64,000 nucleotides of DNA from Bacteroidales bacterium (GTDB taxonomy: Bacteria > Bacteroidota > Bacteroidia > Bacteroidales > F082), in contig JAFUAA010000027.1 of NCBI GenBank assembly GCA_017460915.1, positions 1-64,000 on the forward strand. The letters run 5' to 3'. Shown here piece after piece: positions 1 through 64,000 of the stretch. Within the stretch, counting starts at the first letter, position 1, and each line of letters opens with the position of its first letter. The notes beneath the pieces are model-generated. The model saw only the letters and a program-made list of their open reading frames with translations. It was not told the origin of the DNA and searched no databases. Made by a program: the position numbers and the translations under genes.

Positions 1-1
1 A

Positions 2-2278
2 TATGCCGAAGGCGCAGGTAAGGTGCAAGCCCTTACCAATATTGTCCACAACAACAACTTGGAGCTTGACCAACGCCGTCGTGCCTTGGATGAATTGAAG
101 AAAATCGTGCCTGGTTATCACGCCGACCTCACGGAGGAAGGTCGCCTCATCAAAGACAACACCGAGGCTTTGAGCAACTACCTTAAGAATCTCGAAAAGG
201 TGACGCGGCAGAAGATCCTGCAAGAGGAATATGAGAAGACTGTGGCAGAAGTGATGGAGGCAGAAAAAGATGTCGAGGATGCCAAAAACAACACACAATC
301 AGCCCTTCAAGCAGCTAATGGTAACACTGCCACCTATAAGACGGTCACAAGATACAATGCTAGGACAGGCGAATCTTTCGAAGCAAGAGGTAGAAATACA
401 CCTTATGGAGATGCTTTAGAAGCTGAAAATAAAGCCCAGGATGAACTTGATAAGAAAAAAGCTCTTCAACTTGAAATCGAGAAGCGTATTAACAATGAAT
501 TTGGCATTAGGGCGGGGAAGGTGTCGGATGAAAATGCCGAAATCCGCAAGGTGAACGAGAGTTACGATCAGTTGTTCAACGAGATTCGTGAGCAATACCG
601 CGACAATCCTACAGCAGGTAACGAAAGGATAGAGCAGTTGAAGGAACAGCAGCGGGCGGAAATCGCGGAAATCCGCAAGAACGCCAAAGAGAAACGCACC
701 GTCGAAACCGACGAGACCTCCACCACCAACGCCGTCCTCACCCAAGCCCAGTTCGACTACCTTCAGGAAAGACAGGACAAACTCACCAAGAAAGAAAAGG
801 AGATGGTGGGCAAGGGCTATGCCGCCCTCTCCGAGGAGGAGTCGAAAGTTTTAGCAAAACGCTATGCTAAGCTGATGAAAGCCGACGGCAACGCTGCTAA
901 CAAACGCTATCAGGAACAGGTAAGGCAACTTAAAGAGCAATTGAAAACGCAAGAGAAGGAGTATGAACTTTCTTTTGCGAAGAATGAAATCAGCGAATTT
1001 GAATACGATGCCAAGATATATGCGGCCAGAATGGAGAATTTTCGTCTTCGTCTTGAAGCGGCAAGACAGTTCGGACAGGATGAAACTGCCATCATGAATG
1101 AATTTCTCGACATGCAAATCAAAGCCGTCGAAAAGCAGCAGAAGGAAGAGGAAAAGATATTGGATGCCTTTGCCAAAGTAAAAAGAGACAAGGTGAAGAA
1201 AGAAGAAGAGAAAGAAAAACAGCGGATTTTGAATAGCGCCAAGAGTCTTGCAAAGGAACAAGAAATTCTGGAACAGAATCTGGCCGATGCCAAAGAACTC
1301 ATGAACGAAAGTCACTGGAAAGAAGAGTATGACTTTCAGAAGTGGAAATTAGATCAACTGCACGACCTCGGTTGGTTGTCAGAACGCGACTATCAGGAAG
1401 CCTTGCTGAATTTAAGACTAAGCTATGCACAAAAAGCGGCAGAACTGGTCGGAGAAGTTGCATCGCAGGCTTCCAATTTTGTTTCGTCCTTAAAGGATGC
1501 TGAACTCGCCAAAGCCGAGGCCAACTACCAAGCCGAACTGACTGCTGCAGGAAGCAACGCCGAACAGCGTGAGGCCATAGAACAAGCCTATCAAAAAAAA
1601 CAGCTTGAAATCCAAAAGAAATATGCTGATGTTGAAATGGTGATTACCATTGCAAAAACTGTTGCGAATGGTGCCGCTGCAGCAATTCGTGCCTATTTTG
1701 ATGGTGGCCCCTACGCTGGCCCTATTCTGGCGGCCTTGATTGCAGCCACTACCGCCGCCGAGGTGGCCACCATCGTCCAACAGCGTAATGCCATCAAGAG
1801 CTCGTCGGTAAACAGCACGGGTTCGTCAAATTATTCGGATAACAATGTTGCATCAACTGACAACGGCAATATCGGCAGCCGCGTAATTACTGGTTATGCC
1901 AAAGGAGGCTTTACCGAAGGCCGAACAACGCTGACTACAGTCGGGGAGAAAGGTACTGAATGGATTGCGCCGAATTGGATGGTGAGAAGTAACCCCATCC
2001 TTTTCGCCAACCTTGAGCATTACCGAAATATCGGCAGTCATGGGCGAAGCGGTAGCGTGACTTCGGGCTTTGCAGAAGGCGGCTTTGCTCCGTCAAGTCC
2101 AAGCGATGGGATGGCTGTTGATGGTGCTTTGCTTGCAATACTTAAAGACCTCAAACAAAGCAACGAGCAACTGACCCGCCAGCTTGCGCAAGGCATACAC
2201 GCCGATGTGGCACTGTCCGAAATTAACCGCAAACAAGAAATACTGAACAAGTTCAGACAAAAAACTTCTGCACTATGA
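2..2278 (+). CDS. Phage tail tape-measure protein, C-terminal part
   Basis: The reading frame is open to the left window edge, so the true start lies outside; the first start-like codon inside is a GTG at 23. About 750 residues are visible. Most of it is charged helical coiled coil rich in Lys, Glu, Gln and Ala. A short hydrophobic Ala/Gly-rich stretch follows near residues 540-590. The C-terminus is Gly/Ser-rich, with a segment (GEKGTEWIAPNWM) of a type common in tape-measure proteins of Bacteroidales phages. Tape measures set tail length and help DNA entry. The stop overlaps the next gene start (ATGA), as in a tightly packed late phage operon. The class is inferred from architecture and context. 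Confidence 0.7.
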   Translation, partial: YAEGAGKVQALTNIVHNNNLELDQRRRALDELKKIVPGYHADLTEEGRLIKDNTEALSNYLKNLEKVTRQKILQEEYEKTVAEVMEAEKDVEDAKNNTQSALQAANGNTATYKTVTRYNARTGESFEARGRNTPYGDALEAENKAQDELDKKKALQLEIEKRINNEFGIRAGKVSDENAEIRKVNESYDQLFNEIREQYRDNPTAGNERIEQLKEQQRAEIAEIRKNAKEKRTVETDETSTTNAVLTQAQFDYLQERQDKLTKKEKEMVGKGYAALSEEESKVLAKRYAKLMKADGNAANKRYQEQVRQLKEQLKTQEKEYELSFAKNEISEFEYDAKIYAARMENFRLRLEAARQFGQDETAIMNEFLDMQIKAVEKQQKEEEKILDAFAKVKRDKVKKEEEKEKQRILNSAKSLAKEQEILEQNLADAKELMNESHWKEEYDFQKWKLDQLHDLGWLSERDYQEALLNLRLSYAQKAAELVGEVASQASNFVSSLKDAELAKAEANYQAELTAAGSNAEQREAIEQAYQKKQLEIQKKYADVEMVITIAKTVANGAAAAIRAYFDGGPYAGPILAALIAATTAAEVATIVQQRNAIKSSSVNSTGSSNYSDNNVASTDNGNIGSRVITGYAKGGFTEGRTTLTTVGEKGTEWIAPNWMVRSNPILFANLEHYRNIGSHGRSGSVTSGFAEGGFAPSSPSDGMAVDGALLAILKDLKQSNEQLTRQLAQGIHADVALSEINRKQEILNKFRQKTSAL

Positions 2279-4503
2279 TGAGATTGACAATCGAAAAAGG
2301 AGAATTGGATTTGCCGTTCGATTTCAGCTTTGAAATGGAACGAAACAACCCGTTTCTGTCGAATAATGGTGACGCAACTGTTCCAGCAACTCTTCCATCG
2401 ACGAAACGCAACCGCCAATGTCTTGACCATATAGAGCGAATGGATAGGGTTGGTGACAGCATGGCTGACCTCCCTGCCGTTTTGCAAGTTGGCAGCTTCG
2501 TCAAGCATGGCCGTTTGATTGTCGACACAGCCCATGCGCGTGATGGCTACAATGTCAGCTTTGCCATCGAAAATTCCAGTCTCTACTGCCAATACAAGGA
2601 AAAGACTATTAAGGAAATCTTTGGCGAGTTCAACAATGGTGCAGGGCTTCAAGATTATACTTATGTCGGCCTGACTAATATCATCAACCATTTGAATGAT
2701 ATTTACAACGCCCAAGTTCCTGGCGTTGATTACACAATTTTCCCCGTAGCCGTGTCGAAGTTCAAGGAAAACGATGTTGAGGTTTTCCAGTACAACAACG
2801 CAATATCTAACAATAGCCTGGTGTATGAGAAACGAGTGGTGAAGGAGGGCGATGTGAATATGACGGTTCCCGATGGATATGGAGTGTCACCGTTTATTTA
2901 TCTGTGGGTAATGTTGAGAAGGCTATTTACGCTAATTGGTTATTCGGTCGCTTCCAACATCTTTACCGTAGGCTGGCTGAAGAAAATCGTTGTGCTGAAT
3001 AATTGCTCAGATACGATTGTCAACGGTGTGATCAATTATAAAGACTTGGTGCCTTCGTGCAAATTGTCAGAGTTGCTGCAATGGCTGAAAGACAAATTTC
3101 ATGTGCATGTCCGTGTTGATTCAAACGACAAATATGTTTACATCATTTCGATGGATAACATTCTTGCTGGTAATGCAGATGCAGACTATAGTGACATGAT
3201 GGAAGGCGAACCAACGCTCACTTTCAACCGGTCTTCACGCACGGTGTTATCAAGTGGCACAAGTATTGAAGGAGCGGCACCAGCAGCCGAAACCTTTGAT
3301 GCCCTTATTGAAAAGTACGGTGGCTTTTTTCCCATCAATGAAAGTCATTATGGTGCTATGATGGGTGGGACGTTCCAATATCACGATTGTCTTGTGTATC
3401 GCTATGCCACAGGCGATTTCTACGAAATACGAACCAATTTCAACACTGGCAAGGATGAACTCATTCACTTGGGAACGAATTATTTCAAGTATGACCGCCA
3501 TAATAGCGAAGAGAGTGAGAATTATGCAGCTGTTGATGAAATGCCGCCGATGATAGCCGCGAACAAGATGCTCACCCCTTACATCGGTGACAGGACTCAT
3601 GCGCATACCACATTCAACGAATCGCCCACCGACACAGAGCAACCCATTATTGTCGTTCAAGAGGTGTATGCCGGTCCAAATAGCGTATATCAAAATCGGA
3701 TCGGAACTACACAAGGTGTCGTGCCGATGGAGAAAGACCCATACTATCTGTCTGGCTCTTTAGTGTATTATCATTGCTGGTCCATCAATGGCCAGACACC
3801 GCCTGCCACCATCTACACTGCACTTTGGACAGCATACAACAAACAACTTCGCAATGGCGTTATCGAAGTCGCCGCAAGGCTTCTTTTCAATAAAACAGTC
3901 TTGTCGAATCTCAATATGACCTCGTTGAAATTATTGCGAGGCAAAATGCTATTGCCCAAGTTGTTCACCATTCCCATTGGCGAAAAGACAGGACTATCAG
4001 AGTGTCATTTCCTTTTAATCAAGGATGGTAGCGGACTTGTGGAAGATGAAGAAGTCAGTTACAATACTCCAGCTCGTATCAAATGGGATTATACGGGCAG
4101 CACGGTAATAGATGATTTGTGGGCTACCTTGGTACTGACAAGTTACAACCACTACGATAATTTGTATGGTCAACCCTACGACAATGGCTTACTCTATGAT
4201 CAAAACCTGGCACTTATTGATATGAGCCTTCCCATGCACGCAAACATCAACTATATCGCGCGACCTACAGGAGAATATGAGTTGGCGTTTACCGATGGCA
4301 TAGAAAAGCTTTACGGCCACTTCCCAACCCAGGTAGGTGAGATTTCACCGGCACAGATTCGGTATTTTACGCTGAGGGTGAAGATGGAGCGGTATCAATA
4401 CGACTCGTCCGTACCTACCCATTATGGAACATTCCACGATTATTTCTATATCGACTTTGAAAATCAGTCCGCACCTGTCACATACACGGCGGTTGCATAT
4501 TGA
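2275..4503 (+). CDS. Phage tail-associated structural protein, function unknown
   Basis: A 742-residue protein translationally coupled to the tape-measure gene by an ATGA overlap. There is no signal peptide or membrane helix, and it is rich in Tyr, Asn and aromatic residues like a beta-rich virion protein. In tailed phages the gene just after the tape measure usually encodes a distal tail or baseplate-hub protein, so that role is inferred from position only. No diagnostic motif was recognised. Confidence 0.6.
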   Translation: MMRLTIEKGELDLPFDFSFEMERNNPFLSNNGDATVPATLPSTKRNRQCLDHIERMDRVGDSMADLPAVLQVGSFVKHGRLIVDTAHARDGYNVSFAIENSSLYCQYKEKTIKEIFGEFNNGAGLQDYTYVGLTNIINHLNDIYNAQVPGVDYTIFPVAVSKFKENDVEVFQYNNAISNNSLVYEKRVVKEGDVNMTVPDGYGVSPFIYLWVMLRRLFTLIGYSVASNIFTVGWLKKIVVLNNCSDTIVNGVINYKDLVPSCKLSELLQWLKDKFHVHVRVDSNDKYVYIISMDNILAGNADADYSDMMEGEPTLTFNRSSRTVLSSGTSIEGAAPAAETFDALIEKYGGFFPINESHYGAMMGGTFQYHDCLVYRYATGDFYEIRTNFNTGKDELIHLGTNYFKYDRHNSEESENYAAVDEMPPMIAANKMLTPYIGDRTHAHTTFNESPTDTEQPIIVVQEVYAGPNSVYQNRIGTTQGVVPMEKDPYYLSGSLVYYHCWSINGQTPPATIYTALWTAYNKQLRNGVIEVAARLLFNKTVLSNLNMTSLKLLRGKMLLPKLFTIPIGEKTGLSECHFLLIKDGSGLVEDEEVSYNTPARIKWDYTGSTVIDDLWATLVLTSYNHYDNLYGQPYDNGLLYDQNLALIDMSLPMHANINYIARPTGEYELAFTDGIEKLYGHFPTQVGEISPAQIRYFTLRVKMERYQYDSSVPTHYGTFHDYFYIDFENQSAPVTYTAVAY

Positions 4504-4549
4504 TTTTTGTCACTCCAAAGAATATATCCAAAAGTAAATTTGTCTCATC

Positions 4550-5962
4550 ATGAGTTTGAACCTTACACAATATCCATCGGGAAACTGCTTCCGCAACAAG
4601 GTGACGGAATTTGTAATGACTTCCACCTATAGTGTCACTATGTCGATTACTATCAATCCAAACGGACAGACAGAAGAAATCTTCACCGGACGGTATCGCC
4701 CTGATTTCAGCGGACAAATCAATGTCGATGTGACCGACATTGTAAAAGACTATGTGAAATCGACCGTGCCAACCAATGCAAATGACTATGCTCAGGCCGA
4801 TTTTGTGAAGGAATTTGGATATAAGATAGAAGAAGACAATGGAGGTTCAGCGCAAGGCACCTTTAAGGTCTTCAATGTTGCTTGCAATACAACCGAATCG
4901 GTTGTCAATTGGTGTGCTGCACATTTCTTGACGCATCAGGCAGCACAGAAATATACCAATTATGAATCGCCCGAATGGCTGACGTGGTATGACTTTAACG
5001 GTGACTACGAGTTAGTAGCGCGTTTCTATCCAAAACTCGGAGGCAATAGGGAGATAACTGTCAAGTCGGATAGTGAAGAAGGGTGCTACACGGTAAATGT
5101 GTGCTACAGCCGCCTCATTCGCATGGCTTCGATATTACCAAGCCATCTAAAGGGCTACTATGACCTCATCCTCTTCGATGGCGACAGCAAAGAGTTGGCC
5201 CGCCAGCGATACCTTTATAAAGAAAGAAGTGGAATGGAACGCTATTATGTGTTTGCCAATGCGCTTGGAGGTGTCGATACAATTATTGCCGATGGTGAAA
5301 ACTTGTTACAACCAGAACTGACATACAATTATGGACGTTTTGGGAACCTGTATGCAGCCATTGACGACACGGAAAACATTAGATCGTGGAACCAATCGCT
5401 GACATTGGCATGGCGCGAACGAAATTGGCTTTGGGAAATCTTGTCAACGAAGGGCGAAGCGGCCATTTATGATACCAATGCCAAAACCTATGAACGCATC
5501 ATAATTTCCGATGCTCCTATCAAGATTTCAGATAAAGGTCAGTTGGCTAGTGCGTCATTTTCCTATTTGATGAGTGAGGCAATGGCAATGCCTGTTATTT
5601 TGGAAAGCGAGGAACAAAGTCGTGAATTCAACCAGTCGGCAGCCGACGCCGCCGAGGAACTCCACGATGAGACTACTGCCGTAGTGCTTTCCTTCGACAA
5701 AGAAGGTAATGGCGGCTTCGAGACAGAGGAAGTGACCCTCTTGGCCACGAAGCTCTATGTGGAGTTTGAGCCGACCACCGTGCAAGCGACAGTCCATTAC
5801 AGTATCGACGGCAAGCTGGCTGGCGACTTCGACCCGTCGGAAGACACAAGCCCCGTCATCATCACCAAGGCAGCCGGCGCAAGCGTGATGTTCACCTCAC
5901 AGGACGCGGTGCTCGATGAGGTGGTGGTAAGCTATTATCCCATAACCATTCAATCCGTATAA
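4550..5962 (+). CDS. Phage structural protein, function unknown
   Basis: A 470-residue protein 46 bases after the previous gene in the same late operon. It has no membrane segment and looks beta-rich, with many Thr, Val, Tyr and Asp residues and a stretch of Glu/Ala around residues 350-375. The C-terminal 100 residues look like a small separate beta domain. It could be a baseplate or tail-tip component. The position after the tape-measure and hub-like genes supports a virion role, but the family is not recognised. Confidence 0.55.
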   Translation: MSLNLTQYPSGNCFRNKVTEFVMTSTYSVTMSITINPNGQTEEIFTGRYRPDFSGQINVDVTDIVKDYVKSTVPTNANDYAQADFVKEFGYKIEEDNGGSAQGTFKVFNVACNTTESVVNWCAAHFLTHQAAQKYTNYESPEWLTWYDFNGDYELVARFYPKLGGNREITVKSDSEEGCYTVNVCYSRLIRMASILPSHLKGYYDLILFDGDSKELARQRYLYKERSGMERYYVFANALGGVDTIIADGENLLQPELTYNYGRFGNLYAAIDDTENIRSWNQSLTLAWRERNWLWEILSTKGEAAIYDTNAKTYERIIISDAPIKISDKGQLASASFSYLMSEAMAMPVILESEEQSREFNQSAADAAEELHDETTAVVLSFDKEGNGGFETEEVTLLATKLYVEFEPTTVQATVHYSIDGKLAGDFDPSEDTSPVIITKAAGASVMFTSQDAVLDEVVVSYYPITIQSV

Positions 5963-5965
5963 ACC

Positions 5966-6286
5966 ATGGCAAAAATCATTAGAGCAGTTGATTGGTACGT
6001 TCACCTGGCAATGATAGTCTCTATCGGGCTTGGTATTGCGGCCTTCTGCACCCCGCCTTATGCCGTGATTGACCGGAGCATCTTGGCTTTCATTGCCGAA
6101 ATAACGGGTTCAGCCGCCTTGTTTACCTTCCTCGTTAAGCTGCCTGAATATATTGAAAAAGGAGCTACGGCGAAATTCCAACGCGGCAACACCTCTATCG
6201 AGGTGGGCGGCAAGAAAAAACGCGGGCGCGACATTGAACCCGAAGAAACTATCCAAGACGATTTCGAAACAGAGGAGGAACAATAA
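5966..6286 (+). CDS. Small phage membrane protein, possible holin
   Basis: A 106-residue protein starting 4 bases after the preceding stop. Two hydrophobic segments are visible (about residues 11-29 and 36-57), followed by a charged tail with a basic cluster (GGKKKRGRD) and an acidic end. Two helices plus a charged tail in a late operon is a holin-like layout. No endolysin gene is visible next to it, so the role stays a guess. A membrane-anchored tail accessory protein is the alternative. Confidence 0.45.
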   Translation: MAKIIRAVDWYVHLAMIVSIGLGIAAFCTPPYAVIDRSILAFIAEITGSAALFTFLVKLPEYIEKGATAKFQRGNTSIEVGGKKKRGRDIEPEETIQDDFETEEEQ

Positions 6287-6288
6287 CC

Positions 6289-6741
6289 ATGCTCACAATA
6301 GACTACCTGAAAACCATTCTGAGAGGGGAGATGCCTACTTCCGTCACGAACCCAAAAGAACAAATCATGGAAGGTGCAGGAGGCTACGATGGCATCATAG
6401 CCCTTATCCAAACCAAAAACATCTCACCAGCAATCATACTCGAAAACAGCGACATTGGCGAGTTTTTAATCAATCCTGGCGGCTTTGAGAAAACCTCGCA
6501 ATCCATTTGGGTGATGAAGATGGCGCCGAAAGACGGCAACCGAAGCAAGATCCAGAGAGAATGCAAGGCGATGATGAAGAAAATGATCAGCATCTTCGTC
6601 GAGCACGAAAAGGACGAGCCTCTGAGCCAGTGGGAATGGGACAGAATACCCTATGGCATCCGCAATGCCGGAGCCAATTTCACAGGCTACGAGTTCACGC
6701 TGTATTTCTCGGAAAACACCGACCTCGAATATCATGAATAA
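6289..6741 (+). CDS. Phage protein of unknown function
   Basis: A 150-residue soluble protein starting 2 bases after the previous stop. No motif or family was recognised. It shares the close spacing of the late operon and its stop overlaps the next start by 8 bases, so it is very probably co-translated with the minor tail-like protein that follows. A role in tail completion is possible from position alone. Confidence 0.5.
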   Translation: MLTIDYLKTILRGEMPTSVTNPKEQIMEGAGGYDGIIALIQTKNISPAIILENSDIGEFLINPGGFEKTSQSIWVMKMAPKDGNRSKIQRECKAMMKKMISIFVEHEKDEPLSQWEWDRIPYGIRNAGANFTGYEFTLYFSENTDLEYHE

Positions 6742-7096
6742 GGAAAGCATTGTTGACCTGAAGCAATGGGCTGAAATCACCGTACAGCGGTGGGAAATGA
6801 GGGTTGCAAAGCTGAAGTTCCTACCTACCCACAGCGGCGACCTCATCAACTCGTTTCGTGCCCATGTGGAAAAGGACGCGAACGGCGATGTGGCCAAAAT
6901 CAGTTTCACCTTTTTATATTATGGCTATTATGTGGACGCTGGAGCGGGACCAGGCACACGCACACCAAAGAGATGGTTCAACAAGATTTATTGGCGTGAG
7001 TTCAACCAGCTTGGCCGATTGATGGCAGCCCAATACGGCCAGGAATGGATTGACGAGGTAATGAAGTCCATCGAGACCATCAACCTTCGCGGCTGA
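6734..7096 (+). CDS. Phage minor tail / head-tail joining-like protein
   Basis: A 120-residue basic protein. The start chosen is the ATG at 6734 that overlaps the upstream stop by 8 bases; an upstream in-frame start at 6653 would lie deep inside the previous gene. The segment around residues 35-80 (HSGDLINSF, then YYGYYVDAGAGPGTRTPKRW) resembles the small HK97 gp10-like and virion-morphogenesis proteins that act at the tail terminator. That comparison is from memory of the family pattern. Its 3' end overlaps the convergent integrase by 17 bases, so this is the last gene on the prophage's right flank before the integrase. Confidence 0.5.
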   Translation: MNKESIVDLKQWAEITVQRWEMRVAKLKFLPTHSGDLINSFRAHVEKDANGDVAKISFTFLYYGYYVDAGAGPGTRTPKRWFNKIYWREFNQLGRLMAAQYGQEWIDEVMKSIETINLRG

Positions 7097-8252
7097 ATGC
7101 TGGAGCTTTATTGCTGATGGTTTCCACCAAATGCGGATCTGCATGGTTGGCATAACGGGTGGTAATACTCAAATCGTGATGGTCCGCGTGCTGCATGACG
7201 CTCAATGCGTCAATGCCACCCTTCAGCATCTCGTTTATCCCGGTATCGCGTAGTGAATAAAGTTGCATCTCGTCAGGCAATCCCAATGCTTCCCGCATGT
7301 CTTGCCAATCCTTGCGGAAACGGCTGTAGGCCATTTGCTTCTTTCCTGGCGAATAACCTTCGGAAAAAAGGTAGTCGCTCTTTTTGGCATAGCGCGTCAT
7401 CTTCTCCAGCCTCGTGATGAGTTCTGGAGTGAGTGACGGACTGCGCCGATAGTGTGTCTTGCTATCGTCCTCGCTGACCTCAATATACCGATCAGCCAGC
7501 ATCAGGTCGGCCACATGTAGCCGCCAACATTCCTTCGGGCGTATCAACGCCGAAAAGACCAGTTCGCAAAGAACGATATAGTTCTCGTTGCGTTCCGACC
7601 AATACTTATAGATTTCCTTCCTGACCTCTGGCGGCACCATAATCCGCTTTTTGCCTTCCTCACGCTTCTTCTTGATATTGGCAAACGGATTGTCGGTGCA
7701 GTAGTATTTCTCTATGGCGTAGGTGAAAAAGGCTCGGGCTTGCTTCAGCCGGTTGTTGTAGCTTCGGCCATGTAGACCTTTGACTTCCACGATGTAGTCC
7801 ATGAAGTTCATGGCCATGACTCGGGTGAAGCCCGAAACGGCTATCTGGCCGTAGTTCTTATCCACCCATACCTTGAATACCTTGACAAACGAACGGTAAT
7901 TGATTAAGGTGTCAGGGCGCACGTCACCTTCTTTGTCAATCAGGTATTTGTCAAGTACCGCGCTGATGGGTGTCAGCTCACGCGAATTGCTGGCACTTCC
8001 CTCGAAGGGGTTCCAGCCCGTGGCCAACTGTGTGTTTAGCCTGGTGATGACATCGGCGCAGTAGGCCTTGAAGTCGGCGACCCGCGAATACTTCTTTCGG
8101 ATGCGATTCATTTTGATCACCCGTCTTTCCATTGAATTGAAAGCCGGATTGAACACGCGATATTCGATGGTCCACCCATGCGCCGTGTATTTGAGCGATG
8201 CAGGCAGATAACTGATGAGAGGTTGTGAGTTTTGAGTTTTTGCGAGACACAT
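7080..8252 (-). CDS. Tyrosine recombinase / phage integrase
   Basis: A 390-residue integrase of the Bacteroidota phage and mobile-element type. Residues 1-90 look like an arm-binding region, about 92-190 a SAM-like core-binding domain, and 205-380 the catalytic domain. Candidate catalytic residues are Arg238 (IRPKE), Lys265, Arg335, a His at 355-359 and nucleophile Tyr367 (TTRYANH). The box usually written HxxR reads YSLR here, so the His is replaced by Tyr332. It would join attP and attB by strand exchange. It lies convergent to the structural genes, with its N-terminus 125 bases from tRNA-Val(CAC), the expected place for an integrase beside a tRNA attachment site. Confidence 0.9.
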   Translation of the reverse strand: MCLAKTQNSQPLISYLPASLKYTAHGWTIEYRVFNPAFNSMERRVIKMNRIRKKYSRVADFKAYCADVITRLNTQLATGWNPFEGSASNSRELTPISAVLDKYLIDKEGDVRPDTLINYRSFVKVFKVWVDKNYGQIAVSGFTRVMAMNFMDYIVEVKGLHGRSYNNRLKQARAFFTYAIEKYYCTDNPFANIKKKREEGKKRIMVPPEVRKEIYKYWSERNENYIVLCELVFSALIRPKECWRLHVADLMLADRYIEVSEDDSKTHYRRSPSLTPELITRLEKMTRYAKKSDYLFSEGYSPGKKQMAYSRFRKDWQDMREALGLPDEMQLYSLRDTGINEMLKGGIDALSVMQHADHHDLSITTRYANHADPHLVETISNKAPAFSREG

Positions 8253-8289
8253 TTTTTTTCTTCTTTTGTGGCCGAAACCTCAAAAGAAT

Positions 8290-8368
8290 GAAAGTCAGTG
8301 TGTTACAAATTTTGCGCCGATTTTGCGCCGTTTTAAACTCCGAAAGTCAGCGTAAAACGCTGACTTTC
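8290..8368. repeat. Repeat-rich stretch between integrase and tRNA-Val, candidate att region
   Basis: Between the integrase start and the tRNA lies a perfect 12-base inverted repeat with a 3-base loop (8342-8353 with 8357-8368). Its GAAAGTCAG core occurs a third time at 8290-8298. A 10-base direct repeat (TTTTGCGCCG) occurs at 8310-8319 and 8321-8330. Such repeats next to an integrase and a tRNA 3' end can be arm or core binding sites. The hairpin could also end transcription of the tRNAs. The other att copy would be left of the window. Confidence 0.4.
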
Positions 8369-8377
8369 AGAATCAAG

Positions 8378-8452
8378 TGGGACGTACTGGACTCGAACCA
8401 GTGACCTCTGCCGTGTGAAGGCAGCGCTCTAAACCAACTGGGCTAACGTCCC
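8378..8452 (-). tRNA. tRNA-Val(CAC)
   Basis: A 75-base cloverleaf read on the minus strand. The 7-bp acceptor stem GGGACGT/ACGTCCC is perfect, the anticodon loop is TTCACAC giving anticodon CAC, and the T arm contains GGTTCGAGTCC. CCA is not encoded. Its 3' end faces the integrase, the usual target half of a tRNA attB. Confidence 0.95.
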
Positions 8453-8486
8453 TCCTTTCAAAGAAAAAACGCCATCGGGCGTTTCG

Positions 8487-8561
8487 TGGGGCGAACAAGG
8501 ATCGAACTTGTGACCTCATGCCTGTCAAGCATGCGCTCTAAACCAACTGAGCTACCGTCCC
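8487..8561 (-). tRNA. tRNA-Val(GAC)
   Basis: A 75-base cloverleaf on the minus strand, 34 bases upstream of the other valine tRNA. The anticodon loop TTGACAG gives GAC. The acceptor stem GGGACGG/TCGCCCC has one A-C mismatch at the fourth pair and a G-T pair at the seventh; the other stems are regular. CCA is not encoded. Confidence 0.93.
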
Positions 8562-8632
8562 AAATGCGGGTGCAAAAATACGACTTTTTTCGATACCGAC
8601 AAGATTTTTTTCCGATTTTTTCAAAAAAATTC

Positions 8633-8640
8633 TACCTTTG
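8633..8640 (+). promoter_or_regulatory. Promoter -7 element of dipeptidyl peptidase gene
   Basis: TACCTTTG fits the Bacteroidota -7 consensus TAnnTTTG. Transcription would start a few bases downstream, ruling out an ATG at 8640 as translation start and favouring the ATG at 8661. No clear -33 TTG is visible in the T-rich sequence upstream. Confidence 0.6.
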
Positions 8641-8660
8641 TGCAATCAAAACTACTTGTT

Positions 8661-10880
8661 ATGAAGATTAAGTATTTATTAATCAGCTTGTTCCTTGTTT
8701 TGGGAACGATTTCGGCTTCGGCCCAAGAAAAGAAAAACTTCGAGTTGGAAGACCTTTATCAGCGCGGTACGTTCTATGCAAAAAGCATCCGTGGCATGAA
8801 CTCGATGAAGGACGGCAAGTCCTACGCCTCCTTCGAGAAAGGCCAACTCAACATCTATGACTACAAGTCGGGGAAACTCGTCAACACCTTGTTCGGCATC
8901 ACCGATTTGGTCCTCGATGGCGAAGATTTGCCCATCGGCCTCCAAAACTATGAGTTGAGCGAAAACGAAGATAAGATGCTGTGCCTCACCGATATGGAGA
9001 ACATCTACCGCCATTCGTTCCACGCCAATTACTTTGTCTACGACATCAAGACCAAGACTTTGAAGCCTTTGTCGGAGAACGGAAAACAGCGTTTGGCCAC
9101 CTTCTCGCCTGATGCCACCAAGGTCGCTTTTATGCGCGACAACAACCTCTTCATCAAGGACTTGAAGACAGGGGAGGAGAAGCAGTTCACCAACGACGGC
9201 CTTTATAATCACATCATCAACGGTGCGCCTGACTGGGTTTATGAGGAGGAGTTCAGCTTTTCGCAGGGCTTCTATTGGTCACCCGACAGTAAGAAAATCG
9301 CCTATATGAAGTTCGACGAGAGCAACGTGCGCGAGTTCCAGATGGAAGAGTTCGAGGGCCTCTATCCCGATTGGTACAGCTTCAAATATCCCAAGGCGGG
9401 CGAGGACAACTCCATCGTCGAGATTTACGTCTACGACCTCGAAAGTGGCAAGACGGTGAAAATGGACACGGGTGCCGAGACAGACATCTACCTGCCTCGC
9501 ATCGCTTGGACGAAGGACGCCAATGTGTTGGCCATCCAGCGCCTCAACCGTCATCAGAACCACCTCGAAATCCTTGCGGCCAATGCCACTACAGGCCAAA
9601 GCCGTGTGTTCTACGACGAGACCAACGACTATTACATTGACATCACCGACGATTGGCACTTCCTTGAGGACGGCAAGAACTTCTTGATGACTTCAGAGAG
9701 AAGTGGCTACAACCACATCTACCTTTGCAGCCTTGACGGTATGCAGGCGAAACAACTCACCAGTGGTCCTTGGGATGTGACCGCCGTCTACGGCTTCGAT
9801 GGCAAGGAGGTGTATTTCCAAGCCGCCAAGAATACGCCCGTCGACCGTCAGATTTATGCTGTCAACCTGAAGGGCAAGATGCGCGAGGTGATTGGTCGTG
9901 AAGGCACCAACAGTGCGCGTTTCAGCAACGATTTCAGCTACCTTATTAATATCAACTCCAGCATCAGCCAGCCGACGCAATACGAGCTCTACACGAACAA
10001 AGGCAAGTTGGTGCGCGTGCTTGAGGACAACCACGAGTTTGCCGAGAAGTTGAAGACCTTCAAGCTCGGCGAGAAGAAACTCATGAAAATCAGCGACCCC
10101 GCCTTCGTGTTGCCCGATGGTACACAAGTCGACGTGGACGCCTGGCAAATCTTGCCTCCCGATTTCGATCCCTCGAAGAAATATCCTGTGCTGATTTACG
10201 TTTATGGTGGTCCTGGCTACCAAACGGTGAACAACTCGTGGGCCAACAGCGACTATTGGTGGATGCAGCTGTTGGCGCAGCATGGTATCATCAGCGTGTC
10301 CATCAACAACCGTGGTAGCGGTGCCCAAGGCGAAGTATTCAAGAAGATGACCTATCTGCAACTCGGCAAGTACGAGACCGAAGACATGATTACCCTCGCC
10401 AAATACATGGCCAGGCAACCTTACGTCGATGCTGACAGAATCGGCATCTATGGTTGGAGCTACGGTGGCTTTATGGCTGCCAACGGCATCACTAAGGGCG
10501 CTGATGTCATCAGCACAGCCGTTTCGGTGGCTCCTGTGACCAACTGGCGCTATTACGACAATGTCTACACCGAGCGTTTCATGCGCACCCCGCAGGAAAA
10601 CCCCGACGGCTACGACCTCAACTCACCCGTCTACAACACGGCGATGATCAAGGGCAACTACCTGCTTTGCCACGGCAGCGGCGATGACAACGTCCACTAC
10701 CAGAACGCCATGGAGCTCGTCAAAGCCATGATTTCCAACGGCAAGCGGTTCGACCTGATGATCTATCCCAACAAGAACCACGGCATCTACGGCGGCTACG
10801 AATACGGCCAAGGCGAATGCCGCATGCACCTGTTCAACAAGATTGATGATTTCTTGTTTGAGCATTTGCTGGGGGAATAA
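8661..10880 (+). CDS. Dipeptidyl peptidase IV (S9B family)
   Basis: A 739-residue secreted serine peptidase that removes X-Pro or X-Ala dipeptides from peptide N-termini. A signal peptide covers about residues 1-22, ending near SASAQ. The N-terminal two thirds form the beta-propeller domain and the C-terminal third the alpha/beta hydrolase. The catalytic triad is Ser600 (GWSYGG), Asp675 (GDDNVHY) and His707 (NHGIYGG). The spacing of 75 and 32 residues equals that of the Porphyromonas DPP4 enzyme as I remember it. It has no T9SS C-terminal domain, so it is probably periplasmic. The start at 8661 follows the -7 element. It suits an organism that feeds on host or dietary peptides. Confidence 0.95.
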   Translation: MKIKYLLISLFLVLGTISASAQEKKNFELEDLYQRGTFYAKSIRGMNSMKDGKSYASFEKGQLNIYDYKSGKLVNTLFGITDLVLDGEDLPIGLQNYELSENEDKMLCLTDMENIYRHSFHANYFVYDIKTKTLKPLSENGKQRLATFSPDATKVAFMRDNNLFIKDLKTGEEKQFTNDGLYNHIINGAPDWVYEEEFSFSQGFYWSPDSKKIAYMKFDESNVREFQMEEFEGLYPDWYSFKYPKAGEDNSIVEIYVYDLESGKTVKMDTGAETDIYLPRIAWTKDANVLAIQRLNRHQNHLEILAANATTGQSRVFYDETNDYYIDITDDWHFLEDGKNFLMTSERSGYNHIYLCSLDGMQAKQLTSGPWDVTAVYGFDGKEVYFQAAKNTPVDRQIYAVNLKGKMREVIGREGTNSARFSNDFSYLININSSISQPTQYELYTNKGKLVRVLEDNHEFAEKLKTFKLGEKKLMKISDPAFVLPDGTQVDVDAWQILPPDFDPSKKYPVLIYVYGGPGYQTVNNSWANSDYWWMQLLAQHGIISVSINNRGSGAQGEVFKKMTYLQLGKYETEDMITLAKYMARQPYVDADRIGIYGWSYGGFMAANGITKGADVISTAVSVAPVTNWRYYDNVYTERFMRTPQENPDGYDLNSPVYNTAMIKGNYLLCHGSGDDNVHYQNAMELVKAMISNGKRFDLMIYPNKNHGIYGGYEYGQGECRMHLFNKIDDFLFEHLLGE

Positions 10881-10902
10881 GTGTTTTGTCGCTTTTAACA
10901 TT

Positions 10903-10939
10903 AAAGCGTTGGTCGTGTTGATGGCCAACGCTTTTTTTG
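10903..10939 (+). terminator. Rho-independent terminator after DPP IV
   Basis: A perfect 10-bp stem (10903-10912 with 10925-10934), a 12-base loop and a run of seven T. It separates the peptidase from the metal ATPase gene. Confidence 0.85.
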
Positions 10940-11016
10940 TTGGAGCCATTTTGCAACCCAGTTGCAAAACTTTTGCCGCATTTTTGCAGTCGGAAAACAA
11001 TAAAAACTACAAAAAT

Positions 11017-13014
11017 ATGGCACACCAACATCATCACGAACACGAATGCTGTGAGCATAACCACGAGCATCATCATGAACATCACGAACACGAATGCTGC
11101 GGGCATGAGCATCATCACGAGCATGAAGGCAGCCTGAAAAGCCAAATCATCAAGATTGCTGTCACGGTGGTCCTGCTCGTTGCGGCAGTTATCATCGAAA
11201 AGAAGTGCAACCTTGCCACTTGGCAAATGCTTCTCGTTTATCTGATTCCCTATCTGTTCATCGGCTTCGACACGCTCAAGGAGGCCGCCGAAGGTTTGGC
11301 CCACGGCGAGGCTTTCAACGAGCATTTCCTCATGTCGGTAGCGACCATCGGGGCGCTTTGCATCGGTTTTTTGCCTGGCGCTGAGACGCAGTTTCCCGAG
11401 GCGGTCTTCGTCATGCTGTTTTTCCAAGTTGGGGAACTCTTTGAAGGCTATGCCGAGGGCAAGAGCCGCGAAAGCATCGCCCATCTGATGGACATCCGCC
11501 CCGATGTGGCTCATGTGGAGCGCAACGGTGAGACCATCGACATCAATCCCGAGGAGGTGAAAGTAGGGGAGACCATCGTCATCAAGCCTGGCGAGAAAGT
11601 GCCGTTGGACGGTGTGGTCATCGAAGGCAGCACGGCCTTGGACACCGTCGCCTTGACGGGTGAGAGCGTCCCGCGCGAAATCAACGAAGGCGACGAGGTC
11701 ATCTCGGGTTGCATCAATCTCTCGGGCGTCATCAGGGTGCGTACGACAAAGAGTTTTGGCGAGAGTACGGTCTCCAAAATCATCGATTTGGTGGAGAATG
11801 CCACCGAGAACAAGTCGAAAAGCGAGACTTTCATTTCGAGATTTGCGCGAATCTATACACCGATTGTGGTCTTTGCTGCTGTCGCCTTGGCGCTGTTGCC
11901 TCCGCTGTTTTCTGGCGGTTTCACTGGCACTTTCGCCACTTGGCTCTATCGCGCCTTGATGTTCCTCGTGGTCTCTTGCCCCTGCGCCTTAGTCATTAGC
12001 GTACCGCTCACTTTCTTTGGCGGCATTGGCGGTGCTTCGCGCAAAGGTATCCTCATCAAGGGAGCAAACTATATGGATGTGTTGGCCAAGGTCGGGACGG
12101 TGGTTTTCGACAAGACGGGCACCCTGACTCATGGTCAGTTTGCTGTCACGGCAGTGCATCCCCAACAATGCGACGATCACCATTTGTTGCATCTCGCGGC
12201 GCATGTGGAGCATTTCTCGACGCATCCCATCGGGGCGGCCTTGCGCGATGCTTTCCCCGACGAGGCCACCGACGGCTGCAAAATCTCTGACGTGGAGGAA
12301 ATTGCTGGTCAAGGCATTCGTGCTCGCGTGGAGGACAAGACCGTTTGCGTCGGCAACACGAAAATGATGGATGCCATCGGCGTTCAATGGCACGATTGCG
12401 ACCATATCGGGACGATTATCCACGTCGCCATCGATGGCGAATATGCGGGACATATCGTCATCAACGACAAAATCAAGGACGACAGCGCGGAAGCCATTGC
12501 CGAGCTGAAAGCGTTGGGCGTCAGCCGCACGGTGATGCTCACCGGCGACCGTAAGGAAGTAGGGGAGGATGTGGCCAAAGAACTGCAGCTTTCCGAATAC
12601 CACGCGGAATTGCTTCCTGCCGACAAAGTCCAATATGTGGAAAAAATGCTCGAACAAAAGATCGAAGGCCAGTATCTAGCCTTCGTCGGCGACGGCATCA
12701 ACGACGCGCCCGTGTTGGCGCGTGCCGATGTGGGCATCGCGATGGGTGGCCTCGGCAGCGATGCGGCCATCGAAGCCGCCGATGTGGTGCTGATGGACGA
12801 CAAACCCTCGAAACTCGCCCTCGCCATCCGCATTGCGCAACGCACTTTGCGCATTGCCAAGCAAAACGTTTGGTTTGCCATCGGCGTGAAAGTGTTGGTG
12901 CTTGTTTTAGCTGCTTTCGGCATTGCCACGATGTGGATGGCTGTCTTTGCCGATGTGGGTGTCACGGTGCTGGCTGTGTTCAATGCCATGCGGGCGTTGA
13001 AAACGAAGGATTAA
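11017..13014 (+). CDS. zntA: Heavy-metal P1B-type ATPase, probably Zn/Cd exporter
   Basis: A 665-residue P-type ATPase. The start at 11017 is preferred because it opens directly into a His/Cys tail and follows a plausible promoter; an upstream ATG at 10843 lies inside the DPP IV gene. Residues 1-37 hold 18 His and 4 Cys, replacing the usual folded metal-binding domain. Visible motifs are TGES in the actuator, the CPC transport site (Cys321-Pro-Cys323), phosphorylation Asp365 (DKTGTLT), HP in the nucleotide domain and GDGINDAP. CPC with a His-rich N-terminus points to divalent Zn/Cd/Pb rather than Cu. It would sit in the inner membrane and pump metal out. The metal is inferred. Confidence 0.9.
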   Translation: MAHQHHHEHECCEHNHEHHHEHHEHECCGHEHHHEHEGSLKSQIIKIAVTVVLLVAAVIIEKKCNLATWQMLLVYLIPYLFIGFDTLKEAAEGLAHGEAFNEHFLMSVATIGALCIGFLPGAETQFPEAVFVMLFFQVGELFEGYAEGKSRESIAHLMDIRPDVAHVERNGETIDINPEEVKVGETIVIKPGEKVPLDGVVIEGSTALDTVALTGESVPREINEGDEVISGCINLSGVIRVRTTKSFGESTVSKIIDLVENATENKSKSETFISRFARIYTPIVVFAAVALALLPPLFSGGFTGTFATWLYRALMFLVVSCPCALVISVPLTFFGGIGGASRKGILIKGANYMDVLAKVGTVVFDKTGTLTHGQFAVTAVHPQQCDDHHLLHLAAHVEHFSTHPIGAALRDAFPDEATDGCKISDVEEIAGQGIRARVEDKTVCVGNTKMMDAIGVQWHDCDHIGTIIHVAIDGEYAGHIVINDKIKDDSAEAIAELKALGVSRTVMLTGDRKEVGEDVAKELQLSEYHAELLPADKVQYVEKMLEQKIEGQYLAFVGDGINDAPVLARADVGIAMGGLGSDAAIEAADVVLMDDKPSKLALAIRIAQRTLRIAKQNVWFAIGVKVLVLVLAAFGIATMWMAVFADVGVTVLAVFNAMRALKTKD

Positions 13015-13016
13015 AC

Positions 13017-13050
13017 AAAAACCGAATCATCGTTGGATGGTTCGGTTTTT
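13017..13050. terminator. Bidirectional terminator
   Basis: A long near-perfect hairpin: AAAAACCGAA at the left pairs with TTCGGTTTTT at the right, with an inner CATC/GATG pairing and a 4-base loop. The A-run on one side and T-run on the other let it serve both converging genes, the metal ATPase and the acetyltransferase-like gene. Confidence 0.85.
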
Positions 13051-13067
13051 AGTTGTGTGGGCAAGGT

Positions 13068-14183
13068 TCAAATCTGCTTCTTGTATGCCCTGCGCCGCAT
13101 GAATGGAACGGTCTTGTATTCGCCGAAGAGCGACTGCACCTTGTAGTTTTCCTCCAATTGTGGGTTCATGACGATGGTGTCGATGCCGCGTTTGATGCAG
13201 TTTTCATGCAAGTATTTGAACAGCAGCACTGGAATTCCACATTGTTGGTAATCAGGCATTACGCCCATAATCAGAGCTTCTAGGGTGTCGTTTTTCTTCA
13301 AGGCTTTCATGATGTTGATGAAGCCGAAGGGGAAAAGGCGACCTTTGCTTTTCTTCACGGCTTTCGATAGCGACGGCACGCAGAAGAGGAAGCCCACGGG
13401 CTTGTCGGCATCGTTGACGGCCACAGCCACGAAGTCTTTGTCCAAAATGGGCACATAGGTCTTCAGGTAGGTCTCGATTTGCTTGTCGGTCAAGGGTGAG
13501 AAGCCATGCAGCGGGGCAAAGGCATCATTATACATGTGGAAAATCTCCATGCCATAACGTTTCCCCATCTCCCTCATGCTTTTGGGTTGCACGACGTGCA
13601 CCTTGAACCTTTCTTCAATCAAGTGGGCGAATTGAAACATTTGTGGCATCTCCTTGCCCACTTCAAGAGTGCGTTGCGTCCAATCGACATCCTTGCCGAA
13701 TCCCATCTTTTCGAGCATGGTGCCGTAATAGGGGAAGTTGTAGAGGCAGGTGAACGGACTGAGATGCTCAAAACCTTCAATGAGTAGGCCTTCCTTGTCC
13801 ATGTCGGTGAAACCCCACGGACCGTGCATCTCGGTGCGTCCGCGTTGTTTGCCCCAATCGGCCACGGTGTCTATCAAGGCGTGAAGCACTTCCTCGTCCT
13901 CAATGAAGTCGAGCCAGCCAAAGCGGACGATGTTCTTTGCGTCGTCGGCCTTATGGTTGATGATGGCGGCCACGCGACCGACAATTTCCCCGCCCCGATA
14001 GGCCAGGAAACAGTCGGCTTCGCAGAATTCGTAGGCGCCGTTTTTCTCGGGATTGAAGGTGTCATATTCGTCGCCTTCCAAAGCAGGGACCCAGTTCTCG
14101 CAGTTCTGGTAAAGTTGGAGGGGAAAAGCCACAAACAGCTTCAGCTGCTTGCGACTTTCCACCTTTTTAATCGTAATTGACAT
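13068..14183 (-). CDS. GNAT-like acyltransferase, last gene of acyl-ligase/ACP operon
   Basis: A 371-residue soluble protein resembling large GNAT-superfamily proteins found in Bacteroidota. Its N-terminal half holds a segment like a GNAT core (residues 60-80, AYRGGEIVGRVAAII). A second acetyltransferase-like segment lies near residues 250-350. It begins 2 bases after the acyl carrier protein stop on the same strand, which suggests it uses the ACP-bound acyl group made by the ligase. The acceptor is unknown; an amine in a lipid or small molecule is a guess. Confidence 0.6.
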   Translation of the reverse strand: MSITIKKVESRKQLKLFVAFPLQLYQNCENWVPALEGDEYDTFNPEKNGAYEFCEADCFLAYRGGEIVGRVAAIINHKADDAKNIVRFGWLDFIEDEEVLHALIDTVADWGKQRGRTEMHGPWGFTDMDKEGLLIEGFEHLSPFTCLYNFPYYGTMLEKMGFGKDVDWTQRTLEVGKEMPQMFQFAHLIEERFKVHVVQPKSMREMGKRYGMEIFHMYNDAFAPLHGFSPLTDKQIETYLKTYVPILDKDFVAVAVNDADKPVGFLFCVPSLSKAVKKSKGRLFPFGFINIMKALKKNDTLEALIMGVMPDYQQCGIPVLLFKYLHENCIKRGIDTIVMNPQLEENYKVQSLFGEYKTVPFMRRRAYKKQI

Positions 14184-14185
14184 GC

Positions 14186-14428
14186 TTAAACTGTTGTGTG
14201 TAAACCGATGTAATCGAGCACTTCGCCCACGGTCGTGAACTTGGGCGTGCCTTCAAACTTGAATTGGAACTTGGTCTCGATGGCCAGACTCAGGAGAAGG
14301 ATGGTCAAGGAATCCAAACCCAGGTCGCGAACGAGCTGCGAATCTTCGTCGACCGCATCCAAGTCCATCGAAGGCTTGATTTGTTTCAGGATTTCTTTCA
14401 ATCCTTCCAATATGTTTTCTCTTTGCAT
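14186..14428 (-). CDS. Acyl carrier protein
   Basis: An 80-residue acidic carrier protein. The motif LGLDSLTIL carries the serine (about residue 45) that takes the 4'-phosphopantetheine arm. It lies between the acyl ligase (6 bases upstream) and the acyltransferase-like gene (2 bases downstream). It is therefore probably a dedicated carrier loaded by that ligase, not the general fatty-acid-synthesis ACP, which normally neighbours fabF. Family assignment is secure; the dedicated role is inferred from order. Confidence 0.9.
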   Translation of the reverse strand: MQRENILEGLKEILKQIKPSMDLDAVDEDSQLVRDLGLDSLTILLLSLAIETKFQFKFEGTPKFTTVGEVLDYIGLHTTV

Positions 14429-14434
14429 AAGATC

Positions 14435-15928
14435 TTAATTTCTTGAAACTTTCATGGCACCAGTGCGCTTGAAGTCATCCTTGCGTACGGTGATTTTGCT
14501 GACTTGATGGGTGGTGGGCAGCGTGGCATTGACTTTCCCGACCAGGTTCTTGAAATAGGCTTCCACCTCTTCCCAAGGCGTGTCTCCAAAGTCGTCGATG
14601 CGGGGATAAATCTCAATGGCAATCACGCCACGTCCGTCCACTTCCTCTTCCTTGACGAGGCAGTCGCGGAGTTTCGGGTCTTGGTAGAAAGGCTCTTCGA
14701 TGCTTTCAGGGCTGACGTTCTCGCCGTTGGCGAGAATGATGAGGTTCTTGATGCGGCCAACGATGTACATATAACCGTCTTCGTCGAAACGCACCAAGTC
14801 GCCGGTCTTCAGCCAACCGTCAGAGGTCATCACCTCAGCAGTCTTTTCAGGGTCACCGTAATAGCCGAGGAAGAGGTTGTCGCCCCTGATCCACAGCTCG
14901 CCATCGACCACTTTCAGCTCTTGTTCGGGATAGCCCTTACCCACCGAGGTCGGACGTTCTTTCACGTCAACGTTGCCTGTGGTGAGGTTGGCCGTTTCGG
15001 TCATGCCGTAGCCCTCAAACAGGCTGATGCCGAGTTCGTCGAATTCAGCGATGAGTTTCGGAGGCACGTTGGCCGCGCCCGAGATGATGAACTTCAGGTT
15101 GCCGCCAAGGAAGGGCTTTCCGTACATTTTGACCAACTCCAAAAGGATTTCGCAGATGCCGGGAACCGCCACAAGGCAGGTTGGTTGAATGACGGGGAAC
15201 TTGGCGATGGTTTCCTTGGTGCTGGCTGCAGCGTACCATGCACCACCTTCGTGAAGTACCGACAAAGTGCTGCGAATCAGGCCAAACACATGGCTCAGGG
15301 GCAACACGCAAGCATATCGATGGTGACCGAGTTGTGAGCCTGGAGCATAAACACCGTTTAAGGCGCCACGCATCAAGGCGCGATGGGGCAAGACGGCACC
15401 TTTGGGTGCACCCGTGGTGCCTCCCGTAAAGAAAATGGCGGCGGCATCGTCCTTGTCGACCACTGCAACGGGTGCCGTTTGCTCGGCGCAATCCGTGATG
15501 GCGATCACCTTGCAGGGAGCGTCTTTCACGGCTTCCATGAAGTCCTTGCCTGCGGAGAGTACTTTCACGCCAAACTTCATGCAGCAGCCCACAATGGCTT
15601 GTGGCGGAAGCTGAGCCGGCAGGTTGATGGCTACATAACCCGCCGAAGTGACAGCGAGGAACATCTCAACCGCCTCGACCGTCGTGTTGTCCAAAATGGC
15701 CACTTTGTCACCTTTTTGCAGGCCAAACGAATTGAGTAAAGCGCGTTTGCGGGCAATGGTTTTGCAGACTTCTTTATAGCTAAAAGTGTTCACCGTGTCG
15801 GAAAGACAGGGCAAATCCGACCACTTCCGTTCAATCCAAGTCACAAACTCGGGAAGGGTTGGAATGTAGTGCAACTGCGCGAGTTCATCGGCAGGAAGCA
15901 TACTTTTGAAATAATCTTGCATAATCAA
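14435..15928 (-). CDS. AMP-forming acyl-CoA/acyl-ACP ligase
   Basis: A 497-residue member of the adenylate-forming enzymes, which activate a carboxylic acid with ATP and pass it to CoA or a carrier protein. Motifs in order are the phosphate loop FTGGTTGAPKG (about residue 168), GYGMTETANL, the hinge TGDLVRFDEDGYMYIVGR, and a C-terminal catalytic Lys in KRTGAMK. It is the first gene of a three-gene operon with an ACP and an acyltransferase, behind a strong promoter match. The start at 15928 (MIMQDYF) is nearly equivalent to an ATG two codons later. The acid substrate cannot be read from sequence; a fatty or aromatic acid is likely. Confidence 0.88.
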   Translation of the reverse strand: MIMQDYFKSMLPADELAQLHYIPTLPEFVTWIERKWSDLPCLSDTVNTFSYKEVCKTIARKRALLNSFGLQKGDKVAILDNTTVEAVEMFLAVTSAGYVAINLPAQLPPQAIVGCCMKFGVKVLSAGKDFMEAVKDAPCKVIAITDCAEQTAPVAVVDKDDAAAIFFTGGTTGAPKGAVLPHRALMRGALNGVYAPGSQLGHHRYACVLPLSHVFGLIRSTLSVLHEGGAWYAAASTKETIAKFPVIQPTCLVAVPGICEILLELVKMYGKPFLGGNLKFIISGAANVPPKLIAEFDELGISLFEGYGMTETANLTTGNVDVKERPTSVGKGYPEQELKVVDGELWIRGDNLFLGYYGDPEKTAEVMTSDGWLKTGDLVRFDEDGYMYIVGRIKNLIILANGENVSPESIEEPFYQDPKLRDCLVKEEEVDGRGVIAIEIYPRIDDFGDTPWEEVEAYFKNLVGKVNATLPTTHQVSKITVRKDDFKRTGAMKVSRN

Positions 15929-15960
15929 TGGTTTTGTCGTTTTTGATCAAAATGAAGCCG

Positions 15961-15992
15961 CAAAATTAGGGAAATTCGATTTTACTTCAAAA
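15961..15992 (-). promoter_or_regulatory. Promoter of acyl-ligase operon
   Basis: On the minus strand TTTTG (15988-15992) is followed by exactly 19 bases and TAATTTTG (15961-15968). This is a near-perfect match to the Bacteroidota housekeeping promoter. Confidence 0.8.
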
Positions 15993-16009
15993 CAAATTCA
16001 ATGACGTTG

Positions 16010-17110
16010 TCATTTGCTCACAACCAATTTGGCAACGGGACCGTTTTCACCTTTGACGAAGTAAATGCCTTCGGGCATTCCACTGAGATCGAGGCGAGTC
16101 GTTCCCGGACGAATCTCCCGCCTGATGACCATGCGTCCTAACACGTCCATCACTTCGATGAAAGTGGTTGCTTCCACCTCGATATTGAATTCACCTTTTG
16201 TAGGGTTGGGCCAAATGCTGAGATGGTTCTTTGGGTTTTCGGTCACGCCGTCGTCAAAGGCTTTTCTGGTGAAAAACTCGTGGATGAGGTTCATGTAGCT
16301 GGCGTCGTATTGGGCGTCGCTGTGGTACCATGTATGGGTGCCGCCCACCACCTTGATGTGCTCTAAGTCGGTGCCGGAACCATAAGTGTAGCGGATGAAC
16401 CGCAGTCCGTCGTTGTGGGTGTCGGGCAAGCTGTCGATTTCGGGATCGCCCTCGCAGCCGTTGGCGTTTTGCCAATAGTCGAGGATGGCTTCAACGCTGA
16501 GTCCGAGCGTGCCGCCAAAGACTTGCGAAGTGCCGTCGTAGTTCACCACATTGTCGCTCGTGCCGTGAATGTGAAGCATGCGAACGGGAGCCACAGGGGT
16601 CAACTCGCTCATTGCGAAGGTGATGAGTCCACTGACAGGGGCGCAACCAGCGATGCGGTCGCCATGTTCGATGGCCATACGATGGCTCATGAAACCGCCC
16701 ATCGAGAAGCCGGTGAAGAACACACTGTCGAGGTTGATGTGGTAGGGCTCGGCCAACGAGTCGACCAAAGCCATGAGGAAGCCCGAGTCGTCGATGTTGC
16801 TGCTCATCATGCCAGCGTTCCACATGGAGAACCCCGACTGTGGCAAGGCTTGCGGCACCAAGATGACCCAACCGAAATCTTCGGCGATTTGTTGGAAGTT
16901 GTACTCGTTGTCGATGCGTGTGATGTTGTCGCCCAAACCGTGCAAGAAAAACAATACGGGGACGGGCTTGTCCAATTCCTGTGGTGTTTTGATGAGGTAT
17001 TCCCTGTTGGTGCCTTGCCAAGGGAAGGTCTGGATTTGGGCAAACGAAGTGCCGCATAGAGCTAATAGAGCAATTATAGCACTGATTTTTAGCTTTTTAG
17101 TAGTTTTCAT
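16010..17110 (-). CDS. Secreted esterase (PHB-depolymerase-like) with T9SS sorting domain
   Basis: A 366-residue alpha/beta hydrolase with a signal peptide (residues 1-24, ending SFAQ). It has an oxyanion segment FFLHGLGDN and the nucleophile box GFSMGG; a late His in GGTHTWYH probably completes the triad. This is the architecture of feruloyl/acetyl esterases and PHB depolymerases. Residues about 295-366 are a T9SS type A C-terminal domain (WPNPTKGEF, VLGRMV, GIYFVK), so the enzyme should be carried across the outer membrane and attached or released. It lies 27 bases after the aldo/keto reductase and is probably co-transcribed. Esterified plant polysaccharide is a plausible substrate, inferred only. 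Confidence 0.85.
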   Translation of the reverse strand: MKTTKKLKISAIIALLALCGTSFAQIQTFPWQGTNREYLIKTPQELDKPVPVLFFLHGLGDNITRIDNEYNFQQIAEDFGWVILVPQALPQSGFSMWNAGMMSSNIDDSGFLMALVDSLAEPYHINLDSVFFTGFSMGGFMSHRMAIEHGDRIAGCAPVSGLITFAMSELTPVAPVRMLHIHGTSDNVVNYDGTSQVFGGTLGLSVEAILDYWQNANGCEGDPEIDSLPDTHNDGLRFIRYTYGSGTDLEHIKVVGGTHTWYHSDAQYDASYMNLIHEFFTRKAFDDGVTENPKNHLSIWPNPTKGEFNIEVEATTFIEVMDVLGRMVIRREIRPGTTRLDLSGMPEGIYFVKGENGPVAKLVVSK

Positions 17111-17137
17111 AGACTGTGATGTTTGATGGTGGTTTGT

Positions 17138-18538
17138 TTAAATTTGTTTCAACTGTTCCACATATTCGTCAATGCGGTGCAATTCGTTCGGGATGTCGAT
17201 GTTTTGCGGGCAGTGCGGCGCGCATTGGTTGCATCCGATGCAATGGTTGGCTTGGCGCAGACCAGGCACGTTGCGGTCGTAGCCGATGAGGAAACGCTTG
17301 CGGGCCTCCCAATACTCGCGTGCCTCGCGGTTGCCAGTGGGCATGTTACCTTCGGTGATGCTCTTGTTGTAATAGCCGAAAATGGCGGGAATGTTCAGCC
17401 CGAAGGGACAAGGCATGCAGTAGTTACAAGCCGTGCAGGGTACGGTCTTCAACTCCACATATTGTTCCGCGATTTTCATCAGTAACTCGTCCTCTTCAGG
17501 CGTGATGAGGCGCAACGGCGAATAGGTCTCCACGTTTTGTTTCAGGTGTTCCATATAAGTCATGCCGCTGAGGACGACAAGAATGCCATCGGGCGTGCCA
17601 GCGTAGCGGAAGGCCCATCGGGCGGCTGGACTCTCGGGTTCGCGTTCTTTCAGTTGCTTCATGATGTAGTCGGGCAAGGAAGCCAAACGACCGCCCAAGA
17701 TGGGCTCCATGATGACGCCTGGGATGCCACGCTTGTGCAACTCATTGTAGAGATAGGAGGCGTCAGTGTTCCTCCTGTTGATGCGTTTGGCGTAGTGCCA
17801 ATCCACATAATTCATTTGGATTTGCACGAAGTCCCAATGATAACGGCCTTCGTCGTGCCATTGCAGCAGCATGTCGAAAATCTTCACATCGCCATGATAC
17901 GAGAAGCCGAGGTTGCGGATGCGACCGGCTTTTTTTTGCTCCACGAGCCAGTCGAGGATGCCATTGTCCATGAAACGGGTGTTGAACAACTGCTCGCTGT
18001 TCAAGTCTTGTGTCTCGCCCCCGATGCTGTGCAGCAACAGGTAGTCGATGTAGTCGGTCTGCAACTCCTTGAGCGAGTTCTCGAACATGGCTTGCGAGGC
18101 CTCACGGCTCCATGTCGAGGGACTGAAATTCGACAGTTTGGTGGCGATGTAATAGGAATTTCGCGGATGGCGCGACAAGGCAATGCCCGTGGCACGTTCC
18201 GACAAGCCTTTGCAATAGGCTGGCGACGTGTCGAAATAGTTGACGCCATGTGTCAGGGCATAGTCCACTTCTTCGTTGACCATCTCCTGGTCGATTTCTG
18301 AATCAGGGTTATCGCGCATCGAGCCGCCGCCTTCCACAGGCAGGCGCATCATGCCGTATCCCAAAATGGAGACCCGGTCGCCCGTGTTGGGGTTGGTGCG
18401 TAGGGTCATTTCGCCTTGTCCGTCGAGGATGCCCTCCATCACTTGCGGCTTTTCGTTTTCTGATTTGCAGGCCGAAAGCACCACCGAGGTTGCCACGGCA
18501 GCGCCGCCTATATGTTTGATGAAATCTCTTCTATCCAT
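17138..18538 (-). CDS. Tat-exported lipoprotein aldo/keto reductase with C-terminal ferredoxin domain
   Basis: A 466-residue protein. The N-terminus has a twin-arginine signal (DRRDFIK, residues 2-8) and a lipobox-like LSAC around residue 24, suggesting Tat export and lipid anchoring. Residues about 45-345 form the aldo/keto reductase barrel, including a YFDTSPAY segment typical of the family. The C-terminus has two 4Fe-4S sites (CTACNYCMPC near 375 and CIGCNQCAPHC near 440). Proteins of this kind fold with cofactor before export, which fits the tatAC genes nearby. The membrane ferredoxin encoded just upstream could pass electrons to it. The substrate is unknown. Confidence 0.85.
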   Translation of the reverse strand: MDRRDFIKHIGGAAVATSVVLSACKSENEKPQVMEGILDGQGEMTLRTNPNTGDRVSILGYGMMRLPVEGGGSMRDNPDSEIDQEMVNEEVDYALTHGVNYFDTSPAYCKGLSERATGIALSRHPRNSYYIATKLSNFSPSTWSREASQAMFENSLKELQTDYIDYLLLHSIGGETQDLNSEQLFNTRFMDNGILDWLVEQKKAGRIRNLGFSYHGDVKIFDMLLQWHDEGRYHWDFVQIQMNYVDWHYAKRINRRNTDASYLYNELHKRGIPGVIMEPILGGRLASLPDYIMKQLKEREPESPAARWAFRYAGTPDGILVVLSGMTYMEHLKQNVETYSPLRLITPEEDELLMKIAEQYVELKTVPCTACNYCMPCPFGLNIPAIFGYYNKSITEGNMPTGNREAREYWEARKRFLIGYDRNVPGLRQANHCIGCNQCAPHCPQNIDIPNELHRIDEYVEQLKQI

Positions 18539-18544
18539 GATTTA

Positions 18545-18632
18545 TTCAGTTTGTAGTTTGCAGTTTATAGTTTGCAGTTGTTGAGCCAATCATCAATTAA
18601 CAGATAACTGACAACTGATAACTGCTAACTGA
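18545..18632. repeat. Tandem imperfect short repeats
   Basis: The 86-base gap between the reductase and the membrane ferredoxin is made of degenerate 7-10 base units. One part is GTTTGTAGTTTGCAGTTTA and the other is built of TAACTGACAACTGATAACTG-like units in the opposite sense. A related CAGTTGTCAGTTGT array sits at 48443-48473. No gene or promoter is recognisable here. Confidence 0.6.
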
Positions 18633-20088
18633 TATGGTGCATTTCGTTTCCTTCCACGTAAATGGCGCTGAACGGACGGGCAGGGCAGAGGTTTTCGCAA
18701 GCACCGCAGCCGATGCAACGTTCCTCGTCGATGCTGGGCACTTTCACTGTGCCGGTCGGACCTTCGAAGTCGACCATCTGGATGGCTCCCGTCGGGCAAT
18801 GACGCTCGCAGTTGCCGCAGGAAACGCCTTTCAAGGCGACGCAATTGTCCTTGATCCATACGGCGTGACCGACATGGATGGCCGTTTTCTCCTCCCTCGT
18901 GATGGGTTGGATGGCACCGGCAGGACACACTTGGCTACATTTCGTGCATTCGGGGCGGCAGTAGCCGCGCTCGAACGACATCGTAGGTTGCATCAGTTTC
19001 ATCAAGTCGGTGGATGGCCGAAGGACGTTGTTAGGGCAGGACGAAACGCAGAGCTGGCAAGCCGTGCAGTGTCTCTGCATATGCTTGGCTGAGATGGACC
19101 CTGGAGGCGTGATGGGCGTTTGGCGCTTCGGGGCAATCTTGTCCTCGATGGCAGCCAAACCACCGTCCACTTTCATCTGGGTTTGTGCCAAGGCGGCAGT
19201 TGTCCCGGCAAGGGCGGCACCAACCAAGAATGAACGACGTTCAGTATCAACGGCGTGTGGCGTGGCAACGGGCTTTTTCGCCGTGTAGTGCAGGGCGTCG
19301 AACTTGCATTTTGCAAGGCAGTCGCCGCACACCACGCAACGTGAGTAATCCACCGTACCGTTCTTGAAATCAATGGCTTGAGCCTTGCAGTTTTTCTCGC
19401 AGAGGCTGCATTTCTTGCATTTGCTCTCGTCGAAGCGGACGCGGAACAGCGAGAAACGCGAGAAGCAACTGAGTATCGTCCCTACAGGGCAAATCGAGTT
19501 GCAATACACGCGACCCTTGCGCCACGAGAGGAAGCCCAATATTAATAAGGTGAGGATAGCAATGCCGAAGGTTGTCACGCTGCGTATCCAAACCTGCACC
19601 TCGCTGAAGTTGTAGCGGTCGTGGGCAGCGTCCAATCCGGCGAGCCAGTTGTTGAGCATGTCATACAATGGTTTGAACAGACTGTTCACGATACGCCCGT
19701 AGGCGCTGTAAGGTGCAAACAAGGTCGTCAGCGGCGCGAAGCCAATGACCATTGCAAGGATGAAAACGGCCAAGAAACTGTAGCGCAGCCACTTGTTTTC
19801 CTTGGCATAGGCGAAGCGGTTTTTCTTGGCTTTGCCGCCAAGCCACGAGAAAAAGTCCTGCATGATGCCCAAAGGGCAAATCACGCTGCAATAGAGGCGC
19901 CCAAACAGCAGCGTGCACCCAATGAGCAAGGCCAATACTCCGAAATTCAAGGCCATGAGGGCGGGCAAAAACTGGATTTTGGCCACCCAGCCATCCCACA
20001 GGTTGACCCCAAAGCCGATGCCGAGTAACAGCAAGGTGATTAAGGTCATCATGACCACCTGGAGGCAAATTCTGATTTTACGTAACAT
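18625..20088 (-). CDS. NapH/NapG-like fused membrane polyferredoxin with internal Tat motif
   Basis: A 487-residue iron-sulfur protein. Residues 1-200 contain about four to five membrane helices with a CPLGIMQDFFSW-type motif as in NapH/CcoG proteins. Two 4Fe-4S sites follow (CSLCEKNC, CVVCGDC). An internal twin-arginine signal-like element (ERRSFLVGAALAG) comes near residue 285. The C-terminal part resembles periplasmic NapG, with clusters at CTACQLC, CTKCSQVC, CGNCERHC and CIGCGACENLC. It looks like a fusion of an inner-membrane quinol-side subunit with an exported ferredoxin. It probably feeds electrons to the adjacent exported reductase. The pathway is inferred. Confidence 0.82.
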   Translation of the reverse strand: MLRKIRICLQVVMMTLITLLLLGIGFGVNLWDGWVAKIQFLPALMALNFGVLALLIGCTLLFGRLYCSVICPLGIMQDFFSWLGGKAKKNRFAYAKENKWLRYSFLAVFILAMVIGFAPLTTLFAPYSAYGRIVNSLFKPLYDMLNNWLAGLDAAHDRYNFSEVQVWIRSVTTFGIAILTLLILGFLSWRKGRVYCNSICPVGTILSCFSRFSLFRVRFDESKCKKCSLCEKNCKAQAIDFKNGTVDYSRCVVCGDCLAKCKFDALHYTAKKPVATPHAVDTERRSFLVGAALAGTTAALAQTQMKVDGGLAAIEDKIAPKRQTPITPPGSISAKHMQRHCTACQLCVSSCPNNVLRPSTDLMKLMQPTMSFERGYCRPECTKCSQVCPAGAIQPITREEKTAIHVGHAVWIKDNCVALKGVSCGNCERHCPTGAIQMVDFEGPTGTVKVPSIDEERCIGCGACENLCPARPFSAIYVEGNEMHHIS

Positions 20089-20132
20089 AATGTTTTTGAG
20101 TTAGTTGATATTTGAGTTATTTAAATATGGGG

Positions 20133-20185
20133 CCTTCGATAGGCTCAGGCACCCGTATGCGTTAAGGCCCTAAGCTTGTCGAAGG
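20133..20185. repeat. REP-like palindromic repeat overlapping the 3' end of tatC
   Basis: An imperfect inverted repeat: CCTTCGATAGGCT at 20133 and AGCTTGTCGAAGG ending at 20185. The right arm supplies the last codons (STLRQA) and the stop of tatC. The same core, CCTTCGACAAGCTCAGG, occurs inside anmK at 58375-58395. Such CTTCGACAAGCTCAGG repeats are known as dispersed palindromes in several bacterial genomes. Confidence 0.7.
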
Positions 20186-20976
20186 GTCGACACATGATCC
20201 GACCGCTTCACTATCAAAATACTTGCCTCATACAGCAAATAAATCGGTACGGTGACGAGCATCAAGGTCACGGCGTCGCCCGTCGGCGTGATGACGGCGG
20301 CCACGATGGCGATGCCCACGATGGCGTGTCGACGGTATTTCTTCAGCGTTGCCGCCTGCAAGAGCCCCGCCTTGGCCAAGAGGTAGTTGATGATGGGAAT
20401 CTCAAACAGGATGCCCATCAAGAGGCTGAGCATCAGGAAGGAGGAGATGTAAGAATCAAGCGAGATTTGGTTGTGAACCTCAGCGTAGACTTGATAGTTG
20501 TTCAAGAATCGGAACGAGAACGGGAAGATGACGAAGTAGTTCATCAGCACACCGAGCACAAAGAGCAACGAGCCCCATATTAATATAGGTGCAGCATGGC
20601 GTTTTTCCTTGTCGTAGAGGGCAGGGGAGACGAAGCCATACAGTTGCACGATGAGATAAGGCGAAACCACCACGAGTCCCGCCCAAAGCGCCACTTTGAT
20701 ATGCGTCATGAACTGCGCAGCCAATTCCGTGTTGATGAACGAAGCCTGAAAAGAGCCTGGACACAAAGTCTGCCAGCCTGTTTTTTGGCAGAGCCAAGCC
20801 ATGAATCGGTACGAGATGAAAGAGTCTTGCGACGGGGCAAACAGCAAACCGAACAGGATGCCTTTGAAGCAAAACGCAGCCACCGCCCCGATGGCCCAGG
20901 CTATCAAGCAGCGGAACAGCACTTTCCGAAGCACATCCAAATGGTCCCAGAAACTGCTGACCTCAGCCTGGCTCAT
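20170..20976 (-). CDS. tatC: Sec-independent translocase TatC
   Basis: A 268-residue six-helix inner-membrane protein that recognises twin-arginine signal peptides. The N-terminus has the cytoplasmic [15 protein letters not shown] segment, corresponding to the conserved HLxELRxR motif. Hydrophobic helices follow, with [17 protein letters not shown] in the conserved middle. Its start overlaps the tatA stop by 4 bases. The extreme C-terminus and stop lie within a palindromic repeat and are probably recently acquired. Two likely Tat cargo proteins are encoded directly downstream. Confidence 0.95.
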
Positions 20977-21173
20977 CCTTGGTTGGCCTTTTCGGATTTC
21001 CGTTTCTCGTTCAGCTCGTCAATCTCGTCAACGCCGTTCACGCCGTCCTTGAAACTTTTCACCCCTTTGCCGAGGCCTTTCATCAATTCCGGAATCTTTC
21101 TACCGCCGAATAGCAGCAAGACGAGCGCCACAATGATGATGATTTCTGTTGTTCCAATGTAAAGCAATTGCAT
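20973..21173 (-). CDS. tatA: Sec-independent translocase TatA
   Basis: A 66-residue pore-forming subunit. The start is the ATG at 21173; longer frames begin in or before the promoter. One N-terminal helix (residues 6-22) is followed by [16 protein letters not shown] and an amphipathic helix, the classic TatA pattern. No tatB is visible, so this is probably a minimal TatA-TatC system. It is coupled to tatC by an ATGA overlap. Confidence 0.95.
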
Positions 21174-21202
21174 AATTTTGAGAATTATTGGATTAGTCGG
21201 TG

Positions 21203-21210
21203 CAAAAATA
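21203..21210 (-). promoter_or_regulatory. -7 element of tatAC operon promoter
   Basis: Minus-strand TATTTTTG, 30 bases before the tatA start. The -33 region is not convincing. Confidence 0.5.
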
Positions 21211-21242
21211 GGAAAAAGAGAGGAACTTTTTTGCTTTTTTTG

Positions 21243-21271
21243 TTGCGGGAACGGAAAAAGTTGTACTTTTG
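21243..21271 (+). promoter_or_regulatory. Promoter of rpsU
   Basis: TTG at 21243-21245, an 18-base spacer and TACTTTTG at 21264-21271. It is divergent from the tatA promoter. Confidence 0.7.
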
Positions 21272-21326
21272 CAGCCGCAAAATCAACCATTAGTATTAAC
21301 AATTTAAAAGAAGGAAGTGTTTTAAA

Positions 21327-21524
21327 ATGATTATTGTTCCTGTAAAAGAAGGCGAAAGCATCGACAGAGCTTTGAAGCGCTACAAGAGAAAGTACGAAAA
21401 GACCGGCGTCGTGAAAGAACTCCGTGCCCGTCAACAGTTCACCAAGCCCTCAGTCATCAAGCGTGCACAGCTGATGAAGGCTATCTATGTGCAGAAACTC
21501 CGTCAGGCTGAAGAGAATATGTGA
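21327..21524 (+). CDS. rpsU: 30S ribosomal protein S21
   Basis: A 65-residue very basic protein. The start [21 protein letters not shown] and the helix-rich basic body are typical of Bacteroidota S21. The protein binds near the platform of the 30S subunit, by the anti-Shine-Dalgarno end of 16S rRNA. It has its own promoter and is followed by a xer-type recombinase and a hibernation factor. Confidence 0.97.
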
Positions 21525-21610
21525 TTCCGCCCGCTTAGGAAAATAATTTTTTTGGCAAACTTCGCCGTGGATTGGTAATTTATTACTAATTTTACGGCGA
21601 AGTTTTTGTT

Positions 21611-22483
21611 ATGTACGACGAAGCGTTCATAGAATACATCCAAGCCGAGAAACGTTTCTCGCCTTTGACCGTCGAAGCCTACCGCCGTGACATAGAGCAA
21701 TTCGCAGGTTATTTACTCGAAGTGTATGAAACGGATGACTTGACCGAGGTCAACACCGCAATGGCGAAAGCCTTCGTTGTCTGGCTCAAGGAGAAAAACA
21801 TGGAAAACCGCAGCATCAACCGCAAAATCTCGACGCTGCGTACCTATTACAAGTTTCTTCTTCGCGAAGGTCGGATCGAGAAATCGCCCATGTTTGGCAT
21901 CAAGGCCTTAAAGACACCAAAAACGTTGGTCAAGTTCGTCACGGAGTCTGATATTAATAAGGTGTCGTTCGATGGAAACGACTTCCCCGCAAAGCGCGAC
22001 CAACTCCTGTTTGAGTTGCTTTACCAGACAGGAATGCGGCAAGCCGAGTTGCGCGGACTGCGCGATACTGATGTCGACCGCAGCGGAATGGTGCTGAAAA
22101 TTCACGGCAAACGCAATAAAGACCGTTTGGTTCCGTTGTCAATAGAGATGCTCAGGCTCATCGTTCAATATCAAGCCTTGCGCAATGCGACTTTTGCCCA
22201 TCGTGCCGACCGACTCCTGCTCAACGATAAAGGGGAGGAGATGACGGCCAGTTACGTATATAATAAGGTGCATCATCTGCTCGAAAACGTGACCACCCTC
22301 AAGCAGAAGAGCCCCCATGTGCTGAGACACACCTTCGCGACGCATCTGCTCGATGAGGGCGCAAGTCTGGTAGCCATCCAAAAACTGCTCGGACATTCCA
22401 ACTTGGCCACCACCCAAGTCTATGCCCACAACACAATCGAACAACTAAAGAAAATCCATAAACAAGCTCATCCGAAAGGATGA
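21611..22483 (+). CDS. xerC: Tyrosine recombinase XerC/XerD family
   Basis: A 290-residue recombinase of the length expected for XerC/XerD, which resolves chromosome dimers at dif. Residues 1-85 are the SAM-like core-binding domain. The catalytic part shows Arg in TGMRQAELRGL, HVLRHTFATHLL (HxxR), LGHSNLATTQ and nucleophile Tyr in QVYAHNT. Unlike the prophage integrase in this window, its motifs are complete. It follows rpsU and is followed 19 bases later by the hibernation-factor gene. XerC versus XerD cannot be decided by eye. Confidence 0.88.
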   Translation: MYDEAFIEYIQAEKRFSPLTVEAYRRDIEQFAGYLLEVYETDDLTEVNTAMAKAFVVWLKEKNMENRSINRKISTLRTYYKFLLREGRIEKSPMFGIKALKTPKTLVKFVTESDINKVSFDGNDFPAKRDQLLFELLYQTGMRQAELRGLRDTDVDRSGMVLKIHGKRNKDRLVPLSIEMLRLIVQYQALRNATFAHRADRLLLNDKGEEMTASYVYNKVHHLLENVTTLKQKSPHVLRHTFATHLLDEGASLVAIQKLLGHSNLATTQVYAHNTIEQLKKIHKQAHPKG

Positions 22484-22502
22484 CCAAAAGAAAGGAGTTA
22501 TT

Positions 22503-22799
22503 ATGAAAGTCATGATCAATTCAGTTCACTTCAAGGCTGACCAAAAACTTGAAGACTTCATTACGCAAAAAGTGGAGAAGCTTTGCGCCAAATACGGCGA
22601 GGTGATCAGCGCCGAAGTCGCGTTGAAGCTCGACAACACCGACGCTCCCGAAAACAAGATAGCTGACATCCGCTTGGTGCTTCGTGGCGACGACCTCTAC
22701 GCCAGCAAGCAAAGCAAGACCTTCGAGGAGTCCATCGACACCTGCATCGACGCTCTGAAGAAACAATTGGAGAAATACAAGGGCAAATTGTCCAAATGA
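22503..22799 (+). CDS. hpf: Ribosome hibernation promoting factor, short form
   Basis: A 98-residue protein with the beta-alpha-beta-beta-beta-alpha pattern of the HPF/YfiA family. Features are the opening VHFKADQKLEDFI, then EVALKLDN, a central DLYASKQSKTFEESID and a Lys-rich C-terminal helix. It would bind the 30S decoding region and help store inactive ribosomes. An AAAGGAG sequence about 8 bases before the ATG is unusual in Bacteroidota, where Shine-Dalgarno sites are rare. A strong terminator follows. Confidence 0.92.
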   Translation: MKVMINSVHFKADQKLEDFITQKVEKLCAKYGEVISAEVALKLDNTDAPENKIADIRLVLRGDDLYASKQSKTFEESIDTCIDALKKQLEKYKGKLSK

Positions 22800-22806
22800 G
22801 CCTTTC

Positions 22807-22824
22807 GGTCGGATGTGTCCGACC
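22807..22824 (+). repeat. Small perfect hairpin after hpf
   Basis: GGTCGGA and TCCGACC with a TGTG loop, directly after the hpf stop and just ahead of the real terminator. It may protect the mRNA end. Confidence 0.5.
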
Positions 22825-22839
22825 CTCATTCAGACCGTG

Positions 22840-22876
22840 GAAGCCTGCCTTGACCTCAAGACAGGCTTCGGTTTTT
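22840..22876 (+). terminator. Rho-independent terminator after hpf
   Basis: GAAGCCTG at 22840-22847 pairs with CAGGCTTC at 22862-22869, with inner CTTG/CAAG pairing, then a T-run. From here to the promoter at 23030 I see no gene, only AT-rich sequence. Confidence 0.8.
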
Positions 22877-23029
22877 GTCACAAGAAAGTCGTTCTCGGCA
22901 GACAAAAGCAGAGTTGCCGTCCGAAAAAACAGCGAAAAATGTCATGTGATGAAAATATTTAAACAGCTGATAGACAATAATATAACTGTGAAAATGTAAA
23001 ATTTCTCGAAAAAAAATGCAGAAAGTGTA

Positions 23030-23059
23030 TTGCCAATTCAAGAAAAGTATCTATTTTTG
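23030..23059 (+). promoter_or_regulatory. Promoter of the tRNA-tuf-secE-nusG-ribosomal operon
   Basis: TTG at 23030-23032, exactly 19 bases, then TATTTTTG at 23052-23059. It is the only strong promoter match found ahead of the tRNA cluster. No terminator with a U-run was found until after rpoC, so it may drive a very long transcript, with internal promoters possible. Confidence 0.75.
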
Positions 23060-23116
23060 CACACCTTTTCGGAACGAAAGGGACGGCAACAAAAAGCAAT
23101 CGTTCTTTCACATCAT

Positions 23117-23189
23117 GCCGGTATAACTCAGTTGGTAGAGTAGCTGATTTGTAATCAGCCTGTCGGCGGTTCGAGTCCGTCTACCGGCT
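23117..23189 (+). tRNA. tRNA-Thr(TGT)
   Basis: A 73-base cloverleaf. The acceptor stem is GCCGGTA/TACCGGC, the anticodon loop TTTGTAA gives TGT, and the T arm contains GGTTCGAGTCC. No encoded CCA. Confidence 0.96.
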
Positions 23190-23202
23190 CAGAGTTAGTA
23201 TT

Positions 23203-23284
23203 GGGGGAGTCGCATAGTGGCAATTGCAACAGACTGTAAATCTGTCCGGGTATCCGTTCGGTGGTTCGAGTCCACCTTCCCCCA
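23203..23284 (+). tRNA. tRNA-Tyr(GTA)
   Basis: An 82-base class II tRNA with a long variable arm. The acceptor is GGGGGAG with a 3' partner TTCCCCC. The anticodon loop CTGTAAA gives GTA. Confidence 0.96.
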
Positions 23285-23291
23285 CAGTCAA

Positions 23292-23364
23292 GCGGAAGTA
23301 GCTCATTTGGCAGAGCGAAAGCCTTCCAAGCTTTAGGTGGCGGGTTCGAGCCCCGTCTTCCGCT
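23292..23364 (+). tRNA. tRNA-Gly(TCC)
   Basis: A 73-base cloverleaf. The acceptor stem is GCGGAAG/CTTCCGC and the anticodon loop CTTCCAA gives TCC. Confidence 0.96.
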
Positions 23365-23378
23365 CAGATGAATGACAA

Positions 23379-23450
23379 GCCGATGTAGCTCAGCGGTAGA
23401 GCACTTCCTTGGTAAGGAAGGGGTCGGGAGTTCAATTCTCCCCATCGGCT
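23379..23450 (+). tRNA. tRNA-Thr(GGT)
   Basis: A 72-base cloverleaf. The acceptor stem is GCCGATG/CATCGGC and the anticodon loop TTGGTAA gives GGT. It lies 48 bases upstream of tuf. Confidence 0.96.
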
Positions 23451-23498
23451 CGATTTTTATGGAAAAGAGTTCATAACCTTAAATAAACAGATAATACA

Positions 23499-24689
23499 AT
23501 GGCAAAAGAAAAATTCGAAAGAACTAAACCGCACGTCAACATTGGTACTATCGGCCACGTTGACCACGGTAAGACCACTTTGACCGCTGCTATCACCTTG
23601 CACCTGGCCAAGAAGGGTCTTTCTGAAATCAAGAGCTTCGATTCTATCGACTCCGCTCCTGAAGAGAAGGAGAGAGGTATTACCATCAATACTGCTCACG
23701 TCGAGTATCAGACGGAGAAGCGTCACTATGCACACGTCGACTGCCCTGGCCACGCTGACTATGTGAAGAACATGGTTACTGGTGCTGCCCAGATGGACGG
23801 TGCCATCATTGTTGTCGCCGCCACCGACGGTCCCATGCCTCAAACCCGTGAGCACATCCTGCTCGCCCGTCAGGTTGGTGTGCCGCGCCTCGTGGTGTTC
23901 CTGAACAAGTGCGACCTTGTCGATGACGAAGAGTTGCTCGAGTTGGTTGAGATGGAAGTCCGCGACCTCCTTGGCAAGTACGAATTCGATGCCGACAACA
24001 CGCCTATCATCCGTGGCTCAGCTTTGGGCGCCTTGAACGATGACCCGAAGTGGACTCCCGCCATCGACGAGTTGATGGACGCTTGCGACACTTGGATTCC
24101 CGAGCCTCAGCGTGCCGTTGACAAGCCGTTCCTGATGCCTATCGAGGACGTGTTCTCCATCACTGGCCGTGGTACCGTTGCTACCGGTCGTATCGAAACT
24201 GGTGTCATCCACGTTGGTGACCCCGTCGAAATCCTGGGTATGGGTGCCGAGAAGTTGAAGTCAGTTGTTACGGGTGTTGAGATGTTCCGCAAGATCCTCG
24301 ACGAAGGTGAAGCTGGCGATAACGCTGGTCTGCTGCTCCGTGGTATCGACAAGGACGAAATCCGTCGTGGTATGGTTATTGCCAAGCCTGGTTCGGTGAA
24401 GCCTTACCACCACTTCAAGGGTCAGGTCTACGTCCTGAGCAAGGAAGAAGGTGGCCGTCACACTCCGTTCCGTAACAAGTATCGTCCTCAGTTCTACTTC
24501 AGAACCACCGACGTTACCGGTGAAATCACCCTGCCAGAAGGTATGGAGATGGTTATGCCTGGCGACCACGTCACCATCGACGTCAAGTTGATTGCTGACA
24601 TCGCCATGGACAAGGGTCTCCGCTTCGCTATCCGTGAAGGTGGCCGTACCGTTGGTTCGGGTCAGGTGATTGAAATCATCGACGACTAA
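23499..24689 (+). CDS. tuf: Elongation factor Tu
   Basis: A 396-residue GTPase that brings aminoacyl-tRNA to the ribosome. G motifs are GHVDHGKTT (residues 19-27), DCPGHADY and NKCD; domains 2 and 3 follow with no gap. The order tRNA-Thr, tRNA-Tyr, tRNA-Gly, tRNA-Thr, tuf, tRNA-Trp, secE, nusG is the classic bacterial arrangement. Codon use is strongly biased, as expected of a very highly expressed gene. Confidence 0.99.
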
Positions 24690-24707
24690 TCAATGTTGAT
24701 AACAAGT

Positions 24708-24731
24708 AAGGGTGGGACAACACCCACCCTT
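24708..24731 (+). promoter_or_regulatory. Hairpin between tuf and tRNA-Trp
   Basis: A perfect 9-bp stem (AAGGGTGGG with CCCACCCTT) and a 6-base loop. It is not followed by a T-run. It is therefore more likely an mRNA 3' end stabiliser or processing site that separates tuf mRNA from the tRNA than a true terminator. Confidence 0.6.
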
Positions 24732-24736
24732 ATCCT

Positions 24737-24809
24737 ACGGGTGTAGCTCAGTTGGTAGAGCGGTGGTCTCCAAAACCACGTGTCGAGAGTTCGAGTCTTT
24801 CCACCCGTG
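24737..24809 (+). tRNA. tRNA-Trp(CCA)
   Basis: A 73-base cloverleaf. The acceptor is ACGGGTG/CACCCGT and the anticodon loop CTCCAAA gives CCA. The discriminator base is G, as usual for tRNA-Trp. Confidence 0.96.
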
Positions 24810-24833
24810 CTTTTTATTAAGGTTCAATAGAAG

Positions 24834-25022
24834 ATGAAAATAGTAAACTACATTAAAGAGTGTTACGCTGAGCTCAAAGAGAAGGTCACATGGCCGACTT
24901 GGCCAGAGCTCAGAAGTAGCGTTTGGGTTGTGTCCATTGCTTCCCTGTTAATCGCCTTGGTGGTTTTTCTGATGGACATTTCCTTCAAGAATCTGTTAGA
25001 AGCGTTTTACAACCTGTTCTGA
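24834..25022 (+). CDS. secE: Preprotein translocase subunit SecE
   Basis: A 62-residue single-helix form of SecE, the clamp around SecY. A short amphipathic helix (YIKECYAELKEKVTWPTWPEL) precedes one membrane helix at about residues 33-52. Position between tRNA-Trp and nusG is diagnostic. Confidence 0.96.
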   Translation: MKIVNYIKECYAELKEKVTWPTWPELRSSVWVVSIASLLIALVVFLMDISFKNLLEAFYNLF

Positions 25023-25079
25023 TAGATGGATTGAATCTTGATGAGCAAGTATCGGTTAACTTTGTAATTTGACAGGAAG

Positions 25080-25628
25080 ATGAGTGACACGAATGAGATG
25101 AAATGGTATGTGGTGAAGGCCATCTCTGGTAAGGAGAAGAAGGTGAAGGAATACCTTGAGTCCGAAATCAAGAGGCTGAACCTGCAGGACCTGATTCCTA
25201 CAATCTTGATTCCTACCGAGAAGTACTTCGAAGTGAAGAACGGCAAGAAAGTGTGCAAAGAGCGCAACTATTTGCCGGGCTATGTGCTTGTGGAGGCCGT
25301 CTTGGTGGGCGAGGTGGTTCATGTCATCAAGAATGTTCCTAACGTGCTCGGTTTTCTGGGCACGAAAGGCGAACCCGATCCGCTTCGTCCCCAAGAGGTG
25401 AAGCGTATCCTTGGCAAGGTGGATGAGCTCCAAGGCATGGGCGCGGGCAGCGATGTCATGTTCATGGTGGGGCAGTCCGTCATCGTCAACGACGGTCCTT
25501 TCAGCACTTTCAACGGAGTCATCGAAGAGGTGAACGAAGAAAAGAAGAAGTTGAAGGTGGCCGTGAAGATTTTCGGTCGCAAGACGCCTTTGGAGTTGAG
25601 TTTCTTCCAAGTGAAGTTGGAGAGTTGA
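25080..25628 (+). CDS. nusG: Transcription termination/antitermination factor NusG
   Basis: A 182-residue protein. The NGN domain (residues 8-115) starts with [15 protein letters not shown] and contains [10 protein letters not shown]. The C-terminal KOW domain (about 125-182) has [21 protein letters not shown]. It binds the RNA polymerase clamp and links it to ribosomes or Rho. It heads the ribosomal-protein section of the operon. Confidence 0.97.
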
Positions 25629-25681
25629 TTGTATTTGTGAGTTAAATTGTTGCCTAATTACACTTAATTAAGGATTTAGAA

Positions 25682-26128
25682 ATGGCAAAAGAAGTAAGCG
25701 GATTAATTAAACTGCAGATTAAAGGAGGAGCCGCGAATCCCGCTCCGCCCGTTGGTCCCGCTTTGGGTTCGAAGGGTGTGAACATCATGGAATTCTGCAA
25801 GCAGTTCAACGCCCGTACACAGGATCAGGCTGGCAAGGTTTTGCCTGTCATCATCACTGTCTATAAGGACAAGTCTTTCGATTTCATCGTGAAGGCTTCG
25901 CCTGTGGCGGTCTCCATCATCGAGGCAGCGAAGATCAAAGGCGGTTCGAAGGAGCCTAACCGTACGAAAGTCGGTTCGTTGACTTGGGACCAAGTGCGTG
26001 AAATCGCCACCAACAAGATGAAGGACATGAATTGCTTCACCGTTGAGTCAGCCATGTCAATGGTTGCTGGTACGGCCCGTAGCATGGGAGTGAGAATTAC
26101 CGGCGAATCACCTTTAAAGAAGGCCTAA
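25682..26128 (+). CDS. rplK: 50S ribosomal protein L11
   Basis: A 148-residue protein. The N-terminal domain contains [20 protein letters not shown]. The C-terminal rRNA-binding domain ends with SMGVRITG. It forms the GTPase-associated centre with L10 and L7/L12, encoded downstream. Confidence 0.98.
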
Positions 26129-26167
26129 GTGCTTTCAGCATTTGTAGAACAACAAAAAGTTAGTTAA

Positions 26168-26863
26168 ATGTCAAAAGTTACTAAACAGAGGAAAGAAGCT
26201 TTGGCTAAGTTCGACAAAAGCAAGAGTTACTCCTTGAGTGAAGCGGTTGATATCGTAAAACAAATCACTTACACCAAATTCGATGCTTCAGTTGACTTGA
26301 ACATCCGTTTGGGTGTCGACCCCCGTAAAGCCAACCAAATGGTTCGCGGTTCGGTGACATTGCCCCATGGTACGGGTAAAGTCGTGCGCGTCTTGGTTCT
26401 TTGCAACCCTGACAAGGCACAGGAAGCTTTAGACGCTGGTGCTGATTACGTCGGTCTGGATGAGTACATCCAGAAGATTAAAGACGGTTGGACCGATATT
26501 GACGTTGTGATCACCACACCTAACATCATGCCTAAGGTTGGCGCCCTGGGCCGTATTCTCGGTCCCCGTGGCTTGATGCCTAACCCCAAGACAGGGACTG
26601 TTACGATGGAGGTCGGCAAAGCTGTTCAAGAAGTGAAAGCCGGTAAGATCGACTTCAAGGTCGACAAGTACGGCATCATCAACGCAGGAGTCGCCAAAGT
26701 CAGTTTCTCTCCAGAGAAGATTTTTGATAACGCCAAGGAACTGATCCAAACCGTTATCAAGTTGAAACCAGCTGCTGCTAAAGGTACCTATGTGAAGAGC
26801 ATCTATATCTCTAGCACGATGAGCCCGGGTGTGCAGATCGATGTCAAATCAGTAGCAAACTAA
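26168..26863 (+). CDS. rplA: 50S ribosomal protein L1
   Basis: A 231-residue protein of the L1 stalk. It shows [16 protein letters not shown] near the start, the central [21 protein letters not shown] and the C-terminal [16 protein letters not shown]1 can repress its own operon by binding mRNA in other bacteria. No obvious mimic of the rRNA site was searched for here. Confidence 0.98.
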
Positions 26864-26883
26864 ATTGAAAGGAAGTTATTGAA

Positions 26884-27405
26884 ATGAGAAAAGAAGATAA
26901 ACAAGTCCTCATCGACTCCATGCTCAGTGAATTGAAGGCCTGCCCCAATTTCTATCTGACCGACATCTCCGACCTCAACGCCGAGAAGACGAATCAGTTG
27001 AGAAGACAGTGCTTCAATAGTGGTGTGAAAATGATCGTTGTGAAGAACGCCTTGTTCCATAAGGCCATGATTCAGATGGACAAGGAGTACGACAAACTGT
27101 ACGATGTTCTGAAAGGATCAACTGCCGTCATGTTTTGCGAGACAGGCAACGCTCCCGCCAAACTGATAAAGAATTTCCGTAAGACCAGTGACCGTCCTAT
27201 CCTGAAGGGCGCATTCATTGAAGAGTGCTGCTATGTTGGTGACGAAATGCTCGACGCCTTGTGCAACATCAAGTCGAAGAACGACCTCATTGCCGACGTC
27301 ATCGCCCTGCTGCAATCGCCGATGAAGAACGTGATCAGCGGCCTGCAATCAGGTGGCCACAAGTTGAGCGGCATCCTCGAGACTTTGTCTGAAAGACCAG
27401 AATAA
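26884..27405 (+). CDS. rplJ: 50S ribosomal protein L10
   Basis: A 173-residue protein that anchors the L7/L12 dimers to the stalk base. The N-terminal rRNA-binding region includes FYLTDISDLNAEKTNQLRRQ. The C-terminal helix (about 135-173) is the L7/L12 docking helix. It sits 20 bases after rplA. Confidence 0.97.
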   Translation: MRKEDKQVLIDSMLSELKACPNFYLTDISDLNAEKTNQLRRQCFNSGVKMIVVKNALFHKAMIQMDKEYDKLYDVLKGSTAVMFCETGNAPAKLIKNFRKTSDRPILKGAFIEECCYVGDEMLDALCNIKSKNDLIADVIALLQSPMKNVISGLQSGGHKLSGILETLSERPE

Positions 27406-27450
27406 TTCAATCATTAAAAGCAAGTATTAACAATTAAAAATAATAGTAAA

Positions 27451-27828
27451 ATGGCAGATCTTAAAGCTTTTGCTGAACAATTAGTTAACCTTACCGTGAA
27501 GGAAGTCAACGAACTGGCTAACATCCTGAAGGAAGAATACGGTATTGAACCCGCAGCCGCCGCTGTCGCTGTTGCTGCTACTGCTGCTGGTGGCGCCGTT
27601 GCCGCTGCTGAAGAAAAGACTTCTTTCGATGTCATCCTGAAGAGCGCTGGCGCTCAGAAGTTGGCAGTCGTGAAGTTGGTGAAGGAACTCACCAGCCTCG
27701 GTTTGAAGGAAGCCAAGGAACTCGTCGACGCAGCTCCTAAGGCCCTGAAGGAAGGCGTGAGCAAAGACGAAGCTAATGCACTGAAGGCTCAACTCGAAGA
27801 GGCCGGTGCAGAGGTGGAAGTGAAGTAA
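27451..27828 (+). CDS. rplL: 50S ribosomal protein L7/L12
   Basis: A 125-residue acidic stalk protein. The N-terminal dimerisation domain is followed by an Ala/Val-rich hinge (about residues 35-52). The C-terminal domain has [24 protein letters not shown] and [10 protein letters not shown], which contacts translation factors. Confidence 0.98.
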
Positions 27829-27857
27829 GGATTCATATCCCGTAAATAACGGCATTC

Positions 27858-27915
27858 AACCTCAGTCCCGAAATAGGGGCTGAGGTTTGTGCCGATTTTT
27901 CGCTTTATGCGAAAA
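27858..27915 (+). promoter_or_regulatory. Tandem hairpins in rplL-rpoB intergenic region
   Basis: Hairpin 1: AACCTCAGTCCC (27858-27869) pairs with GGGGCTGAGGTT (27876-27887), with one wobble. Hairpin 2: TTTTCGC (27897-27903) pairs with GCGAAAA (27909-27915). In other bacteria the rplL-rpoB gap holds an attenuator or RNase III site that lowers polymerase synthesis relative to ribosomal proteins. The same job is inferred here. Confidence 0.6.
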
Positions 27916-27970
27916 CTACCCTCTTCGTTTGTTCATCTTTCCCTATTCAACACTTAAAAACAATAATACC

Positions 27971-30900
27971 TTGGCAACAAAATCAACTGAAAGAATTAGC
28001 TTCGCGTCTATCAAGAAGTCGTTCGAATATCCTGATTTTCTGGATATTCAACTTCAGTCATTCCAGGATTTCTTCCAATTGGAAACCAATCCCGACAATA
28101 GGAAAAACGAAGGCCTCTACAAGGTCTTTGCCGAGAATTTCCCAATCACGGACGCAAGAAACAATTTCACCCTCGAATTTCTTGACTACTACATCGACGC
28201 CCCCCGCTACAGCATCGAGGAGTGCATCGAACGTGGACTCACCTATAGCATCCCTCTCAAGGCAAAGCTGAAGCTTTCCTGTAACGATGAGGAACACGAA
28301 GACTTTGAGACCGTCGTGCAAGACGTCTATCTGGGCATGATCCCTTACATGACGCCCCGTGGCACTTTCGTCATCAACGGTGCCGAACGTGTAGTGGTCT
28401 CGCAATTGCACCGTTCACCCGGTGTTTTCTTCGGCCAAAGCCAACATGCCAACGGCACCATGCTGTACTCGGCGCGTATCATCCCGTTCAAAGGTTCGTG
28501 GATGGAGTTCTCGACCGACATCAACAACGTGATGTATGCCTACATTGACCGTAAGAAGAAATTGCCCATCACCACCTTGCTCCGTGCCATCGGCTATGAG
28601 ACCGACAAGGACATCCTCGACATCTTCAACCTCGCTGAGGAGGTGAAGGTCTCGAAGGCTGGCTTGAAGCGCGTGTTGGGCCGTAAGTTGGCCGCACGTG
28701 TCGTGCATACTTACTTGGAGGATTTCGTCAACGAAGACACAGGCGAGTTGACCTCCATTGAGCGTAACGAAATCATCCTCGACCGCGACACCGTGCTTGA
28801 GGACGAGCATATCCAACGCATCGTCGACAGTGGTGTCAAGACCATCTTGCTTCACCCCGAAGCTGAGGCCGACGAAAACAACCGCGTGTCAGATTACTCT
28901 GTCATTTTCAAGACCTTAGAAAAAGATATATGCAACTCCGAGAAGGAGGCTGTCGAATACATCTACCGCCAACTGCGTAATGCCGAGCCGCCCGATGAGG
29001 AAACGGCTCGTGGCATCATCGACAAGCTGTTCTTCTCCGACAAGAGATACGACTTGGGTCTGGTGGGTCGCTACCGCATCAACCGCAAGCTCGGTCTCTC
29101 CATCCCTGACGATGTGAAAGTCCTGACCAAGGAAGACATCATCGCCATCATCAAATATTTGGTCGAACTTCTGAGTAGTAAGGCCGAAATCGACGATATC
29201 GACCACTTGAGCAATCGTCGTATCCGCACCGTGGGCGAACAGCTGCAAGCCCAGTTTGGTGTGGGGTTGGCTCGTATGGCACGCACCATCCGTGAGCGCA
29301 TGAATGTGCGCGACAACGAGGTGTTTACACCTATCGACCTCATCAACGCCAAGACCCTTTCTTCGGTCATCAACTCGTTCTTCGGCACCAACCAGTTGTC
29401 GCAGTTCATGGACCAAACCAACCCGCTTTCGGAAATCACGCACAAGCGCCGTATTTCCGCACTGGGTCCTGGCGGTCTGTCGCGCGACCGTGCCGGTTTC
29501 GAAGTGCGTGACGTGCACTATACGCACTATGGCCGTTTGTGCACGATTGAGACCCCTGAAGGTCCTAACATCGGTCTGATTTCCTCACTCTGCGTGTTCG
29601 CAAAGATCAACAACTTGGGCTTCATCGAGACACCTTATCGCGAGGTGAAAGACGGCGTTGTCGACTTTAAGAAGGCGCCTGTTTATCTGACCGCCGAACT
29701 TGAGGAAGACAAGATTATCGCCCAGGCCACTACGCCTGTCGACGATGATGGCCGTTTCATCGACAAGGAAATCAAGGCACGTTATATCGCTGACTATCCT
29801 ATCGTTGCTCCCGAGGAAATCAACCTGATGGATGTGGGTCCCAACCAGATTGCCTCCATCGCTGCTTCGTTGATTCCGTTCTTGGAGCACGACGACGCCA
29901 ACCGTGCCTTGATGGGTTCGAACATGATGCGTCAGGCTGTACCTTTGATGAATCCCGAAAGTCCTATCGTGGGCACTGGTATCGAACGCTCTGTTGCCAA
30001 GGATTCGCGCGTTCTTATCACTGCCGAAGGCGATGGCGAAGTTATCTTCGTTGATTCCAAGAAGATTACGATCAGGTATAACCGCACGGATGAGCAACGT
30101 CTGGTCAGTTTCGACGACGATGTGAAGACCTATTACCTTACTAAATATGCGCGTACCAACCAAAACACGAGCATCAACATCAAGCCTATCGTGCGCCGTG
30201 GCGACCATGTGACTTTCGGCCAAATCCTGACCGAGGGTTATGCCACGCAGAATGGCGATTTGGCTTTGGGCCGTAACCTGAAAGTGGCTTTCATGCCTTG
30301 GAAGGGTTACAACTACGAGGACGCCATCGTGATTTCGGAACGCATCGTGAAGGAAGACCTGTTCACTTCCATCCACATCGAGGAGTTCACTCTTGAGGTG
30401 CGCGACACGAAGCGCGGTTTGGAAGAACTGACCAACGACATCCCGAACGTGAGTACAGATGCCACCAAGGACTTGGACGAGCACGGTATCATCCGTGTGG
30501 GTGCCGAGGTCAAGGAGGGCGATATTCTTGTCGGTAAGATCACGCCTAAGGGCGAATCGGATCCGACTCCCGAGGAGAAACTGCTCCGCGCCATCTTCGG
30601 CGACAAGGCTGGCGACGTGAAGAACGCTTCGTTGAAGGCTGGCCCTTCGATGAAGGGAGTGGTCATTGGCAAGCGTTTGTTCTCGCGTCTGCAAAAGGAT
30701 CGCAAGGCCCGCGCCAAGGACAAGGAGGACATCGCCAAGATTGACGCCAATTGTAACAAGGAACTGGCTGCCCTGAAGGACGTTCTGATTGAAAAGCTGA
30801 TGACGCTGCTGAACGGCAAGGTTTCGGCAGGTGTGCAGAACAACTTCAAGGAAGTGCTGATTCCCAAGAAAGCCAAGTTCGCGGCCAAAGCCCTTTACGA

Positions 30901-31816
30901 CATCGATTATCTCACCGTCAACCGCACGAAGTGGACTTCTGAGGACAAGGTGAACAAGATGATAGGTGCCATCATTGACAACTATACTGTCAAGTATAAG
31001 GAAATCGAGGGTAAGTACAACCGCGAGAAGTACGTGGCCAGCGTGGGCGACGAGTTGCCGAACGGCATCGTGCAGATGGCTAAGGTCTATGTGGCCAAGA
31101 AACGTAAGTTGATGATTGGCGACAAGATGGCCGGTCGTCACGGCAACAAGGGTATCGTCTCCAAGATTGTCCGTGCCGAAGATATGCCTTTCCTCGCCGA
31201 TGGCACTCCTGTCGACATCGTGCTAAACCCTTTGGGCGTGCCTTCGCGTATGAACTTGGGTCAAATTTACGAGACCGTTTTGGGTTGGGCGGGTCACGAA
31301 CTGGGTTTGAAGTTCGCCACCCCGATCTTCGACGGTGCCACCTTGGAAGAAATCAACGGCTACATGCGCAAGGCCGGTCTGCCCGACAATGGCCGTATGC
31401 AGCTGTATGACGGTGAAACGGGTGAGCCTTTCGACCAACCCGCCACCGTTGGCTACATCTACATGCTGAAGTTGCACCACATGGTTGACGACAAGATGCA
31501 CGCCCGTTCCATCGGACCATACTCCCTGATCACGCAGCAGCCTTTGGGCGGTAAGGCCCAATTTGGGGGCCAACGTTTCGGTGAAATGGAAGTCTGGGCA
31601 CTCGAAGCCTTCGGAGCCAGCAATGTGCTTCAGGAAATCCTGACCGTGAAGTCCGACGACGTCAACGGCCGTGCCAAGGCTTACGAGGCCATTGTGAAGG
31701 GCGACAACATGCCTGTACCGGGCATCCCCGAGTCGTTCAACGTGTTGATCCACGAGCTCCGTGGACTGGGCCTTGAGATTACTTTCAAGGATAAGGATGG
31801 TAAAGTCTTGAATTGA
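27971..31816 (+). CDS. rpoB: DNA-directed RNA polymerase subunit beta
   Basis: 1281 residues from a TTG start at 27971. I prefer this start because conserved beta sequence begins right there ([15 protein letters not shown]). The only longer frame would start at 27887 inside the hairpins and add 28 residues unlike any RpoB. The protein carries the rifampicin-region segment [24 protein letters not shown] and the C-terminal switch [18 protein letters not shown] rare start codon on this gene may help tune expression. rpoC follows after 24 bases. Confidence 0.97.
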
Positions 31817-31840
31817 AAAAGCTTGTAAAAAATCAGAAAT

Positions 31841-34800
31841 ATGGCAACTAATAATAACGTAAACAGCAATTTTGCTAGCATTACTGTGAGTTTGGCTTCG
31901 CCGGAATCCATCCTTGCCCGTTCGCACGGCGAGGTGCTGAAACCCGAGACCATCAACTACCGCACCTACAAGCCCGAACGCGACGGTTTGTTCTGCGAGA
32001 GGATTTTCGGCCCTGTGAAGGACTGGGAGTGCCATTGCGGTAAATACAAGCGCATCCGTTATAAGAACATCATCTGCGACCACTGCGGTGTTGAGGTGAC
32101 CGAGAAGAAAGTCCGCCGTGAGCGCATGGGCCACATCTCTTTGGTGGTGCCCGTCGCCCACATTTGGTATTTCCGCTCGCTGCCCAACAAGATTGGCGCC
32201 TTGCTCGGCATCCCGACCAAGAAACTTGATGCCATCATCTATTACGAACGTTACATCGTGATACAAGGCGGTATCTTGGAAGGCCGTGAAATCCCGAACG
32301 ACGCCGAAGGCCGCAAGGTGACCAGATACGAATTCCTGAGCGAGGAGGAATACCTCGACCTGATGGAGATGGTTCCAATCGAGAACCAGTACCTGCCTGA
32401 CGACGACCCGAACAAGTTCGTCGCCAAGATGGGCGCCGATGCCCTTTTCGACCTGTTGTCGCGCCTCAACATCGATGAGGAAGCCAACCGTCTGCGTGCC
32501 GAAGCCAACGAGGTGAAGGCCCAACAGCGCAAGCAGGACTTGCTGAAGCGCTTGCAGGTGTTTGAGGCTTTCCGTGAGGCTAACAACCATATCGAAAACC
32601 GTCCCGAATGGATGATTGTGAAAGTGGTGCCGGTGATTCCGCCGGAGCTCCGCCCGCTTGTCCCGTTGGATGGCGGCCGCTTCGCCACCTCCGACCTGAA
32701 CGACCTCTATCGCCGTGTCATCATCCGCAACAACCGTCTGAAGCGTCTGATTGAAATCAACGCCCCTGACGTCATCATGCGTAACGAGAAACGTATGTTG
32801 CAGGAAGCCGTCGACTCGTTGTTCGACAACTCACGCAAGTCGAGTGCGGTGAAGACCGACTCGAACCGTCCGCTGAAGTCGTTGAGCGACAGCCTGAAAG
32901 GTAAGCAAGGTCGTTTCCGTCAGAACCTGCTCGGTAAGCGTGTCGACTACTCTGGTCGTTCCGTTATCGTGGTCGGTCCCGACTTGAACATGAACGAGTG
33001 CGGTTTGCCTAAGGACATGGCCGCCGAACTGTTCAAGCCATTCGTGATTCGCAAACTCATCGAGCGTGGCATCGTCAAGACCGTGAAATCGGCCAAGAAG
33101 ATTGTCGACCGCAAGGATCCCGTCGTATGGGACATCCTCGAAAACATCCTGAAGGGTCACCCGATTCTGCTGAACCGTGCTCCTACGCTGCACCGTCTGG
33201 GCATCCAGGCTTTCCAGCCGAAGCTCATCGAAGGTAAAGCCATCCGTCTGCACCCGTTGGTGTGTACGGCTTTCAATGCCGACTTCGACGGTGACCAGAT
33301 GGCCGTCCACGTACCGCTGGGTAATGCTGCTGTGCTGGAAGCCCAGATTTTGATGCTGGCTTCACACAATATCCTGAATCCTTCTAATGGTGCGCCTATC
33401 ACGCTGCCTTCGCAAGACATGGTTCTGGGTTTGTACTATATCACCAAGCCTCGTAAGAGCACGCCTGACCATCCCGTGAAGGGCGAAGGCATGTCGTTCT
33501 ATTCACCGGAAGAGGTCATCATCGCCCATAATGAGGGACGTGCCGATATGCACGCTGTCATTAAGGTGAGGGTGAACGTCCGCGAGGACGACAAGCTCGT
33601 CAAGAAGCTGGTGGAGACCACCGTAGGTCGTGTCATCTTTAACCAGGTCGTTCCTGATGACTATGGCTTCATCAACGAGCTGCTGACCAAGAAGTCGCTC
33701 CGTTCCATCGTGGGCGACATGGTGCGAATGGAAGGCACTGCCGTTACCACCAAGTTCCTTGACGATATCAAGAACATGGGTTACTATCAAGCCTATAAGG
33801 GCGGCTTGTCCTTCAATTTGGGTAACGTTCTGGTGCCGCAGATGAAGGGCAACCTCATCAACGAGGCCAATGCACAAGCATCGCAAATCCGTGAATACGA
33901 GAAGATGGGCTTCATGGGCCCGAATGAGCGTTACAACCAGATCGTTGACCTTTGGACCGACGTCAACGCCAAACTCACCCAAGAGGTGATGAAGGTGTTG
34001 TCGACCGACGACCAGGGCTTCAATCCTGTGTATATGATGCTTCACTCTGGTGCTCGTGGTTCCGAGGCTCAGGTGTCGCAATTGTGCGGCATGAGAGGTC
34101 TGATGGCCAAGCCTATGAAGGCTGGCTCGGGCGGCTCTGAAATCATCGAGAACCCGATTCTTTCCAACTTCCAGGAAGGTCTGTCGGTGTTGGAGTACTT
34201 CATCTCCACGCACGGTGCCCGTAAGGGTCTGGCCGATACCGCTCTGAAGACCGCTGACGCTGGTTACTTGACCCGTCGTCTGGTCGATGTGGCGCACGAT
34301 GTCATCATCACTGAGAAGGACTGCGGCACGCTTCGTGGCATGACCATTTCGCGTGGTGAGGAAATCAAGGAACCTGGCAAGCACTCCTTGTTATATGACC
34401 GTATCCTTGGCCGTGTGGCTTTGCATGATGTGTTCCATCCCCAAACGGGCGAACTCATCGCCGCCAGCGGTCAGGAAATTAATGAGACCCTTGCCGAGGC
34501 TATTGACGAGTCGCCGTTGGAGAGCGTCGATATCCGTTCCGTGTTGACTTGCGAGTCGAAGCGTGGCGTGTGCGCCAACTGCTATGGCCGTAACCTGTCG
34601 TCGAGCAAGCTGGTGCAGAAAGGTGAGGCTGTGGGCGTCATCGCTGCACAGTCCATCGGTGAGCCTGGCACCCAGCTGACCCTACGAACCTTCCACCAAG
34701 GTGGTAAGGCTTCGAAGGGTTTGGTGGCCAATAGCACCGAAGCCAAGTACGACGGCTATCTCGAAATCGACGAACTCCGTTCCGTGGAGGTCGACAAGGA

Positions 34801-36151
34801 AGGCGACAGCTATCAAATCGTTATCGGTCGCTCGGCTGAATTGAAGCTGCACGACAACAATACCGACGTCGTTCTGATGACGACCAACATCCCTTATGGT
34901 GCCAAGTTGTTCTTCAAGGCTGGCGATCAGGTGAAAAAGGGAGACAAGATTTGCGAATGGGATCCCTACAATGCGACGATTATCTCCGAGCATAGCGGTA
35001 AGGTGCGCTTCCAGAACGTTATCGAAGGCGTGACCTACCGTAACGAGACCATCGCTGAGACGGGCTTCAACGAGCGCGTCATCATTGAGGGTAGGAGAGG
35101 TGCCAAGAATCCGCTCATCGACATCGTTGATGAAAACGGCGAGACCATCGTTTCCTATGACTTGCCTGTGGACGCTCACGTCGTCGTCGAAGAAGGCGAT
35201 GCGATTGCCGCTGGCGACCAGTTGGTGCGTATCCCGCGTAACGTTTCGGGCGGTGGCGATATCACGGGCGGTCTGCCGCGTGTGCAAGAGCTGTTCGAGG
35301 CCCGTAACTCCATCGACCCCGCTGTGGTTTCCGAAATCGACGGTATCGTCCATCTTGAGAAGAAGTTGAAGCGCGGCAACCGTGAGGTCGTCGTGACGGC
35401 CAAGACGGGCGAGGAGAAACGTTACCTCATCCCGACTTCGAAGCAGATTTTGGCTCAGGAGAACGACTTCGTGAAGGCGGGTCAACCGCTTTCGGAAGGT
35501 GTCATCACGCCTGCCAGCATCTTGGCCATCATGGGCCCGATGAAGGTGCAGGAATATATCGTCAACGAGGCACAGAGCGTGTACCGTCAGCAAGGTGTGG
35601 TCATCAACGACAAGCATTTTGAGGTCATCGTGCGTCAGATGATGCGTAAGGTTGAAATCATCGACCCGGGCGACACCCGCTTCCTGCAAGGCGAGTTGGT
35701 AAACAAACTGACTTTCCAGGCGGAGAATGACGACATTTACGGTAAGTTCTTCGTTGAGGACAAGGGTGCTTCCGAGAAGCTGCAGGCGGGCGAAATCGTC
35801 TCTGCCATGAAGTTGCGTGAGGAAGAATCTGCGCTGAAGCGTAAGGACTTGGCGTTGCCCACCGTGCGCCCGGCGCGTCCGGCCACGGCTACCCAGGTGC
35901 TGCAAGGTATCACCCGCGCTGCTTTGGCTACCGACAGCTTCATCTCGGCTGCCTCCTTCCAGGAGACTACCAAGGTGCTGACCAACGCTGCCATCGCCGC
36001 CAAGAGCGACTTCCTGCTTGGCATGAAGGAGAATGTGATTGTCGGTCACAAGATTCCTGCCGGAACGGGTCTGCGCGAATACGAGGACTTGATTGTGGGT
36101 TCCCGCGACGAATACGAGGAGCTGCAAGAAAAGGCCGGTAATAATGAGTAA
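31841..36151 (+). CDS. rpoC: DNA-directed RNA polymerase subunit beta'
   Basis: 1436 residues. The N-terminal zinc ribbon is visible ([20 protein letters not shown]). The catalytic NADFDGDQM begins at residue 479, with Asp481, Asp483 and Asp485 binding Mg. The second zinc site lies in [13 protein letters not shown]. It closes the translation/transcription operon and is followed by a terminator and a DUF3467 gene. Confidence 0.99.
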
Positions 36152-36161
36152 AAACAACATT

Positions 36162-36196
36162 ATGGGGACGGCCAACGGGTTGTCCCCATTTTTTAT
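36162..36196 (+). terminator. Terminator after rpoC
   Basis: ATGGGGAC (36162-36169) pairs with GTCCCCAT (36182-36189), followed by TTTTTTATA. Confidence 0.85.
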
Positions 36197-36207
36197 ATGT
36201 AAACACT

Positions 36208-36516
36208 ATGGACAACAATCAGAAAAACCAATTGAATATCGAAATCAGTGATGAAGTGGCCGAGGGCACATATTCCAATCTGGCCATCATCACCCACTCG
36301 CCCAATGAGTTCTTAGTCGACTTTGCCCAAATGATGCCAGGCACGCCCAAGGCCAAGGTGCGTTCGAGAGTCATCTTGAACCCCGTGAACGCCAAGCGTC
36401 TGTATAAGGCTTTGGCCGACAACATCGCGAAATACGAGCAACAGTTTGGCACCATCCAGGACTTGGGCAGCAATGTCGCCCAATTCCCGATGGGAACGCC
36501 TACGGCACAAGCTTGA
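36208..36516 (+). CDS. DUF3467 domain protein
   Basis: A 102-residue soluble protein with the conserved core GTYSNLAIITHSPNEFLVDF and AKVRSRVILNPVNAKR of DUF3467. The gene is a regular neighbour of rpoC in Bacteroidota, which suggests a link to transcription or translation, but no function is established to my knowledge. It begins 57 bases after rpoC, beyond a terminator, so it may depend on read-through. A second terminator follows it. Confidence 0.92.
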   Translation: MDNNQKNQLNIEISDEVAEGTYSNLAIITHSPNEFLVDFAQMMPGTPKAKVRSRVILNPVNAKRLYKALADNIAKYEQQFGTIQDLGSNVAQFPMGTPTAQA

Positions 36517-36544
36517 GTGTCGGTAGATTATATTTGTTATCGTG

Positions 36545-36573
36545 AAAAATGCACCGGATTTGGTGCATTTTTT
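36545..36573 (+). terminator. Terminator after DUF3467 gene
   Basis: AAAAATGCACC pairs with GGTGCATTTTT around a 6-base loop, with the T-run at the end. Confidence 0.88.
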
Positions 36574-36624
36574 GTTGAGATTGGTCTTGCAAATTCCATT
36601 ATCAAACGAGAAATGACGGTATAA

Positions 36625-37622
36625 TGGACAAAATTAGGCTGTTTATGAGTCGATGCTTTCAAGTGGACAAGAATTAGGCTGATAATTGTCGTTGGATTTG
36701 CGCGTAAGGGGAAGTGTTTTTTCTATCTTCGTCCCGCCAACCGAAGCGGAGGCGGGCTCTTCTGGGGACAACCCGCCAAGGAATAGGTTGGCCAGACACG
36801 ACGAAAGAAGTGCGCAAGGGTGACCCGCAAAGGCCACCCTTCATTTGGCGGACTGCCATGCCTTGCCCTCAAAGGCGCTATTCTCCTATGGCGCATACTC
36901 AAGCATGGAAGTATCCGTCTATCAGCTTCTTCTTCCGTCCGACAGACAATCCGTTGTGGTTCCGCAACTTGTTCTTCAAGTCAGAGAACTGGCCGTCGAG
37001 CGTGTTAGTGGTGTGTTGGGTATGCCAAGCTTCTTCTAGTGCTCGAACAGGAATAGGCGCGGCAGGTTGTTGCGCAGGCTTCTGTAAGCGCTTCTCAAGG
37101 GCTTGTGGGTGTAGAAGGTCATGCACGCTGAGGCCGCGTGTCGCAATCTCGGCCATCCCTGACACATACCCTTCCGCGGTCTCGCTCTTCACGTACTTCT
37201 TCAACAGCACCATTCCATCCATGCTGTTCTTGAACACCATCACGCCGAACTTCCGCCCGAAGTATGTGGTGTCCATCACTATGTTGGTCAAGGGTGAGAA
37301 CTCATTCGAGCGGCTTGGACACACCTTGTCCAGACACCTTTGTGTCGTCTTCGTCGAGCACCCGTACTTCCTGGCCAACTGCTCGTAGGTCTGCTTGTCT
37401 TCGAGGTACTCGGTGAAAATGGCTTGGGAATTCCGTCTCTCCGCTTCAAGGAATTGCTTCCCGCAAGCATGGCATTTGTACAACAGCAGCCCGTTTACCA
37501 TGTCGTTTCTCTTCGTGATTGGGCTGCCACGGTGTATACACTTTTTTGTTCATAACCTTTGAGCGCCCCTCAACACCTGTTATTACAACGCTTCCCGAAA
37601 ATCTCAGCCTAATTTTTGTCCA
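36625..37622 (-). mobile_element. Decayed insertion sequence with 19-bp inverted ends
   Basis: Outer ends are TGGACAAGAATTAGGCTGA (36664-36682) and, inverted at 37604-37622, TGGACAAAAATTAGGCTGA, with one mismatch. A second left-end-like copy, TGGACAAAATTAGGCTG, sits at 36625-36641. The transposase inside is frameshifted and internally deleted. About 215 bases between its stop and the left end are non-coding and G/C-rich, with inverted repeats such as GGGTGG...CCACCC. No clear target duplication was seen. Confidence 0.75.
36899..37553 (-). pseudogene. Truncated transposase, IS256-like Zn-binding variant
   Basis: The surviving frame shows an N-terminal zinc-finger-like stretch (CHACGKQF), an HTH (TYEQLARKYGCS), a first catalytic Asp (VMDTTYFGR) and the C-terminal NTLDGQFSDLKNKLRNH. 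The middle of the catalytic core expected between these blocks is missing, so there is a large in-frame deletion. The likely original start is the ATG at 37553. A six-A run right after it appears to hold one base too many, putting the start out of frame with the first zinc-finger half (CIHRGSP). The family is recalled from similar Bacteroidales transposases. Not expected to be active. Confidence 0.75.
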
Positions 37623-37835
37623 TTAGCCCGAAAGTGTCCAGTTTTTCGGGTACTCCAAGGAGACGCAAGATCGCTTTATATCAATATGATATTTAATCAG
37701 CTGTCTTCTCTTTTGTTTGTTCTTTTTAGTTCGTCCAAGGGCGATATTTATTGAAGGCAAAGATAGAAAAAAATCAATAAGGAATGTGTGCAAAAATCTC
37801 GAAGGCAAATAATATGGGTCTTTGGCCTAAATTTC

Positions 37836-37873
37836 GCCAAGTTCCCAAATGAAATCGTGCCAAGTTCCCAAAT
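37836..37873 (+). repeat. 15-base direct repeat, candidate operator
   Basis: GCCAAGTTCCCAAAT occurs twice, at 37836-37850 and 37859-37873, a 23-base period or about two helical turns. It ends 15 bases before the -33 element of the following promoter. This and the next entry are the only clear structure in the 340 bases between the insertion sequence and the ATPase pseudogene, apart from a short palindrome at 37678-37692. Confidence 0.45.
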
Positions 37874-37887
37874 AGGGATGAAAAACC

Positions 37888-37918
37888 TTGCATAATTGGT
37901 TCATATATAGTATTTTTG
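37888..37918 (+). promoter_or_regulatory. Promoter of the ATPase pseudogene
   Basis: TTG at 37888-37890, a 20-base spacer and TATTTTTG at 37911-37918. Confidence 0.6.
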
Positions 37919-37962
37919 CAGCGAAATTCAGATAAAGTAATAAACCACGAATTGCTGACAAA

Positions 37963-38881
37963 ATGTTGGCTGCCGGATTGAGAAGAAAAGGTGCGGTCCT
38001 TATAGAAGGGCTCAAATGGTGTGGAAAAACGACCACCGCTGAACAGCAAGCCACAAGTATCTTGTATATGGCAGATCCAATGAGGAAGCAACAAAACCTT
38101 CAAGCCGCCAAAATCAATGTTGGGCAACTCCTTGCTGGCGATACGCCGCGACTTATCGATGAGTGGCAGATTGCGCGCATCGTTGTGGGACAGTGTCCGA
38201 TTTGAGGTGGATCATCGTAACGGTTTTGGGCATTTCATTCTCACAGGAAGTAGTGTGCCTCCTAAAGTTGACGAGATATTTCATTCAGGCACAGGACGTT
38301 TTGCTAAATTGAAGATGCGAACGATGTCGCTTTATGAGTCTGGGGATTCGACGGGTGCGGTCAGCTTGTCAGACTTGTTCGCTGCAGAGCGAAAGCCCAT
38401 GGAAGGCAATAGCATTATTGATATTAATCGTTTGGCCTATCTGATATGCCGTGGGGGATGGCCTGGCGCATTGGACTTGGAAGAAGAGGACGCGCTTGCA
38501 CAAGCCTACGACTATTATGATGTGGTGTGCGACAGCGATGTATCTCGTGCCGATGAAGTGCAACGCGATCCGCAAAAGGTACGCTTGCTCATGCGCTCTT
38601 ATGCTCGTCATCAAGGCACAATGGCTGCCATAGGTACCATACTTGCCGATTTGAAAGCCAACGAAGCTAGCAGTTTGTCGGACAACACGGTTTACGATTA
38701 CATCAAGGCGCTCAAAAAAATTTTTGTCATTGAAGACATGGCCGCATGGAATCCCAACCTCCGAAGCAAGACAGGTATGAAATCTCCATCTTTCATGATG
38801 GTTTTGACGGGAATAGGCGATTTCCCCTACCAACGAGATGATGGTGTTTTCGTGGTACCTATCGGATGTCTGAAGGCATAA
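37963..38881 (+). pseudogene. Broken AAA-type ATPase (DUF4143 family)
   Basis: The first frame (37963-38205) has a Walker A, KWCGKTTTAEQ, and ends with TPRLIDEWQIA. The protein then continues in another frame with LWDSVRFEVDH and FILTGSSVPP, open to 38881. The switch near 38175 is a frameshift. Family members normally have a DUF4143 nuclease-like region of roughly 150 residues after NPNLRSKT. Here that motif runs directly into the family's C-terminal tail (FMMVLTGIGDF, VFVVPIGCLK), so an internal deletion is also present. Two independent lesions make a working product unlikely. Intact relatives are standalone ATPases of uncertain function. Confidence 0.85.
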
Positions 38882-38937
38882 CAATTTGGGCGAGATCCAA
38901 CAGAATCTCGCCCAAATTCTTGTCTTGTTCTGAAAAA

Positions 38938-39516
38938 TCAAAACGTCTCGGGAACTTTCTCCGCTCCAGCATCGGCCTCGAAATAAGGTCGTTTCTCGAA
39001 GCCGAACAGTTTGGCGATCAAACTGCTTGGGAAGCGGCGGACGCTTTGGTTGTAGGCTTTGGCGGCTTCGTTGAAGCGCCCGCGCTCGGTCAGGATGCGT
39101 CTCTCGCAGCCTGCCAGCTGGGCTTGCAGGGTGAGGTATTTGTCGCTGGCTTTCAGGTCGGGGTAGTTCTCCACGGCCACGAGGAGACGATTCATCGATT
39201 GGCCCAAAGCCTGTTGCGTGGCGTTGAAGTCCTGCAAGTCGCTCTCGGTGTATTTCTCCATGTTGACCGCAGTTGAAGCGGCTTTGGCACGGGCTTCGGT
39301 CACGGCGAGGATGGTCCCTTGCTCGTACTCAGCGTAGTTCTTTACGAGTGCGACGAGGTTGGGCACCAAGTCGGCGCGACGCTGGCAGACGTTCTCCACC
39401 TGGCTCCAAGCCTTGGTGACGGCCTCTTGCTGCCTGACCAAACGGTTGTAAGTGGTCGTCCCCCATATGAGGAGGACGGCCACGATACTCAGGATGGCAA
39501 TCCAAGTTTTCTTCAT
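38938..39516 (-). CDS. LemA family protein
   Basis: 192 residues from the ATG at 39516; a longer frame would overlap pyrI. One N-terminal membrane helix (residues 4-20) is followed by NRLVRQQEAVTKAWSQVENVCQRRADLVPNL-type helices, the LemA hallmark, then a long helical bundle facing the periplasm. The role of LemA proteins is poorly known. The start lies 2 bases from the pyrI stop, so it is probably read with pyrBI. Confidence 0.9.
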   Translation of the reverse strand: MKKTWIAILSIVAVLLIWGTTTYNRLVRQQEAVTKAWSQVENVCQRRADLVPNLVALVKNYAEYEQGTILAVTEARAKAASTAVNMEKYTESDLQDFNATQQALGQSMNRLLVAVENYPDLKASDKYLTLQAQLAGCERRILTERGRFNEAAKAYNQSVRRFPSSLIAKLFGFEKRPYFEADAGAEKVPETF

Positions 39517-39518
39517 GA

Positions 39519-39986
39519 TCAGATGAATTCCAGCTTGTCTTGTGTGGTGTTCTTCTCGCAGTAGTGGCAATGCAACTTGATGTTGCCCTCTGCGTCCTTA
39601 ATGACCGTAAACTTGGTCGGCACGTCGTGCTCCTTGTTGGTCACGCAGTTGGGATTGAAGCATTTCACGATGTTCTCGAGGCGGTCGGGAATGGTCACGG
39701 TTTGCTTCCTGACGACCTCGAAATCCTTGATTTCGATGATGGAAGCCGTCGGGGCCACCAAGGCAATCTTGTTCACGTCCTCGGGCGCGAAGTATTTGTC
39801 GGAGACTTTGATGAAGCCTTTCTTGCCGTATTTCTTGCTCTCGACGTTGGTGCCGAAATACACGGGGTTGCTGACTCTTTCCAAGCCTAGGATCTTGACG
39901 ACTTGGAAGACTTTGTCGGCGGGGATATGGTCGATGACGGTGCCGTTCTCAATGGCGGACACGACTAATTCTTTTCTCTTTTCCAT
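39519..39986 (-). CDS. pyrI: Aspartate carbamoyltransferase regulatory subunit
   Basis: A 155-residue subunit that binds nucleotides and gives ATCase its feedback control. The allosteric domain begins with the opening KELVVSAIENGTVIDHI. The zinc domain has four Cys, in CFNPNC and HCHYCEK. It lies 14 bases after pyrB, the usual pyrBI order. Confidence 0.97.
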   Translation of the reverse strand: MEKRKELVVSAIENGTVIDHIPADKVFQVVKILGLERVSNPVYFGTNVESKKYGKKGFIKVSDKYFAPEDVNKIALVAPTASIIEIKDFEVVRKQTVTIPDRLENIVKCFNPNCVTNKEHDVPTKFTVIKDAEGNIKLHCHYCEKNTTQDKLEFI

Positions 39987-40000
39987 AATGTTTGATTTTA

Positions 40001-40921
40001 TTATTTTAGACCTAAAATTGACGCGATGAGTGCCTGACGGGCATAGACGCCGTTTTGGGCTTGCTGGAAGTAGTAAGCCTTTGGGTTGGCGTCCACATCC
40101 ACGTGGATTTCGTTGACGCGCGGCAGCGGGTGCAATACACGGCAGTTGGGCTTCGAAGCGTCGAGCATGGCATTGCGCAGCACGTAGGAGTTCTTCACCT
40201 TCTCGTATTCCTCAGGGTCGGGGAAGCGCTCGCGTTGGATGCGGGTCATGTAGATGATGTCGGAGTGGGGGATAGCGTCCTCCAGCTCGGTGTACTGATG
40301 GTATTCGAGGTTGCGGTCCTTGATGTGCTGCTTGACGACGCTCGGCAGCTTCAGCTCGACGGGCGAGACGAGGTTGAACTTTGCGTTGAAGTTGCACATG
40401 GCCTCGACGAGGCTGTGGACGGTGCGGCCGTATTTCAGGTCGCCGACGAGCGTGATTTCAAGGTTTTCGAGCGTGCCTTGCGTCTTTCGGATGCTGTAGA
40501 GGTCGAGCATGCACTGCGTGGGGTGCTGGTTGGCACCGTCGCCGGCGTTGATGACAGGCACTTTCGACACTTCGGAGGCGAAGCGGGCCGAGCCTTCGAT
40601 GGGGTTGCGCATGACGATGAGGTCGGCATAGCTGGCCACCATCGTGATGGTGTCGGCCAGCGATTCGCCTTTCTGGATGCTGGTGCCCGAGGTGCTGCTG
40701 AAGCCAATGACGTTGCCGCCCAACAGTTGGATGGCGGTCTCGAAGCTCAGGCGCGTGCGGGTGGAGGGCTCGAAGAACAGCGAGGCAATGATGCGGCCGT
40801 TCAATAGGTTCTGGTGAGGATTCTTCTCGAAATCCTCAGCGATGTCTAAGACATGGCAGATTTCCTCAGGCGTGTAGTCGCTGATGGAAATCAGGCTGCG
40901 GTTTTTCAGTGAAATGGACAT
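40001..40921 (-). CDS. pyrB: Aspartate carbamoyltransferase catalytic subunit
   Basis: A 306-residue enzyme of the first committed pyrimidine step, joining carbamoyl phosphate and aspartate. Key motifs are [12 protein letters not shown] (carbamoyl-phosphate binding), [12 protein letters not shown] and [10 protein letters not shown]. It assembles with PyrI. The 140-base leader before it carries a terminator and an open leader frame, described separately. Confidence 0.98.
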
Positions 40922-41061
40922 ATTCTTAGCGTTTTTAGATTGTTGTTACGACAAAAAAAATGACGGCCAACAATGTGACCGTCAAATAAATAGCGATTGT
41001 TGCTGGAATCCGAGGATTCCGTTCTTGAACTCAATTCCGATGGCGTTACAAAGTTTCTCAT
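40906..41061 (-). CDS. Possible 51-residue pyrBI leader peptide
   Basis: A small frame starts at the ATG at 41061, just after the predicted transcription start. It reads through the whole leader, including the terminator hairpin and its T-run, and stops 16 bases inside pyrB. In Escherichia coli the pyrBI leader peptide has the same layout, and ribosome position relative to polymerase decides termination. The very short 5' end would make it nearly leaderless, which weakens the case. No similarity to known leader peptides is claimed. Confidence 0.35.
40953..40984 (-). terminator. Attenuator-type terminator in pyrBI leader
   Basis: On the minus strand TGACGGTCA pairs with TGGCCGTCA (9 bp, one wobble) around a 6-base loop, followed by eight T. 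It lies about 30 bases before the pyrB ATG and downstream of the promoter, so it can only act as a conditional terminator. Confidence 0.8.
41005..41020 (-). promoter_or_regulatory. Upstream hairpin in pyrBI leader
   Basis: GGAATC and GATTCC pair around a 4-base loop, 20 bases before the terminator stem on the minus strand. Between them, CAACAAT (complement of 40996-41002) can pair with ATTGTTG in the terminator loop and stem (40968-40974), giving a competing fold. Confidence 0.5.
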
Positions 41062-41068
41062 CGGACTG

Positions 41069-41076
41069 CAAAAATA
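41069..41076 (-). promoter_or_regulatory. -7 element of pyrBI promoter
   Basis: Minus-strand TATTTTTG, about 150 bases before pyrB. Confidence 0.65.
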
Positions 41077-41144
41077 GGAAAGTTTTTTGAACAGAATTGC
41101 TTTTTCGGAAAAAAGTTTTTTTCAGGAACGCTTGTTTTTGGAAA

Positions 41145-41237
41145 TCTGGTTTCTACAGCATCAGCAGTTTCGAGCGTTCCTTCAAGGCTGTGACGGGCAA
41201 GACGCCGAGGGCGTATATGAAGGAGATGGAGGGCTGA
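41145..41237 (+). pseudogene. Relic of an AraC-family regulator, C-terminal HTH end
   Basis: A 30-codon stretch ending in TGA reads SGFYSISSFERSFKAVTG and then KTPRAYMKE. This matches the conserved last helix-turn-helix of AraC/XylS regulators (GF-S-SSF-R-FK--TG-TP--Y). Nothing upstream in any frame continues the domain; the sequence before it is T-rich. It is a leftover fragment between pyrB and argS, too short to function. Confidence 0.6.
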
Positions 41238-41272
41238 GGATGCGTTGATTGCATTTTTTGTCGGTTTTTGTC

Positions 41273-41301
41273 TTGTTTTTTAGCCCGATTTACTATTTTT
41301 G
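41273..41301 (+). promoter_or_regulatory. Promoter of argS
   Basis: TTG at 41273-41275, an 18-base spacer and TATTTTTG at 41294-41301, 26 bases before the ATG. Confidence 0.7.
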
Positions 41302-41326
41302 CGCAAAATAAACAAGAGCAAAAACT

Positions 41327-43138
41327 ATGTTAGAACAAGTACTAAGACAGTTGTTTATCAAGTCGTTCATGACTTTATATGGTCAGGAGCCTCCTGTCCA
41401 GCAAGTGAATTTCCAGAAGACACGCCCTGAGTTTGAGGGCGACATGACCATCGTGGTGTTTCCCTTCGTGAAATTGGCGGGCCGCAATCCCGAGCAGTTG
41501 GCCAACGAAATGGGTGCCGAGATGATCAAGGAATCGGACATGATTGCCAAGTTCACCGTTGTAAAAGGTTTTCTTAACTTGTTGATTTCCGACAGGTTCT
41601 GGATGGATTTCTTCAAGGCGAACCACGAAAACCGCGCGTTTGGCCGCAAGCCTGTCGAGGGCAAGGCCGTGGTCGTCGAGTATTCGTCGCCCAACACGAA
41701 CAAACCTTTGCATTTGGGCCATATCCGCAACAACCTCCTCGGCTGGAGCGTTTCGGAGATTATGAAGGCCAATGGCAAGAACGTGGTGCGCGTTAATTTG
41801 GTGAACGACAGGGGTATCCATATCTGCAAGAGCATGTTGGCCTGGCAGAAATGGGGCAATGGATGCACGCCCGAGTCGACGGGCAAGAAAGGCGACCATC
41901 TCATTGGCGACTTCTATGTGCTGTTCGACAAGAAATACAAAGAGGAAGTAAAATCCCTGTTGCCAGAGAATTACGCCGCTCTGAGCGAGAAAGAACAAGA
42001 AGAAGCCAAGGCCAAGGCCGAAGCCGATGCACCGCTGATGCAAGAAGCCCGCGAGATGCTACGCAAATGGGAAGCCAACGACCCCGAAGTGCGTCACCTT
42101 TGGGAGACGATGAACCAATGGGTGTATGACGGCTTCGATGTGACTTACAATCGTTTAGGTGTGGCCTTCGAGAAGATTTACTACGAATCACATACCTATC
42201 TCTTGGGCAAGGAATTGGTGCAGGAAGGCCTCGAAAAAGGCGTGCTTTACCGCCGCGATGACAACTCTGTGTGGTGTGACCTCCGCGATGAGGGCTTGGA
42301 TGAAAAGCTCCTTTTGCGCCGTGACGGAACTTCAGTCTATATGACCCAAGACCTCGGTACGGCTCAACTGCGCGTGAAGGAATATGACCCAGAGAAATTG
42401 ATTTATGTCGTTGGTAATGAGCAGATTTACCACTTCGATGTGCTAAAGCGCGTGTTGGTGCGCCTCGGTCGCGAATGGGGCAATGATATCGAGCACCTTT
42501 CCTACGGCATGGTCGAACTGCCTAACGGCAAGATGAAGTCTCGCGAGGGCACCGTGGTCGATGCTGACGACCTCATGGACGAGATGGTGGCCACGGCAAA
42601 AGGCGTCTCCGAAGAACTCGGAAAGGCTAAAGACCTTTCGCCGGAAGAAGCTGACAAACTGTATCATACCATCGGTCTGGGCGCCTTGAAGTACTTTATA
42701 TTAAAGGTGGACCCGAAGAAGACGATGCTTTTCAATCCAGAGGAGTCCATCGACTTCAACGGCAACACGGGACCGTTTGTGCAATACACCCACGCCCGTA
42801 TCTGCTCCGTTTTGCGCAAGGCGGAAGAACAAGGCATCAAGCTGGAGAGTGAAATGAAAATCAGTGACTTGCAGCCGAAGGAGAAGGAAATCATTGTGAT
42901 GATGTACGGCTGGCCGATGGTCTTGAACCAAGCCGCTGAGAACCGCAGTCCCGCTATGGTGGCCAATTTCATCTTCGACCTCGCCAAGGAGTTCAACCAG
43001 TTCTACCAGGAGTGCAACATCTTGAAAGAGGCTGATGCCGACCGCCGTATGTTCCGCTTGCAGGTGTGCGACATGGTGGCGGCCTTGCTGCGCAATGCGT
43101 CTGAATTGCTGGGCATTGGAATGCCGGAAAGAATGTGA
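41327..43138 (+). CDS. argS: Arginyl-tRNA synthetase
   Basis: A 603-residue class I synthetase. An N-terminal Add1-like region recognises the tRNA D loop. The HIGH motif reads HLGHIRN in the segment SSPNTNKPLHLGHIRNN. The KMSKS-equivalent is KMKSREG, and the C-terminal anticodon-binding helices end around GIGMPERM. Length fits bacterial ArgRS with small insertions, one being a Lys/Glu-rich segment near residues 205-230. Confidence 0.98.
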   Translation: MLEQVLRQLFIKSFMTLYGQEPPVQQVNFQKTRPEFEGDMTIVVFPFVKLAGRNPEQLANEMGAEMIKESDMIAKFTVVKGFLNLLISDRFWMDFFKANHENRAFGRKPVEGKAVVVEYSSPNTNKPLHLGHIRNNLLGWSVSEIMKANGKNVVRVNLVNDRGIHICKSMLAWQKWGNGCTPESTGKKGDHLIGDFYVLFDKKYKEEVKSLLPENYAALSEKEQEEAKAKAEADAPLMQEAREMLRKWEANDPEVRHLWETMNQWVYDGFDVTYNRLGVAFEKIYYESHTYLLGKELVQEGLEKGVLYRRDDNSVWCDLRDEGLDEKLLLRRDGTSVYMTQDLGTAQLRVKEYDPEKLIYVVGNEQIYHFDVLKRVLVRLGREWGNDIEHLSYGMVELPNGKMKSREGTVVDADDLMDEMVATAKGVSEELGKAKDLSPEEADKLYHTIGLGALKYFILKVDPKKTMLFNPEESIDFNGNTGPFVQYTHARICSVLRKAEEQGIKLESEMKISDLQPKEKEIIVMMYGWPMVLNQAAENRSPAMVANFIFDLAKEFNQFYQECNILKEADADRRMFRLQVCDMVAALLRNASELLGIGMPERM

Positions 43139-43145
43139 TGTTGTA

Positions 43146-43166
43146 GAGACGCAATGATTGCGTCTC
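43146..43166 (+). repeat. Palindrome after argS
   Basis: GAGACGCAA and TTGCGTCTC with a TGA loop, just past the argS stop. Similar GAGACGC palindromes are common between genes in Bacteroidota. There is no T-run, so it may be a repeat or an mRNA end stabiliser. Confidence 0.55.
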
Positions 43167-43225
43167 AAAATTGGTAATGAACAAAATATGAGACGAATAT
43201 AAAGCGTTTCTACAAATTGGACGAA

Positions 43226-43933
43226 ATGAACGTTTTCTACATACCTAACGCCGAAGAGGGCCTAACGACTCTCCCCGAGGACGAATCGAAGCACTGCGTC
43301 AAGGTGCTGCGGATGACCGAGGGCGAGCGTTTTTGCGTGACCAACGGCGAAGGCTTTCTCTTTGACGCTGAGCTGGTTGAGGCTTTGCCCAAACGGGCGA
43401 CGGTCAACCTGACCAACAAGCGCGAAGGCTACGACCATTGGGGCTTCAACCTCGAAATCGCCATCGCTCCGACCAAGCTCAACGAGCGCACGGAGTGGTT
43501 TCTGGAAAAGGCCACGGAAATCGGCATCGACAAGGTGCGGCTCTTCACTTCGTATCATTCCGAGCGCCGCGCCGCCAATGTGGAGCGTTTCCAGAAGGTG
43601 ATGGTGGCGGCGATGAAGCAAAGCATCAAGTCGCGGCTGCCGAAGGTGGAGGATTTGGTATCGTTCGAAAAACTGGTAAAGCAACCCTTTGACGGACAGA
43701 AGTTTATCGCCTGGATTGACGATGACGTGAAAGACTGCCTCTGCGACTTATATAAAAAAGGTGAAAACGTGTTGGTGCTCATCGGTCCCGAGGGCGATTT
43801 CAGTCCCGAGGAGGTGGCCTTGGCCAAGGAATACGGTTTCGTGCCGTGCAGTTTGGGCGAGGCGCGTCTGCGCACCGAAACGGCGGCGCTCGTGGCTTGT
43901 CACACCGTACAACTAATCAATCAAATGAAATGA
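43226..43933 (+). CDS. rsmE: 16S rRNA (uracil-1498-N3)-methyltransferase
   Basis: A 235-residue SPOUT-family methyltransferase. The start is the ATG at 43226 (MNVFYIP); a TTG three codons earlier is less likely. An N-terminal PUA-like domain (HCVKVLRMTEGE) precedes the catalytic knot with LVLIGPEGDFSPEE and the C-terminal SLGEARLRTETAA, which binds S-adenosylmethionine. The stop overlaps the DUF4159 start by 4 bases. Confidence 0.95.
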   Translation: MNVFYIPNAEEGLTTLPEDESKHCVKVLRMTEGERFCVTNGEGFLFDAELVEALPKRATVNLTNKREGYDHWGFNLEIAIAPTKLNERTEWFLEKATEIGIDKVRLFTSYHSERRAANVERFQKVMVAAMKQSIKSRLPKVEDLVSFEKLVKQPFDGQKFIAWIDDDVKDCLCDLYKKGENVLVLIGPEGDFSPEEVALAKEYGFVPCSLGEARLRTETAALVACHTVQLINQMK

Positions 43934-44577
43934 GGAAATTGTTGATAATCATATTGTTGTCGGTTTCCTTTACGGCTTCGGCACAGCAACTCAACATCGC
44001 TTTGCTGAAATACCGTGGGGGAGGGGACTGGTACGGCAACCCGACTTCGTTGCCCAATCTTGTGCGCTTCTGCAACCAGGAAATCGGGACGGACATCAAC
44101 CCCAATGTGCCCACCGTGGATCCGTCGAGTCCGGATTTGTTCAACTATCCCTACGTCTATATGACGGGGCACGGCAATGTGGTTTTCGATGCCGCCGAGG
44201 CGCAAAACTTGCGCAGTTATATGCTGGCGGGCGGTTTCCTCCACATCGACGACAACTACGGCATCCGCCAATACATTGAGCCGCAGATGAAAAAGGTGTT
44301 TCCCGAGCTGGATTTTGTGGAGCTACCTTATACGCACGAAATTTTCAAGGCACCGTATTCATTCCCGAACGGCTTGCCGAAAATCCACGAACATGACAAC
44401 AAGCCGCCCCAACTTTTCGCCTTGATTTATGAAGGCCGAATCGTGTGCATCTTCACCTACGAATGTGACCTCGGCGACGGTTGGGAAGACCAGCGTGTGC
44501 ACCACGACTCGCAGGAAACCCGCGAGAAAGCCCTGAAAATGGGCGCGAACATCTTACGATACGTCTTTACTAAATAA
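43930..44577 (+). CDS. Secreted DUF4159 domain protein
   Basis: 215 residues starting at the ATG that overlaps the rsmE stop. A signal peptide (residues 1-18, ending TASAQ) is followed by a DUF4159 domain with YVYMTGHGNVVF, GGFLHIDDNYG and HHDSQETREKALKMG. The fold is glutamine-amidotransferase-like in related proteins, but the catalytic role is unknown. Pairing with rsmE by overlap is frequent in Bacteroidota and implies co-translation, though no shared pathway is evident. Confidence 0.85.
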   Translation: MRKLLIIILLSVSFTASAQQLNIALLKYRGGGDWYGNPTSLPNLVRFCNQEIGTDINPNVPTVDPSSPDLFNYPYVYMTGHGNVVFDAAEAQNLRSYMLAGGFLHIDDNYGIRQYIEPQMKKVFPELDFVELPYTHEIFKAPYSFPNGLPKIHEHDNKPPQLFALIYEGRIVCIFTYECDLGDGWEDQRVHHDSQETREKALKMGANILRYVFTK

Positions 44578-44632
44578 GCCCTGAAGGGGCGACCAAAATT
44601 CAACGGGGTGATTTCAAACCCCCACCAAACAG
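44577..44632 (+). repeat. Intergenic repeat family, copy A
   Basis: Contains AAGCCCTGAAGGGGCGACC, then a spacer and a GGGGTG...CCCCCAC inverted pair. The same layout occurs at 48500-48570 (opposite strand) and 52440-52498, with a short copy at 52520-52545. Confidence 0.7.
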
Positions 44633-44652
44633 AACAACAAAACAACACTGAT

Positions 44653-45033
44653 ATGGAACAAGAAGAAAAAAAGAGATGTCTCTATTGCGGCGAACCCATC
44701 ATCGGGCGCGTGGACAAGAAATTCTGCTGCGACTCGTGCCGCAACAGCTATAATTACGAAAAGACCCACAAGCAAGTCAATGTGGTGCGAAAAATCAACG
44801 GCATCCTGGCCCGCAACCGCAACATTCTTGAGGAGCTGAATCCCAACGGAAAAGGCTTTGCCAGTCGACAGCAACTGAAAGAGAAAGGCTTTGATTTCAA
44901 GTACTTTACGAGCATTTATACGACCAAGGCGGGTGCAGTCTACCATTATGTTTACGAACAAGGTTATGTGCCGAAGGAGAGCAATCCCGACCAATTCCTT
45001 CTGGTGAAAAACGTGGACGATAATTCAAAATAA
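44653..45033 (+). CDS. Zinc-ribbon protein of unknown function
   Basis: 126 residues from the ATG at 44653, which follows the repeat element. Two Cys pairs near the N-terminus (CLYCGEPI and CCDSCRNSY) can hold one zinc ion. The rest is basic and mixed helix/strand, with KGFDFKYFTSIYTTKAGAVYHYVYEQGY. Similar small proteins are found in many Bacteroidota but I know no assigned function. Nucleic-acid binding is plausible. Confidence 0.75.
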   Translation: MEQEEKKRCLYCGEPIIGRVDKKFCCDSCRNSYNYEKTHKQVNVVRKINGILARNRNILEELNPNGKGFASRQQLKEKGFDFKYFTSIYTTKAGAVYHYVYEQGYVPKESNPDQFLLVKNVDDNSK

Positions 45034-45039
45034 CATACC

Positions 45040-47313
45040 ATGAAAAAGCTATTGTTTGCAATGTTGCTTGCCGTGGCCGTGACCAGCGTGCAAGCCAAAC
45101 CCGTCGACGTGGCAACGGCCAAGTCGTTGGGTGTCAAGTTTATGAACACGAACACGGAAATCAAGTCGGCTGTGGCAGAGCTGACCTACACCGCCATGGC
45201 TGACAACGGCCAGGCGGCATTCTATGTCTTTGGCATTCAGCCCAAAGGCTTCGTCATTGTTTCGGCTGACGACCGCGCCAAACCCATCTTGGGTTATTCC
45301 ACCGAGAGCAACTTCACCGCCCAACTTCCTGATGGCCTGATGACTTTCTTCGACAACTACAAGGCAGGTTTCAGCCAGATGTTCGCCAACAACGACGAGC
45401 GTACTGCCGAAGCGGTCGCCGATTGGGAATGTCTTGCCGCAACGGGCAGACTTTCCAGTGCGAGAACCAATCGTAGTGTTGGACCTTTGCTGGCTTCGGT
45501 TTGGAACCAGACAGACCTTTACAACAACATGGCGCCAGAAGACCCTTCGTCGGTTTTCAGCGGTCACTGCAAGTCGGGCTGCGTGGCCAACACGATGAGC
45601 CAGCTGATGCGCTATTGGGAATGGCCGCGTCATGGTGAGGGCTCGCATGGCTATTATGCCGACACCTATTATGGCGAGTACGGCTGGCAGGAGGCCAATT
45701 TTGCCGATGCCACCTACCGTTTCGAGCTGATGCCCGATTTCCTCGATTTCGCCAGTCCACAAGGCGAGGTGGATGCCACGGCTTTGCTGGAATATCATGC
45801 TGGCGTGGGTGTGGACATGATGTATGGCCCCAATGCCAGCGGTGCCTATTCCCAGAACGTCCTGGATGCTTTTCGTGACTATTTCAGGTATTCGCCCGAC
45901 ATGTACCTCACGGCCTTGGATTATTATGGTTTGGACGAGTGGGATGATATGTTGCGCGCCAACCTTGATGCAGGCATGCCTTTCTATTATGCTTCTTCGG
46001 GACCTGACGGCGGTCATGCCTATGTGTTGGACGGCTATGAGGATTTCGATATGTTCCACCTGAACTGGGGCTGGGCGGGCTTCGACAATGGCTATTTCAG
46101 CATTGATGGTTTTTATCTTACCTACTATTCTTTTCCATGGGAACATGTCGCGTTGTTCAATTTGCATCCCATTGATGTATATTATGATGCACCCAAGGCG
46201 GTGGAGAACCTGAAGGCCTCGGTTGGGATGGAAAACCACGTTGATCTGACTTTCAATCCCGTTTATGAGACCCGTGGCGGCCAGCCTTTGACTGAGATTG
46301 AGGCCATCTATATCATGCGCGATGGCGAGGTGATTGATTCCTTGCTGGGTGTGTCGAACCCGCAGGTGGGTTATCTTGATGAGATAAGCAAAAGCGGTAC
46401 CTATTATTATACGGTGTATGCCGTCAACGAGGCAGGCATGAGCATGGTGGCGCGCGACACCGTGATGATTGGCAGCACTTGTGATGTTCGTTTCGAACTG
46501 GACGACATTGGCTGCAATGGATGGGACATGTCGTTTATCGCCGTTCTTGATGAAGACGGCAAGGTCTCTCAGCGTGTTGGTCTTATGGAAGGTTGTTCGG
46601 CCTCGATTACCGTGCCAGTGCCTAACGGCCAAACTGCGACATTCTTCTGGACTTATGACAACACCTGCTATTCTCACGGCAGCCTTTCGGAAGTGTCATA
46701 CGAAATCTACGATTGGAACGACAACTTGATTGTGGCCTCAAATGGCTATCCTCAAGTTGGGGAAATTGTTGAATATCAAATAGATTGTGAGATGGACTGC
46801 CGTCCGGTTGACAAGTTGGAAGGTGTTTATGAGTGGCATGTGAATGGTGAATTTGGCGCTTTGCTGACTTGGGACTGGGATGGCAATGAGAGCGAGTTTC
46901 AGCAGTATCTCATTGCTCGCGACGGTGTCGTGGTCGGTCAGATAACCGATCCAGCACAAAAATCGTACTTTGACGTTTGTGAGACTGTCGGGCAGATGCA
47001 CTATTCCGTGATTGTCGTTTATTGGCGTGAAGAAGGCGAGATTTGTCAGTCCGAGCCAGTCAACATCACCGTTGAAGTCACTTCGGTTGCGGAGCATTGG
47101 GCAGGACCAGCGCTTTACCCCAACCCTGCGTCTGACAGCTTTGCCGTTGAAGGCAATGTAAAGGAAATCAAGGTGTTTGATGCACTTGGGCAGATGATTT
47201 ACCAAGGCGAAACCAACACCGTTGAGGTGCGCGATTGGAACAATGGCGTGTATTTCGTCCGTATCGTGGATGAAAACGACACCATTTCAATAGAGAAATT
47301 CGTCAAGCAGTAA
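45040..47313 (+). CDS. Secreted C10-family cysteine protease with T9SS sorting domain
   Basis: 757 residues with signal peptide 1-19. A streptopain-like propeptide covers about residues 20-140 (ending before SVGPLL), with the FVIVSADDRAKPILGYS segment typical of the family. In the catalytic domain Cys181 lies in GHCKSGCVAN, His326 in GGHAYVLDGY and Asn342-Trp343 in LNWGWAG. After residue 390 come immunoglobulin/fibronectin-like modules. Residues about 690-757 are a T9SS type A domain (LYPNPAS, DALGQMIYQ, NGVYFVRI). It should be secreted as a zymogen and activated outside. The cargo class matches proteases of periodontal Bacteroidales. Confidence 0.9.
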   Translation: MKKLLFAMLLAVAVTSVQAKPVDVATAKSLGVKFMNTNTEIKSAVAELTYTAMADNGQAAFYVFGIQPKGFVIVSADDRAKPILGYSTESNFTAQLPDGLMTFFDNYKAGFSQMFANNDERTAEAVADWECLAATGRLSSARTNRSVGPLLASVWNQTDLYNNMAPEDPSSVFSGHCKSGCVANTMSQLMRYWEWPRHGEGSHGYYADTYYGEYGWQEANFADATYRFELMPDFLDFASPQGEVDATALLEYHAGVGVDMMYGPNASGAYSQNVLDAFRDYFRYSPDMYLTALDYYGLDEWDDMLRANLDAGMPFYYASSGPDGGHAYVLDGYEDFDMFHLNWGWAGFDNGYFSIDGFYLTYYSFPWEHVALFNLHPIDVYYDAPKAVENLKASVGMENHVDLTFNPVYETRGGQPLTEIEAIYIMRDGEVIDSLLGVSNPQVGYLDEISKSGTYYYTVYAVNEAGMSMVARDTVMIGSTCDVRFELDDIGCNGWDMSFIAVLDEDGKVSQRVGLMEGCSASITVPVPNGQTATFFWTYDNTCYSHGSLSEVSYEIYDWNDNLIVASNGYPQVGEIVEYQIDCEMDCRPVDKLEGVYEWHVNGEFGALLTWDWDGNESEFQQYLIARDGVVVGQITDPAQKSYFDVCETVGQMHYSVIVVYWREEGEICQSEPVNITVEVTSVAEHWAGPALYPNPASDSFAVEGNVKEIKVFDALGQMIYQGETNTVEVRDWNNGVYFVRIVDENDTISIEKFVKQ

Positions 47314-48442
47314 CGACGACCTTTTCGTATGCCTCAAAGATTTGCAGTCCGATGTTTTGGGCTGCAAATGTTTTTATGGCATAGTCGCGAATTGCCTCGT
47401 GGTCGTATTCTTGGCAATGGTCGAGCATATAGTTCATTTCTTGCAACAAGGCTTCCTCGTCGCCTTGCGGGATGAGGATGCCGCGCTCGGGCGAGACGAT
47501 TTCAGCAATGCCACCTACGGCAGTACTCAGCACGGGCACGCCCGAGGCAAAGGCTTCCACGATGACGCAAGGCAGGTTCTCGAAGTTGGAGAACAACACA
47601 AAGAAATCGGCTTTTTGGTAGGCTTCGGCTACCTCGGCAGAGATCTTCTTGCCGTGGAAAATGACACAATCCGAAAGATTGTGCTCCTTGACAAATGCCT
47701 TAAATTCAGGAACTTCATAGTCATGGATGACGTGCAGTTCGAAGTCATTGCGTTGTTGTTTCAGCCTTTCGATGGTGCGCAAAATGCCGCTGAAGTTCTT
47801 GGCTTCGTCGCGTAAGGTGGAGATGTGGAGCATGCGTTTTTTCTGTTCCGTTTTGGCTTCGCCTAAACGGAACATATCCGTATTCACCAAATTGTAAATC
47901 ACCTGAAAACGGTTACGGATGCCATGTCCTTCCATGCAATGCTGCAAATCGAGGCTGACGGGCGTGATGAGCGAGGCGTTGTTGGCAATCCTGACGATTT
48001 TCTTCTTCAGCCGCCCGACCAAAACGTCCTTGTTCTGTGGCTGATAGATGGTCCAATGCTCGGTGAGGACATATTTGTAGCCGTAAAGTTTTTTCCACAA
48101 CAACGCCACTTGACCGAGCGGATAAGCCACATGCAAGTGAATCAAATCCGGCTCAAAAAAATGCTTCTTGATGTATTTCAAGCCTACTTGATACATCCGC
48201 AGCATCTTCAGTTTGCGCACGGCGTTGTTTTTCGGCGGACGGACATAAATCTGCACATGAGTATGGTGTGCCCCTTGAATCTCCTTAATTTCAAAGGATT
48301 GAGTCATGTTTTTGCCGTCGCAAACGGAGAGGACGACGGAATGGCTCGCCTCGGGCAGTGCGTCAATCATTCGGACGCAGAAGTTACCTAAAGTGGGGTC
48401 GTCGGGGGTGGGGAACCAGCTCAGTAGGTGCAGGATGTTCAT
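47303..48442 (-). CDS. Glycosyltransferase family 4
   Basis: A 379-residue GT-B enzyme. The N-terminal domain starts MNILHLLSWFPTPDDPTLGNF. The C-terminal donor-binding domain has FFVLFSNFENLPCVIVEAFASGVPVLSTAVGGIAEIV, the E-x7-E-like signature of GT4. It acts on the cytoplasmic side during surface-polysaccharide or glycan synthesis. It is the last gene of a minus-strand group with a flippase and a methyltransferase. Its 3' end overlaps the convergent protease gene by 11 bases. Sugar donor and acceptor are unknown. Confidence 0.9.
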   Translation of the reverse strand: MNILHLLSWFPTPDDPTLGNFCVRMIDALPEASHSVVLSVCDGKNMTQSFEIKEIQGAHHTHVQIYVRPPKNNAVRKLKMLRMYQVGLKYIKKHFFEPDLIHLHVAYPLGQVALLWKKLYGYKYVLTEHWTIYQPQNKDVLVGRLKKKIVRIANNASLITPVSLDLQHCMEGHGIRNRFQVIYNLVNTDMFRLGEAKTEQKKRMLHISTLRDEAKNFSGILRTIERLKQQRNDFELHVIHDYEVPEFKAFVKEHNLSDCVIFHGKKISAEVAEAYQKADFFVLFSNFENLPCVIVEAFASGVPVLSTAVGGIAEIVSPERGILIPQGDEEALLQEMNYMLDHCQEYDHEAIRDYAIKTFAAQNIGLQIFEAYEKVVVTA

Positions 48443-48607
48443 TTTCAGTTGTCAGTTGTTCAGTTGTCAGTTGTAGGGCTGTCACACCGTGGCATCCGCT
48501 TCGGTTGTTTATGTCGGGGATTGAAATCGCCCGATGTATTATTGTCGCCCTTACAGGGCTTTGCTTGTCGTCGCTTTGCGTCATTGCGAGGAGGAACGAC
48601 GAGCAAT
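48443..48607. repeat. Repeat cluster: CAGTTGTCAGTTGT array, family copy B and a CATTGCGAGGAGG palindrome
   Basis: The 171-base gap between methyltransferase and glycosyltransferase holds only repeats. A tandem CAGTTGTCAGTTGTTCAGTT array occupies 48443-48473. A minus-strand copy of the GCCCTGTAAGGGCGACA family with its GGGCGATTTCAATCCCC partner lies at about 48500-48565. A CGTCATTGCGAGGAGGAACG element at 48573-48606 is of a kind dispersed in many bacterial genomes. Confidence 0.65.
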
Positions 48608-48613
48608 CCAGTG

Positions 48614-49423
48614 TTATTCAATTCTGTGTGTCTTAATCTCGATTTCAAAGTATTTGTGTGGTGTTTCGTAAGGAACCAGCTTGTGCGTAGGAAAATCCTC
48701 GGGCAGATAAACGGCGCACAAAGTATTGGAAACATGATAGATATGATTGTGTTTCTCGGCAGGTGCACCGTCAAGGATGGCACCCATCACGTCCCAACGG
48801 ATGGTCTCGGGGTCGAGGCCGTAGTCGTGCCAAACGATGATGCTTCGCTCGCCTTTCAACAGTTTGAAGGCGGTCTCCGTGTCCTTCCTCACGCTCTCAT
48901 AGTGGTGGTCGCCGTCGATGAAGACCATGTCGTATTTCCCGAAATGAGGTCCGAAATCGAAGGTCTGGGAATCGCCGTAAAGTTGCTCGACATTGTCCAA
49001 ATCCTTGCTGAAGAAACTGTGCAAATCGGCGTATAACTGGTTGTTGGTCAGTTTGATGATATCTTCTTTCGGCAGATTGAAGGTGACGCAATGTTGCGCC
49101 ACATCTGCTAAATTGGCTACGCTCTCACCGCGCCAAGTGCCGATTTCGAAGTAGTCTTGTACTTCGTAGCGTTTGGCCAACGCCCTCAAAAGCGCAATGT
49201 CGATGGGCATCGTGGCTCCCGAAAGGTAGGCGTAGGGTTTGGCGATTTCATTGAAATCGGGGAACAACTCATTGATTTCCAGAAGGGGAAGTCCGTCGGC
49301 GAGGCCATATTTCTGGATGACCTCTTCCTTGTTGCTGTTTTCGTCTTGCAGGACGAGGTTGAGCAAATAGGGATGCCTGACGATGCGCCCGATGGCTTTG
49401 GTGAGTTTCTGTATCTTATTCAT
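48614..49423 (-). CDS. Class I SAM-dependent methyltransferase
   Basis: 269 residues. The SAM-binding motif I is DYFEIGTWRGESVANLA, followed by MVFIDGDHHYESVRKD and IVWHDYG, the signature of the Methyltransf_24-type O-methyltransferases often found in glycan loci. Its start overlaps the flippase stop by 8 bases, so the two are co-translated. A sugar of the exported polysaccharide is the likely acceptor, by context only. Confidence 0.82.
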   Translation of the reverse strand: MNKIQKLTKAIGRIVRHPYLLNLVLQDENSNKEEVIQKYGLADGLPLLEINELFPDFNEIAKPYAYLSGATMPIDIALLRALAKRYEVQDYFEIGTWRGESVANLADVAQHCVTFNLPKEDIIKLTNNQLYADLHSFFSKDLDNVEQLYGDSQTFDFGPHFGKYDMVFIDGDHHYESVRKDTETAFKLLKGERSIIVWHDYGLDPETIRWDVMGAILDGAPAEKHNHIYHVSNTLCAVYLPEDFPTHKLVPYETPHKYFEIEIKTHRIE

Positions 49424-50711
49424 TTTCTGTGTTTTGTTTCGTGAATTGTTGCTTCATTTCCGCCACATAGTCGGTGATTTCCTTTTTCGTCAGCAGGAAG
49501 TCCTTGCCCTTGAAATGCGATTCTTTCAGGAAGAAAACGAACAGGAAAGCGGCGTTGATGGTGTAGGAAATGGCTGAGGTGACGGCGGCTCCCGTGATGC
49601 CGAAGCGCGGTATCAGCGTGAAGCCGAAGATGCAGGTGGCGGCTAATCCGCAAAGGGCGGCAAAGGTGTTCATTTGGTAGCGCCCGATGCCAGAGTAGTA
49701 ATGCCCGAGAATCAGGAAGATGCAGTAGAACAGGATGCCAGGCGCGAGGATGCGGATGGTCGGAGCCATGGCGCTGAAGTCCTGACCGAAGATGAAGACA
49801 TACACCTGCGGCGGCAGCAAGGCCAGCACGATGACGGCCAAAGCCGAGACGACGAGGCAGATTTTGCTGAGGTCAAGGGTCAGTTTTTGGGCATATTCGC
49901 GGTCTTCGGCGTTGGCGATGCGGGCATATTGCACCAAGGCGATGCTGCTGCTGATGATCCAGATGGCCTCGGCGAGGGAGACGGAGTTGGAGAACACGCC
50001 CACGCTGCCTCGGTCCATGAAGCGGTCGAGGAGATAATACCCCAAGCGCAGGTTGAAGAACTGCACGAAATGGCCGGTTTGATTGAGGAAACCGTACCTG
50101 AAGAGGTCCTTCAGCACGGCGTTGTAGGCCTTGTCCTTGTCGAGGAACATGTTGGCGTATTCTTTGCGTAACATCCAGATTCCCAGCATGAAAGTGCCGA
50201 AGTAGGCCACATAAAGCCCGAGGACATAGCCGTAGATGTCGCGTTTCTTCAGCAGCAGGTAATACGCCGCGAGGGTGGCTATCATCAGCACGGGCTGGAG
50301 CAGGGTGTTGTAGTTGGCTTTCTTGATTTCCTCCTTGCCGACCAAAAACCTGAAATTGATACTGCTGAGCGAGGAAATGAACGACAAAACGGCCACATGG
50401 ACGACCAAGTCGGGCTCAAGTTTGGGGTAGAACACTTGGATGCCGAAGCCCATCACCACGGCGACCAGTCCCGACCAAAGCACCGAGGCGACCCAAATCT
50501 TCTTGAACGAATGGTGCGGGGCGAGGAAGACGATGCTCTCGCCGCAGACGATGTCGGAGAAAATCAGGACGAAGCTGATGGTGGCCAACAGCAGGGCCTG
50601 GGTGCCTTTCCCTTCGTCGCCCAGCACCTGCGAGATGAGGATGGCGATGAAGAAGTTGATGGCCGCCGCCAAAATCTTCGTTCCAAAGGTATTTAGGATT
50701 TTCTTGAACAC
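49416..50711 (-). CDS. Polysaccharide flippase (Wzx/MATE-like)
   Basis: An integral membrane protein with about 12 helices, opening FKKILNTFGTKILAAAINF and containing LGDEGKGTQALLL, typical of oligosaccharide flippases that move lipid-linked sugar units across the inner membrane. I place the start at a GTG at 50711. An ATG at 50771 gives 20 more residues but lies 35 bases inside the preceding gene and lacks family-like sequence. The partners downstream are a methyltransferase and a glycosyltransferase. Confidence 0.85.
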   Translation of the reverse strand: MFKKILNTFGTKILAAAINFFIAILISQVLGDEGKGTQALLLATISFVLIFSDIVCGESIVFLAPHHSFKKIWVASVLWSGLVAVVMGFGIQVFYPKLEPDLVVHVAVLSFISSLSSINFRFLVGKEEIKKANYNTLLQPVLMIATLAAYYLLLKKRDIYGYVLGLYVAYFGTFMLGIWMLRKEYANMFLDKDKAYNAVLKDLFRYGFLNQTGHFVQFFNLRLGYYLLDRFMDRGSVGVFSNSVSLAEAIWIISSSIALVQYARIANAEDREYAQKLTLDLSKICLVVSALAVIVLALLPPQVYVFIFGQDFSAMAPTIRILAPGILFYCIFLILGHYYSGIGRYQMNTFAALCGLAATCIFGFTLIPRFGITGAAVTSAISYTINAAFLFVFFLKESHFKGKDFLLTKKEITDYVAEMKQQFTKQNTENE

Positions 50712-50736
50712 GGTGGTGTATGTTTGAAAATTATGT

Positions 50737-52248
50737 TTATAAAACAATCCACTCTCCGTTGGAACGGCCACCTTTTCTGGCGATCAGTCCCATGTCTCTT
50801 AATACTTGCAAATCACGTTGAATGGTCATTCTGGCAACACCCATCATTTGCGACAAATCAAAGGTTGTCACAAGTCTGTCTTCCTTAATCATTTCTATGA
50901 TATTTAGTTGGCGTTTTGATAGTTCCTTTGTAACATCCTTAATGTTGTTTTCTGTTTCATTATATTGATTTTCAGTGGTTTGTTTTGTAACATCTTTTGT
51001 GTAGTCTTTTATTTTAAGCAGGAGTCTTACTTGAAGCAAATCGGGTTGCTCGGTCAAGATGGGGCGCTCCCAATGTTCATCTTGCCAAACTTTTAGGATG
51101 GACGGAAAACCCGAGCTGATGTTTTCACCTAAGCCAATCATTCGAAGCATGGTTTGGATATGTTGATTGCGGGCTTTCGATTTACCACCTGCATAAATCC
51201 GCTCCAATGGCAATTTTAGTAGACCAGGATTGGTAAACACTAAGCCATCATCCAACTTTTCCACTTTTAGGATACCATTAATCATAAAGTCGGCATGGAT
51301 GACACTGTTTGTAAAAGCCTCGCGAACCGCCTTGTGCAGGGGTGTATCGTCTTTGCGCTGCATTCCTTCCAGCTTGACTGGTCGAGGTAAGTCTTGGGTC
51401 AAACGTGGTGTGACCATCCGAATGAAATTGTATAGGTTGTTTTCCCAAGTCCCGTCATAAGTGAGGCGGTCGGAATAGCGCTCGTCACCTTCGAGGTTTG
51501 ATTTGTCGATGTAATCCATGCGGAGATTGCTAAACCTCTCTCGGATAGCAAGACCTTTGCCGAACATTAGCAAACCAGCCATCGTTAACCCTTCTTTTTG
51601 TTGTCGTCGGTCAACATAATAGCCACCCAATTGACGGAGAAATTCTTTATTGTCGAGGTCGTTCCAAATATGTTCGGGGTTTTCTGTCTGAAAACGGCGG
51701 CGATAGCGCTCGATAGTGGGAATATCAATGTCATCCATTGTGTAATACTCAATGGGCAATTCATCGTTGCTTTCTTCGTTGGCATCGCGAAACATCAACC
51801 TTAATTCGACGTCGGAGCAATGGTAGTCGCCCTCATGGTTGCGCTTGTAGGTGCCTGTCATCCAGTTGTTGTTGATATATACTGGGCGTAAATTGTAGCG
51901 TGCTTGTGGAATCTTTATGCTGATAACATCTTTACCATCAATTCTAATGATTTCAATGTCTTCGTCACGAAGCAGGTTTACATTTGTCTTTTCCTTGTTG
52001 TTCAGCATGTTCCATAAATCACGTCGCATTTTTTCTGCATCTTGCACGCCTGCAATGGTAAACCGTTTAGTGCGGTCTTGCTCTTTCAAATTCTCAATTA
52101 TGCCAAGGAGTATGGTGCCTCCATAGGTGTTGGCAAAAGCGGAATAAGATTCCCATAGCGAATTGGGTAGCTTGTTTTCCGCTTTTTTGCATCCCAATGA
52201 GATGCGCTCGCCTTGTTGCAGTAAAGCCTTGATGGTGTCTTCTTTCAT
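50737..52248 (-). CDS. AlbA_2/Schlafen-type protein with GHKL-like ATPase region and C-terminal HTH
   Basis: 503 residues. Residues about 8-130 match the AlbA_2 (Schlafen-like) domain (SYSAFANTYGGTILLGI). A middle GHKL-like segment, HKAVREAFTNSVIHADF, carries a probable ATP-site Asn. The C-terminus (430-503) is a DeoR-like winged helix (TTFDLSQMMGVARMTIQRDLQVLRDMGLI). This family is usually called a putative transcriptional regulator or ATP-binding protein; members occur both as regulators and next to defence or mobile genes. It has its own promoter and could control the downstream flippase group, which is inference. Confidence 0.85.
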   Translation of the reverse strand: MKEDTIKALLQQGERISLGCKKAENKLPNSLWESYSAFANTYGGTILLGIIENLKEQDRTKRFTIAGVQDAEKMRRDLWNMLNNKEKTNVNLLRDEDIEIIRIDGKDVISIKIPQARYNLRPVYINNNWMTGTYKRNHEGDYHCSDVELRLMFRDANEESNDELPIEYYTMDDIDIPTIERYRRRFQTENPEHIWNDLDNKEFLRQLGGYYVDRRQQKEGLTMAGLLMFGKGLAIRERFSNLRMDYIDKSNLEGDERYSDRLTYDGTWENNLYNFIRMVTPRLTQDLPRPVKLEGMQRKDDTPLHKAVREAFTNSVIHADFMINGILKVEKLDDGLVFTNPGLLKLPLERIYAGGKSKARNQHIQTMLRMIGLGENISSGFPSILKVWQDEHWERPILTEQPDLLQVRLLLKIKDYTKDVTKQTTENQYNETENNIKDVTKELSKRQLNIIEMIKEDRLVTTFDLSQMMGVARMTIQRDLQVLRDMGLIARKGGRSNGEWIVL

Positions 52249-52279
52249 TCTTTACGGTCTGAGAATTGCATTCAGACCA

Positions 52280-52311
52280 CAAAAATACACATTTTCCCTC
52301 AATGGTACAAA
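52280..52311 (-). promoter_or_regulatory. Promoter of AlbA_2/HTH gene
   Basis: On the minus strand TTTG (52308-52311), a 20-base spacer and TATTTTTG (52280-52287), 32 bases before the ATG. Confidence 0.7.
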
Positions 52312-52439
52312 AAAAGTCGTTCTCCGCATCCATGTTGTGGGTGTTGAGAGCGACTCGTTTGTTACGGTTTGGCAAAATCCATAATGGCATCCCATAAGCG
52401 TAAACTGCAACAAAATTCCATTTCCGCGAAATGTTTGCA

Positions 52440-52545
52440 GGGTTAAGCCCCGAAGGGGCGACAGCAAATAGGCGGGGGTGTGAACCCTCGCCTAGAGAAA
52501 CGTCGTTCCGTTATCATTGAGCCCCGAAGGGGCGACAGAAAATCA
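52440..52545 (+). repeat. Intergenic repeat family, copies C and D
   Basis: Two units in the same orientation, AAGCCCCGAAGGGGCGACAG at 52444 and GAGCCCCGAAGGGGCGACAG at 52520. The first has the downstream GGCGGGGGTG...ACCCTCGCC inverted pair; the second is cut by the end of the neighbouring gene. The rest of the 290-base gap before the AlbA_2 gene has no other feature than that gene's promoter. Confidence 0.75.
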
Positions 52546-55083
52546 TCTCACCACCATGAACCGAGTATATCCAACTCGGCCGTCCTCGAATTCTACTTTC
52601 AGGAGGTAAGTCCCTTGCGAAAGCCCATCAAGATGCCAGGTCATAGTGTCGTTGTGGACTTCCTGGCAGCCCCTTTGGGTGCCTAGTAGGTCAAACAAAG
52701 TGACGGCCTTCATCATCGGGGCTTCAATGGTGATATACGCATTGGCCGGATTGGGATAAATCTTCACTTGCGGTTCGTTCCAGTCTTCGACATCCCAGCC
52801 GCTGAATTCCACATGAATTGAATGGTTGCCGTTGACGTTTCGGAAAGTGCGGGATTCCAAAGGACCTTCGTCCACGCCATCCACGATGACCTTACTCACC
52901 ACGCACCCGTTGTCGGGGATGATGGCAAAAGTCTTGTCCTCGCCTGGCTCCACAATGATTTCACCCTCGGGCGAGATGGTGCCATTGGCACTTGCCGAGG
53001 CGGTGATGGTGTAGAACAGCCCTTGCGAGAACACCGCTACAAGTGTCCTGTTGCGTTCTACAGTAAACGTATAATGGTTGTCGGAGGAAACCACGGCTCC
53101 ATTCTCCGTCCAACTCACGAAGGTGTAGGTCGGGTTGGCAATGGCAATCAAGGTGCAGGAAGTCCCTTCTTCATGGGTGCCGGCACCGATGACCGCGCCT
53201 GCGCTCGAAGGATCCAAACTCACCGTGACCGCGTAATTATTGACAATCTTGGCAAAATGCGCCACATAGACAGCGTTGCCGGTTACCGAGAAACTGAAGA
53301 TGGCCTCGGTTGAAACCGTGCTTCCGTCCCGTGTCCATTCGATGAACTCGTAGCCCACAGCAGCAATGGCGTTTAACGTACAGTCGTCTCCCAACTCGTA
53401 AGTGCCCCCACCCGAAACCGAGCCGCCCTCAATGGGTTCGGCCGTTGCGGTGATGGTGGCCTGGTTGGCGTTTTGCGTGAAGTGCGCCACGTATGTGTTA
53501 CTCTGAATAACGATGAAGCTATAGCTTGGTTCGGTTGAAACCACAAGGCCGTTTCTTGTCCAATGCTCGAACACGAAGCCCGAGCTGGGCATGGCACTCA
53601 ATATGCAGGTGCTTCCTTGCGTGTAGGTTCCTGCGCCCGAGATTGTACCTCCGTTGGAAGGTTCGGCAATGGCAGTGATGGTGTAATCGCTAGTACCATT
53701 GTCTGAAGCCTCAATGTTTACATAATCAATCTCCCAAGAAGGAGCTTCAATTGCATTGCTTGTGTAAACAAAGGCAAGGTAGAAAGTGTTGGATGTAATT
53801 TCGATATTTGCACGACCAGATTCCACCCATTCATAGTTGCCAGTTGAAAAACTGAAGGCATTGGTGATGTCAACCCATGAGTAATTGTTGGGTGTTCCAA
53901 CACCATTATAATTTGTGGAAACTAACACCTGAAGGTCAGGGCCTTCAAACTTTTTTGCTGTACGAAACTCAACAAACACATCTGAAAAACCTGTTTTGTT
54001 GATAGCAGGGCTGATTAACCAATCTTCATTTGGGTTGTATGTTTGATTGGCGTAACCATTCATGTTGGCATAGGTTATCCCTTGATATGATCCCTGATGC
54101 CAACTTTGATTACCAAGCACATCGTAGGTTGTGAATACGCCAAGATTATCATTAAATTCTTCAGATAACAAAACTGTTATATTTTCTGTTGTTGCATTAG
54201 CGGTTGGAAAGTTTCCGCCATTTTTATAGTTGATGTCTGCACCGCTATTGGTGTATGGGAAAATGGCAAAATGATATGTTGTGTTGCTGTTCAAACCACT
54301 AAAAGTTACAGTCTGCACACCATAGTTAACGTTTTTTGCCAATGCACCATCTGGAATGGGTATGCCGTCAATAGGGACGGAAATGCTGCCAACCGAGCCA
54401 ATCACCAAGTATTTATTAGGGAGTTGACCTCCAGTGGCATCATTCCATGTCAAAGTAATACTTAGTCCATTAACCGTTGCTGTAAAATTGTCGGGATAAT
54501 TAGTGGGTTCAGGAGCAGGTTGGGCATTGCCTTCGGCTTTGAAATAATAGATAGGAGCGGACACATTAGACGACTCCTTATAACAACTGAACAATGGCGA
54601 AGTATTGTTGTAACGCATATAACATTGCTCTATGCCACCGTTGCTAACAGGAATCAACCCTCCAGCATTACCGTCAGTAATAGTCCAGCGACCACCATCG
54701 TCAAATGTGCTTTGGATGCGAAGATAATTGCCGCCACCTGGAGCATAGAGATAGCCATTGTTAAGCGGATCAAAAATAGTCCAAGCACCAGTTGAACCGC
54801 CAAGGGTAAACTCATATGGTGCATCTTGTTGTAAAGGGTCGGTTGCTATAGTTGTAGTTATGATGCCGCCAATATTGTCAATAGTGATTGCATGACGATT
54901 ATTGCTTTTCTGGTAACCCATTGCATAGGCTTGGCTGTTTTCGTCAAGTCCAACGAGAATGTATTGTGCTCCTGCTTCAAGTTGAGAAGCTGAAGTAACC
55001 ATGGTATATGTGGTCTGAGCAAAGCCATTTGAGGCAATTAACAAACCAAACAATAAAGCAAGAAAGAATACTACTTTTTTCAT
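52543..55083 (-). CDS. Large secreted repeat protein with T9SS sorting domain
   Basis: 846 residues with signal peptide 1-22. Residues about 25-190 form an unrecognised N-terminal domain, 195-300 a fibronectin-like module and 305-460 a cleaved-adhesin/choice-of-anchor-like domain (FNDNLGVFTTYD). Three or four repeats of about 75 residues follow between 465 and 765, each with GG-ISGAGTY--GS-C-L-A and F--WT-NG, the divergent InlB B-repeat pattern. Residues 775-846 are a T9SS type A domain (IYPNPAN, LFDLLGTQ, GTYLLKV). It is probably a cell-surface adhesin or structural protein. It starts 24 bases after the lipoprotein gene stop, so one operon is likely. Confidence 0.85.
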   Translation of the reverse strand: MKKVVFFLALLFGLLIASNGFAQTTYTMVTSASQLEAGAQYILVGLDENSQAYAMGYQKSNNRHAITIDNIGGIITTTIATDPLQQDAPYEFTLGGSTGAWTIFDPLNNGYLYAPGGGNYLRIQSTFDDGGRWTITDGNAGGLIPVSNGGIEQCYMRYNNTSPLFSCYKESSNVSAPIYYFKAEGNAQPAPEPTNYPDNFTATVNGLSITLTWNDATGGQLPNKYLVIGSVGSISVPIDGIPIPDGALAKNVNYGVQTVTFSGLNSNTTYHFAIFPYTNSGADINYKNGGNFPTANATTENITVLLSEEFNDNLGVFTTYDVLGNQSWHQGSYQGITYANMNGYANQTYNPNEDWLISPAINKTGFSDVFVEFRTAKKFEGPDLQVLVSTNYNGVGTPNNYSWVDITNAFSFSTGNYEWVESGRANIEITSNTFYLAFVYTSNAIEAPSWEIDYVNIEASDNGTSDYTITAIAEPSNGGTISGAGTYTQGSTCILSAMPSSGFVFEHWTRNGLVVSTEPSYSFIVIQSNTYVAHFTQNANQATITATAEPIEGGSVSGGGTYELGDDCTLNAIAAVGYEFIEWTRDGSTVSTEAIFSFSVTGNAVYVAHFAKIVNNYAVTVSLDPSSAGAVIGAGTHEEGTSCTLIAIANPTYTFVSWTENGAVVSSDNHYTFTVERNRTLVAVFSQGLFYTITASASANGTISPEGEIIVEPGEDKTFAIIPDNGCVVSKVIVDGVDEGPLESRTFRNVNGNHSIHVEFSGWDVEDWNEPQVKIYPNPANAYITIEAPMMKAVTLFDLLGTQRGCQEVHNDTMTWHLDGLSQGTYLLKVEFEDGRVGYTRFMVVR

Positions 55084-55107
55084 TTTTGTTTTTGTATTTG
55101 TTTTAGA

Positions 55108-57099
55108 TTATTCCGCCTCACAAACCACCCTAACGCTCTGTCCATAGTATCGGAAATCGGTTTGGATGGACGAGAGGCTGGCGTTGTTGAAACCCAAAAG
55201 GTTGGCGTAGGAGGCGTTGCTGCAATAATAGCCGTTAGTCCCAGTGCCGCTTACCGAGGCTCCGGCACGGCTGCCTGCGGCGGGCAGAAACACGGCACCA
55301 GCGGCTTCCAGGTTGCTCCAAGTGGAGGACGAAATGACGTTGTCGCTGTAGGAGGCACTGTTGCTGTTGGCGTTGCTCAAGGTGTGGGTGCTTGCGCTCC
55401 AGTTGTCGGGCAGGACGATGAGGCCGTTTTTGCCTGCCACTTCCGCTTTGGCGTAGCGCAGGCCCGAGGCCGTGTTGCGGCTTTGCAGCAGATAGTTCCA
55501 TTCGTCTTTGGTCAAGGTGCGCCACACTCGCGTTTGGTTGCCGCCGTTGCTGATGGCGTTCACACCCCAGTCGGCCAAGCCCGTCTGGTCAAACAGATTG
55601 GCCGTGGCCGATCCGTAAGCCATATAGTCGTTGTAGTTTTGGCTCGTTGAATAGGGTTGGTAGCAGGCCGCTCCGTGGGAGAAATCGCTCGTGCCCCAAC
55701 CGAAGAGGTCAATCCAACCGCTGTTGCTTTGCGAGATGTTGGCATTGTCGTTGCCGATGTAGTCATACTGGTGGTTGGCAAAACGCCAAGTGTTCGTCGA
55801 GGCTTGGTATTGTAGGTTGCCTTTCGAGAAATACACTTTCTGGCTGGCACTTACCGAAAACTGGCCGCTCATGATACCCTCGGGAGGCTCGTTGCCATTG
55901 CCGCCATTATTGCCACCACCATTGCCATTGCCGCTTGAAGTGACCAAAGTCTCCACGAAGCGTACTGCAGCGTCTTTCAAAGGCTCAAAGTCACTGCCCA
56001 AAGAGGTTGTGCAATCCAACACCAGCATAATCAATGCACTGCTCCTTTCTTCGGTGACTTCGCTGGAGCTGCCTGGCACAAACTCGGTTTCGTGCTGCCA
56101 ATTCATGGTTGTTTGTTTCCACAATTGGAGTCGGTCGATGTCGGATTGTGAAATGGCCATGTTGTTAGGATAAGTCAGGTTGACGAACTCAAACCAATAA
56201 TAGGCTCCCGTTTGCGATACGGAGGTCATGCTATGTGCCCCGTCTGCAAAGCCGTGATAGCTGATGTTTTCCAATCTGCGAACATCAGCCCCTCTCTTGT
56301 AAGTGGCTTCGATGTATTTGGAGGAATTGCCAGCCGAAGAAGGATTGTCGAAGGTGAAACGAATGGTTTGACCTTCATCATAGCCTCCGGGTATTTTCAG
56401 CTTCAGGTTCACGGTTGTCGTTGACGAGTGTAACGCCTCGGCGATTTCTCTGAAACGTTGTAGTGCTTCGGCCATATTGGTCACTTCAAAGACATTGCTT
56501 GGGCTGCTGGCAAGCATTCTCAGGGTGGTGCTGAACTCGTTCATGTCAAAGTCATTGCCTCGCAATCCGATGGTATAAGCGTTCACTTCTTGGCCGTGGA
56601 TGCGTTCGCTCATGATTTTGTAATTTAGCGCAGCACGATAGGCGGAAGTGCTGCCATAACCTTCGGGGTTCAATTCGCTATTGCTGATCGACACGTTGTC
56701 GTTGCCGTCAGTGAAGGTCACCATGGCCACTTTGGTCAGTTTTGGTGGTTCGGGATAGGCTTGCAATTGTTTTAGGGCGGTATAGTCGGCATAATACAAT
56801 CCTGTCCCGAGGCCGGGTTGTAGATTTCCAATAAAAGCGTTAAAAGTGGGTTTCGTCGAACTGTTCAGCAAACTGATGTCCTTTTGGTACAGTTGTTCGT
56901 TGAACCCAATGATGCCGAGGTACATGCCTTCTTCGGTCGGCACGGTCGGGGTGGAACCGCCGCCGCCGTTGCCACCGCCGTTTTCACCTCCCTCGTTGTT
57001 CCCACCATTGTTGGGGTCGTCAGGTTTCTTGCATCCGGCGGCACAAACGACCGCCACCATTAGCATTAAGGCTGCTACGGCCTTCATGAGTTTTTGCAT
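55108..57099 (-). CDS. Surface lipoprotein with VWA-like regions and FISUMP-like C-terminal domain
   Basis: 663 residues. Signal peptide and lipobox CAAGC place the lipid-anchored Cys at residue 23, followed by a Gly/Asn linker. Residues about 58-225 look like a von Willebrand A domain (VAMVTFTDGNDN) lacking the usual DxSxS metal motif. A separate segment near 370 (IMLVLDCTTSLG) carries a DxTxS-like motif but no full domain after it. A second Gly/Asn linker precedes a C-terminal domain (about 430-663) with VYFSKGNLQYQ and LFGWGTS, resembling the paralogous-domain (FISUMP-like) proteins of gut Bacteroidota. It probably binds something at the surface. Coupled in order to the T9SS repeat protein. 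Confidence 0.75.
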   Translation of the reverse strand: MQKLMKAVAALMLMVAVVCAAGCKKPDDPNNGGNNEGGENGGGNGGGGSTPTVPTEEGMYLGIIGFNEQLYQKDISLLNSSTKPTFNAFIGNLQPGLGTGLYYADYTALKQLQAYPEPPKLTKVAMVTFTDGNDNVSISNSELNPEGYGSTSAYRAALNYKIMSERIHGQEVNAYTIGLRGNDFDMNEFSTTLRMLASSPSNVFEVTNMAEALQRFREIAEALHSSTTTVNLKLKIPGGYDEGQTIRFTFDNPSSAGNSSKYIEATYKRGADVRRLENISYHGFADGAHSMTSVSQTGAYYWFEFVNLTYPNNMAISQSDIDRLQLWKQTTMNWQHETEFVPGSSSEVTEERSSALIMLVLDCTTSLGSDFEPLKDAAVRFVETLVTSSGNGNGGGNNGGNGNEPPEGIMSGQFSVSASQKVYFSKGNLQYQASTNTWRFANHQYDYIGNDNANISQSNSGWIDLFGWGTSDFSHGAACYQPYSTSQNYNDYMAYGSATANLFDQTGLADWGVNAISNGGNQTRVWRTLTKDEWNYLLQSRNTASGLRYAKAEVAGKNGLIVLPDNWSASTHTLSNANSNSASYSDNVISSSTWSNLEAAGAVFLPAAGSRAGASVSGTGTNGYYCSNASYANLLGFNNASLSSIQTDFRYYGQSVRVVCEAE

Positions 57100-57175
57100 A
57101 TCTTTTGAGTTTTAAAGTGATTCGTCTTGCTTTTTGTTGGCCGACTCCTTTGCCAACCGATGCAACCCTCATTAA

Positions 57176-57432
57176 AACACAAAAGAAAAAGCGCGGGAGT
57201 CTAAAACTATTGCTTATCCCACCGCTTAGGCTCTCGCATTGCCCATCTATCGAGGATAAACAACGCCGATGCCCACGCTTCGAATATACCGTATAAAGTA
57301 TACACGAAACAATGTACGTCGAACATTGTCTTACCGTGCGATAGATTCTGAGTTTGCGAGATTCAAAGCGGTCGCAGATAAAACGTCAGTTCAACGTCTT
57401 TCCATTATGTCTGTCGTCCAAAAGGATGGATG
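57176..57432 (-). ncRNA. Candidate structured RNA or leader ahead of lipoprotein operon
   Basis: On the minus strand the transcript contains nested stems. GCGTGGG (57272-57278 complement) pairs with CCCGCGC (57191-57197). Inside it GTTGTTTATCC (57254-57264) pairs with GGATAAGCAAT (57209-57219) through 11 pairs, two of them wobbles. A T-rich tail (57176-57190) follows the outer stem. An upstream 7-bp hairpin lies at 57309-57329. The rest of the 430-base gap shows no reading frame. It could be a conditional terminator in a 330-base leader or a separate small RNA. No known family is claimed. Confidence 0.5.
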
Positions 57433-57438
57433 ACGGGG

Positions 57439-57446
57439 CAAAAATA
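57439..57446 (-). promoter_or_regulatory. -7 element ahead of the structured RNA
   Basis: Minus-strand TATTTTTG. The -33 region is weak. Transcription from here would give the lipoprotein gene a leader of about 330 bases. Confidence 0.45.
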
Positions 57447-57532
57447 GTAAGTTTTTGGATAGGTTGTGTGGTTTTTGGTGGAAAATTTTTGGGAAAACTA
57501 TCGGTTTCAACCTGTAATTTTGGAATTATGTT

Positions 57533-57540
57533 TACTTTTG
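57533..57540 (+). promoter_or_regulatory. -7 element of toxin-antitoxin operon
   Basis: TACTTTTG, 21 bases before the antitoxin ATG. Confidence 0.55.
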
Positions 57541-57561
57541 CCCAAAAATAAGAGCGTAGTC

Positions 57562-57801
57562 ATGACAGCAATGGAAATGAATGCGGAGCTTTTCCGCGAT
57601 TTGAGCGTCATCGCTGAGGATGAAGGGCTGATGAAGAAGGCCGTGAAGGCTTTGAGAAGAATTGCCGCCCAAAAACGAGCGATGGACGAGACGGAATATA
57701 TTATGTCTTCCCCGAGGATGGTTGAGATTCTCCGTGAGGGTGACGAAGAAATCGCCAAGGGAGATTTTCACACCATAGCCATTGAAGACTTATGGAAGTA
57801 G
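57562..57801 (+). CDS. Antitoxin of YoeB-type pair
   Basis: 79 residues from the ATG at 57562, which follows the promoter; longer frames start before it. It is acidic and helical (MTAMEMNAELFRDLSVIAEDEG), like the short antitoxins that pair with RelE-superfamily toxins in Bacteroidota. It overlaps the toxin gene by 10 bases, which enforces joint translation with the antitoxin first. Confidence 0.8.
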   Translation: MTAMEMNAELFRDLSVIAEDEGLMKKAVKALRRIAAQKRAMDETEYIMSSPRMVEILREGDEEIAKGDFHTIAIEDLWK

Positions 57802-58058
57802 TTTTGTTAAAACAAGCCAGAGAAGACCGAGACTATTGGATTAGTACGGGTAACAAGCGCATTATGCAGCGCATCACTGATTTGTTGAACGACATCCAAG
57901 AGCATCCTTTTACGGGTTTGGGGAAACCTGAGCCATTGAAAGGAGAGGCCGGGAAATGGAGCCGACGTATCACCGACGAACATCGTATGATTTATTCTAT
58001 CAATAGTGGGCGCATTTATATTTATGTGTTCTCATTGCGGTATCATTACGCAAAGTAG
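57792..58058 (+). CDS. yoeB: Txe/YoeB family toxin
   Basis: An 88-residue ribosome-dependent mRNA endonuclease of the RelE superfamily. Typical segments are DYWISTGNKRIMQRITDLLNDI, HPFTGLGKPEPLKG, WSRRITDEHRMIY and the C-terminal FSLRYHY with the His-Tyr pair. It converges on anmK, 1 base away. Confidence 0.92.
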   Translation: MEVVLLKQAREDRDYWISTGNKRIMQRITDLLNDIQEHPFTGLGKPEPLKGEAGKWSRRITDEHRMIYSINSGRIYIYVFSLRYHYAK

Positions 58059-58059
58059 T

Positions 58060-59139
58060 TCAAGTAGCTTTCCAAATCCGCCCGCTGCAGCTGTCGCTCT
58101 CAGCTCCTGTCACCGAAGCGAGCACATTCGTTTTGCCTTCCAAGCGGCGCAGACCGAGGAAAGCGAAAATCAGGGCTTCCTTGTAGTCGATGATTTGCTT
58201 GTCGGGGACGACCACCTCATGTTTGGTGCGGGCTTGCAGCCGTTCGATGAGGAACTTGTTCCTCGCACCGCCGCCCGTGACGAGAATCTTCCTTTTCGGC
58301 AACCAACTGATGGCCAAGGCAATCTGTAGGGCGATATGCTCGGTGAATGTCGCCAACATGTCAGGTACGGAGAGGGCACCTGAGCTTGTCGAAGGCTCCG
58401 TAACTAATAGGTCTTTCTGGTAAGTTTCAAAATACTCGCGCCCCATGGATTTTGGCGGCAGTTGCAGGAAAAACGGACTGTTGTTCAGTTTTTTCAGCAA
58501 GTCCATGTCGATTTTGCCGCTTCGGGCGAGGTCGCCGTCACGATCAAAATCCAGTCCTTTGAGTTGGGCGAGATAGTTGAGGGCTTGGTTGGCGATGCAG
58601 ATGTCGTAGGCGATGCGCTTGCCGTCCTCGTCGTAGGAGACGTTGGCGATGCCACCGATGTTGAGGCAAATCTCGTAGTCGCTGAAAAGCAATTGGTCGC
58701 CGATGGGCACCAACGGCGCGCCTTGACCGCCTTTGCCGACATCTTCGCTGCGGAAGTCGTTGACGACAGTGAAACCGCAAGCCTTGGCCAAGGCTTGTCC
58801 GTCGCCGATTTGCAAGGTGTAGTGCTCCTCGGGCTTGTGGAAAACGGTGTGTCCGTGCGAGGCCACGAAATCGGGCGTGACCTTGTGCTTTTGCGCAAAG
58901 GCCAGCACTTGTTCGCCAAGGTATTGGCCGTAGGCTTTGTCCAAATCCCCTAATTCATCTGGTTGCTTGAAGTAGGCTTCTGCAAGTTGCTTTTTCCATG
59001 TGTCGGGATAGGGAAAGGTCTCGGCTTCAAGGATTTGGAAGCGGTATTCCTCGTTTTCCTTGGTGAATCGGACGAGGGCGATGTCCAGCCCGTCTAACGA
59101 GCTGCCCGACATGAGGCCTATGGCGGTGGTTTCTTTCAT
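58060..59139 (-). CDS. anmK: Anhydro-N-acetylmuramic acid kinase
   Basis: 359 residues, opening with the family signature GLMSGSSLDGLDIALVRF. It phosphorylates and opens anhydroMurNAc during peptidoglycan recycling. Conserved parts include ASHGHTVFHKPEE and a late VTGGGARNKFLIERL. Around residues 246-256 the sequence EPSTSSGALS is encoded by a REP-like palindrome inserted in frame, in what should be a surface loop. MurF, another cell-wall enzyme, is encoded next on the same strand. Confidence 0.95.
   Translation of the reverse strand: MKETTAIGLMSGSSLDGLDIALVRFTKENEEYRFQILEAETFPYPDTWKKQLAEAYFKQPDELGDLDKAYGQYLGEQVLAFAQKHKVTPDFVASHGHTVFHKPEEHYTLQIGDGQALAKACGFTVVNDFRSEDVGKGGQGAPLVPIGDQLLFSDYEICLNIGGIANVSYDEDGKRIAYDICIANQALNYLAQLKGLDFDRDGDLARSGKIDMDLLKKLNNSPFFLQLPPKSMGREYFETYQKDLLVTEPSTSSGALSVPDMLATFTEHIALQIALAISWLPKRKILVTGGGARNKFLIERLQARTKHEVVVPDKQIIDYKEALIFAFLGLRRLEGKTNVLASVTGAESDSCSGRIWKAT
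58366..58402. repeat. REP-like palindromic repeat inside anmK
   Basis: The core CCTTCGACAAGCTCAGGTGCC (minus strand, 58375-58395) matches the arms of the repeat at 20133-20185. It is bracketed by the inverted pair TACGGAG (58366-58372) and CTCCGTA (58396-58402). It keeps the reading frame and adds about ten residues. Confidence 0.7.
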
Positions 59140-59189
59140 GGCGTTTATTCATTTTTCAACAGGAATGAGGCTTTCTCATCAAACTGTCA

Positions 59190-59267
59190 TTGTGGACTCG
59201 ATCCGCAATCTCCTGAACGCAAGGGTAATCCTTCTTGTTCAGGAGATGGCGGACGTTCCTCCGCCAT
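59190..59267. repeat. Double-hairpin repeat between murF and anmK
   Basis: A GTCATTGTGGACTCGATCCGCAATC-type palindrome precedes two perfect hairpins: CTCCTGAAC (59210-59218) with GTTCAGGAG (59237-59245), and ATGGCGGA (59246-59253) with TCCGCCAT (59260-59267). The 167-base gap has no gene. Confidence 0.65.
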
Positions 59268-59306
59268 GACGCTTAAAGGAGTAAGTGTCGCATTCCCAGT
59301 CTCGTG

Positions 59307-60590
59307 TCATAATAACGGTAACACTTTCTCCAACTGTATGCCTCTCGAGCCTTTTACCAAAATCGTTTTTCCGTCAATAGAGTGATTTTCAATGTATTGG
59401 CGCAAATCCTGAACCTTTTCGAAAGTATTCCAATCGGGATTTTCGTTGCAGGCGCTGAAGTTCGTCCCGACCAAAAAAGCCTTGCGGTAATTCAGTTCCT
59501 TCATTAAATTAAGGATGGCGCGGTGCTCTTTTTCGGAGTCTTGACCCAACTCGCGCATGTCGCCTAATATTAATAGGTGTCGCTCGCCGCAGATGTTGGC
59601 GAAGTTACGCAAGGCGGCTTGCATCGAAGTAGGGTTGGCGTTGTAGGCATCCATGATGATGCGATTCTTCTCGGTTTCAATTACTTGCGAGCGGCTGTTG
59701 GTGGGTGTGTAGGTTTCCAAGGCTTCAACGATTTCGTCCTCGTCAACCTTGAAATATTGTCCCACGGCGATGGCGGCAGCCACGTTCTCGAAGTTGTAGC
59801 TGCCCACCAAGTGGGTTTGTACCAACCGTTTCTTCCATTTCACGCTAAGATAAGGGTTGCACGAACATGGCGTCACAGGATAGTCGGCACCGCAATGGCA
59901 GCCATAGCTGATGCGCGACTGCTCTTGCGAGCGTTCCCAAAGGATGTCGTTGGCGCGGTTGACGAAAACGGCTTTCCCCTTGGCCTTGATGAAGCGGTAC
60001 AGTTCCGTCTTGGTGTTGATGACGCCTTCAAAGCTGCCAAAACCCTCCAAATGCGCTTTGCCGACGTTGGTGATGAGGCCAAAATCAGGCTCGGCAATTT
60101 GGCACAAGGTGTCGATTTCGCCCGGATGGTTGGCACCCATTTCCACCACCGCCATCTCGGTCTCGGGCTTGATACACAGCAAAGTGAGCGGCACGCCGAT
60201 GTGGTTGTTGAGATTACCTATCGTGTGGATGAGCTTGTATTTCTGCGCCAGTACCGCCGAGACGAGTTCCTTGGTGGTCGTCTTGCCGTTGGTGCCCGTG
60301 ATGCTGAGCACGGTGGCTTTCATCTGCTTGCGGTGGTGGTTGGCCAACTCCTGCAAGGCTTTCAGCGAGTTTTCAACCTTGACGATACGTGGATGCTTAG
60401 GCAAGTCTTGGCGGTCGGCGACGACGAGGCTGGCCACGCCTGCTTCGGCCACTTGCAGGGCGAAGTCGTTGGCGTCGAAGTTTTCGCCTTTAAGGGCGAA
60501 AAAGACGGCATCCTGCTCGATTTTGCGGCTGTCGGTCGAGACCTTGTAGGCCTTGGCAAATGCCTGATATATTGTTTCTATGGTGCTCAT
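59307..60590 (-). CDS. murF: UDP-MurNAc-tripeptide--D-Ala-D-Ala ligase
   Basis: A 427-residue Mur ligase that adds D-Ala-D-Ala to the peptidoglycan precursor. An N-terminal substrate domain is followed by the ATP loop SITGTNGKTTTKEL (near residue 95), HIGVPLTLL, VEMGANHPGEID and the C-terminal LGDMRELG. It lies downstream of gldJ on the same strand, after a terminator. Confidence 0.96.
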   Translation of the reverse strand: MSTIETIYQAFAKAYKVSTDSRKIEQDAVFFALKGENFDANDFALQVAEAGVASLVVADRQDLPKHPRIVKVENSLKALQELANHHRKQMKATVLSITGTNGKTTTKELVSAVLAQKYKLIHTIGNLNNHIGVPLTLLCIKPETEMAVVEMGANHPGEIDTLCQIAEPDFGLITNVGKAHLEGFGSFEGVINTKTELYRFIKAKGKAVFVNRANDILWERSQEQSRISYGCHCGADYPVTPCSCNPYLSVKWKKRLVQTHLVGSYNFENVAAAIAVGQYFKVDEDEIVEALETYTPTNSRSQVIETEKNRIIMDAYNANPTSMQAALRNFANICGERHLLILGDMRELGQDSEKEHRAILNLMKELNYRKAFLVGTNFSACNENPDWNTFEKVQDLRQYIENHSIDGKTILVKGSRGIQLEKVLPLL

Positions 60591-60601
60591 CTATGTATTG
60601 T

Positions 60602-60638
60602 TAATAAAAGAAGCCGCCTGAACAGGTCAAACGGCTTC
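60602..60638 (-). terminator. Terminator after gldJ
   Basis: On the minus strand GAAGCCG pairs with CGGCTTC around a 15-base loop, followed by TTTTATT. It falls between gldJ and murF. Confidence 0.65.
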
Positions 60639-60659
60639 AAGGTCATGAAAAACAAATTC

Positions 60660-62150
60660 TTATTTTGCGAATGAGCTGCCCACCTTGTTCATCGCGCAGC
60701 GGAAGCCGATGGTTGAGGCGGATTGGTTCTGGTTGAGGTAGCGGCGCGTGCCGGGACTCAAGTAGTAGGGGCCGTCGGCCCATGAGCCGCCTTTATACAC
60801 TCTTGATTCGTCGCTGATGAGTGTAGTGCCAGGGGTGTCGTTGGTAGCCGTTTCGTACATCTCTTTGGTGAAGATGCTTTGGTCGTCTTGTGGGTCGCTC
60901 CAGCGGTTGCGGATGGCCGACATGTAGTCACCGTCGTCGTAGTTGGAGTTGAAGCTGGTGCGGTAGTTTTGACGTTGAGCGGCTTCTTCTTGAGGGATGG
61001 GTTCTCTACGGATGCGACCGAGGGAGTCTTTCTGGAGCAGGAAGCCTTCATCGTCGACGGCCTTACGGGTGAACACGTTACCACGGAAGGGGCTGTAGTC
61101 GGCCACGTCTTCGAAGGTCAAGGGACGATAGACATCTTGGCACCATTCGGCCACGTTGCCAGCCATATTATACAGGCCGTAGTCGTTGGGCCAGTAGGAA
61201 CCGACGGGGGCGGGCAGGGCGGCACCATCGTTCAAGTGGCCGGCAACACCCATATAGTCACCAGGGCCTCTCTTGAAGTTGGCCATGAAGCTGCCGTAGT
61301 ATCTTTTGTTGTCGGTGCGCAGTCCGTCGCCGTTCCAAGGATACACTTTGCGTTCGCTGACGATTTCGTTGTTGGTGTTACCCACCAAACCGACTGCTGC
61401 ATATTCCCATTCGGCTTCTGTAGGCAGACGATAGGAGGGCAGCAGGATACCGTCGTCCATGCGGACGTTGCGCATGCCGTCGCCGCCTTTCGAGAGGTCT
61501 TTCTTGCCGTTCTTCACCTTACCCGTGTATTGGCCAGCGAGGTAAGCGTCGGTGTTGAAGTTCTCTTCGTCTTGTTGGGTCGGGTCCCAATCGAGGACGC
61601 CGGCTTCGACGAGCATCAACTCATTGACGCGGTCGGTACGCCAGGCGCAATAGTCGTTGGCTTGCACCCAAGTCACACCCACCACGGGATAGTCGTTGTA
61701 AGACGGATGGCGGAAGTAAATCTCAACCATGGGCTCGTTGTACGACAAACGGTCGCGCCAAACCAAGGTGTCGGGGGCGGCGTTGCGTACCACTTGAGGA
61801 TAGTTTTGGCCATACACGCGGTTGAGCCAGTAGACATATTCGCGATAGTCCACGTTGCTGACTTCGGTGCGGTCCATCAAGAAAGAAGGAACCGTCACCT
61901 TGCGTGGTGAGTTGTCCCACGAATAAGTCAAATTGTCGGTGGTGGCACCCATTACGAAAGTGCCCCCTTCGATGGCAATCAAGCCAGGACCAACCTCTTG
62001 GTCGTTGACCTCGGTGACTTCAAAGCCTCCGTTGTTGGCGTCATTGTAAGCCCAACCCGTGGTGCGCGAAGATTTCTTGGAGCAGGAAACGGTGAGCATT
62101 CCTGCCAAAACGATGATGGCTAATGTTTTGAATCCTTGTTTTCTATACAT
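60660..62150 (-). CDS. gldJ: Lipoprotein GldJ (SUMF1-fold), T9SS/gliding component
   Basis: 496 residues with a lipobox ending LTVSC (Cys at about residue 23). The SUMF1-like domain follows: GLIAIEGGTFVMG, MDRTEVSNVDYREYVYWLNR, DYPVVGVTWVQANDYCAWR, YRLPTEAEWEYAA, and the end GFRCAMNK. The GWxxNDxNGGF-like start and the SPDTLVWR-like segment (APDTLVWRDRLSYNE) fit GldJ better than its paralogue GldK/PorK. So does the context: in flavobacteria gldJ neighbours porU, and here porU is divergent. GldJ stabilises GldK and the export ring in gliding species. Without visible gliding genes its job is presumably T9SS support. Confidence 0.82.
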   Translation of the reverse strand: MYRKQGFKTLAIIVLAGMLTVSCSKKSSRTTGWAYNDANNGGFEVTEVNDQEVGPGLIAIEGGTFVMGATTDNLTYSWDNSPRKVTVPSFLMDRTEVSNVDYREYVYWLNRVYGQNYPQVVRNAAPDTLVWRDRLSYNEPMVEIYFRHPSYNDYPVVGVTWVQANDYCAWRTDRVNELMLVEAGVLDWDPTQQDEENFNTDAYLAGQYTGKVKNGKKDLSKGGDGMRNVRMDDGILLPSYRLPTEAEWEYAAVGLVGNTNNEIVSERKVYPWNGDGLRTDNKRYYGSFMANFKRGPGDYMGVAGHLNDGAALPAPVGSYWPNDYGLYNMAGNVAEWCQDVYRPLTFEDVADYSPFRGNVFTRKAVDDEGFLLQKDSLGRIRREPIPQEEAAQRQNYRTSFNSNYDDGDYMSAIRNRWSDPQDDQSIFTKEMYETATNDTPGTTLISDESRVYKGGSWADGPYYLSPGTRRYLNQNQSASTIGFRCAMNKVGSSFAK

Positions 62151-62231
62151 TGTCGTTCAAATTTGTTATCTAATAACTCGCACAAAATGCATTTATTGTG
62201 TGCCTCTCGTACTTTTTTCAAAAAAATCAGG

Positions 62232-62239
62232 CAAATGTA
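62232..62239 (-). promoter_or_regulatory. -7 element of gldJ promoter
   Basis: Minus-strand TACATTTG, about 80 bases before the gldJ ATG. The 254-base gldJ-porU gap is otherwise AT-rich without a reading frame. Confidence 0.5.
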
Positions 62240-62352
62240 CGGTCTTTTTTTCAATTATTCGACAGTTTTGGAAAAAAAACTTTTTTTGAGCAAAAAAATC
62301 CATTTTGCAATAAAAAAGTCGTATTTTCGTTTCCTTTATGGTAGACCATTAA

Positions 62353-62360
62353 TAGGTTTG
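62353..62360 (+). promoter_or_regulatory. -7 element of porU promoter
   Basis: TAGGTTTG, 44 bases before the porU ATG. The -33 match is poor. Confidence 0.4.
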
Positions 62361-62404
62361 TCGTGATTTTATAATAAACTGATTATCAATAAATAAGATT
62401 TACA

Positions 62405-64000
62405 ATGCGCAATAGGATATTCTCAATTATGGCTCTGCCGATGCTGGTTTTGGCGCTTTTTGACCCGTTTTCCACTTCCGGACAAACGACGCAAAGTTAC
62501 CCTCTCCAGTTGCAATGGAACGGTGTAGGGAGCTATAGGCTTGATGGCGACACCTTATATCATATACATTTGGAATCCGCTGATTACGAAGGTCCGATGC
62601 CTGTGTTGTGGCAGTCGTTCCCAATCTATGACGATGCGGTGAAGGCTAAGGCGGAGTTGCACAACGTGAAAACGGCTTTGCTCAGCAATGAGGAACTGAA
62701 ACTGGCTCGGAATTATCAATATGTTGCTGATTTTGAGGTTGATGCAAGGCCGCTTCGCTCGCGCGACGAAGCCTTGCTTTCGGTCAAAATCGTGCCTTTC
62801 CGCCAAAATGGAGGACAGTATGAGAAGCTGCTTTCCGCCACGCTTTCGGTGACTTTGACTCCTGATTTGTCGGGCCAAAAAGCCAAAACGACCTATGCGC
62901 ACGAGTCGGCGATGAACAATGGCAATTGGTATAAGATAGGTTTGTCCGAAACGGGAGTCTACAAGCTGACGGCTTCCGATTTGGCCAACTTGGGCATCGA
63001 CCTCGCGGGGCTAGATCCGCGTCAGATTCGCATTTATCACAATGGCGGTGGCGTGTTGCCCGAGTTGAATGCCGAGGAACGCTACGACGACTTGGTTGAA
63101 ATCCCAATCTACGTCAGCGGCGAAGCCGATGGCAAATTCGACAATAGCGACTACATTTTGTTTTACGGACGAGGCCCGGTGACATGGAAACTGGAGCCGA
63201 ACAGAGTGGCTTACAGGCACAACCAGAACCCTTATGACGATTATGCTTATGCTTTTGTGGTGACAGGCAAAGGCACAGGCAAACGCATCAGCGAGATGAC
63301 TGGACCTTCATCGGGAGCAGAAGTCGTTGTGACGGAGTTCCTTGACTATCAGGTCCATGAGCTGGATGAGTATAACCTGTTCCATGTTGGCCGCACTTAT
63401 TATGGCGACAAGATGAGCTTCAATGCCTCGGCAAATTTCGATTTCGACTTCCCGAACGTGGTGAAAACCAAGCCTTGTTGGGTGAAAACGGAGTTGGTAG
63501 GCCGCAATTTCTCCCCTGCTTCTTTCGATGTGTTGGTCGACAACGTTCAAAAAGCCAATTATAGCATCCATATGACGACCTCGGCTTCGGATATGCCGTA
63601 TGGATATGTTGTGGGTGATTGGGTGAGCGCCAATCCGACCAACGATATGATTCGCGTCACGCTGAAGCATAATGCCTCGGGAAACGGCTCCACTTCAGAC
63701 GGTTATGTGGATTACATCCTTGTCAATGCCTGGCGCCAGCTGAAATTCACTGGAGACCAGATGATTTTCCGTAATCCGGATGTTTCCATTAATAATAAGG
63801 TGTGCGAATATCGTCTTTCGAATGCCTCGCAGCAGGTTCAGGTGTGGAACGTCAGCGACCCGGTGGCGCCTTCCATCGTAAAGGGGCAGTTGAGTGGCAC
63901 TACCTTGAGTTTCAAGGTCAATGGCGACCGAGAGAATGAGTTCGTGGCTTTCAACGGCAACACGTATTGCACGGCAAAGGCTTTTGGGCAGATCGACAAC
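62405..64000 (+). CDS. porU: T9SS C-terminal signal peptidase PorU, N-terminal part
   Basis: The first 532 codons are in the window, with no stop. Residues 1-26 are a signal peptide. The frame then gives a beta-rich N-terminal region with the family segment GNWYKIGLSETGVYKLTASD, followed by DPRQIRIYHNGGG and DYILFYGRGP, all typical of PorU. PorU is the gingipain-like cysteine protease on the cell surface that removes the T9SS C-terminal signal and attaches cargo to A-LPS. The catalytic Cys/His lie beyond the edge. It would process the esterase, the C10 protease and the repeat protein found here. Confidence 0.9.
   Translation, partial: MRNRIFSIMALPMLVLALFDPFSTSGQTTQSYPLQLQWNGVGSYRLDGDTLYHIHLESADYEGPMPVLWQSFPIYDDAVKAKAELHNVKTALLSNEELKLARNYQYVADFEVDARPLRSRDEALLSVKIVPFRQNGGQYEKLLSATLSVTLTPDLSGQKAKTTYAHESAMNNGNWYKIGLSETGVYKLTASDLANLGIDLAGLDPRQIRIYHNGGGVLPELNAEERYDDLVEIPIYVSGEADGKFDNSDYILFYGRGPVTWKLEPNRVAYRHNQNPYDDYAYAFVVTGKGTGKRISEMTGPSSGAEVVVTEFLDYQVHELDEYNLFHVGRTYYGDKMSFNASANFDFDFPNVVKTKPCWVKTELVGRNFSPASFDVLVDNVQKANYSIHMTTSASDMPYGYVVGDWVSANPTNDMIRVTLKHNASGNGSTSDGYVDYILVNAWRQLKFTGDQMIFRNPDVSINNKVCEYRLSNASQQVQVWNVSDPVAPSIVKGQLSGTTLSFKVNGDRENEFVAFNGNTYCTAKAFGQIDN

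What the first reader, a model, noticed from the sequence alone, without database searches (positions are those of the whole stretch)
40906..41076. pyrBI leader with attenuator, competing fold and open leader frame
Seen: a -7 element, then a 140-base leader with a strong terminator (9-bp stem, eight T) just before pyrB. An upstream hairpin is also present, as is a 7-base pairing (CAACAAT with ATTGTTG) that would disrupt the terminator. A 51-codon frame starts near the transcription start, crosses the terminator and overlaps pyrB. Known: the enterobacterial pyrBI operon is controlled by UTP-sensitive attenuation with this layout. Inference: an analogous pyrimidine-sensing leader in Bacteroidota, with a U-rich stretch (CGCTATTTATTTG) as possible pause site.
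Basis: partly seen in the sequence, partly recalled or inferred. Interest (0 to 1): 0.7.

Follow-up and report, generated by a model that had tools for sequence, protein, structure and literature searches.

The report
Likely ribosome-coupled off-switch before pyrB
The start of this bacterium's pyrimidine-synthesis message carries a built-in stop signal that a trailing ribosome probably overrides when pyrimidines run short, the same logic as a classic E. coli switch but in a distant phylum and with unusual features at its very first bases.

Summary
The core observation holds; one part does not. A pyrBI transcript of a Bacteroidales genome starts at a Bacteroidota -7 box, runs through a 51-codon frame and meets a terminator (9 pairs, T8) before pyrB. 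Comparison lifts it above chance: box, ATG and terminator occur in 63 of 71 distinct upstream regions of the genus and 41 of 43 from other genera of the family, and the frame reaches the terminator in 63 of 63 and 41 of 41. Over 60 divergent clusters the frame is open in 58, the other frames in 5 and 20, shuffles in about 18. The peptide shows little conservation, no antiterminator is evident, PyrR was not detected, and a U-rich stretch precedes the stem: the anatomy of E. coli pyrBI attenuation. New: the frame starts nearly at the RNA's 5' end, and the first three bases (pyrimidine, pyrimidine, G) co-vary with a downstream complement, forming a hairpin at its start codon. UTP and ribosome dependence and the start site are inferred.

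The parts
41069..41076 (-). -7 promoter box TATTTTTG (Bacteroidota sigma-A type TAnnTTTG)
   Evidence: box type and its -12..-5 position from passages of PMC9723704
41062..41064 (-). inferred first transcribed bases CCG (pyrimidine-pyrimidine-G); start site inferred from promoter spacing, not mapped
41037..41064 (-). 5'-terminal hairpin H1 (CCGATG / CATCGG) that contains the leader start codon
40906..41061 (-). 51-codon leader frame, ATG 7 nt after the -7 box, crosses the terminator and overlaps pyrB by 16 nt; openness conserved, peptide sequence hardly
41005..41020 (-). hairpin H2 GGAATC-CTCG-GATTCC, possible pause hairpin; mostly a genus-level feature
40983..40995 (-). U-rich stretch CGCTATTTATTTG at the foot of the terminator, possible UTP-sensitive pause region
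40961..40984 (-). intrinsic terminator stem-loop TGACGGTCA-CATTGT-TGGCCGTCA (attenuator)
40953..40960 (-). T8 tract of the terminator; expected 3' end of the short leader RNA
40001..40921 (-). pyrB, aspartate carbamoyltransferase catalytic subunit
   Evidence: TIGR00670 over cut-off
39519..39986 (-). pyrI, aspartate carbamoyltransferase regulatory subunit
   Evidence: TIGR00240 over cut-off

Best explanation
This is a transcription attenuator of the pyrBI operon that works by coupling a translating ribosome to RNA polymerase. Transcription starts a few bases after the -7 box and a ribosome begins on the leader ATG almost at the 5' end. When UTP is plentiful, RNA polymerase runs through the U-rich stretch ahead of the ribosome, the terminator folds and transcription stops at the T8 tract. 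When UTP is scarce, polymerase hesitates in the U-rich stretch, the ribosome closes up and covers the 5' arm of the terminator, and transcription continues into pyrBI. Nearly any open frame will do. Shown here: anatomy, frame openness, terminator conservation, U-rich stretch, no evident antiterminator, no PyrR detected. Inferred: translation of the frame, pausing, UTP as the signal, termination in vivo.
For: Frame open to the terminator in 58 of 60 clusters versus 5 and 20 of 60 in the other frames and 18.2 of 60 expected from shuffles; 63 of 63 and 41 of 41 leaders with the element in the genus and in other genera of the family. The terminator arms are read in different phases in different relatives, yet the frame stays open. 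Differences fall 60/70/72 on codon positions. T content 0.43 in the 28 nt before the stem versus 0.27 upstream, higher in 52 of 58 clusters. Terminator-upstream complementarity equals shuffles. No PyrR above cut-off and no PyrR RNA in the window's genome. In 451 kb of this genome only 3 of 353 called genes have a box followed by a terminator upstream, pyrB among them. Two other coding genes of the genome start at an ATG 7 nt after a -7 box, so near-leaderless starts appear to be used. E. coli pyrL measured the same way: 88 nt from ATG to stem, frame ends 47 nt past the stem start, T content 0.43, T8GC tail. E. coli mechanism as in passages of PMC10135430 and PMC5021804.
Against: No expression, ribosome-profiling or start-site data. 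Clusters are related by descent, so counts are not independent events. Seven of 71 genus loci lack the element (L019, L025, L101, L103 without leader; L032, L034 without terminator; L043 without the leader promoter; an eighth, L031, is a truncated match), so it is dispensable. Five clusters count as open only because I allowed a stop up to 12 nt before the stem (-11, -10, -6, -5, -2). Two clusters fail (L077, L250), though L077 has a second ATG whose frame does reach the stem. In 76 of 88 loci from other families, and in 14 of 21 further named loci (L061-L082), the element was not found. A slight synonymous excess in the leader frame leaves some peptide constraint possible. The U-rich stretch of the window itself is short.
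Confidence: 0.76

Rival explanations
1. Start-site switching at the YYG triplet is the main sensor: with high CTP/UTP transcripts begin at the pyrimidines, H1 folds over the leader ATG, the leader is not translated and the terminator forms; with low pyrimidines transcripts begin at G or A, H1 is lost, the leader is translated and the terminator is bypassed. The U-rich pause is secondary or absent.
For: YYG at bases 5-7 after the box in 47 of 58 clusters versus 9 of 129 other promoters of this genome. Triplet and complement co-vary: CCG with CGG 73 of 77, CTG with CAG 8 of 9, TCG with CGA 5 of 6; own complement in 95 of 109 versus 64.6 for permuted triplets. Dropping the three bases costs on average 4.30 (genus, 63 leaders) and 4.25 kcal/mol (other genera, 41), versus 0.37 in 129 control promoters; 3.5 in the window. 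The leader ATG sits in the 5' arm, loop or 3' arm of H1 in different genera.
Against: Start sites unmapped. The TTG class pairs weakly (9 of 17). The cost is only 0.66 in 11 leaders of other families. H1 pairs its 5' bases with probability over 0.5 in 37 of 58 clusters, not all, and its mean folding z is only -0.69. YYG is kept in L019, L025, L101, L103, which have lost the leader. H1 could simply protect the 5' end.
Confidence: 0.3
2. A regulatory protein or NusG paralogue, not a ribosome, controls read-through of the terminator, and the open frame is incidental.
For: UpxY proteins of Bacteroides fragilis prevent premature termination in 5' leaders of capsule operons (passage of PMC7819879); the terminator core GACGG/CCGTC is unchanged in 39 of 45 family clusters, which could mean recognition.
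Against: Frame openness in 58 of 60 clusters versus 5 and 20 for the other frames has no explanation under this reading; PyrR not detected. Other regulators were not searched for.
Confidence: 0.08
3. Amino-acid-type attenuation (trp/his style) or a functional small peptide.
For: A translated leader frame before a terminator; such leaders are reported for amino-acid operons in Flavobacterium (passage of PMC9723704). Slight synonymous excess in the leader frame, 35 of 105 versus 24 of 117 and 30 of 108.
Against: Differences even over codon positions, no antiterminator pairing beyond shuffles, no shared run of one amino acid seen by eye in the 60 cluster translations.
Confidence: 0.03
4. The terminator is a constant brake with no regulation, or ends an upstream transcript.
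For: In the 24 box-less loci of other families that I read, the terminator before pyrB generally sits right behind another gene (by eye).
Against: Here the upstream gene argS is divergent, a promoter box precedes the terminator, and a constant brake needs no open frame.
Confidence: 0.08

Closest known systems
E. coli / enterobacterial pyrBI attenuation with leader peptide pyrL
   Same: Same operon, leader frame entering or crossing an intrinsic terminator, U-rich stretch before it with the same T content (0.43), similar ATG-to-stem distance, T8 tail.
   Different: Unrelated terminator stem; ATG almost at the inferred 5' end in this genus, whereas a GGGAGG ribosome site precedes the pyrL ATG in the E. 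coli sequence; start codon lies in a 5'-terminal hairpin; Bacteroidota promoter. UTP and ribosome dependence untested here.
E. coli / Salmonella pyrC and pyrD nucleotide-sensitive start-site selection
   Same: Pyrimidines then G at the start site, and a hairpin that depends on the first bases and covers a translation start (E. coli details recalled; only titles seen, in the reference list of PMC5730371).
   Different: Hairpin covers the start codon of a leader frame, not the ribosome site of the enzyme gene, and is combined with a terminator.
PyrR-dependent attenuation (Bacillus type)
   Same: Terminator before pyrimidine genes (recalled).
   Different: No PyrR above cut-off and no PyrR-binding RNA in this genome, no antiterminator pairing beyond shuffles.
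Leader-peptide attenuators of amino-acid operons in Flavobacterium psychrophilum
   Same: Leader peptide and terminator-type control in Bacteroidota (passage of PMC9723704).
   Different: Different signal; here the peptide sequence is largely free to vary.

Membership tests
pyrBI-type UTP-sensitive attenuation | pyrB-pyrI operon with its own promoter and leader | tested here: met
   promoter by sequence only
pyrBI-type UTP-sensitive attenuation | intrinsic terminator between promoter and pyrB | tested here: met
   63 of 71 genus loci and 41 of 43 other loci of the family
pyrBI-type UTP-sensitive attenuation | leader frame open into or through the terminator | tested here: met
   58 of 60 clusters
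pyrBI-type UTP-sensitive attenuation | U-rich region before the terminator | tested here: met
   52 of 58 clusters
pyrBI-type UTP-sensitive attenuation | no alternative antiterminator structure | tested here: met
   mean longest complement 4.7 versus 4.8 in shuffles; 6 of 58 have 7 or more
pyrBI-type UTP-sensitive attenuation | no dedicated regulatory protein | tested here: inconclusive
   only PyrR was tested
pyrBI-type UTP-sensitive attenuation | read-through rises when UTP falls | not testable with these tools
   no expression data
pyrBI-type UTP-sensitive attenuation | read-through needs translation of the leader | not testable with these tools
   no experiment; indirect support from frame openness
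pyrC-type start-site switching | pyrimidines then purine at the start site | tested here: met
   47 of 58 clusters versus 9 of 129 control promoters; start site itself inferred
pyrC-type start-site switching | hairpin that depends on the first bases and covers a translation start | tested here: met
   by prediction and covariation; weak in the TTG class and in other families
pyrC-type start-site switching | start site moves with nucleotide pools | not testable with these tools
   no 5'-end data
PyrR-dependent attenuation | PyrR protein in the genome | tested here: not met
   two matches far under the cut-off (22.9 and 19.9 versus 138 bits); genome 95.7% complete
PyrR-dependent attenuation | PyrR-binding RNA element | tested here: not met
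   no match in this genome
amino-acid (trp/his) attenuation | competing antiterminator hairpin | tested here: not met
amino-acid (trp/his) attenuation | conserved regulatory codons | tested here: inconclusive
   none seen by eye translations; even codon positions but slight synonymous excess
any Rfam 15 family | match at gathering score | tested here: not met
   three matches up to E 5 in 39000-42000, all + strand and below gathering score

The most novel reading that the evidence does not exclude
A two-input pyrimidine switch in Bacteroidales: the polymerase reads CTP/UTP once when it chooses the first base (YYG), which decides whether a 5'-terminal hairpin hides the start codon of a near-leaderless leader frame, and reads UTP again at the U-rich stretch before the terminator. 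Start-site choice would set leader translation, and leader translation would set attenuation; and transcription and translation would have to be physically coupled in this phylum.
Probability: 0.27. Interest if true: 0.82.

Novelty: new variant of a known kind. Interest (0 to 1): 0.63.

Why it matters
Ribosome-coupled attenuation of pyrBI is a textbook mechanism of enterobacteria. A family-wide element with the same quantitative anatomy in Bacteroidales points to independent evolution of the same logic and gives a natural reporter for an open question: whether ribosomes trail RNA polymerase closely enough in Bacteroidota to control termination. The co-varying first three bases suggest a further layer, start-site choice feeding into attenuation, that simple 5'-end mapping can test. 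My nine paper searches (listings only, capped at 20 rows) showed no report of it; the library holds only open-licence papers, and the one review I tried by its id was not held, so earlier mention cannot be excluded.

Tried and rejected
Competing fold CAACAAT/ATTGTTG: rejected, 2 of 115 leaders. Strongly conserved leader peptide: not supported. PyrR attenuation: rejected for this genome. Known Rfam RNA: none. Conservation across the order: 99 of 156 upstream regions (genus and family loci included) carried a terminator-like site, but in the 24 box-less ones that I read the terminator generally sits right behind another gene (by eye), so such loci were not counted as leaders; 12 of 88 distinct loci from other families have box, ATG and terminator, 11 of 12 open, and most of these show neither a paired YYG start nor the GACGG stem, so kinship is not shown. 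Start motif as a signature of all pyrimidine genes: not supported but not excluded. Of 13 pyrE loci, 10 showed a -7 box near the gene; none has CCG at the start, one (L299) has CTG. Of 15 pyrD rows, 10 showed no box, one sub-cut-off row (L331) one at -11, and four a box 140-179 nt upstream; two of these (L327, L329) do have CCG at that place, perhaps inside the preceding gene, not followed up. carA gave no match above cut-off in 14 genomes. H2 as a family-wide pause hairpin: 11 of 19 genus clusters lie in the lowest tenth of shuffles versus 8 of 33 others. H1 by folding energy alone is weak (mean z -0.69, 22 of 58 below -1); covariation is what supports it, and even there two of the five measures (pairs changed on both sides, further pair types) did not exceed shuffles.

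Rows dropped before counts: minus-strand matches were skipped and recovered; identical last-160-nt copies; 226 distinct regions gave 158 with a terminator, 118 with a box, 115 with the box 45-135 nt before the stem, 60 clusters at 80% identity. One search drops upstream regions under 190 nt and identical last-150-nt copies, allows longer loops and one variant box, because the stricter finder had missed seven family loci with visible leaders; it recovered five, while L179 and L197 show an open frame by eye but no terminator that the finder accepts. L031 is a truncated match and is counted among the 71. Named loci L003-L060 and L063 were assigned to the genus by me from PyrB identity (84% or more), not by the tool. 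Representatives include three near-identical loci (L186, L190, L195).

Full report
What is there. On the minus strand, pyrB (40921-40001) and pyrI (39986-39519) lie in tandem. Upstream, argS is divergent (41327-43138, +), so the leader belongs to pyrB. It holds a TAnnTTTG box (41076-41069), an ATG seven bases after it (41061) that opens a 51-codon frame ending 16 nt inside pyrB, a small hairpin (41020-41005), a U-rich stretch (40995-40983) and an intrinsic terminator (stem 40984-40961, T8 40960-40953). In Flavobacterium psychrophilum the box lies at -12 to -5 (passage of PMC9723704); applied here this puts the first base at 41064, so that the RNA begins CCG-AUG. This start site is inferred. 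The nearest named loci are Bacteroidales from ruminant guts, one with 100% PyrB identity in its best segment (L003).

Is it more than chance. One terminator-like site in such a region is not unusual (5 found, 4.7 expected), and the fold is only moderately better than shuffles (z -1.99). Comparison decides. In the window's genus (named loci placed there by PyrB identity of 84% or more) 63 of 71 distinct regions have box, ATG and terminator, and in 63 of 63 the first ATG opens a frame that reaches the terminator. In other genera of the family, 44 loci from 43 of the 74 such genomes, the numbers are 41 of 43 usable regions and 41 of 41, spanning 12 of 13 fetched genera. Among 21 further named loci (L061-L082) 7 have the element and 6 are open; some of these repeat family loci. 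In other families of the order 12 of 88 have it and 11 are open. 'Reaches' means that the stop lies no more than 12 nt before the stem.

Frame test. After clustering 115 leaders at 80% identity into 60 clusters, the first-ATG frame is open in 58, the +1 frame in 5, the +2 frame in 20; dinucleotide shuffles of the same stretch give 18.2. Among 66 leaders with the ATG at +7, frame 0 has 3 stops before the stem, the other frames 160 and 74. The terminator arms fall in different reading phases in different relatives (for example ..DGHIVGRLFF....LAVTLLAVFFL....ADGQLKPSFF..), so openness is kept while the peptide changes. In 22 independent close pairs the differences fall 60/70/72 on codon positions 1/2/3; single-change codons are synonymous in 35 of 105 cases in the leader frame and in 24 of 117 and 30 of 108 in the others, a slight excess. 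I conclude that ribosome passage is selected far more than a peptide. Clusters share ancestry, so the counts overstate independent evidence.

The stretch before the terminator. T makes up 0.43 of the 28 nt before the stem and 0.27 of the rest, higher in 52 of 58 clusters (Wilcoxon p 4e-10); G is 0.10 or less over the last 20 nt. Box-to-stem distance is tight (median 94.5 nt, tenth to ninetieth percentile 73-105). Among the 58 open clusters, stops fall either near or just inside the terminator (-11 to +20) or well beyond (+43 to +133). The hairpin before the U-rich stretch is better than shuffles in the genus (mean z -1.77, 11 of 19 clusters in the lowest tenth) but hardly elsewhere (mean z -0.60, 8 of 33).

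Controls in the same genome. In 451 kb with 353 called genes I found 130 TAnnTTTG boxes upstream of genes; only 3 genes have such a box followed by a terminator, pyrB among them; of the other two, one has no ATG in the first 45 nt and one has an ATG 40 nt after the box whose frame also reaches its terminator. The pyrB terminator core occurs once in this sample.

Comparison with E. coli, by the same measures: pyrL ATG to stem 88 nt, frame ends 47 nt after the stem start, T content 0.43 in the same 28 nt, tail T8GC. Here T8G ends 36 of 58 cluster terminators. Passages of two papers state that low UTP makes polymerase pause in pyrL, and that coupling across the leader peptide prevents the terminator (PMC10135430; PMC5021804). 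The stems are unrelated in sequence, so I read this as convergent. PyrR is not detected: no protein above cut-off and no PyrR RNA (the genome is 95.7% complete).

What is new. First, in this genus the leader ATG is 7 nt after the box, which leaves an inferred 3-nt 5' end. That such starts are used is suggested by two other coding genes of the same genome with the same spacing and CCG before the ATG, one resembling BamD and one secreted protein (names by eye). Published surveys call leaderless mRNAs uncommon here (5.5% in F. psychrophilum; about 3.7% of 5' UTRs under 10 nt in B. thetaiotaomicron; passages). Second, the bases at the inferred start are pyrimidine-pyrimidine-G in 47 of 58 clusters and in 9 of 129 other promoters of this genome. 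Third, these bases co-vary with a complement at bases 20-42: CCG leaders have CGG in 73 of 77, CTG leaders CAG in 8 of 9, TCG leaders CGA in 5 of 6, TTG leaders CAA in only 9 of 17. Over 109 such leaders 95 hold their own complement; permuting the triplets gives 64.6 on average and at most 78 in 5000 trials; for 54 representatives 42 versus 24.9, at most 36. In control promoters 49 of 129 hold a complement by chance, against 97 of all 121 leaders. In the alignment of 37 genus leaders the two helices together give 15 cells changed on both sides versus 8.3 in shuffles (1 of 500 as high) and a covariation score reached by 1 of 500, but the number of pairs changed on both sides (4 versus 4.0) and of further pair types (14 versus 13.6) does not stand out. 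Dropping the three bases costs 4.30 kcal/mol in the genus, 4.25 in other genera, 0.66 in 11 leaders of other families and 0.37 in 129 control promoters (means; 3.5 in the window). Where H1 is predicted it contains the leader start codon, in the 5' arm in this genus, in the loop or the 3' arm in others; in L068, L174 and L187 the ATG follows it within 2 nt; several clusters (for example L029, L057, L172, L183) show no such hairpin.

Reading. The best-supported reading is ribosome-coupled, UTP-sensitive attenuation of pyrBI. The bolder reading adds start-site choice: pyrimidine-rich cells start at YY, H1 folds, the leader is not translated, and transcription stops; pyrimidine-poor cells start at G or A, H1 is lost, the leader is translated and pyrBI is made. 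Against it, start sites are unmapped, the TTG class pairs weakly, and the triplet persists in four loci that lost the leader (L019, L025, L101, L103). Those loci, and L032 and L034, which keep H1 but lost the terminator, are natural deletion experiments.

Limits. In other families 76 of 88 loci lack the element; in the 24 box-less ones that I read pyrB generally stands behind another gene. pyrE promoters of the genus lack CCG (one of ten has CTG), while two pyrD loci have a distant box with CCG that I did not follow, so pyrB specificity of the start motif is likely but not settled. Unexplained: the terminator core GACGG/CCGTC is unchanged in 39 of 45 family clusters while the rest of the leader diverges. 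My nine paper searches listed no report of this element, and the review I tried was not held.

Noticed in passing
L019, L025, L101, L103, L032, L034 (upstream of pyrB): Natural losses: four loci lack the whole leader but keep the YCCG start; two keep the 5' hairpin and a short frame running into pyrB but lack the terminator.
   Followed up: partly
40984-40961 and relatives: Terminator core GACGG/CCGTC is unchanged in 39 of 45 family clusters although a terminator needs only pairing; it occurs once in 451 kb of this genome.
   Followed up: partly
L258 (G000:C22:237417-237434) and L261 (G000:C43:25284-25301): Two coding genes start at an ATG 7 nt after a -7 box with CCG before it, apparently near-leaderless mRNAs.
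   Followed up: no
14 genomes of the genus: No carbamoyl-phosphate synthase small subunit (TIGR01368) passed its cut-off in 14 of 14 genomes; only weak matches, perhaps another amidotransferase. pyrE (TIGR00336) had no match in the window's own genome but was over cut-off in the other 13.
   Followed up: no
L327, L329 (pyrD loci): A -7 box 179 nt upstream of pyrD is followed by GCCCGA, i.e. the same CCG position as at pyrB; perhaps chance inside the preceding gene.
   Followed up: no
24 box-less loci among L131-L157 and L201-L246 (other families): In most of them, by eye, one and the same kind of gene with its own terminator lies directly before pyrB; not identified.
   Followed up: no
window 38938-39570 (-): Protein matches the MamQ model below its cut-off (103 versus 250 bits); probably a LemA-like protein (recalled name).
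   Followed up: no
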